In this document: piece by piece, positions 1-24,451 of the stretch
Layout of the letters: each line of letters opens with the position of its first letter
Position numbering within the stretch: position 1 is the first letter of the stretch
Source of the DNA: a virus
Direction: 5' to 3' (one strand)
Length of the DNA stretch: 24,451 nt
IMG/VR virus record: IMGVR_UViG_3300013306_000055
Location: 1 to 24,451 of that record
Position numbers and translations under genes: made by a program
Notes under the pieces: generated by a model
The model's database searches: none
What the model saw: only the letters and a program-made list of their open reading frames with translations
Told to the model about the DNA's origin: nothing

Positions 1-144
1 GCGTTCTCCACGGCTGAGCTTATGCGTGAGGTCGCCAGTCGCATGGAAGCGTTGCAGGCCGGCCTAGGGGCATCCACGGAGCAGCACCATTACGACCTCG
101 CCGCGTCAGATGACCATGTTGAGGGCGAGGATGACCGGGACTAG
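1..144 (+). CDS. C-terminal fragment of a probable phage repressor
   Basis: An open frame runs from the first base of the window to a TAG at 142-144, giving the last 47 residues of a rightward gene. The visible part has a short helix (AELMREVASRMEALQ) followed by an acidic, histidine-containing tail ending EGEDDRD. No DNA-binding domain is visible because the N-terminus lies outside the window. Its position directly upstream of an ImmA/IrrE-type protease on the same strand, near attP and the integrase, suggests the immunity repressor or another XRE-family regulator. That identity is inferred from context only. Confidence 0.5.
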   Translation, partial: AFSTAELMREVASRMEALQAGLGASTEQHHYDLAASDDHVEGEDDRD

Positions 145-330
145 TGACGCACGGCACAAGGGCCTTAAGCCTCTGACCTGCACCGTTACCCGTGTGTTAT
201 CAAGCGGTCACTTTTCTTTAATGAATCTGTGACGCCTGTTAGCAGGTTTTTGGTCAGAAGTGTCGGTCAGCATCCTTACAGTTGACCCATCAAGCGCCGT
301 TGGGGCCTTGAGGGGACAGTTGGGGTTGTT
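145..330. other. Intergenic region between repressor-like gene and ImmA-like gene
   Basis: This stretch of 186 bases has no convincing gene. It contains a weak 4-bp hairpin with a short T-run (CCTG-TTAG-CAGG-TTTTT at about 235-251) that could slightly attenuate rightward transcription, and a TTGACC at 282-287 without a good -10 partner. I see nothing else. Confidence 0.4.
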
Positions 331-738
331 GTGGTAGAGGTTGTGATAGGTCGTTTGCCTGAAGGTGTTCACGGCTACACGGACGGTACTAAGATTTACG
401 TTGATGATCGTCTGAGCGCGGCGCAGTTGTTGTGCACCTTGGTTCATGAGGGCATCCATATTGAGCGTGGGCATTCGACGCGGCAGTTGGAGGCTGTCGA
501 GATGGGTGTCAGGTATGAGACGGCGAGGCGATTGTTGCCCCTGGATCGGATCGCTGGGGCTTGCAAGTCGGGCAAGCTCTCAGAGATAGCTAAGGGGCTG
601 GGCGTGACTAAACGGGTGCTCATGGACCGGGCCGTCACACTCACCGACCAGGAAGCGTCAGACGCCGGCTGCTTCGACTGCCAACTCTGCCCAGCCATAC
701 AGATGCGGGCACAACGGATGGTCGCCGCCCAAAACTAA
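331..738 (+). CDS. ImmA/IrrE-family metallopeptidase
   Basis: A 135-aa protein with a zinc-protease motif, LVHEGIHIERGH, at about residues 37-48. H39, E40 and H43 form HExxH, and the helix containing E54/E57 can supply the third ligand, as in ImmA/IrrE proteins. Members of this family, such as ImmA of ICEBs1, cleave or inactivate a partner repressor and so release lysogeny or mobile-element silencing. The partner here is probably the gene ending at 144. The C-terminal half has a helix-turn-helix-like stretch (LSEIAKGLGVTKRVLMDRA) and a Cys pair (CFDCQLC) that might bind metal. The start is GTG at 331 with only a weak upstream G-run; GTG at 343 is an alternative. A strong terminator follows 2 bases after the stop. 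Confidence 0.8.
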   Translation: MVEVVIGRLPEGVHGYTDGTKIYVDDRLSAAQLLCTLVHEGIHIERGHSTRQLEAVEMGVRYETARRLLPLDRIAGACKSGKLSEIAKGLGVTKRVLMDRAVTLTDQEASDAGCFDCQLCPAIQMRAQRMVAAQN

Positions 739-739
739 C

Positions 740-779
740 AAAAGCGCCCCCACTCAATGAAGAGTGAGGGCGCTTTTTT
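740..779 (+). terminator. Rho-independent terminator after the immA-like gene
   Basis: A 16-nt arm at 740-755 pairs with 762-777 with one mismatch around a 6-nt loop, followed by a run of six T. The left arm also starts with an A-run, so it may work in both directions. It ends the immunity transcript and separates it from the attP/int region. Confidence 0.9.
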
Positions 780-791
780 GTGGGCAAATCG

Positions 792-808
792 TGTTGACGG
801 CGTCAACA
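792..808. promoter_or_regulatory. Operator-like palindrome TGTTGACG-G-CGTCAACA
   Basis: A perfect 8-1-8 palindrome. Its half-site TGTTGACG recurs at 984-991, and nearly so (CGTTGACG) at 963-970. The half-site contains TTGACG, a good -35 element, but the matching -10 position (TTAAAG at 817-822) is poor. Likely roles are a repressor operator or an integrase/excisionase arm site. The palindrome is plain in the sequence; the role is inferred. Confidence 0.45.
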
Positions 809-904
809 ACAGGACGTTAAAGGGTGCGAAAGGATGGCAAAGAACGAGACAGGAACCCGCATGTTCTAGGGGTTTTTGCCTACATCTAGGCTATCTTGAG
901 GGGC

Positions 905-925
905 TTCAATTCCCCCCATCTCCAC
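905..925 (+). other. attP: Probable attP core: 3' end of a tmRNA (or tRNA-Ala) gene
   Basis: The 21 bases read as a T-loop (TTCAATT), the 3' side of a T-stem (CCCCC), an acceptor strand (CATCTCC), the discriminator A and the first C of CCA. The acceptor strand would pair with a GGGGATG 5' end, giving the G3-U70 pair typical of tmRNA and tRNA-Ala; the C-rich T-stem favours tmRNA. Immediately upstream, C904 cannot pair with the stem, so homology to a functional RNA seems to begin at 905. Downstream the sequence reads CGA instead of CCA. Phages commonly integrate into the 3' end of such genes, and the site is 114 bp from the integrase start. Confidence 0.7.
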
Positions 926-930
926 GAATC

Positions 931-957
931 TAGCCCCTAGAAATAGGGGCTATTTTC
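931..957 (+). terminator. Hairpin with T-run just downstream of the attP core
   Basis: TAGCCCCTA (931-939), a GAAA loop (940-943) and TAGGGGCTA (944-952) form a perfect 9-bp stem closed by a GNRA tetraloop, followed by TTTTC. It begins 6 bases after the attP core, on the strand that continues the tmRNA-like sequence. After integration it would therefore lie where the host RNA gene needs a terminator. The hairpin may instead serve as a protein-binding site for integration. Confidence 0.65.
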
Positions 958-963
958 TTGCCC

Positions 964-995
964 GTTGACGGGGAAGGCCTTTATGTTGACGGGGA
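964..995. repeat. Tandem 11-bp direct repeats GTTGACGGGGA
   Basis: Copies at 964-974 and 985-995 start 21 bp apart, two turns of the helix, so a protein would bind both on one face of the DNA. They lie between attP and the integrase start. They fit integrase arm-type sites or operators for the int promoter, and share the GTTGACG half-site with the palindrome at 792-808. Confidence 0.5.
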
Positions 996-1038
996 TCCAT
1001 GAGAAAATGGGAGTGATGAATACTTTAGGCGCCGACTA

Positions 1039-2160
1039 GTGGCAAGCATCCGCGCCCGCAAGAGGGCAGATGGCAGCGAGTACCACACCCTCATGTGGCG
1101 CGAAGACAATAAGCAGCGGTCCATCAGCTTCGATGACTTGCATGAGGCCGAGCGCTGGAAGCGTCTGCTTGACGCCAACGGGCAGTCAATGACGTTGGCA
1201 GCGGCGGTGCACGATGACGGGCTGCTTGCCGGCCCCACCCTCAATGAACTGTTCGCCGAACACATCGAACAGTTGACGGGCGCTGGTCCGTACATGATCA
1301 AGCGGTACAAGGCCGATGTCGAGAACCATTTCGTAGACCTAGGCGCCAGGCGCGTCACCGGGATCAAGCATGAAGACATTGTCCGGTGGATCAAGGGCAT
1401 GCAGGCGAAGTCTTGGAAAGGCAAGCCGATGTCCGCAAAGACCATCGCGAACAAGCACGGACTGTTGTCCGCGACGATGTCCACGGGCGTCCGCATGGGG
1501 ATCCGGCCCGACAACCCTTGCAAGGGCGTGAAGCTGCCGAAGTCCACGGAGCATCAGGACATCATCCGGTTCATTGAGAAGACTGAGTGGAGCCGAATTA
1601 TTGCGCATATGGATCCGCACTTTGTGCCGTTCTTCCAATTGCTGGTCGGGACTGGGCTCAGGTTCAGTGAGGCGACAGCTCTGACGCCGAAGGACTTTGA
1701 CCTTGGCGGGCCTACGCCGACTGTCCGTGTGACGAAGGCTTGGAAAGAGGACGGGGCTGGCGGGTACTACATCGGCCCGCCGAAGACCCGCAGGAGCGTC
1801 CGCACAGTCTCACTCGCACCATCGACGGTGGCAGCGATACGGGGCCCTGTGGCGGCCGCTGGTGACGGCTACGTGTTCACGCTCAAGCGCGGGGGAGTGA
1901 TGCGCTCAGGGTCCACGTATAACCGGGCTTGGGAGCCTGCGCTGAAGGCTGTTGGTATCCCCAAGGAAGACCGGCCGCGCATACATGATGCGCGCCATAC
2001 CCACGCCTCCTGGATGATCGCCGCCGGGATGGAGATTTTCGCTCTATCCCGGCGGCTCGGTCACGAGTCGATCACCACGACGATGGACCGCTATTCACAC
2101 CTGATGCCCGATGCGTTGTTCATCGGTGCCAACATCGCGCAGAAGGCGCTCGAGGCTTAG
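1039..2160 (+). CDS. int: Tyrosine recombinase integrase
   Basis: A 373-aa site-specific recombinase that would integrate the phage at attP. The N-terminus (about residues 1-45) looks like an AP2-type arm-binding domain. Residues about 65-165 form the SAM-like core-binding domain, and about 175-365 the catalytic domain. Catalytic residues visible are R208 (GTGLRFSE), K249 (PPKTRRS), H317 and R320 (HDARHTHAS), H342 (RRLGHES) and the nucleophile Y352 (MDRYSHL). The start is GTG at 1039, because no earlier in-frame start exists after the stop at 1000; its ribosome site (AGGCG) is weak, which may keep expression low. The TAG stop overlaps the TAA stop of the converging HNH gene by 3 bases. Tyrosine, not serine, integrase agrees with an RNA-gene attP. 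Confidence 0.97.
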   Translation: MASIRARKRADGSEYHTLMWREDNKQRSISFDDLHEAERWKRLLDANGQSMTLAAAVHDDGLLAGPTLNELFAEHIEQLTGAGPYMIKRYKADVENHFVDLGARRVTGIKHEDIVRWIKGMQAKSWKGKPMSAKTIANKHGLLSATMSTGVRMGIRPDNPCKGVKLPKSTEHQDIIRFIEKTEWSRIIAHMDPHFVPFFQLLVGTGLRFSEATALTPKDFDLGGPTPTVRVTKAWKEDGAGGYYIGPPKTRRSVRTVSLAPSTVAAIRGPVAAAGDGYVFTLKRGGVMRSGSTYNRAWEPALKAVGIPKEDRPRIHDARHTHASWMIAAGMEIFALSRRLGHESITTTMDRYSHLMPDALFIGANIAQKALEA

Positions 2161-2582
2161 GCGGCTTCCCATAGCGGAATCTGCTGGCCTGGCAGGTAGA
2201 TGACCTCGGATCGCTTAGCCCGCGCCCTATGGAGTGCCGTGCGGTCGGAGTTCGCTTTGCGGCAAGCGTCGCATCGGCACTTGTGGATCCCGCCGTATCG
2301 CGAGATGGTGCCATGCTCCGGGACCGGGCGATCCGCTCGAGTCTTTGCCTTGTGGTGGGTGTTGCAAAGAACCTGGCACTTCGCGAGTTCAGCAGCCCGA
2401 CGCGCCGGCGCCCATGACCAAACGTTGTGACTAATTTTGAGCGCGGGTTCGATGTGGTCGACCTCGAGCTGTGCGGTAGTGCCGCAGATGACGCAGCTCT
2501 TTCCATCGAGGAATGCGGCGCGATTCTTGGCACACCATTCCCGCTGGTACTTCTGCTGCTCGGATCGTGTAGCATAGGACAT
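2157..2582 (-). CDS. HNH endonuclease with C-terminal Cys-rich motif
   Basis: A 141-aa protein. It has CVIC at residues 30-33, the catalytic DH at 42-43 (LEVDHIEP), and CQVLCNTHHKAKT at 69-81, which together form a beta-beta-alpha HNH nuclease with a structural zinc. A separate C-terminal motif, HKCRCDACRKAN (about 100-111), is of a kind often seen in small actinophage proteins and may form a second zinc site. The start was set at ATG 2582, which has AAGGAG 8 bases upstream, rather than the ATG at 2609. It lies downstream of the late terminator and converges on int, so it is transcribed independently. It could be a homing-type nuclease or a late DNA-processing nuclease; HNH proteins of tailed phages often act with terminase, but this one is far from the terminase genes. 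Confidence 0.88.
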   Translation of the reverse strand: MSYATRSEQQKYQREWCAKNRAAFLDGKSCVICGTTAQLEVDHIEPALKISHNVWSWAPARRAAELAKCQVLCNTHHKAKTRADRPVPEHGTISRYGGIHKCRCDACRKANSDRTALHRARAKRSEVIYLPGQQIPLWEAA

Positions 2583-2609
2583 GTCGGAACTCCTTATTAG
2601 TTCGGCCAT

Positions 2610-2641
2610 AACCCCGGATGCTGTGCAGGCGTCGCGGGGTT
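2610..2641 (-). other. Stem-loop in the HNH leader
   Basis: AACCCCG (2610-2616) and CGGGGTT (2635-2641) form a 7-bp stem around an 18-nt loop, upstream of the HNH ribosome binding site. There is no U-run on either side, so it is not a terminator. It may influence translation or stability of the leader. Confidence 0.4.
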
Positions 2642-2654
2642 GTTTTGCGCAACA

Positions 2655-2691
2655 ATCCTAGTCCATTTCACTGTGTTAAGCCAGTGAAATG
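2655..2691 (-). promoter_or_regulatory. Possible HNH promoter overlapped by a 10-8-10 inverted repeat
   Basis: CATTTCACTG (2664-2673) and CAGTGAAATG (2682-2691) are perfect inverted arms spaced by 8 bases. On the minus strand a TAGGAT -10-like hexamer (2660-2655) lies just downstream, so the palindrome covers the -35 region. No canonical -35 at 17 bp is present; TTAACA (2679-2674) is 13 bp away. The layout suggests regulated, leftward transcription of the HNH gene. The operator is visible; the promoter is a guess. Confidence 0.45.
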
Positions 2692-2712
2692 CAGTGATTA
2701 CGTGGGGGACGC

Positions 2713-2750
2713 AAAAAAGCCCCCACCCTCCCGTAGGAAGATGGGGGCTT
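2713..2750 (-). terminator. Late-operon terminator
   Basis: On the minus strand, AAGCCCCCA pairs with TGGGGGCTT (2742-2750 with 2717-2725), followed by a run of six T. It lies about 65 bases past the holin stop and ends the long leftward structural/lysis transcript before it runs into HNH and int. Confidence 0.93.
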
Positions 2751-2814
2751 AGCTTGCGCGCGCGGCGCGTCTGGGGCGTTGGGTTCCCTGACGCACGGTG
2801 ACGATATTACACGG

Positions 2815-2997
2815 TCAGGCTGAGTGGTCGCCGGATTTGTTGGGTGTCATGTACCCGGCAGTAAATACGAGGATGGACGTGATGGCGCCCTGAACCTCGT
2901 TGGGGAGTTGGATGCCGGCGAGGGTGAGTAGCCAGGCGATGACGGTGGTCACTGCGGCGGCGAGGACCGCGGCGGTAACTTTGGGGTTGATGTTCAT
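2815..2997 (-). CDS. Holin, two transmembrane segments
   Basis: A 60-aa protein with two hydrophobic helices at about residues 7-29 and 35-51, a short connecting loop (IQLPNE) and a polar C-terminus (TPNKSGDHSA). Size and topology fit a small class II-type holin that permeabilises the membrane and lets the endolysin out. It starts with ATG in a TAATG overlap with the endolysin stop and has GGAGG 6 bases upstream, so the two are translationally coupled. It is the last late gene before the terminator. Holins are called by topology and context, so an antiholin or spanin-like role is not excluded. Confidence 0.75.
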   Translation of the reverse strand: MNINPKVTAAVLAAAVTTVIAWLLTLAGIQLPNEVQGAITSILVFTAGYMTPNKSGDHSA

Positions 2998-3782
2998 TAC
3001 TTGCCTCCGTTTACGTTGACATCGACTGTCACGCCGTCAGCGAGGCCAGCTTTGACGGCGGCGCTGATCTGTTCGGCTGTCAGGCTGGAGTTCTTGGACA
3101 GTGCGCCAACGACGGCTCGGAGTGCCTGCGCCTCAGACTTGGCGTCGGCGAGTTCCTGCTTGACGCTGATCTGCTGCCCGCCGCGGAGGACGGTCTGGGA
3201 CCAGACCTTTTCGGGGATGGCACTGGTTGGCGCGTCAAGGTACTTGATGCGGTCGAATACGGTTTGGAGCTGGGTTGCTTGTTCTGGGGTCAAGTCGTCC
3301 TCCTTGGTCGTGTCGCCTTGCGGGGCGATGGCTGCTGAGCCGGTGATGTCGCGGGGGTTGATGCGCCCGTAGGTGCTGCTTTGGAGGTTCCAGCCGTTAC
3401 GCATGACTTCCCAGTGGCAGTGGGGCCCGGATGTTGCGGACCCTGTATTGCCTGAGTAGGCGACAACGTCCCCTTGACGGACGCGTTTACCGGATAGGAC
3501 GGGTGAGCCGGAGCAGTGGGCGTAGTGGCTGAGGTATTCGCCGTAGTCCACGGTCACAACGAACCCGGCGAAGGACGGCATGATCCACCACGGGTTGTCC
3601 GAGTATTTGCCGGTGAAGTAGCCGACGTGGACAACGACGCCGTCAGCCATCGCAACGAGGGGCGTGCCGACTGGGACGGCGATGTCTTCGCCCGTGTGCC
3701 CGCCAGCTGGGTTGTACCCGCCGGGGTTGGTGCCGAACTTCTGGGATGTCCAGCCCTCAGTCGTGGGGGGAATGAAGCTCAT
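2997..3782 (-). CDS. Endolysin, M23 (LytM-type) peptidase
   Basis: A 261-aa lysin. The N-terminal about 145 residues are an M23 zinc endopeptidase: ligands H29 and D33 in GGHTGEDIAV, the YLSHYAH segment (H86/H89), and HCHWE (H121, H123). It should cut peptide cross-bridges in the host wall. There is no signal peptide, so it needs a holin. After a linker, residues about 165-260 form a helical C-terminal region (PEQATQLQTVFDRIKYLD, then a predicted coiled coil) in place of a classic wall-binding repeat; it may serve for oligomerisation or binding. ATG at 3782 overlaps the upstream stop as ATGA. Actinophages often have two lysins (peptidase and amidase/LysB); no lipid-envelope lysin B is present, which fits a host without a mycolic acid layer. 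Confidence 0.92.
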   Translation of the reverse strand: MSFIPPTTEGWTSQKFGTNPGGYNPAGGHTGEDIAVPVGTPLVAMADGVVVHVGYFTGKYSDNPWWIMPSFAGFVVTVDYGEYLSHYAHCSGSPVLSGKRVRQGDVVAYSGNTGSATSGPHCHWEVMRNGWNLQSSTYGRINPRDITGSAAIAPQGDTTKEDDLTPEQATQLQTVFDRIKYLDAPTSAIPEKVWSQTVLRGGQQISVKQELADAKSEAQALRAVVGALSKNSSLTAEQISAAVKAGLADGVTVDVNVNGGK

Positions 3783-4144
3783 GCGCCTTCTCGTTCCTGT
3801 TGCTCGGCGTGCTGGTCGATGAGTGACGGGTCCAGGTGGGCTTTCAACGATTCGGGGATTCCGGGGATGGGCGGCTTGGACCCACCCTTGGCCCAGAAGA
3901 CCATTCGTTCGATGAAGTTGATTGCCGTGGAGAAGTTGCGGGAGACGAGGTTGAGGTCTTTGCGGAGTGCAGCTACGTCGTCTTCCAAAGATTCGAGGCG
4001 GTCCATCAGGTTTTTGGAGAACGTGACCGCGTTCGTTTCCTTGGCCGTCTTCGATGAGGTCCGGCCCGCGTATGTGGCGCCGTATGCTGAGGCGCCGGCC
4101 ACGATGAGGATCCCGGCGAGGGTGAGTATTTGGTCAGGGCTCAT
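3779..4144 (-). CDS. DUF2746-like membrane protein of the lysis cassette
   Basis: A 121-aa protein with one N-terminal transmembrane helix (about residues 5-26, ILTLAGILIVAGASAYGATY), then a predicted coiled coil (NLMDRLESLEDDVAALRKDL) and a charged tail. This layout matches DUF2746-type proteins found beside actinophage endolysins; a holin or holin-partner role is usually assumed but not proven. The start is ATG 4144, preceded by AAGGAT at a normal distance. It overlaps the upstream gene by 11 bases and the endolysin by 4. Confidence 0.75.
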   Translation of the reverse strand: MSPDQILTLAGILIVAGASAYGATYAGRTSSKTAKETNAVTFSKNLMDRLESLEDDVAALRKDLNLVSRNFSTAINFIERMVFWAKGGSKPPIPGIPESLKAHLDPSLIDQHAEQQEREGA

Positions 4145-4547
4145 GCGTGATCCTTGTGTCTCTGTCGCGTTCACCCTGCATGCCTGAGACGATCATGGAG
4201 AGGGCCGCGAACAGCCAGTAGACGGCTGCTGAATTGAACGCCGCGGGGTTGCCGGTGAACGCGCCGATGAAGAACAGGGCTCCCCAAACTCCGGGTGCGA
4301 ACACGAGCGCCGCGAATCCGAACCAGTCACGCGGGCGGCACTGGAACGCTGAGATGATGCCGAGTAGCCCGGCGAGGACCCAGAGTGCGGCGAACGGTTC
4401 GAGTGGGACGTAGTCGGTGAGCCAGCGGAGGGAAGTCTGCCGTGTCCCTGCGCCCGGTGTGAGTAGGAAGCTCGCGCCGACGATGAGGTAGACGCCGGCG
4501 GACACAAGCTGAAAGGCGCCTCTGCGCCCGTTGATTTTGTTGCGCAT
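4134..4547 (-). CDS. Four-TM membrane protein, putative holin/lysis protein
   Basis: A 137-aa protein with four hydrophobic segments at about residues 12-31, 49-68, 75-97 and 104-122, a short basic N-terminus (MRNKINGRRG) and a charged C-terminus (GERDRDTRITHEP). It has no recognised domain. The position at the head of the lysis cassette, with the next gene overlapping its end, suggests a holin, antiholin or membrane-protection role. ATG 4547 has GGGAGG 6 bases upstream. It may have an independent role such as superinfection exclusion, since two other holin candidates follow. Confidence 0.7.
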   Translation of the reverse strand: MRNKINGRRGAFQLVSAGVYLIVGASFLLTPGAGTRQTSLRWLTDYVPLEPFAALWVLAGLLGIISAFQCRPRDWFGFAALVFAPGVWGALFFIGAFTGNPAAFNSAAVYWLFAALSMIVSGMQGERDRDTRITHEP

Positions 4548-4605
4548 AGTGTGCCTCCCGGCGTGTTGTGACCTGCCGGGTTGGCGGTCGTATAGGGTGG
4601 GGCTC

Positions 4606-4644
4606 GTGTGGCCCTGGAGCGCAAGTCCGGGGCCACACTTTTTT
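4606..4644 (+). terminator. Strong terminator on the + strand, upstream of the zinc-knuckle gene
   Basis: GTGTGGCCCTGGA (4606-4618) pairs with TCCGGGGCCACAC (4626-4638) around a 7-nt loop and is followed by TTTTTT (4639-4644). The T-run is only on the + strand, opposite to the late genes. No + strand gene lies just upstream, so it probably insulates the small gene at 4697 from rightward read-through, or ends an unseen short rightward transcript. Confidence 0.8.
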
Positions 4645-4660
4645 GCTGTACGCTTAGCCC

Positions 4661-4666
4661 TAAATT
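4661..4666 (+). promoter_or_regulatory. Possible -10 element (TAAATT) for the zinc-knuckle gene
   Basis: TAAATT fits the actinobacterial TANNNT -10 pattern. Transcription would begin near 4673, giving a leader of about 24 bases that contains the G-rich ribosome site. There is no good -35. Confidence 0.3.
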
Positions 4667-4696
4667 GATGGTTAGGGGCTTGGGGTGGAACCTGTT

Positions 4697-4837
4697 ATGG
4701 TGTGTGGCGATTGCGGGTGGGCGACTTCCCCGGATGATTTTGAGGAAGACGCCCACTCGCAGGCTTACCTTCATGCGGAGGCAACCGGTCACCCGTACTA
4801 TGTACCGGCTGAGTTCGCGGTCAGCGACCCGGCCTAG
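4697..4837 (+). CDS. Small CxxC...HxxxxxH zinc-knuckle protein (moron)
   Basis: A 46-aa protein encoded opposite the late operon. It has a zinc-binding arrangement C3-x2-C6 (VCGDCGW) with H26 and H32 (YLHAEATGHPYY), like many small C2H2-type proteins of actinobacteria and their phages. The tail is short and acidic. Start at ATG 4697; GTG 4685, preceded by AGGGG, is a second choice and would add four residues. Its stop shares CTAG (4834-4837) with the stop of the converging fibre gene. The reverse orientation, the preceding + strand terminator and the possible private promoter suggest expression outside the late phase, perhaps from the prophage. Function is unknown; DNA binding or protein-protein contact are the usual roles of such knuckles. 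Confidence 0.7.
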   Translation: MVCGDCGWATSPDDFEEDAHSQAYLHAEATGHPYYVPAEFAVSDPA

Positions 4838-6483
4838 GACACGTAGGCGTAGGGGATGCCGCCCTGCGCCGTGATGGCGGGTGACGTTGCCGGGGTTGAC
4901 GCGGCGTTGGTTAGTGCCGTGCCGCTGTCGCCGTTGAGGATGGGCGGGATGCTCATGGCGTTCGATGATCCGCCCATGCCGCGGAGTGCGGTCACGGTGG
5001 TGGCTACCTCACAGAATCCGACGTAGTAGAGCCCGTCCGCGGGGACTGTGTAGGTGCTGGTTAGTGGCAGCGTGAGGGTGGCTCCGGCGGTCCATGCCCC
5101 AGTGTTGTCAGCGGTGGTCCTGAGCAGGTTGCGGGAGCCGTCGAGGAGAGCGAACCAGCGGTTTGTGAGTCCTGCTGGTACCGCCCCTGAGAGGTACGTG
5201 ATGCTGGAGACTATGGCGCCCTTGGGTAGCCAAACGGCAGTGAGTCGCATGGTGCCCGAGGTGAGCGCCGGGACCGATGCGGCCGCGACAGTGCGCCGGT
5301 CCATCGTGGTCGCTAGGGCGCCCGCCGGGGAGAACCGGACGTTGATCGCGTCCACGTAGTCCTTGCGGGTCACTTCGTTGGCATTGCCCGGCGCGTCGGT
5401 GACGGTGGCGCGTCGGTGTGCGACGTCGCCGTTCGCGTCACGCTTGACCAGGGTGGACGGGGTGGCTGCGTTGGTGGCAGCATCCGCCGTAGCCTTGTCT
5501 GCCGCAGACATGGTCCCGGCGGCTACGGATGTGGCTGCCGGGAGTTGCGCAACGGGAACCTTTGTTCCGGCATCGAGGGTGGCCACACCGGACGCGGCGC
5601 CCTTCTGGGACGCGTCGAGCTTGGAGGTTTCCACCGATTTGGCGGCGTACGTGGTAGCCGCCGTGGACGCGTCCAGCTTGGATGTCTCTACCGACTTCGC
5701 TGCGTAGGTGGTCGCTGCAACCGAGGCGTCTAGCTTGCTCGTCTCAACCGACTTGGCGGCGTATGTCGTGGCGGCGGTTGAGGCGTCCAGCTTCGAGGTT
5801 TCGACGGACTTGGCAGCGTACGTGGTGGACGCCGTTGCTGCGTCGAGTTTCGGGCCGGCGGCAGCGGCAGCGATGGCCTGCACTGCGGTGCGGGTGGATG
5901 TGGCGGGCCCGGTGACGAGCGCCGCAACGTTGGAGTCTGTTGGCGCCGCGGAGGCTGCCGCTGCCGCAGCTGATGCAGCCGAGGCAACGGCCGCGGCCTG
6001 AGCCGATGCGGCAAGGGCTTCGGCCTGTTCCGTGCCGAGCCCGGGGGATGAGGGAACGGCTACGACCGTGGACAGGTCAAGCGTGCCCCCGGCGGGGATG
6101 ACGAACGAATGCGACGGGAGCGCCAGGGTTGAGCCGTTGACCGGGCTGAGCTTGTAAGACGCGGTCCACGTCCAGCCCGTCACGGACAGGTCGGGATCAT
6201 CCGTAGCGGTCAGCCATACGCCGCGGTAGGCGGGGGTGAGGGTGCCCTGTGCCGGCGTGCTGAGGTAGCCCTGATCATCAATAACCGCCGTTACTGGGGG
6301 CAGGAGCATCGTCACCGGGTTGGGGCCCGCGGTGACGTTCGGAGTGTACGGGATGGACGGCGTAAGTGTCACCGTGCCGACCGCAGGAACATAGTCCTGG
6401 TCGGTGTCAGCGTCCGAGCCGTCCAGCACGCCCACAAGGAACTGGCCCACGACTTTACCCGTGGAGATATTGGAGGGTAGCAA
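4834..6483 (-). CDS. Tail fibre with four 19-aa repeats
   Basis: A 549-aa fibre. Residues about 1-148 form an N-terminal domain that probably docks on the tail. Residues about 152-212 are a very Ala-rich helix. Residues 213-288 hold four tandem 19-residue repeats (TYAAKSVETSKLDAS core). Residues about 290-390 contain an Asn/Thr-rich linker and a DYVDA segment like fibre trimerisation regions. The last about 150 residues are a likely beta-sandwich receptor-binding tip. The start is TTG 6483, backed by AGGAGA 5 bases upstream. It follows the upstream minor tail gene by 9 bases. Its stop overlaps that of the zinc-knuckle gene on the other strand. Confidence 0.85.
   Translation of the reverse strand: MLPSNISTGKVVGQFLVGVLDGSDADTDQDYVPAVGTVTLTPSIPYTPNVTAGPNPVTMLLPPVTAVIDDQGYLSTPAQGTLTPAYRGVWLTATDDPDLSVTGWTWTASYKLSPVNGSTLALPSHSFVIPAGGTLDLSTVVAVPSSPGLGTEQAEALAASAQAAAVASAASAAAAAASAAPTDSNVAALVTGPATSTRTAVQAIAAAAAGPKLDAATASTTYAAKSVETSKLDASTAATTYAAKSVETSKLDASVAATTYAAKSVETSKLDASTAATTYAAKSVETSKLDASQKGAASGVATLDAGTKVPVAQLPAATSVAAGTMSAADKATADAATNAATPSTLVKRDANGDVAHRRATVTDAPGNANEVTRKDYVDAINVRFSPAGALATTMDRRTVAAASVPALTSGTMRLTAVWLPKGAIVSSITYLSGAVPAGLTNRWFALLDGSRNLLRTTADNTGAWTAGATLTLPLTSTYTVPADGLYYVGFCEVATTVTALRGMGGSSNAMSIPPILNGDSGTALTNAASTPATSPAITAQGGIPYAYVS
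5620..5847 (-). repeat. Four tandem 57-bp coding repeats (fibre shaft)
   Basis: Each unit encodes LDA(S/A)xAxTTYAAKSVETSK. The peptide copies differ at only 1-3 positions, but the DNA copies differ at many third positions (for example GTA, GTC, GTG; AGC, TCC, TCG). A fifth partial unit (LDAS) follows. The spacing by exactly 19 codons keeps the frame; this is not a CRISPR array. Confidence 0.9.
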
Positions 6484-6492
6484 GGGTATCTC

Positions 6493-7380
6493 CTAGGGAA
6501 GTGTGGCGGGGTCGGTGGGGACGGTGTCGCCGTAGTAGCGCCCGCCAGCGTTGAACTGCTTGTTGAACTCGGCAAGGTCCGCGGCGTTGGCCGCGTCGTA
6601 GGTGCGGCCCGAGACTGTCAGGTCTTCGATGTAGCCGCGATAGAAGACATGCGCGCCGTGGAGGCCCGCCTTCCCTGCGCCAGCGTTGATGGTCAGGAAG
6701 TTGCCCAACTCGAAGATGGAGTAGCGTCCTGCCGTGCTTACCTGCCCGGTGAAGCTGACCGCAGGGTTGGTGACGCCCTGGTTGCGGATCATGGGAGTGT
6801 TCAGCACGCCGCGATCCTTGCCGACTACTCCGAGTGATGTGCCGCCCTGCGACCCGCCCGCCGAGACGGTGCCGAGGCCGAACAGGTAGGAATCGCCCGC
6901 CGACTGCGACGCACCGCCGAACACATCATTCGAGCCGGTCGCGATCTTTGTCGGCTTCGCCCAGTGCGAGAAGTAGTAGGAGTGCGACGGGTTGGCCTTG
7001 ATGTAGTCGATGATCGCCAGCGGGATCTGCGCTTGAAAGCCCTGGTTGCTGGCCGTCTGCGTCTGGGACTGGATCGCGTGGATGCCGCCCCGGGGGGTCC
7101 GCTCCACCTTGCCCGTAGTCCCAGACATGCCAATGACCTGCATGGGAACATCAAGGGTGGTTTTGTCCGTGACGCCTAGCGTGTGTGCTGCGACGTCGCG
7201 GACAAGGTTGGTGATCTTCGCCCCGTTGACGGGCACGCCGGACGGGAACGTGCCCAGCGTGTGCGCTGCTTCGATGAGGAGCAGCGAACCAGCGGCCTCG
7301 ACCCGGTCAATAGCGTTCAGGTACTCGTTGGACGAGCCGGTGAACTCGATGTCAAGTACCTGCAGTTTTCCGTTTGCCAT
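6493..7380 (-). CDS. Minor tail protein
   Basis: A 295-aa protein. I recognise no catalytic motif. It is Gly/Ser-rich with mainly beta-strand-like sequence. The end (YIEDLTVSGRTY, then FNAGGRYYGDT) resembles the end of LamG-like/concanavalin-like minor tail proteins of Arthrobacter and Microbacterium phages, in which such domains bind cell-surface sugars. The start is ATG 7380 with AAGGAG 8 bases upstream, partly inside the end of the preceding gene. Position between two fibre genes suggests part of the receptor-binding apparatus. Confidence 0.75.
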   Translation of the reverse strand: MANGKLQVLDIEFTGSSNEYLNAIDRVEAAGSLLLIEAAHTLGTFPSGVPVNGAKITNLVRDVAAHTLGVTDKTTLDVPMQVIGMSGTTGKVERTPRGGIHAIQSQTQTASNQGFQAQIPLAIIDYIKANPSHSYYFSHWAKPTKIATGSNDVFGGASQSAGDSYLFGLGTVSAGGSQGGTSLGVVGKDRGVLNTPMIRNQGVTNPAVSFTGQVSTAGRYSIFELGNFLTINAGAGKAGLHGAHVFYRGYIEDLTVSGRTYDAANAADLAEFNKQFNAGGRYYGDTVPTDPATLP

Positions 7381-7392
7381 CTAGGGCGCTCC

Positions 7393-9507
7393 TTAGTTCC
7401 AGTTGCGTGCGCGGATGCGTGCCGCGATTCGGGCGCCGATGACGTTGTATCCGGCCTGGTTGAAGTGGGTCGCGTCGGTCATGAGCGACGGAGGGATGTT
7501 GTTCGCCGCAATCGCTGCCGTGTCATCCGACGTAGGGGTGATCCCGGCGGCTGCGAGTCCGCTGCTGATCATGTAGGAACGCAGGTCCTCGAACCGGCTC
7601 CCGTATGCCGCCGCGAGAGCGGCGTTGACCGCGTCGTTGCCGGGCGTCGTCAGCCCGATCACGAGATAGCGCTTGTCGTACGGAGTGAGCCACGCAACCA
7701 TCGAGGCGATGTCGCGGAGGATGGCCGTCTGCTGGGTGGCGTTGTTCGTGCCGGCCCAGATGATGACGTTGTCCGCCCGCTTGCTGACGCCCTCAGTGCC
7801 GATAAACGGGGTGGAGGGCGGGCATGCGGTGGCGGAACCTGCGGCGTCCCTCGCGAACGTCCAGACGTGAGTGCTGGCGTCGTGGTAGAGGGTGCCGGGA
7901 ACTCCTGCGAGCGTGCCCTCCATGGCGAGGACGGACGTGCCAGAGGGGCGCCATCCGTCCGTAGGGGATACGACGGTCACGCCAACGCTGCCAGAAGCGG
8001 GGATAGAGTCGCCAGTCACGGTCAGCAAGGGACGGAGCCCGCCCTGCCTGACCGCGATTTCAAAAGTAGCCTGCCCCTGCCGCCCGCCGTTGTAGACGGG
8101 AACGCCGAGGTCAGCGGCAACAACTTCGGGCCATGTCGGGGACGCCTGCCCGGTCGCCTGGGAGTATGTGAGGGAGTCGCCCCACGCAGCCCAAGACGTG
8201 GTCGGAAACACTGGACGTCCGACGCCTGTTGCGGCTGTGATCCACTGCGGCCCGCTGCCCGTCTCAACCCGGACCGTGGACTGATCCAGCAGGGTCGGGT
8301 TCGAGGCGCCCGCGATGGTGCCCAGCAGGGCCCGAACACCCGTTGACGGGGTGTTCAGGTAGACCTTGCTGCCGCTCACTTCGGGCACGAGCGATTCAGT
8401 CGTGGAGCCGACGCCCATGCGGGCCTTTAGGGAGTCCACGACACGCTGAGTGAGCTTCCCATCCTTGGCGATCTCCAGGTCTGAGCGGCGCCGGGACGCA
8501 TCGACAACAGCCCACGCCACAACATCGTTGGACAGGACCGTCCAGCCAGTACCCAGCCCGGACGCAACCAGGTCATCGACACGGGATGTTTGCGCGACGT
8601 TGACCGCTTCGACAGCATCAATCCGGGCGTCGATGGATTCCCACGCCAGCCACCCGGAACTGTTGCGCATCCGGAAGTAGTGGCGGCTCGGCGTCCCGTA
8701 GGTGTCGGCGATGTGGACGCCGTTAGTCGCGGACCAGAAGAAGGACCGGAGCGTTATGACCGCGTTCTGCGGGTAGTTCAGGGACGCCCAGTTGGAGTCC
8801 GCCACCGCGGTGTAGGAGCCTGTGGTGATGATGGTGTTCAGGTTGGTTCCGGCGGCGAGGAGGAAGCCGTTGAGGCGCCCGTCCTGCTCAGTGTTCTTGA
8901 CCTCAACATTGTCGATCCGGGTTCCGAGCCCAGCGCTCTTGGAATCGGTGTAGGCCTTCGCGGCCACATCGCCCGCGTCGGTGTAGGTCTTCGCGTCCGC
9001 TACTGCGCCCGTGCGAGCCGCGGTAATCGCAGTGTCCTGCGAGGTGTTCTTCGACTCGACGGCGGTGAGTCGCCCGTCCTGCGTGACGTTCTTGTCGGTC
9101 AGCGAGTCAATCGCGGCCTGTTGGAGAACGTTGCCATCAGTACCCCTATCGCCCTTTGTGACCACCTTGTTCGGGAAGTTCATGGCGATCATGTCCGCGA
9201 TGGGTCCGCCAGCGTCGGGGACGAGGAGGCGCCACTTCGGGGTGATGCTCCGGCTAATGCCCTTCGACTGCCAATTAACCGTCAGCCTGTACAGTGCGTA
9301 GGGGTTCGTCGCGGTGGACGGATGCAGGTCCACGGAGAAGCTGCCATCACTGGCGGGCGTGACACTGACAGGCTCCTGCGGGATGAGTGTCCCGGACCCA
9401 GCAGTGACCATGTCCTCATCAATTTCGAACACCAGCTCGGGGGCGCGGTTCCCCAAGCTGACGAGCCCCACGTCCTTGAGGTAGCCGGTTACGGTGGCGA
9501 GTGCCAT
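7393..9507 (-). CDS. Tail fibre with C-terminal SGNH/GDSL hydrolase
   Basis: A 704-aa two-part protein. Residues about 1-120 are a beta-rich adapter like those starting phage fibres. Residues about 125-215 and 290-365 contain heptad-like stretches (QDGRLTAVESKNTSQDTAI; IDAVEAVN) expected of a trimeric coiled coil. The last about 270 residues are an SGNH hydrolase: GDS with nucleophile S445 (AAWGDSLTY), a glycine block at about 474 (VYNGGRQGQ), GTNN with N588, and D678-x-x-H681 (TDATHFNQAG). These enzymes remove ester groups; here the likely substrate is an acetylated wall or capsule sugar on the host. The start was set at ATG 9507 (GGAGG 6 bases upstream), not the upstream in-frame start at 9525. 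Confidence 0.88.
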   Translation of the reverse strand: MALATVTGYLKDVGLVSLGNRAPELVFEIDEDMVTAGSGTLIPQEPVSVTPASDGSFSVDLHPSTATNPYALYRLTVNWQSKGISRSITPKWRLLVPDAGGPIADMIAMNFPNKVVTKGDRGTDGNVLQQAAIDSLTDKNVTQDGRLTAVESKNTSQDTAITAARTGAVADAKTYTDAGDVAAKAYTDSKSAGLGTRIDNVEVKNTEQDGRLNGFLLAAGTNLNTIITTGSYTAVADSNWASLNYPQNAVITLRSFFWSATNGVHIADTYGTPSRHYFRMRNSSGWLAWESIDARIDAVEAVNVAQTSRVDDLVASGLGTGWTVLSNDVVAWAVVDASRRRSDLEIAKDGKLTQRVVDSLKARMGVGSTTESLVPEVSGSKVYLNTPSTGVRALLGTIAGASNPTLLDQSTVRVETGSGPQWITAATGVGRPVFPTTSWAAWGDSLTYSQATGQASPTWPEVVAADLGVPVYNGGRQGQATFEIAVRQGGLRPLLTVTGDSIPASGSVGVTVVSPTDGWRPSGTSVLAMEGTLAGVPGTLYHDASTHVWTFARDAAGSATACPPSTPFIGTEGVSKRADNVIIWAGTNNATQQTAILRDIASMVAWLTPYDKRYLVIGLTTPGNDAVNAALAAAYGSRFEDLRSYMISSGLAAAGITPTSDDTAAIAANNIPPSLMTDATHFNQAGYNVIGARIAARIRARNWN

Positions 9508-9530
9508 ATGGTGCCTCCTGGGCATGGGAA

Positions 9531-9549
9531 AGCCCGCGCACGGCGGGCT
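9531..9549. terminator. Stem-loop between lipoprotein and SGNH fibre genes
   Basis: AGCCCGC-GCACG-GCGGGCT forms a 7-bp GC-rich stem. On the + strand it is followed by GGGGTTTT, on the minus strand by only TTTCCC. It may insulate the lipoprotein promoter from rightward read-through, or weakly attenuate the late transcript ahead of the fibre gene. The U-tract is imperfect on both sides. Confidence 0.4.
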
Positions 9550-9553
9550 GGGG

Positions 9554-9582
9554 TTTTAATCTGTGAACCCATCGGCTACACT
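9554..9582 (+). promoter_or_regulatory. Possible promoter giving a leaderless lipoprotein mRNA
   Basis: TTTTAA (9554-9559), a 17-bp spacer and TACACT (9577-9582) resemble a sigma-A-type promoter with a TANNNT -10. The A of the ATG at 9589 is the 7th base after the -10, where transcription normally begins, and no ribosome binding site precedes the ATG. Together this suggests leaderless translation, common in Actinobacteria. Confidence 0.4.
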
Positions 9583-9588
9583 CAGCGC

Positions 9589-9900
9589 ATGGGGAAAATT
9601 GGGGGACTCGCGTTAGTGGCCGTACTCGGCCTAACCGGGTGCGCATCCTCGCAGGCTGCACCTGAACCAGCGAGCACCGTCACCGTTCAGCCGGTTCAGG
9701 TAGCGCAGCCCGTCAAGGTTGGCATCTACAAGGACATGTCAGAGCCCGAGTTCGCCGACTTTGAGCGCCGCCTGTGCGCGTCCATCGCCGCAGGCAACAC
9801 GGTCGAGGACACGGTTGCTATACAGATGAACTTCTTCGGACCGAAGGCCGCGGCGGACATGCGGACCGTGGGGAACTCGGTCAGAGACACCGCCTGCTAG
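9589..9900 (+). CDS. Phage-encoded lipoprotein (moron)
   Basis: A 103-aa protein with a lipoprotein signal: K3, a hydrophobic stretch to about residue 14, and the lipobox L15-T16-G17-C18, so the mature protein would be lipidated at C18 on the outer face of the membrane. A Pro/Val-rich spacer (about 25-45) leads to a small helical domain with C63 and C103, possibly disulfide-linked. The fold slightly recalls DUF732-type secreted proteins, but I do not recognise it. It is opposite to all its neighbours, has a possible leaderless promoter, and shares CTAG (9897-9900) with the next fibre gene's stop. Small phage lipoproteins of this type are known to block superinfection (for example Ltp of phage TP-J34); that role here is inferred. 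Confidence 0.82.
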   Translation: MGKIGGLALVAVLGLTGCASSQAAPEPASTVTVQPVQVAQPVKVGIYKDMSEPEFADFERRLCASIAAGNTVEDTVAIQMNFFGPKAAADMRTVGNSVRDTAC

Positions 9901-10733
9901 ACAACGCGGTAAATCCGGCCCGTTGCTGGATCGCAGTAGAGGTTTGGCGTAACCCCTGACCGGGTTTGCAGACCACCTATTGTGATTCCGTCTGACAGTA
10001 CGTTCACCGAAGTCCCGGAGTATGTGGCAATGGTTGCCGCACTTCCATCGACCACCACATAGGCCCCGGCGGCGTTCAGTGACGCCACGTCACCGGAGAT
10101 TCCAACCGCTGCCGCGCTACCGGACTTCGCCAATTGCGCGCCGCCCGGGGTAGCCGCGACGTAGGTTCCATTCGTGAACTTCACGCTGCCAGAAATGAAG
10201 CTTGGGTCAATCGTTACGGCCCCGGCGACAATCTTGCCCGTGGTGACGTTCAGGTCATTCTTCAGCGTGGTCACACCCTCAACCGAGAGTGTCCCGGTTG
10301 TCTTGGTTGCCCCGTTGAGGTTCGTTGGCCCGTTGTTCGTGAACGTACCCGTGCTGGTGACGTTGCCCGTTATGTCCGTTGCACCGTTGATATGGGTCGG
10401 ACCGTTTAGCTTCGTGTCACCCGTGACGGTTGCGTTGCCAGCAATGTTCGTGGGCCCGTTGAGGTTCGTTGTTCCAGTGAACGTGGATGGGCCGGACTGG
10501 GTTAGCGTGCCAGTGAACGCGATAGTCCCGTTAGCCTGGAGCGTGCCCGTAATCGTCGCCGTACCGGCGACGTTGAGCCCGCCATTGCTGATGGTGATGA
10601 CGCCGCCATTATAGACCTCAAATCCGCCTTCACCGACAGCTCCGGAGTTCATTGGCGAGGCATTCTCCAACGCCCTGAGTCGCCGGAAAATCTCACCGAT
10701 TTGAGACTGTGAAAGGTTGTCGATCAAGCCCAT
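9897..10733 (-). CDS. Minor tail protein with hexapeptide beta-fibre shaft
   Basis: A 278-aa protein. Residues about 8-26 (SQSQIGEIFRRLRALENA) form a short amphipathic helix. Residues 52-153 are 17 uninterrupted six-residue units with Gly at the sixth place, such as TTNLNG, PTNIAG, DTKLNG. This pattern is typical of intertwined trimeric beta-helical phage shafts. The tail domain (about 160-278) resembles fibre tips and ends with CDPATGRIYRVV. The start ATG 10733 follows the upstream stop by a single base. It lies between the tail-base gene and the first enzyme-bearing fibre, so is likely a central spike or side fibre. Confidence 0.85.
   Translation of the reverse strand: MGLIDNLSQSQIGEIFRRLRALENASPMNSGAVGEGGFEVYNGGVITISNGGLNVAGTATITGTLQANGTIAFTGTLTQSGPSTFTGTTNLNGPTNIAGNATVTGDTKLNGPTHINGATDITGNVTSTGTFTNNGPTNLNGATKTTGTLSVEGVTTLKNDLNVTTGKIVAGAVTIDPSFISGSVKFTNGTYVAATPGGAQLAKSGSAAAVGISGDVASLNAAGAYVVVDGSAATIATYSGTSVNVLSDGITIGGLQTRSGVTPNLYCDPATGRIYRVV
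10275..10580 (-). repeat. 17 hexapeptide (18-bp) coding repeats
   Basis: The six-codon period runs through residues 52-153 of the minor tail protein with no slip of register. Most units follow x-T/x-x-(hydrophobic)-x-G; NG and TG endings dominate. Confidence 0.85.
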
Positions 10734-10734
10734 G

Positions 10735-10860
10735 TCATAGCCCCGTAATCTTGAAGTCGCCTCCGCCTAGAGGTCCGAGCGGGGGAGCCTCCTCCAGAAC
10801 TTTTAGGCGCCATAGAATCTCATCGAGTTGAGCCCGTGAATCGTTGTCGTTTGACGTCAT
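10735..10860 (-). CDS. 41-aa protein like the N-terminus of the next fibre
   Basis: ATG 10860 to TGA 10735. The sequence SRAQLDEILWRLKVLEEAPP aligns with SQSQIGEIFRRLRALENASP of the following fibre protein, and both continue into a Gly-rich stretch with G(D/G)F. It is therefore a short duplicate of the fibre's N-terminal helix without shaft and tip. Starts one base after the upstream TGA and ends one base before the next ATG, so it is translationally coupled in the operon. The preceding base order around the start lacks a strong Shine-Dalgarno (GGAGCATGAC only). It may cap or co-assemble with the fibre, or be a decayed copy. Confidence 0.65.
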   Translation of the reverse strand: MTSNDNDSRAQLDEILWRLKVLEEAPPLGPLGGGDFKITGL

Positions 10861-10861
10861 G

Positions 10862-11959
10862 TCATGCTCCTGTAGGTTGGAATTCAAGCTTGACCTCGTG
10901 GCCAAGAGTGCCGCCGAGACTGCCGCTGAACTTGATCAGCCGATGTGATGTGATGCCAGTAGGTATCCATGGATCGCCCGCTGAGGTGATGCGTATGGTG
11001 TCGCCCAAGCTAAGGTCGGTCGCGCCCGGCGTGCCAGCCTTCAGGACCGACATGGAATACTGCCTGGTTGGGACCGACAACGCCCGCGAACGCTCAACCG
11101 CCAGATCGCCCAGCACGCCAAGACTCTTGACGCCCTTAAACGATGTGACGCCCTCAGCAGCGGGCCGGGAATGATCCGCAACAGGGTTAGAGCGGACCTT
11201 AGTGTTCTTCTCCGTACCCTCACCAGCCGCGTACGCGTTGTTAGCGAATCGGCTAGTGTCAGTTGTGGCGGACACCTTCAAGGCGGCTGCCTTCGGGGCG
11301 TCCAGGTTGTACTCCCACGAACCACCAGATGACAGGTTCGGAGCCGCCCGCATCACCCATTCCAGCGAACCCGACGAACCCCAACGCGGGGTGAAGTCAA
11401 TGTCCGGCCCGCCATCCGACTCCATAACGTTCTTCAACGAATCAGTGACAAGCTCCATCGTGTACCCGTAAAACGACCTTGTCGCAGTGCCGGAGACATC
11501 GGCAGGGAAAACGATAGGCAGCGAATACCAACCGCCCGGCGAGATAACTTCCTGCACAAGACGCTTAGCAATCGTCCCCAACGACAGCGGCCCGTAACTC
11601 AGCATCGCCGTCATGATGTTCGGAACCCCATGCGGGACGGCCATCCGATCAGCCAGGATCGACCAAATATCAGAATGGTCAACCCGTAGCGTCCCCGCGT
11701 CCTTGTCATAGCTGGTCCCGTCAATGACACCCGCAGCAACAACCGTCGCGCCGACCTCGTAAACCAGCGTGTTCGTCCGCTCCACAATCAGGCTACGACG
11801 ATCAAGCTTCTTCACCATCGAATCGTTCACCGGGATAGTCGCCTGCCCCGATGAACCCTCGTTGAAGCAGCGAGCCCAGGTGAAATCCGTTACCGGGATG
11901 ACGTTCAGCCGGGCGCCCGTGATCGTGTCGCACACCCAGACCCGTTCCAATGCAGTCAC
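10862..11959 (-). CDS. Tail-base protein, ReqiPepy6 Gp37-like
   Basis: A 365-aa protein matching the general layout of the siphovirus Gp37-like/tail-associated protein family: an N-terminal beta domain (RVWVCDTITGARLNVIPV; TWARCFNEGSSGQATIPV), a middle region, and a C-terminal part with SLGDTIRITS and a conserved end (GHEVKLEFQP). It forms part of the distal tail hub. The start is GTG 11959 with AGGAGG 4 bases upstream. It follows the distal tail gene by 9 bases and is followed at once by the small fibre-like gene. Confidence 0.8.
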   Translation of the reverse strand: MTALERVWVCDTITGARLNVIPVTDFTWARCFNEGSSGQATIPVNDSMVKKLDRRSLIVERTNTLVYEVGATVVAAGVIDGTSYDKDAGTLRVDHSDIWSILADRMAVPHGVPNIMTAMLSYGPLSLGTIAKRLVQEVISPGGWYSLPIVFPADVSGTATRSFYGYTMELVTDSLKNVMESDGGPDIDFTPRWGSSGSLEWVMRAAPNLSSGGSWEYNLDAPKAAALKVSATTDTSRFANNAYAAGEGTEKNTKVRSNPVADHSRPAAEGVTSFKGVKSLGVLGDLAVERSRALSVPTRQYSMSVLKAGTPGATDLSLGDTIRITSAGDPWIPTGITSHRLIKFSGSLGGTLGHEVKLEFQPTGA

Positions 11960-11968
11960 AGGGCCTCC

Positions 11969-12745
11969 TTAGATGTAGGTGTCAAGCAAGGTCACAGCCG
12001 CCGTGCCGGATCCTGTAGTGATCGGTTGGAGGCGCATGTCAGTCGCCAAAGAGCCACCCTGGATGCGCCACAAATCAGCACGTGTCACGCCACCCGAAAC
12101 AACCGAGCCATTACGGACCAGCAAGCCAGTAGACATGTCAATCGTGTGCGGAATCGCACCCAGCGCCGTAGTCACCCGATACTCGGCGCCGCCCGACGAC
12201 TGCAACACATACCCGCCCGGGAACGAACCCGATACGGTCACGGTCGGGTAGCCGACAGTGTTCCCGCGATGAAATAGCGTTGTGTAGCTCGAGCCTGACG
12301 AGATGCTGTACGTGTTCGTGCTGCCGTACTTCAAAGGGTTCGGGCACCACACTTGGATCTGGAACGACGCAATATCATTCCCGCCGATCTCGGTGAACAT
12401 CGTCTTAGCGGCCAAACGGCAATCAGCCCACTGCACATCACCATCACGCTCCACCTGGATCCGCCCAGTGTCGCCGCCAGCGAGGAGGCCTGTAAGCCTG
12501 CCCCGCAACCAGTGGAGTTGCCGGCCCGAATCGGCAATGGCGCTCCCACTGATAGCGACAGTCCGCGAACCCTGATACCCCGGCAAATCAAACATGCCGT
12601 GAGCCTGCGGACGCGGCAACTGATCCAACCGCATGTCAACGCCGTCATCCCAGCCCGCGAAACCATCAGGGGAAATAATGAACCCATCCGAGCCCTGCCC
12701 GTAAAAGTCCAGGCCCGCAATCGTGACCCTCAAACCGTCAGTCAT
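11969..12745 (-). CDS. Distal tail protein (Dit-like)
   Basis: A 258-aa protein downstream of the tape measure, where the Dit hub is expected. The N-terminal half (about 1-135) has the typical pattern: a beta-rich start, a GxxDMRLDQLPRPQAHG segment and FQIQVWCPNPLKYG, which marks the end of the conserved Dit ring domain. The remaining 120 residues (Gly/Ser-rich, SFPGGYVLQSSGGAEYRV) form a beta-sandwich extension that might bind carbohydrate. ATG 12745 overlaps the tape-measure TGA as ATGA. Confidence 0.85.
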   Translation of the reverse strand: MTDGLRVTIAGLDFYGQGSDGFIISPDGFAGWDDGVDMRLDQLPRPQAHGMFDLPGYQGSRTVAISGSAIADSGRQLHWLRGRLTGLLAGGDTGRIQVERDGDVQWADCRLAAKTMFTEIGGNDIASFQIQVWCPNPLKYGSTNTYSISSGSSYTTLFHRGNTVGYPTVTVSGSFPGGYVLQSSGGAEYRVTTALGAIPHTIDMSTGLLVRNGSVVSGGVTRADLWRIQGGSLATDMRLQPITTGSGTAAVTLLDTYI

Positions 12746-15111
12746 CGGGCCATCCTTATCTGGTAGTTCAATGAATGAGCCGCAATCCGACCGATAGTCT
12801 CCTCAGACATGCCGGGCGCCGGGTGGATGTTCTGAATAACGGAGCCGTGACCGCCGCGCCCGGATACTTTCGCACCCGAAACGGAGGCGCCGAACACTGG
12901 AACATCAGGGACCGTGACAAGGTCACGCATTGACGCGCCGATGTCATCCTTCTTATCGCCGGTGCCCATCATCAGGCCCTCGCCGATATGGTTACCAAGC
13001 TGACGGAACACACGCGACGGAGACTGAATCCCTAGCGCGAGCTTGAACGGTTCCACAATCCAGCCAGGCAGGAGCCCGAGGAAGAAGTTGCCGATAGTCC
13101 CCGCCAGTGACTTGATGCCGTCGAACAGGCCATTCACAATGTTCTGACCAGCGTCGAAAAGCCACTTTCCAGCGCCAGACAAGGCTCCAGTGATGGTGTC
13201 CCATAGGCCGGAGAAGAACCCGCCAACTTGCCCGATCATCCCGGACACGCCATTGACAACGTTGTTCCACGTATCAGCGAAGAACTGCCCGATATTTCCC
13301 AGGACGCCGCCGATGAAGCTGGCTACAGCATTAAGCCCGGACATTATGACGGTCCCGATGATCGCAAAAACGCCAGTCACCACAGCAACAATCGCGTTCC
13401 AGATCCCGGAGAAGATGTTCTTAATGCCTTCCCAAACCTGGCCCCAGTTGCCCGTAATAATCCCGGTGACCACCTGGATAATGCCCATGATGATTTGCAT
13501 TACTGCGGTGATGATGTTGGCGATAGCGCCGAACACCACGACAACTACAGGCATGAGCATCTTGATTATCGGGATTAGCAGCCCGGCCAGCATGGTTATT
13601 AGCGGCAGGACCGCGCCGAGGACCGCCCCGAGGATGGTCACCACCATAGGCAGGACCGTGGACACCAATTGCATGAAGATCGGAGCGAGCTGCGTTATCA
13701 ACGTCGCCGCCAGTGTCACTATCTGGACAATGATCGGAACCAGCACAGGAACCAGTTGGGTGAACGTAGACCCAAGCATCGTCACGAGCTGCACGATCAC
13801 GGGAAGCACTGTCGCCAAGACTTGCTGAAAGACCGAGACGAATACGCCCTGCAATTGAACAAACACCGGCACAAGAGTCGTCAATGCACTACCCAGCGCA
13901 CCCCCAACCACAGAAGCGAGCTGCACGAAGGCATTCAGAATTTGCGGAAGGAACGGTTGAATCGCTTGGAAAATCGTTTGGATCGGAGAGAGCGAGTTCC
14001 ACAGTGAAACGAACTGCGGAATGAGGGGGCCAATAGTGGACGCCAAGCTTCCGAATATCTTCCCAAAATCAATGCCTGACAGCGCCGACTTGATGGCCCC
14101 GAACGCGGTAGTGACGCCGTCCCGAATGCTCAGTATGACGCCGACAACCTTCGAATCTTCCTCGACGCCTAGCGCCTTGCCTATGCCGCCCGTGAAGTTG
14201 CCTGTCTTGAACAACTCGAAAACGCCCTTGACGGCGCCTCCCACAACGGCGGCCTTATCGGCAACCTTTTGCGCCGCGTCAGCCGCAACAGGGCCGACCT
14301 TCTGGAGGATCCCAATGACACCCTCAAGCGCCGGCCCCATGACAGGCAGGAAGCCCTGAACCACGCCCTGCGACAAGTCCTCGAAGGCTCGGTGCACGCG
14401 GTCCAACTGGCCAGGGAACGACTGACCCGCAGCCTTTGCGGCCCCACCAAACTCGGTCCCAAGCTCCTTCAGGATGACCTTCTGAGCGCCGGCAACATCC
14501 CCGGTCTTGACCATCGCGTCGATAGTCTTCTTCTGCTCATCCGTGATCGACACGCCCACGCGGGTAAGCGCCGTGATGCCCTTGACCGGGTCATTCAAAG
14601 CCTTACCAAGCAGCACGGCCTGCGAGGACGCATCCCCGCCGAACTTAGCCGCCATATCGGCAGACGCCTTCGTTGCCTGGTCGAAAATCTTGTCCGGGCC
14701 AGTGTTCTTGATGTTCGTGAACGTCTGCAACAACTGCTCAGACTTCACAATCGAATCGTCAGTCTGACCCGAGTAGTTCTGAATCTCAGACGCAAGACTG
14801 TTTAGGCCATCCACGGATAGGCTTGCAGCGTTGCCAGTGGATGCGATACCAGCGGCAAGCTGAGCAGTGCCCGCCGCAGCGTCCTTAGCCTCATCAAAAC
14901 CAGACTTCAGCACCGCGCCGAAGCCAACAGCCGCAGCGATTGGGGCAGCCCACTTAGCCGCAGCCCCAATGATGGAGCTGCCCATACGGTCGCCAGCCTT
15001 CGCGCCAGACGAAGCCGCCGCAGGATTCAGCTCATCGCTGATCTTCTGAGACGCGCCCTTCAAAGAGGGGACCAACGAAATATAGGCTGTCGCCAGTTCT
15101 ACAGCAGCCAA
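12742..15111 (-). CDS. Tape measure protein
   Basis: A 789-aa tail-length ruler and the largest protein in the window. Residues about 60-260 contain the conserved phage tail tape measure region (SGQTDDSIVKSEQLLQTFTN; LLGKALNDPVKGITALTRVG). Residues about 360-560 are strongly hydrophobic with degenerate repeats (QLVPVLVPIIVQIV type) that could enter the host membrane. The C-terminus has GIQSPSRVFRQLGNHIGEGL, common to actinophage tape measures. No lytic domain is visible. If each residue spans about 0.15 nm, as commonly assumed, the tail is near 120 nm. The start is TTG 15111, backed by GAGGGG about 6 bases upstream. Confidence 0.96.
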   Translation of the reverse strand: MAAVELATAYISLVPSLKGASQKISDELNPAAASSGAKAGDRMGSSIIGAAAKWAAPIAAAVGFGAVLKSGFDEAKDAAAGTAQLAAGIASTGNAASLSVDGLNSLASEIQNYSGQTDDSIVKSEQLLQTFTNIKNTGPDKIFDQATKASADMAAKFGGDASSQAVLLGKALNDPVKGITALTRVGVSITDEQKKTIDAMVKTGDVAGAQKVILKELGTEFGGAAKAAGQSFPGQLDRVHRAFEDLSQGVVQGFLPVMGPALEGVIGILQKVGPVAADAAQKVADKAAVVGGAVKGVFELFKTGNFTGGIGKALGVEEDSKVVGVILSIRDGVTTAFGAIKSALSGIDFGKIFGSLASTIGPLIPQFVSLWNSLSPIQTIFQAIQPFLPQILNAFVQLASVVGGALGSALTTLVPVFVQLQGVFVSVFQQVLATVLPVIVQLVTMLGSTFTQLVPVLVPIIVQIVTLAATLITQLAPIFMQLVSTVLPMVVTILGAVLGAVLPLITMLAGLLIPIIKMLMPVVVVVFGAIANIITAVMQIIMGIIQVVTGIITGNWGQVWEGIKNIFSGIWNAIVAVVTGVFAIIGTVIMSGLNAVASFIGGVLGNIGQFFADTWNNVVNGVSGMIGQVGGFFSGLWDTITGALSGAGKWLFDAGQNIVNGLFDGIKSLAGTIGNFFLGLLPGWIVEPFKLALGIQSPSRVFRQLGNHIGEGLMMGTGDKKDDIGASMRDLVTVPDVPVFGASVSGAKVSGRGGHGSVIQNIHPAPGMSEETIGRIAAHSLNYQIRMAR

Positions 15112-15143
15112 AACGGCCCCCTCTGTTTAGTTATCAAGCGCAC

Positions 15144-15799
15144 TCACCAACCGAGCAGTGCGTCCATCTCTTCCGTCGAAACGGCCTTACCCTGCGCCAC
15201 AACATCCCCGGCAGACTTCTTCACACCAGGCCTGTTCAGCGGCTCCGGCTTCTTCGCGTTCCCGTCACCGCCGCGCTGCCAATTAGCAACCGCCAACACA
15301 TCAAAGAGGGCCGCGAGAAGCTGCTCACTCAGGCCCCACTCGTGATCCGCGCCAACCACTGAACGGTGCACCGCCGAATCGCGGGGAGACTGCTTCACAA
15401 TCACATAAAGGTCACGCCACGTAAGGGCTTCAGACCCCAGCCAGGAGAGACGCAGGCCGAGCCGTATCAGCTCATACTCGACAGCCTCCCCATGCTCCCT
15501 TAGGAGTCGGCTGAGGCCGAGGATTCCCCCACGCCCACGCCCTCAGAGGCTTCCTTCCAAGCGTTCAGCAGCGCTTCTAGTTGCGTGCCATCTTCGAGGA
15601 GCGGGAACACCTCGGGCAGGTACTCGGTGAACAACAGATTAGCGACCTGAACTTCAGTCAGCTCGCCGAAGGACAGCGCCAGCGACGGCTTCACAAACTG
15701 AAGCTTCGGCACGGAATAAGTCTTCTTGGATCCGGGAAGCGCGAACTCAAAACGATTCTGCTTCACGGACGCTTTAGACGGGGGAACCTGATAAACCAT
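15144..15799 (-). CDS. Tail assembly chaperone, long frameshifted form
   Basis: A second frame is open from 15542 to the TGA at 15144 and overlaps the end of the short chaperone gene. Its translation (HGEAVEYELIRLGL, then ALTWRDLYVIVKQSPRDSAV, then ALFDVLAVANWQRG) is the usual C-terminal half of the actinophage chaperone. A -1 shift at the G-run at 15530-15524 joins the two parts into a 218-aa protein (91 residues of frame 0, then 127 residues). This long form normally binds the tape measure and recruits tail tube subunits. The GTG at 15404 is an internal codon, not a likely start. Confidence 0.85.
15500..15799 (-). CDS. Tail assembly chaperone, short form
   Basis: A 99-aa protein between the major tail gene and the tape measure. 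It starts MVYQVPPSKASVKQ, has a central FVKPSLALSFGELTEVQVANLLF helix region, and ends with a Gly/Ser/Ala-rich tail EGVGVGESSASADS. Start is ATG 15799 with AAGGAG 7 bases upstream. The short form is made in excess over the frameshifted one, as is general for this pair in tailed phages. Confidence 0.88.
   Translation of the reverse strand: MVYQVPPSKASVKQNRFEFALPGSKKTYSVPKLQFVKPSLALSFGELTEVQVANLLFTEYLPEVFPLLEDGTQLEALLNAWKEASEGVGVGESSASADS
15524..15530 (-). other. Probable -1 frameshift slippery site GGGGGAA
   Basis: On the minus strand the frame-0 reading is GTG GGG GAA TCC. The P-site GGG can re-pair perfectly one base back; the A-site GAA re-pairs imperfectly on GGA. It lies 22 bases before the short form's stop, inside the 43-base overlap of the two frames, the only such G-run there. 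No strong downstream stimulator was identified. Confidence 0.6.
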
Positions 15800-15844
15800 T
15801 TGCGGACTCCTTAGAGAATGCGGACTCGTTGATAAGAGGGTGGA

Positions 15845-15888
15845 TGGTTGGCCGGGGCAAGGGTCCGCATGACAACCCCGGCCAACCA
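15845..15888 (-). other. 13-bp stem-loop between major tail and chaperone genes
   Basis: TGGTTGGCCGGGG (15845-15857) and CCCCGGCCAACCA (15876-15888) are perfect inverted arms around an 18-nt loop. No U-run follows on either strand. It lies 12 bases past the major tail protein stop, and may protect the 3' end of that message or dampen read-through to the tail chaperones. Confidence 0.8.
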
Positions 15889-15900
15889 GAATGTGGGGGA

Positions 15901-16479
15901 CTAAGCCGTGTGCTGGCCGTCGTCCGAGTAGACGTAGTAGTAGGCGCCGGAAGCGTCCGGGAAGCACTGGAGAGTCAGGGCAGCCGCCGCAATGGCGTCA
16001 TCCTTGAACGTGGTATCGCCGGTTTCCAGGACCTTGCCGTCAGGAACAACCAGCCGGACCTTCTTGGAATCGTTCAGGATCTCAATAATCCAGGCGTTAT
16101 GCGGGGTCGGCGCCGAAGTGGCTGTGACCTTGAGCAGGTTGCCGGCGGAAGCGGAAGCCGGCGTGCTGACGACGTTGGCGGCGCCGTAGATGAGGCCCTG
16201 AGTGACAGCGTTCAGGAACTCCGCCAGGTCCAGCTTGAACGTCACGTCGTAACCCTTGGACGTGGCTGCGATAGCATCGCCGCCCCAAGCGTTGATCGTG
16301 CCCGTGTTGCGCTTCTCCGACTTCACCACGCCGGAATCGGTGAGGTAGCCGACAGCTTTGAACGCGGCGTCAGGCACGGTGGAAGCGTCAGTGGGGACAG
16401 TCGCGCCCTTGGGTGCGACGAGGACGCCACCCGTGACAAGGGGCTTGCCAACCACGACATTGTTAATTGAGTTAGCCAT
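15901..16479 (-). CDS. Major tail (tube) protein
   Basis: A 192-aa protein with the usual tube-protein features: a start NNVVVGKPLVTGGVLVAPKG, a KAVGYLTDSGVVKSEKRNTGTINAWGGD block, and an Ig-free C-terminal end (ALTLQCFPDASGAYYYVYSDDG). It would form the hexameric rings of the tail tube. Start ATG 16479 has AAAGGGG about 9 bases upstream. Its position, just before the frameshifted chaperone pair, fits the fixed order of siphovirus tail genes. A 13-bp stem-loop follows its stop. Confidence 0.92.
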   Translation of the reverse strand: MANSINNVVVGKPLVTGGVLVAPKGATVPTDASTVPDAAFKAVGYLTDSGVVKSEKRNTGTINAWGGDAIAATSKGYDVTFKLDLAEFLNAVTQGLIYGAANVVSTPASASAGNLLKVTATSAPTPHNAWIIEILNDSKKVRLVVPDGKVLETGDTTFKDDAIAAAALTLQCFPDASGAYYYVYSDDGQHTA

Positions 16480-16524
16480 GAGGGCTGACCCCTTTCAAGG
16501 TGTTTGCGGACACTTGGGATTTGG

Positions 16525-16908
16525 TTACGCGCTGATTACCGTGCCGCGTGCACGGACCTGAAAGCTCTGCGTGTAGCGGACTTGCGCCGACAGGGGATCA
16601 GGGAGGTTAGCGGGGCCGGAAAGTTCCCGGACCCCGTAAATCGTTTCGTCCGCGGCGTTGAGCAAAGCCCGGCACTGGGAGAGTAGGAGTGAAGCGCGCG
16701 CCTCGGTCTGAGCCCAAGCCTCCACAGTGATCTGGGCAGCCTCGGAGACAAGCGTCTCCTTCGGGCCGCCGGTGCGGAGGACGCGGATGAACTCGGAAGG
16801 CCGCGGGCTCGGAACCCGTATGCCAATCTGGATCGTTCCTAGAAGTGGTCGCCGCAGGTACGTGCAGACTAGGGCCTCAACGTCCCGGTAAAGGACCGCC
16901 TCAGCCAC
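16525..16908 (-). CDS. Tail terminator protein
   Basis: A 127-aa protein upstream of the tube gene, where the tail terminator sits in the head-tail connector order. Sequence: MAEAVLYRDVEALVCTYLRR, then IRVPSPRPSEFIRVLRTGGP, and a final ARYTQSF-like beta strand (VRYTQSFQVRARGTV). This alpha/beta pattern is typical of gpU-like terminators that cap the tube at the capsid end. Start is GTG 16908, overlapping the previous gene by 8 bases. A weak ribosome site suggests translational coupling. Confidence 0.8.
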   Translation of the reverse strand: MAEAVLYRDVEALVCTYLRRPLLGTIQIGIRVPSPRPSEFIRVLRTGGPKETLVSEAAQITVEAWAQTEARASLLLSQCRALLNAADETIYGVRELSGPANLPDPLSAQVRYTQSFQVRARGTVISA

Positions 16909-17152
16909 GGCCAGAATCCACGGCGCGAGTCAGGGAGCGCTTCGTCGCCTCGGAATGCCGGGCCGCATGATCCGCCGTACCGATAGACACGCGGGCACGT
17001 GTCGGTGTGTGACCCTCAGATACTTCAAAGACCCCATCGCCGGCAGCCCGCGCAATCGCGTTACCGCGCCGCACAAGATCCGCCATGATCTCCGGGGAGT
17101 TCAGAAGCATCCGCGCCGCGGCGTCGTGAATCTCAATCTTCTCTAGACTCAT
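16901..17152 (-). CDS. HK97 gp10-like neck/connector protein
   Basis: An 83-aa protein starting at ATG 17152 (ATGA overlap with the stopper gene). The pattern MLLNSPEIMADLVRRGNAIA, then HTPTRARVSIGTADHAARHSEA, then LTRAV is like short HK97 gp10-family proteins placed between stopper and terminator in actinophages. They are usually described as minor tail or connector components. A longer frame upstream (to 17215) lies inside the stopper gene and is not used. Confidence 0.75.
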   Translation of the reverse strand: MSLEKIEIHDAAARMLLNSPEIMADLVRRGNAIARAAGDGVFEVSEGHTPTRARVSIGTADHAARHSEATKRSLTRAVDSGRG

Positions 17153-17493
17153 CAGCCGCTCCAATCCTTGAGAACAATCTCGGTATAGTCCTGCCGGCCA
17201 GAGTAGGAATCCCACTCGGCGGGGTGCCCGTAAACTTCATAGGTGCGACCGCTGAACACGACCCGGTCAAACTCGGTCACGTCCACACGGCCCGGAACGA
17301 ACACCGTCCACGCAACAAGGGTGTTGTCGCGACCGATCAGGTATTCCTGAGTCGTGCCAGGCTGCACGTCGCAACCCCGCACAACGGTTTCAGTGAGTGT
17401 CCCGGCCCAGTCGGGCACGGTGTCGCCGTACACGTTCTGAGAGCGGGGGGCGCGCTGGATGGTGATCTGCTTCCGCCCCAACGGCCTACCCAT
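17152..17493 (-). CDS. Head-to-tail stopper
   Basis: A 113-aa beta-rich protein of the SPP1 gp16/phage head-tail joining kind: RKQITIQRAPRSQNVYGDTVPDW, a variable loop, then VPGRVDVTEFDRVVFSGRTYEVYGHPAEWDSYSGRQDYTEIVL. In this family the protein forms a ring that closes the portal channel until infection. ATG 17493 overlaps the adaptor gene's TGA as ATGA, and its own stop overlaps the next start in the same way. Confidence 0.85.
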   Translation of the reverse strand: MGRPLGRKQITIQRAPRSQNVYGDTVPDWAGTLTETVVRGCDVQPGTTQEYLIGRDNTLVAWTVFVPGRVDVTEFDRVVFSGRTYEVYGHPAEWDSYSGRQDYTEIVLKDWSG

Positions 17494-18056
17494 CAGGCAA
17501 CCCTCGGCGTGCGGAACGAGGCCAAGACCATCGCTTCCATGCCAGAGAACCCGGCAGACTCAAGGCTGTACTTCACCTGACGCTGACCCGTGCGCTCCAT
17601 ATCAATCCCGGCAGGAGTCGAATAAAACCGCGCCGCGATACTGCACGCAACACCCTTCAGCTCATCCGGGACAGTCTCGTAACCGCGCGTGTACGTGACC
17701 CGCCACGACTCGCCGCCAGAAGGCCACCGCTCGCCCGTATATGGCTTCGCATACACGATCCCAAGCAGACGTGACACCGTGTAATTCGCGGGATCCACAG
17801 TCGCCCACACGGCGCCATCCGTAGTCGTCTCAACCTTCGAAACAGACTGCACAGGCAGTTGCCGCAAAAACGCATAACCGCCGCCGACTGGGTCCACATA
17901 CTCGATATCGTCCGTGACCTGCGTGATGTCCTGCTCCAGATAGCGACGGATCATGCCAGACGCGACCGCCAGCAGGAACGCCGCCGAAGAATCCGTCGGA
18001 TCAAGCGACAACTGCGAAAAGTCGTTCAAGTCCTCAACTGTGGCAAGATCCGCCAT
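17493..18056 (-). CDS. Head-to-tail adaptor
   Basis: A 187-aa helical protein of the SPP1 gp15/HK97 gp6-type family. It starts with LATVEDLNDFSQLSLDPTD, followed by helices (AAFLLAVASGMIRRYLEQDI) and beta strands (DGAVWATVDPANYTVSRLLGIVY), and ends with a helix (GVACSIAARFYSTPAG). It adds a ring below the portal. ATG 18056 lies 2 bases after the stop of the 48-aa gene, with its ribosome site inside that gene's end. Confidence 0.87.
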   Translation of the reverse strand: MADLATVEDLNDFSQLSLDPTDSSAAFLLAVASGMIRRYLEQDITQVTDDIEYVDPVGGGYAFLRQLPVQSVSKVETTTDGAVWATVDPANYTVSRLLGIVYAKPYTGERWPSGGESWRVTYTRGYETVPDELKGVACSIAARFYSTPAGIDMERTGQRQVKYSLESAGFSGMEAMVLASFRTPRVA

Positions 18057-18058
18057 GA

Positions 18059-18205
18059 CTACTTCTTCGCAGCCTTAGTCTCGGCCTCAGTGGCATTGAA
18101 AATCGGGGTGTCATCCGGGGGGGTAACAACCTTCGTCTCAACGACCGGCTTCTCGCGCTTCTTGCCGGTCACTTCTTCATAGTCTTCAACGTAATGCGTA
18201 GGCAT
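18059..18205 (-). CDS. 48-aa protein between capsid and adaptor genes
   Basis: ATG 18205 to TAG 18059, with an excellent GAGGAGG ribosome site 5 bases upstream of the start. The protein (starting MPTHYVEDYEEVTGKKREKP) is charged, with KKREK and a Thr/Ala/Lys-rich end (ETKAAKK), and has no predicted fold or hydrophobic segment. The strong ribosome site and position between two structural genes support a real, expressed gene. It could decorate or stabilise the head or assist connector assembly; I do not recognise it. Confidence 0.75.
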   Translation of the reverse strand: MPTHYVEDYEEVTGKKREKPVVETKVVTPPDDTPIFNATEAETKAAKK

Positions 18206-18234
18206 AACGCCTCCTCAAAGTAAGGGGTGTGCAA

Positions 18235-18264
18235 GGGTGGGGCCGACCGGAGCCGACCCCACCC
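18235..18264 (-). other. 13-bp stem-loop with a UCCG tetraloop after the capsid gene
   Basis: On the minus strand GGGTGGGGTCGGC-TCCG-GTCGGCCCCACCC folds into a 13-bp stem with G-U pairs and a C(UCCG)G tetraloop, one of the very stable UNCG class. The G-U pairs become mismatches (C-A) on the + strand, so selection appears to act on the leftward RNA. There is no U-run. It lies 9 bases beyond the capsid stop (tandem TAG TAA). Confidence 0.8.
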
Positions 18265-18273
18265 AAGGTGTTA

Positions 18274-19509
18274 CTAGGCGGTCAGCGTGACCTTGCCCAG
18301 ACCGGCCGGGCGGTAAACAGCCAGCGCCAGACGCTCCTCAGCACGCAGGGTGATGAGGTTGTTGACGAAGTCGTCAACGTTGCTGTTGGTCATCTCGAGG
18401 GTGATGCCCTGGCGGCGGAAGACCTGAGCCGACTCCTGGAAGCCACCAACGAGGACGGTGCCCTGCGGAATGGCGGTCGTGATGACAGCCTTCAGGCCCC
18501 AGATGCTTTCGACGTTGGTGAAGCCACCGTTGCCGTAAGCGCCAGTGAACGGACCGCCGGCGTAATACTGACCCTGGCTGTCCTTGCCCAGGCGGATGGT
18601 CTGCCAGTCGTTCGGGTGGATTACCAGAGCGTCAGGCTCAACGAAGGACACGGCGCGAAGGGCGGTGATCTGGTTGAAGATCGCTTCCATGATCTTCACG
18701 GCGGTCAGGCCCGCGGAGGTCACAACAGCCGGGGCGAGGCCCGTGCGGTTCAGGAGGCCCTGAAGGTTCGGGGCAGTACCGTTGCCACTCAGGAGCTGGG
18801 TTTCCTCGGCGCGCTTCACGCCGAAGACCATGCGGTTGGACAGGTAGGCCTCGAACTGCGGGGCGTCCTGGAACATCTCGTCAGTGACCTTGGCGACGTT
18901 AGCGATCTTCGCAACGTTGTCCTGGCGGCGAGCGAAGGACAGGTCAAGCTGCGGCTTCGTGCCCTTTTCAAGCACCGTGTTGGTGAGGTCCTGGAACGCT
19001 GCCTCAATGACGTAAGTCAGCGAAGAGGAGTCCGTGGAACCCTGAGCCATCAGGTCCGCGACCGTGAGGGTCTGGAACTTCAGGCCAACAATGCCGGGGA
19101 GGAACTGCGGGGTGGTGAGCTGACCGGCAACGCCGGCGCCACCGTTGAACGTCGGGATGACGCCTTCGTCGATGGTGGCAGCAGCCTTGACCTCAACCTG
19201 AACGCCCTTGGACTGGCCGTTCAGCATGGACTTGTAGCCGTCCGAGTCCACGATGTGGCGACCGAAGGAGCGGGCCGCGGGGGCGCCAGTCTCAGCGGAC
19301 TTGGCTTCGGGGGCAGCCTCGCCGCCACCGATCAAGCGGGAAGCCTGCTCGTGCAGGGAGATCGTCTCAGCAAAACCCTTCAGGTCCGCCGTGTAGGCGT
19401 CCAGGCGGGTCTTCTTCTCAGCGTTGGTCAGGGTGGCGTCCGCGACAACCGCGTTAGCCTTGGTGCCAAGCTCCGCCATAGCGCGCTTAGCTTCGATAAC
19501 TGCCGACAT
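18274..19509 (-). CDS. Major capsid protein, HK97 fold
   Basis: A 411-aa protein. The first about 75 residues (MSAVIEAKRAMAELGTKANA, ending ISLHEQASRLIGGG) are a helical delta-type scaffold domain, expected to be removed by the protease. The rest is HK97-like: LTTPQFLPGIVGLKFQTLTV, then DDFVNNLITLRAEERLALAVYRPAGL at the end. It builds the icosahedral shell. Start ATG 19509 (AAAGGA about 9 bases upstream) was preferred to the upstream in-frame TTG at 19539. Double stop codons (TAG TAA) end the gene, and a stem-loop follows. A terminator-like hairpin lies between its start and the protease gene. Confidence 0.94.
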   Translation of the reverse strand: MSAVIEAKRAMAELGTKANAVVADATLTNAEKKTRLDAYTADLKGFAETISLHEQASRLIGGGEAAPEAKSAETGAPAARSFGRHIVDSDGYKSMLNGQSKGVQVEVKAAATIDEGVIPTFNGGAGVAGQLTTPQFLPGIVGLKFQTLTVADLMAQGSTDSSSLTYVIEAAFQDLTNTVLEKGTKPQLDLSFARRQDNVAKIANVAKVTDEMFQDAPQFEAYLSNRMVFGVKRAEETQLLSGNGTAPNLQGLLNRTGLAPAVVTSAGLTAVKIMEAIFNQITALRAVSFVEPDALVIHPNDWQTIRLGKDSQGQYYAGGPFTGAYGNGGFTNVESIWGLKAVITTAIPQGTVLVGGFQESAQVFRRQGITLEMTNSNVDDFVNNLITLRAEERLALAVYRPAGLGKVTLTA

Positions 19510-19537
19510 GGCAATTTTCCTTTCAGTTTTTGGGCAC

Positions 19538-19563
19538 AAAAAAACCGCCTACTCGAAGCGGTT
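19538..19563 (-). terminator. Terminator-like hairpin between protease and capsid genes
   Basis: On the minus strand AACCGC (19563-19558) pairs with GCGGTT (19548-19543) around a 9-nt loop, followed by an unbroken T-run to about 19538. The stem is only 6 bp, so it may act as a partial terminator or attenuator inside the late operon. It precedes the capsid gene by about 30 bases. Confidence 0.65.
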
Positions 19564-19583
19564 GATCGGGTCCTAAGTTTGGG

Positions 19584-20510
19584 TTAGATGAATTGCGCGG
19601 CTTGGATCTGGAGAGCGAGTGCTTCCAGTTCCTTCACCGTTACTGCGTCTGAGTCAGCATCAGCAACGGGGGCAACCTTGACGCCGGCGGCGGGGGCTGA
19701 TTTCTCAGCGCCGGCTGCGGGGGCCACGGACGCGCCGGAAGCGGCAGCATCTTCATCAGGGTCCAGAACACCAAGGGCGTCCAGGGTTTCATCCGCGGCA
19801 ACCGAAGCAGCCTGGATAAGAGCAATAGCCTGCTGAACCTCAGCAGGCAAACTTGTGAGGTCAACACCCTCGAGGAGTGCGAGTGCCTGATCGATGGCGG
19901 CGTCCGTAGCCTGAGCTGCTTCACCGGGATCCGCTGCGCCATCCTCGAGCTGGGCATCCTTGCGAACAGACTTCGCGGCGGCACAGTCAGCACCAAGAGC
20001 GGCGGCGTGGTCGTGGATGTCCTGAACCTTCGCAGCGTCCGCGGCACTGTTACGCGCCCCAGCCTTCAAGCCCTTCGAGGACAACACCAGCGCTTCACGG
20101 TTAGACGGGATCGCCCCAAAGGCACCATTCAGAAGCTCACGCTGGGAAACGGTCTTACCGTCCTTCTGCGACTTCTCGGACATGAACGCAACCGATGTAG
20201 TCCGGATGTGACCCTCGTTCACAAGGGTCCGAACCTCCTGAGCCCGCGCGAGAGACGAGTACGTGCCGGATACGATCAGGTTCCCGGTTTCCTCATCAAT
20301 CCGCGGCGTACCAGAACCGACAGTCTTCTCAACCGTCATCCCATGATCCGAGTCGAACGTGATGTGCTCAGGCAGGGGAAGCTTCCACCCATCCTTGAGC
20401 AAAACATCGCCGTCCCGGTCCTTCGTCTGCGCCGACAAGATCACCTCAAACGAGCCAGGGAAGGCGTCGTCCGTGTTGGTGATCGTGGCATCCTTCTTAA
20501 TGATCGACAT
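19584..20510 (-). CDS. Prohead protease with C-terminal acidic extension
   Basis: A 308-aa protein. The N-terminal about 150 residues match the S78-type (HK97 gp4) prohead protease: a SDHGMTVEKTVGSG block with H56 and TTSVAFMSE with S106 as likely catalytic residues. Residues about 165-308 are Ala/Asp-rich, acidic and helical (DQALALLEGVDLTSLPAEVQ, ending LEALALQIQAAQFI), unlike the catalytic domain; this part could serve as internal scaffold. Start ATG 20510 has GGAAGG 6 bases upstream and lies two bases after the portal stop. A longer frame from TTG 20549 was rejected. Confidence 0.86.
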   Translation of the reverse strand: MSIIKKDATITNTDDAFPGSFEVILSAQTKDRDGDVLLKDGWKLPLPEHITFDSDHGMTVEKTVGSGTPRIDEETGNLIVSGTYSSLARAQEVRTLVNEGHIRTTSVAFMSEKSQKDGKTVSQRELLNGAFGAIPSNREALVLSSKGLKAGARNSAADAAKVQDIHDHAAALGADCAAAKSVRKDAQLEDGAADPGEAAQATDAAIDQALALLEGVDLTSLPAEVQQAIALIQAASVAADETLDALGVLDPDEDAAASGASVAPAAGAEKSAPAAGVKVAPVADADSDAVTVKELEALALQIQAAQFI

Positions 20511-20512
20511 GA

Positions 20513-22480
20513 CTAGCCTTCCTTGGAAAATTCGAGGTCGCAAGTGCAACCAGCTACTTCGTCCGCGCCGCCCGAAGGGTCGCCGGGGCCGTTCATCCCG
20601 TTACTGAAGGGCTCATTGAGGCCCACAGTTTCGCCTGACATGGCCTCATGCGACGGGCGCGGGTTAGGACCACCCGTGACCCAAGTCTTCGTGCGAGCAT
20701 CGTTCTGCCCCGCCGCAACCTGAGACGCCAGACCGCCAACAGAAGCGACCCTCGAGGTCGCTATCTGAAGGACACGGCCCGCAAGGTAAGACACAAACAG
20801 CGCCTTCAACCCGTCCGAACCGTCCGCGGCCTCAATCTGCGCCGCCGTCGTCTGATTGATAGCCGCCGCCGATTCCTCAGCGTCAGCATCAAGCCACTCC
20901 GCGATGTCATCCGGGTTGTACTTACCCTTGAGCTGCGCGGCTGTACTCGCTCCGATGGCGCGTGAAGTCGCGTCCGAGAGCGTCCGCAACAGTTCGGCCA
21001 GGTCGCCGTCCCACTCCGAAGGATCAAACACGCCAGCATCCTTCACCCCAGCCTTCGCCAAGACGGCGTCCTGCTGAGCGGCGAAGAACTTAGTCAGCGC
21101 GTCCGTATGCTCCGTGACGAGCTGATCCCGGACCGCAGACTTATTCGCCTTGACCCTTGCCAGTCGGCCCATGATTGAACGGACCGTTAGGGCTTTTGGG
21201 CTGGCACTCGACGCCGCCTCAAGCACCGGGGCAGCCTCAGGGGCCACCGGCTCGGGAGTGTTAGCACCCAAAGGAACCAGGGCCGCGTTAGCAAAGATCA
21301 GGTTCATGTCCGGGTTCTCCGACAAAGACTCGCCAATGATCGCGCGACCCTCGTTACCCGTGATCAGACCGGACTGCCTAGCAGCCAAAGCCTTATCCAC
21401 GCGCGTCTCATAGTCGCCGCGCAACACCTCGGACATGTCGAACTCAGCCTCACGAACACCCGGAGCATAAAACTCCGAACGAAGCGACCTGTCAATCGTT
21501 GATTCAATATCTTCAAGCCGCGGGCTCATCGTGTCCCGGTACATGGACCGCATCTGCTCCGTGATATTCGAGAACGTAGCGTGATCCAGGATGTGAACGA
21601 CGGGCGGGGGCACATCGAAGACCATGCAAACCTCTTGCATGTTCAGCTTCCGCGATTCGATGTACTGCATTTCCTCAGCGTTGAGCTGAATGATCTGCGC
21701 TTCCATGCCCTCTTCGAGAACATTGGTGCCGCCCATGTTGTCCGCGCCGGCGTGACGTGCATCAAAGGACGCCTTTAGTCGGTCAGCTGCGCCCTGCGAA
21801 AGCTCGGCAGGGTGCTTCAGGATCACAGACGGGCGAGCCCCACGCTTCCACCACGACTGAGTTGCACGCCTAGAAGCGTCCTCATTCAGCAAGGTAGAAC
21901 GCAGCGGCTCGAGCCGGGACATGCCGCGCATTAGCGACTCGGGATTGTAGCGCAGGAACGCCACCACGTCATCCTCGGACGCCGTCAGGATCCCAGCGGA
22001 AGCAACCCCGAGAGTAAAGACGTACTCGACCCTGCCGTTATCGTCGCGGTGAATCATCGTCCGCGCCGGGTGCATCGGCAACAGCCGCACAACTTGGCCA
22101 TCACTGTTGCGCTGCTTGTACCAGAACGCCTCGCCGTAAATCTCATACGTGGCGACGGTCCAACGGTAGAAGTTATAAGGCGACATCGACACGCAAGGAT
22201 CCGCAATCAGCTTCGCAAAGGCCGAAGACGTATCAACCACGCGGCCAGTCTTCGGCGTGTTATCCCACACCTTCACCGTCAAGCGCGCAGCAGAAGCCGC
22301 GATCTTATCCACCACAGTCGCAATCGACGGCTGGCACTTATACAACGCACCATACGTCGCCGACTGCCCCGAAAGGTTCAAGCCAGTCTGTGCGTAGAAG
22401 TAGCCGTTGCTCAGTGACGGGGTAGTCTCACCAAGAGCCTGCGCCGGAAACCCCAAAGACTTGCCATCCGAAACAATCAC
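20513..22480 (-). CDS. Portal protein fused to a MuF-like domain
   Basis: A 655-aa protein. Residues about 45-420 are a HK97-type portal: KIAASAARLTVKVWD, NFYRWTVATYEIYGEAFWYK, EVCMVFDVPPPVVHI and TFSNITEQMRSMYRDT are typical. Residues about 435-650 form a second domain; its end KTWVTGGPNPRPSHEAMSGE, then EPFSNG, PGDPSGGADEVAGCTCDL is the conserved MuF core, normally a separate minor head protein inside the capsid. No toxin domain follows. The start is GTG 22480, overlapping the Sm-like gene by 4 bases (GTGA). Confidence 0.9.
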   Translation of the reverse strand: MIVSDGKSLGFPAQALGETTPSLSNGYFYAQTGLNLSGQSATYGALYKCQPSIATVVDKIAASAARLTVKVWDNTPKTGRVVDTSSAFAKLIADPCVSMSPYNFYRWTVATYEIYGEAFWYKQRNSDGQVVRLLPMHPARTMIHRDDNGRVEYVFTLGVASAGILTASEDDVVAFLRYNPESLMRGMSRLEPLRSTLLNEDASRRATQSWWKRGARPSVILKHPAELSQGAADRLKASFDARHAGADNMGGTNVLEEGMEAQIIQLNAEEMQYIESRKLNMQEVCMVFDVPPPVVHILDHATFSNITEQMRSMYRDTMSPRLEDIESTIDRSLRSEFYAPGVREAEFDMSEVLRGDYETRVDKALAARQSGLITGNEGRAIIGESLSENPDMNLIFANAALVPLGANTPEPVAPEAAPVLEAASSASPKALTVRSIMGRLARVKANKSAVRDQLVTEHTDALTKFFAAQQDAVLAKAGVKDAGVFDPSEWDGDLAELLRTLSDATSRAIGASTAAQLKGKYNPDDIAEWLDADAEESAAAINQTTAAQIEAADGSDGLKALFVSYLAGRVLQIATSRVASVGGLASQVAAGQNDARTKTWVTGGPNPRPSHEAMSGETVGLNEPFSNGMNGPGDPSGGADEVAGCTCDLEFSKEG

Positions 22481-22704
22481 GGCCTACCCCCAGGATTCTG
22501 CATGTAAGAAATCTTCTGACGGGGCAAGTACAAATCGCCATCAACAGCCACGGACTCAGAATCCGAAACCGCATAAGCGCCGACCAGCTTCACGCTGTTA
22601 TCGTCCGCATCAGCCAACAACCCATCGAACGTCTCGCCCGAAGTCAAAGTGACAACGAACCGCTCTAGATGGGCTGCACGCAGCAGTCTGTCCTTGCGGT
22701 TCAT
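22477..22704 (-). CDS. Small Sm-like (LSm-fold) protein
   Basis: A 75-aa protein between large terminase and portal. FVVTLTSGETFDGLLADADDNSVKLVGAYAV, followed by LYLPRQKISYM, follows the beta-strand spacing of the Sm1 and Sm2 motifs (short strand, GxxFxGxLxxxDxxxxxL, variable loop, then an IxYM strand). The likeness is by eye only. The Sm fold may bind RNA, DNA or protein; in this position a packaging or portal-assembly role is plausible. ATG 22704 has AGGAGT upstream; the gene begins 8 bases after the terminase stop and overlaps the portal start. Confidence 0.7.
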   Translation of the reverse strand: MNRKDRLLRAAHLERFVVTLTSGETFDGLLADADDNSVKLVGAYAVSDSESVAVDGDLYLPRQKISYMQNPGGRP

Positions 22705-22712
22705 CGCAACTC

Positions 22713-24140
22713 CTAGATAGTCAAAAGGTCTTCAGATTCATACTTTGATCGCTTCTTGACCGGAGCGAGCCCCGCCCGCCAAGCCGCCAGCGAAGCAGCC
22801 TCAAGCGGCGAAATGTCAGCCTCGGACTTCTTGCGCCCCAGCGCGGAACGATCACCAACCGGTCGCCGAACAGCACCCACAGCCGCAGCGTCAAGCTCCG
22901 GAGCTTCGATGTGGAAAAACAGTCCATCCCGGATCTTCGTCTCAAGGTTTGCGAACGCATCCAGAACGTCACCAGTGGACGCGATATGCAGGCGCACGCC
23001 AGCGTTCTCAAGGTGCGGAATGAGGACGGCGCCAGGGCCGCGGCCATCAACCACGACATCGACGCCGAAAGAAGCTTGCAGCTCAAGGCACCGATCCACG
23101 ACGCCCTTAGTTCCGGGTCCATGATGCAGCGGCTTCACCCATACGCCGCCCTCTGAATCCTCAGAGCCGGCAACGATCGCAGAGTGCGCAAGGTCAATAG
23201 AGACAGCCATCGCCAACGACTTCACAGCCAGGCCGTCAGGCAGAACATCCATCCGGCCAGCGTCCCAAGCGCCAGCCTCAAACAGAGACACGCGCCCGTC
23301 AGAGTCCCAAATGCCGAGAGCTTCACGGCGGTAGTCATCCTCGTTAGTGAGGAGCTTACGGAGCCGCTTGATAGCCCTACGCGTTGTCCGCAGCGGGAAG
23401 GAAGGGTTGGCCTGAGCCACCGCCGCCCAATCGTCAAGGTCGGCGCCCGGCTCGGCAGAAAACTCGGCATACAACGCGCCCTCAGACTCGCCATCAAGCG
23501 CAGCCTTACGGAGGGCAGTGAAGACCTCGCCCGGGTCGCCCGGTTTAGGGGGCGTGCCCATCATAATAATCTGCGGGTTCTCCGCCTGGTTCATCGTCGG
23601 CGCAAGGTCAGACATCGCAGCCTCGGTAAGGATCTGCGCCTCATCAAGGATCAGGCGCCTGACCTTCGTAAAGCCACGGATCGCACCACGCTCACGAGCC
23701 GCAAACACAATGCGCGAACCGTTACGAAACGGGATCATCTCATTGCCCGCGCCCGTCGTGATGTCGTCATACTCGATGTGCGGTGCCAACAACGGGGACT
23801 TAGCCCACGTCCGCAACTCATTGAACGTCTCACGAGAAACCTTGAAACGGTGAGCAGTCCAAACCGTTGTGGTGCCAGGGTGAATGATCGAATCAGCGAA
23901 CACCAAAGCGCCCACATCAAACGTCTTGCCCACCTGACGAGGTATGCTCATCGCAACGGTGTCAGCCGCGTACAGCCCGCTAGAGTCCTTCGCCAGAATG
24001 CAGCGGTTCAGATCACGCTGCCACTCGTCAAACTCAATCCCAATCCGCCGGCACGTAGCCTCAACGGCAGGGAAGCCAGAAGTCTTGATGCCCTCGGGAA
24101 GTACCAGATGCCTAGCCTCAGCCAGAACCCCATTCTTCAT
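22713..24140 (-). CDS. terL: Terminase large subunit
   Basis: A 475-aa DNA-packaging motor. The ATPase has a Walker A-like SIPRQVGKT (residues 65-73), Walker B LILDEAQ (D166, E167) and GTPP at 195-198. The nuclease domain has likely metal ligands D316 (SIDLAHSA), D365 (VVVDGRGPG) and D442 (KSEADISPLEAASLAAW). It cuts concatemeric phage DNA and pumps it through the portal. Start ATG 24140 overlaps the small terminase by 23 bases. Size and motifs match terminases of many Arthrobacter, Gordonia and Mycobacterium siphoviruses; the packaging type (cos or pac) cannot be told from the window. Confidence 0.96.
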   Translation of the reverse strand: MKNGVLAEARHLVLPEGIKTSGFPAVEATCRRIGIEFDEWQRDLNRCILAKDSSGLYAADTVAMSIPRQVGKTFDVGALVFADSIIHPGTTTVWTAHRFKVSRETFNELRTWAKSPLLAPHIEYDDITTGAGNEMIPFRNGSRIVFAARERGAIRGFTKVRRLILDEAQILTEAAMSDLAPTMNQAENPQIIMMGTPPKPGDPGEVFTALRKAALDGESEGALYAEFSAEPGADLDDWAAVAQANPSFPLRTTRRAIKRLRKLLTNEDDYRREALGIWDSDGRVSLFEAGAWDAGRMDVLPDGLAVKSLAMAVSIDLAHSAIVAGSEDSEGGVWVKPLHHGPGTKGVVDRCLELQASFGVDVVVDGRGPGAVLIPHLENAGVRLHIASTGDVLDAFANLETKIRDGLFFHIEAPELDAAAVGAVRRPVGDRSALGRKKSEADISPLEAASLAAWRAGLAPVKKRSKYESEDLLTI

Positions 24141-24408
24141 CCGGCGTCACCGCGGCCTCTCCAATGTCATCGCCATTCTCCGCAGCGTCAATCCCCTCAA
24201 TCTCTTTCGAGATTTCCAGCAGACGCCGAGACAGGGACGCGAGGTCACGGGCCTGAATGTCATCATCAATCTGGCCCGCGATAGTATCCCGCAACGCAAC
24301 CAACAGATCACGGTAAGAACCAGCAGCCGCAGCCTTCACCGTCAACGGCCTAGGGGGCAGCACTTCGGGTTCCTCATCAGGCACAACCTTCAGTTTCCGA
24401 GCGGCCAT
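24118..24408 (-). CDS. terS: Terminase small subunit
   Basis: A 96-aa protein with a helical body (SYRDLLVALRDTIAGQIDDD, then ARDLASLSRRLLEISKEIEG) typical of the small terminase of actinophages, which recognises the packaging site and feeds DNA to TerL. It ends in an acidic tail (VTPDEEWGSG). Start was set at ATG 24408 with a perfect GAGGAGG ribosome site about 5 bases upstream; the GTG at 24435 is less likely. It is the first late gene visible; its promoter and cos/pac site lie beyond the right edge. Confidence 0.85.
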   Translation of the reverse strand: MAARKLKVVPDEEPEVLPPRPLTVKAAAAGSYRDLLVALRDTIAGQIDDDIQARDLASLSRRLLEISKEIEGIDAAENGDDIGEAAVTPDEEWGSG

Positions 24409-24451
24409 CAGATCCTCCTCGCGTGGAAATCGCACTGTGTATGTAAATGAC

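Follow-up and report, generated by a model that had tools for sequence, protein, structure and literature searches.

Several described systems resemble the gene analysed here in part. Ltp of the Streptococcus thermophilus phage TP-J34 is a superinfection exclusion lipoprotein, encoded by a prophage and placed at the surface of a Gram-positive host; it is regarded as a moron (PMC3952083) and targets the tape measure protein. In the temperate mycobacteriophage Adephagia, the LprJ-like gp40 is expressed relatively strongly in the lysogen, with antisense read-through (PMC11373665), from a reverse-strand lipoprotein gene that lies near the integrase. DUF732 (PF05305) proteins of actinobacteria and their phages are small exported helical domains with two conserved cysteines, and morons in general have their own promoter, are optional in presence and are oriented opposite to their neighbours.

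The secreted moron described below shares with these systems, respectively, a prophage-encoded product at the surface of a Gram-positive host, a lipoprotein gene on the reverse strand of a temperate actinobacteriophage, a small exported domain with two conserved cysteines, and optional presence behind its own promoter. The differences are equally distinct. Unlike Adephagia gp40, for which no link to a fibre is described, it lies between tail genes. In contrast to Ltp, its variation follows a fibre domain, some of its carriers dispense with the lipid anchor, and the protein has no reported Pfam match to an Ltp-type family. Compared with DUF732 proteins, it falls below the profile, lies antisense in the tail operon behind an apparently leaderless promoter and appears matched to a fibre. 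Finally, compared with morons in general, no terminator of its own was found, and its mature domain goes with the structural gene next to it rather than being independent cargo.

The window, by which we mean the whole stretch of DNA that was analysed, is a virus record of 24,451 bases whose minus strand carries the head and tail genes, capsid and tape measure being recognised by Pfam. The features that define the locus are the following.

1039 to 2160, + strand: tyrosine integrase (PF00589, 66.7 bits), indicating a temperate lifestyle
7393 to 9507, - strand: next fibre gene, with a GDSL-type lipase/hydrolase domain (Pfam PF13472, 26 bits, below cut-off)
9531 to 9549, - strand: late-strand hairpin AGCCCGC-CGTGC-GCGGGCT, then TTCCC
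9589 to 9900, + strand: secreted moron, whole gene, an ORF of 103 aa
9897 to 10733, - strand: convergent fibre gene, 278 aa, in the same convergent arrangement in all carriers

Of the 19 carrier records that reach 24 kb or more, 17 contain a tyrosine integrase, and we therefore regard the carriers as temperate. The phage itself is best explained as a temperate actinobacterial siphophage; tail-gene similarity, the sole pointer to host genus, suggests the hosts of Arthrobacter and Glutamicibacter phages. We note that a 135-aa ORF near the integrase (331-738, + strand) carries an HEGIH zinc-protease-like motif that is ImmA/IrrE-like by eye and receives from Pfam a weak metallopeptidase match only (DUF6782); it is possibly a component of a lysogeny switch.

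An earlier note on this DNA had placed a lipobox-bearing 103-aa protein opposite to the late operon and between two fibre genes. This ORF is indeed present: it opens with an ATG at 9589, closes with a TAG stop at 9898-9900, and encodes a protein that begins MGKIGGLALVAVLGLTGC, then ASS, and carries the lipobox LTGC. The ORF fills the gap between the two late-strand fibre genes. Its stop overlaps that of the convergent fibre gene by 4 nt (CTAG) and, on the other side, 81 nt separate its ATG from the probable start of the GDSL-type fibre gene (ATG 9507, with an SD AGGAGG at 9514-9519, as read from the sequence). Consequently, its description as an antisense gene holds for the strand, which is opposite to the late operon, and not for overlap, since bar these 4 nt of stops it is antisense to no gene. 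An artefactual antisense frame in GC-rich DNA was considered and rejected: the open frame upstream of 9589 is the shadow of the next gene, and 9589-9900 lies outside that overlap. In addition, the arrangement is beyond chance because it is found in 34 contigs.

A terminator scan found no intrinsic terminator downstream of the moron on the + strand, where the convergent stops overlap. The late-strand hairpin lies within the late operon, after the convergent fibre gene and ahead of the SD that serves the next one. At this position about half of the carriers have stems of 6 bp or more, followed in several by a T-run; hairpin plus T-run is strong in L067, L114 and L117 and weak in the window. It is possibly an intrinsic terminator, an attenuator or a processing site, and in the window may act as a weak terminator or attenuator.

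The same slot recurs across related phages. A protein scan of IMG/VR gave four relatives at the same address, with near-identical promoter and signal DNA and a different mature domain. Scanning with the mature domain of these four led to 15 members, and scanning with the first 17 nt of the gene to further members with other mature domains; the non-family matches of this 17-nt DNA pattern were mostly chance. A scan with the neighbouring minor tail gene, regardless of moron presence, gave 65 loci, in which slot ORFs were chosen by opposite strand, convergence with the fibre gene and a signal peptide. The moron is present in 28 of the 54 loci having at least about 1 kb downstream, and these 28, the window, L018-L021 and L027 make up the 34 carrier contigs. 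In all 34 it converges with the same fibre gene, usually with the 4-nt stop overlap, so the prospect that no homologue would be found anywhere, which the earlier note had named as one half of a refutation, does not hold. Three further contigs were discarded, namely L013 and L014, chance signal-peptide matches from a genome-contig search, and L031, a false ClpP-like match.

In the remaining loci the moron is absent or the gap holds a plus-sense gene. In fact, two moron-less relatives carry a short plus-sense coiled-coil-like gene there (L072:5430-5680 and L070:5390-5660), and the place may therefore be a general insertion slot. The moron is also missing from two cultured phages that are related by their tail genes, Galaxy and BIM BV-113; six family proteins searched against 50,697 phage records gave no convincing relative, and a plasmid search for moron relatives gave none. 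Other cargo opposite to the late genes was seen in two contigs. L061 has a second antisense pair between tail genes (7002-7286 and 7283-7600, + strand; no Pfam match), of which the product of 7283-7600 resembles a ribbon-helix-helix protein by eye, and L024 has a 296-aa ORF between the fibre and minor tail genes (1247-2137, + strand; no Pfam match), homing-endonuclease-like or HTH-like by eye.

Upstream of the moron lie two candidate promoter elements.

9554 to 9560, + strand: upstream box TTTTAAT, -35-like, 16 nt from the -10 box
9577 to 9582, + strand: -10 box TACACT, 6 nt before the ATG

The first T of TACACT is at -12 and exactly 6 nt lie between the box and the ATG, so that a start 7 nt after the -10 box would fall on the A of the ATG, as the earlier note had proposed. 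Its companion claim, that there is no ribosome site, is borne out as well: no SD-like motif was found at -18 to -5. According to published work, leaderless actinobacterial genes are marked by a TANNNT whose first T lies about 12 nt before the start codon (PMC3160421), and the moron, with TANNNT at -12 and the SD absent, is accordingly predicted to be one of them.

This geometry is a property of the family. TANNNT lies 6-7 nt before the start codon in 33 of the 34 carriers (6 nt in 27, 7 nt in 6), the sole exception, L087, having an SD instead, and among genes picked by position and signal peptide only it is found at 6-7 nt in 27 of 28. As controls, 236 late-strand ORFs of at least 200 aa were all devoid of TANNNT at 5-8 nt, and among 11,851 ATGs of any kind just 40 are preceded by it at 6 nt. 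In the core group, WTTAAT (TTTAAT at 9555-9560 in the window) sits exactly 16 nt upstream of the -10 box in 15 of 16 loci, with ATTAAA in the remaining one, and within the loci scanned the pair of WTTAAT and -10 is confined to the moron gene; carriers further removed retain the -10 geometry and not the WTTAAT box. A generic sigma-70 consensus scan gives no promoter at the moron because it demands a TTGACA-like -35. Promoters with TANNNT but no -35 consensus are the norm in actinobacteria (PMC3898074, PMC3160421) and form the majority in M. tuberculosis (PMC3898074). The term moron, also used in the earlier note, therefore fits the gene in its optional presence and, as far as sequence evidence goes, in its own promoter, and does not fit it in respect of a terminator of its own.

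The protein has two parts.

9589 to 9639, + strand: signal peptide, residues 1-17 (MGKIGGLALVAVLGLTG), within the conserved promoter-signal island
9640 to 9897, + strand: mature secreted domain, apparently remote DUF732-type, from lipobox Cys18 and with Cys63 and Cys103 (C-x39-C)

Throughout the family, promoter and signal segment are almost fixed, whereas the mature domain after them is hypervariable, and the invariant residues among 22 diverse members are M1 and the two cysteines only. The mature core of class A is under purifying selection (median dN/dS 0.15, 78 pairs), and the moron therefore encodes a protein. The window protein has the lipobox expected of the lipoprotein that had been proposed, whereas lipid anchoring is not conserved: in six carriers (L018-L021, L088 and L113) the signal peptide is cleavable but lacks the lipobox cysteine. 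Anchoring is thus not essential, and export is the constant feature.

The relationship to DUF732 is remote. The class of L061 and L094 reaches 27.1 bits against the Pfam profile (cut-off 22.4), seven further members fall below the cut-off, and the window protein does not match the profile. A class A AlphaFold model (pLDDT 86) has as its best BFVD neighbours DUF732 proteins of Mycobacterium and Gordonia phages, with Foldseek probabilities of 0.84-1.0 but weak E-values, 0.16 or higher. The window's own model (pLDDT 59) was too poor for use; its mature domain aligns with the class C profile (hhalign probability 76%, E 2e-5), and class C in turn with the DUF732-hitting members (57%). From these chained hhalign links and the class A model, the window protein appears to be a remote DUF732-fold protein and not a Pfam member. 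PDB searches by fold and by sequence gave no match, and PADLOC returned nothing relevant. Known exclusion families match the moron at the level of the signal peptide only (e.g., the Cor PHROG, E 0.08).

The mature domain covaries with one part of the convergent fibre protein. The fibre function and the label ‘tip’ are both assigned from position.

9996 to 10169, - strand: fibre distal (‘tip’) domain, residues about 189-246

On loci de-replicated to 24, with P by permutation, distances between mature domains and between fibre distal domains correlate with a Mantel r of 0.78, and the partial correlation controlling for the final 24 residues of the fibre, whose codons separate the tip from the moron, is 0.75 (P < 0.0005). 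It is 0.63 without class A. The last 24 residues themselves give 0.13 once the tip is accounted for. For the fibre N-terminus r is 0.07, for the minor tail protein 0.16, and for the next gene, which lies roughly as near on the other side, -0.03. Class A mature domains keep to a single tip type (..NAGL..FAGA..) even with fibre ends of at least four types, and those of class C go with another (..QADIG..). The window and L025 are 93% identical over 10364-12337, and the promoter-signal segment 9513-9651 forms an island of 83% DNA identity amid non-homologous flanks, made up of the fibre tip and mature domain towards one end and the next fibre gene towards the other.

This covariation could be linkage only, with neighbouring variable DNA swapped as a unit; the moron would then be a lysogen-expressed surface protein, functionally independent of the fibre, that helps the host or keeps out unrelated phages through heterotypic defence or a surface change, an explanation we consider quite possible if on balance short of probable. 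The tip adjoins the mature domain, some 100 bp away, and part of the covariation may therefore be hitch-hiking of a cassette, for which the promoter-signal island and the fibre N-terminus, each of them conserved, could act as recombination anchors; moreover, other actinophages have lysogen-expressed heterotypic defence genes (PMC6426596). Three observations run counter to it: the intervening fibre end does not track the mature domain after control for the tip, the other-side gene at similar distance does not track it either, and class A mature domains keep the same tip type while fibre ends change. Linkage is thereby weakened and yet retains real weight, since the segments all lie within a few hundred bp, the closing one is both short and conserved, and no fine-scale correlation is seen among the 13 loci of class A (partial -0.05).

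Our preferred reading, held tentatively and at somewhat less than an even chance, is that the gene is a lysogen-expressed surface moron matched to its own phage's fibre tip, probably excluding phages with that tip. Expression in the lysogen appears likely from the tyrosine integrase of the carriers and the lysogen-expressed reverse-strand lipoprotein gene of Adephagia. The proposed course comprises several steps: (I) a leaderless mRNA of the moron would start from its own TANNNT promoter of host type, and for that reason the gene could be active in a lysogen whose late operon is silent; (II) late transcription, crossing the moron in the opposite direction, should silence it; (III) the product would be exported by its Sec signal, usually be lipid-anchored, and fold on the cell surface into a small disulfide-linked helical domain of DUF732 type; (IV) its variable mature domain would be matched to the neighbouring fibre's distal domain, the pair being inherited as a linked cassette; and (V) at the surface it would most likely act against particles with the matching tip, that is, in superinfection exclusion, or alternatively protect the lysogen and its released progeny from futile adsorption.

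Other roles are less probable. We judge it unlikely that the product is secreted to act on the host envelope as a modulator or in a toxin-like way: the DUF732 protein gp76 of Troll4 does inhibit the growth of M. smegmatis when overexpressed (PMC7474061), but such toxicity is unspecific, and the link to the fibre tip would be left unexplained. A part in virion assembly or lysis, as an export-side fibre chaperone or a spanin-like lysis lipoprotein, could account for the position among tail genes and the covariation with the fibre, and it seems decidedly improbable. The spanin matches, in Pfam, PHROG and NCBIfam, are weak and cover mainly the signal peptide and lipobox, so a spanin was rejected; furthermore, the moron protein is exported, whereas fibres assemble in the cytoplasm, and the gene, which runs counter to the late genes behind a promoter of its own, is missing from many relatives. 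That the promoter chiefly makes antisense RNA against the tail genes in the lysogen, the protein being secondary, is very unlikely given the purifying selection on the protein, its two invariant cysteines and its conserved signal peptide, even though no terminator was found between the convergent genes and the moron transcript would therefore run antisense into the fibre gene.

Returning to a surface moron matched to its own fibre, a broader form of this proposal is possible, and we advance it with greater reserve: the morons may be a family of exchangeable exclusion proteins, each encoded convergently with its own fibre and directed specifically at the distal domain of that fibre, so that tip and excluder move as one cassette and a lysogen refuses phages by fibre type and not by repressor type. 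The paired entry-exclusion systems of plasmids offer a comparison for an excluder with an adjacent target. Even without a functional match, the locus represents an antisense moron slot, predicted to be leaderless, whose position and promoter are conserved while its product is hypervariable, and of which the 50,697 phage records searched gave no convincing instance. If the match is functional, this would be a rare exclusion protein that can be read from the genome, with its target encoded next door, and sequence alone would predict which phages a lysogen excludes. It would also provide the first concrete function for DUF732, an unknown domain common in actinobacterial phages, and would identify the receptor-interacting domain of a fibre family.
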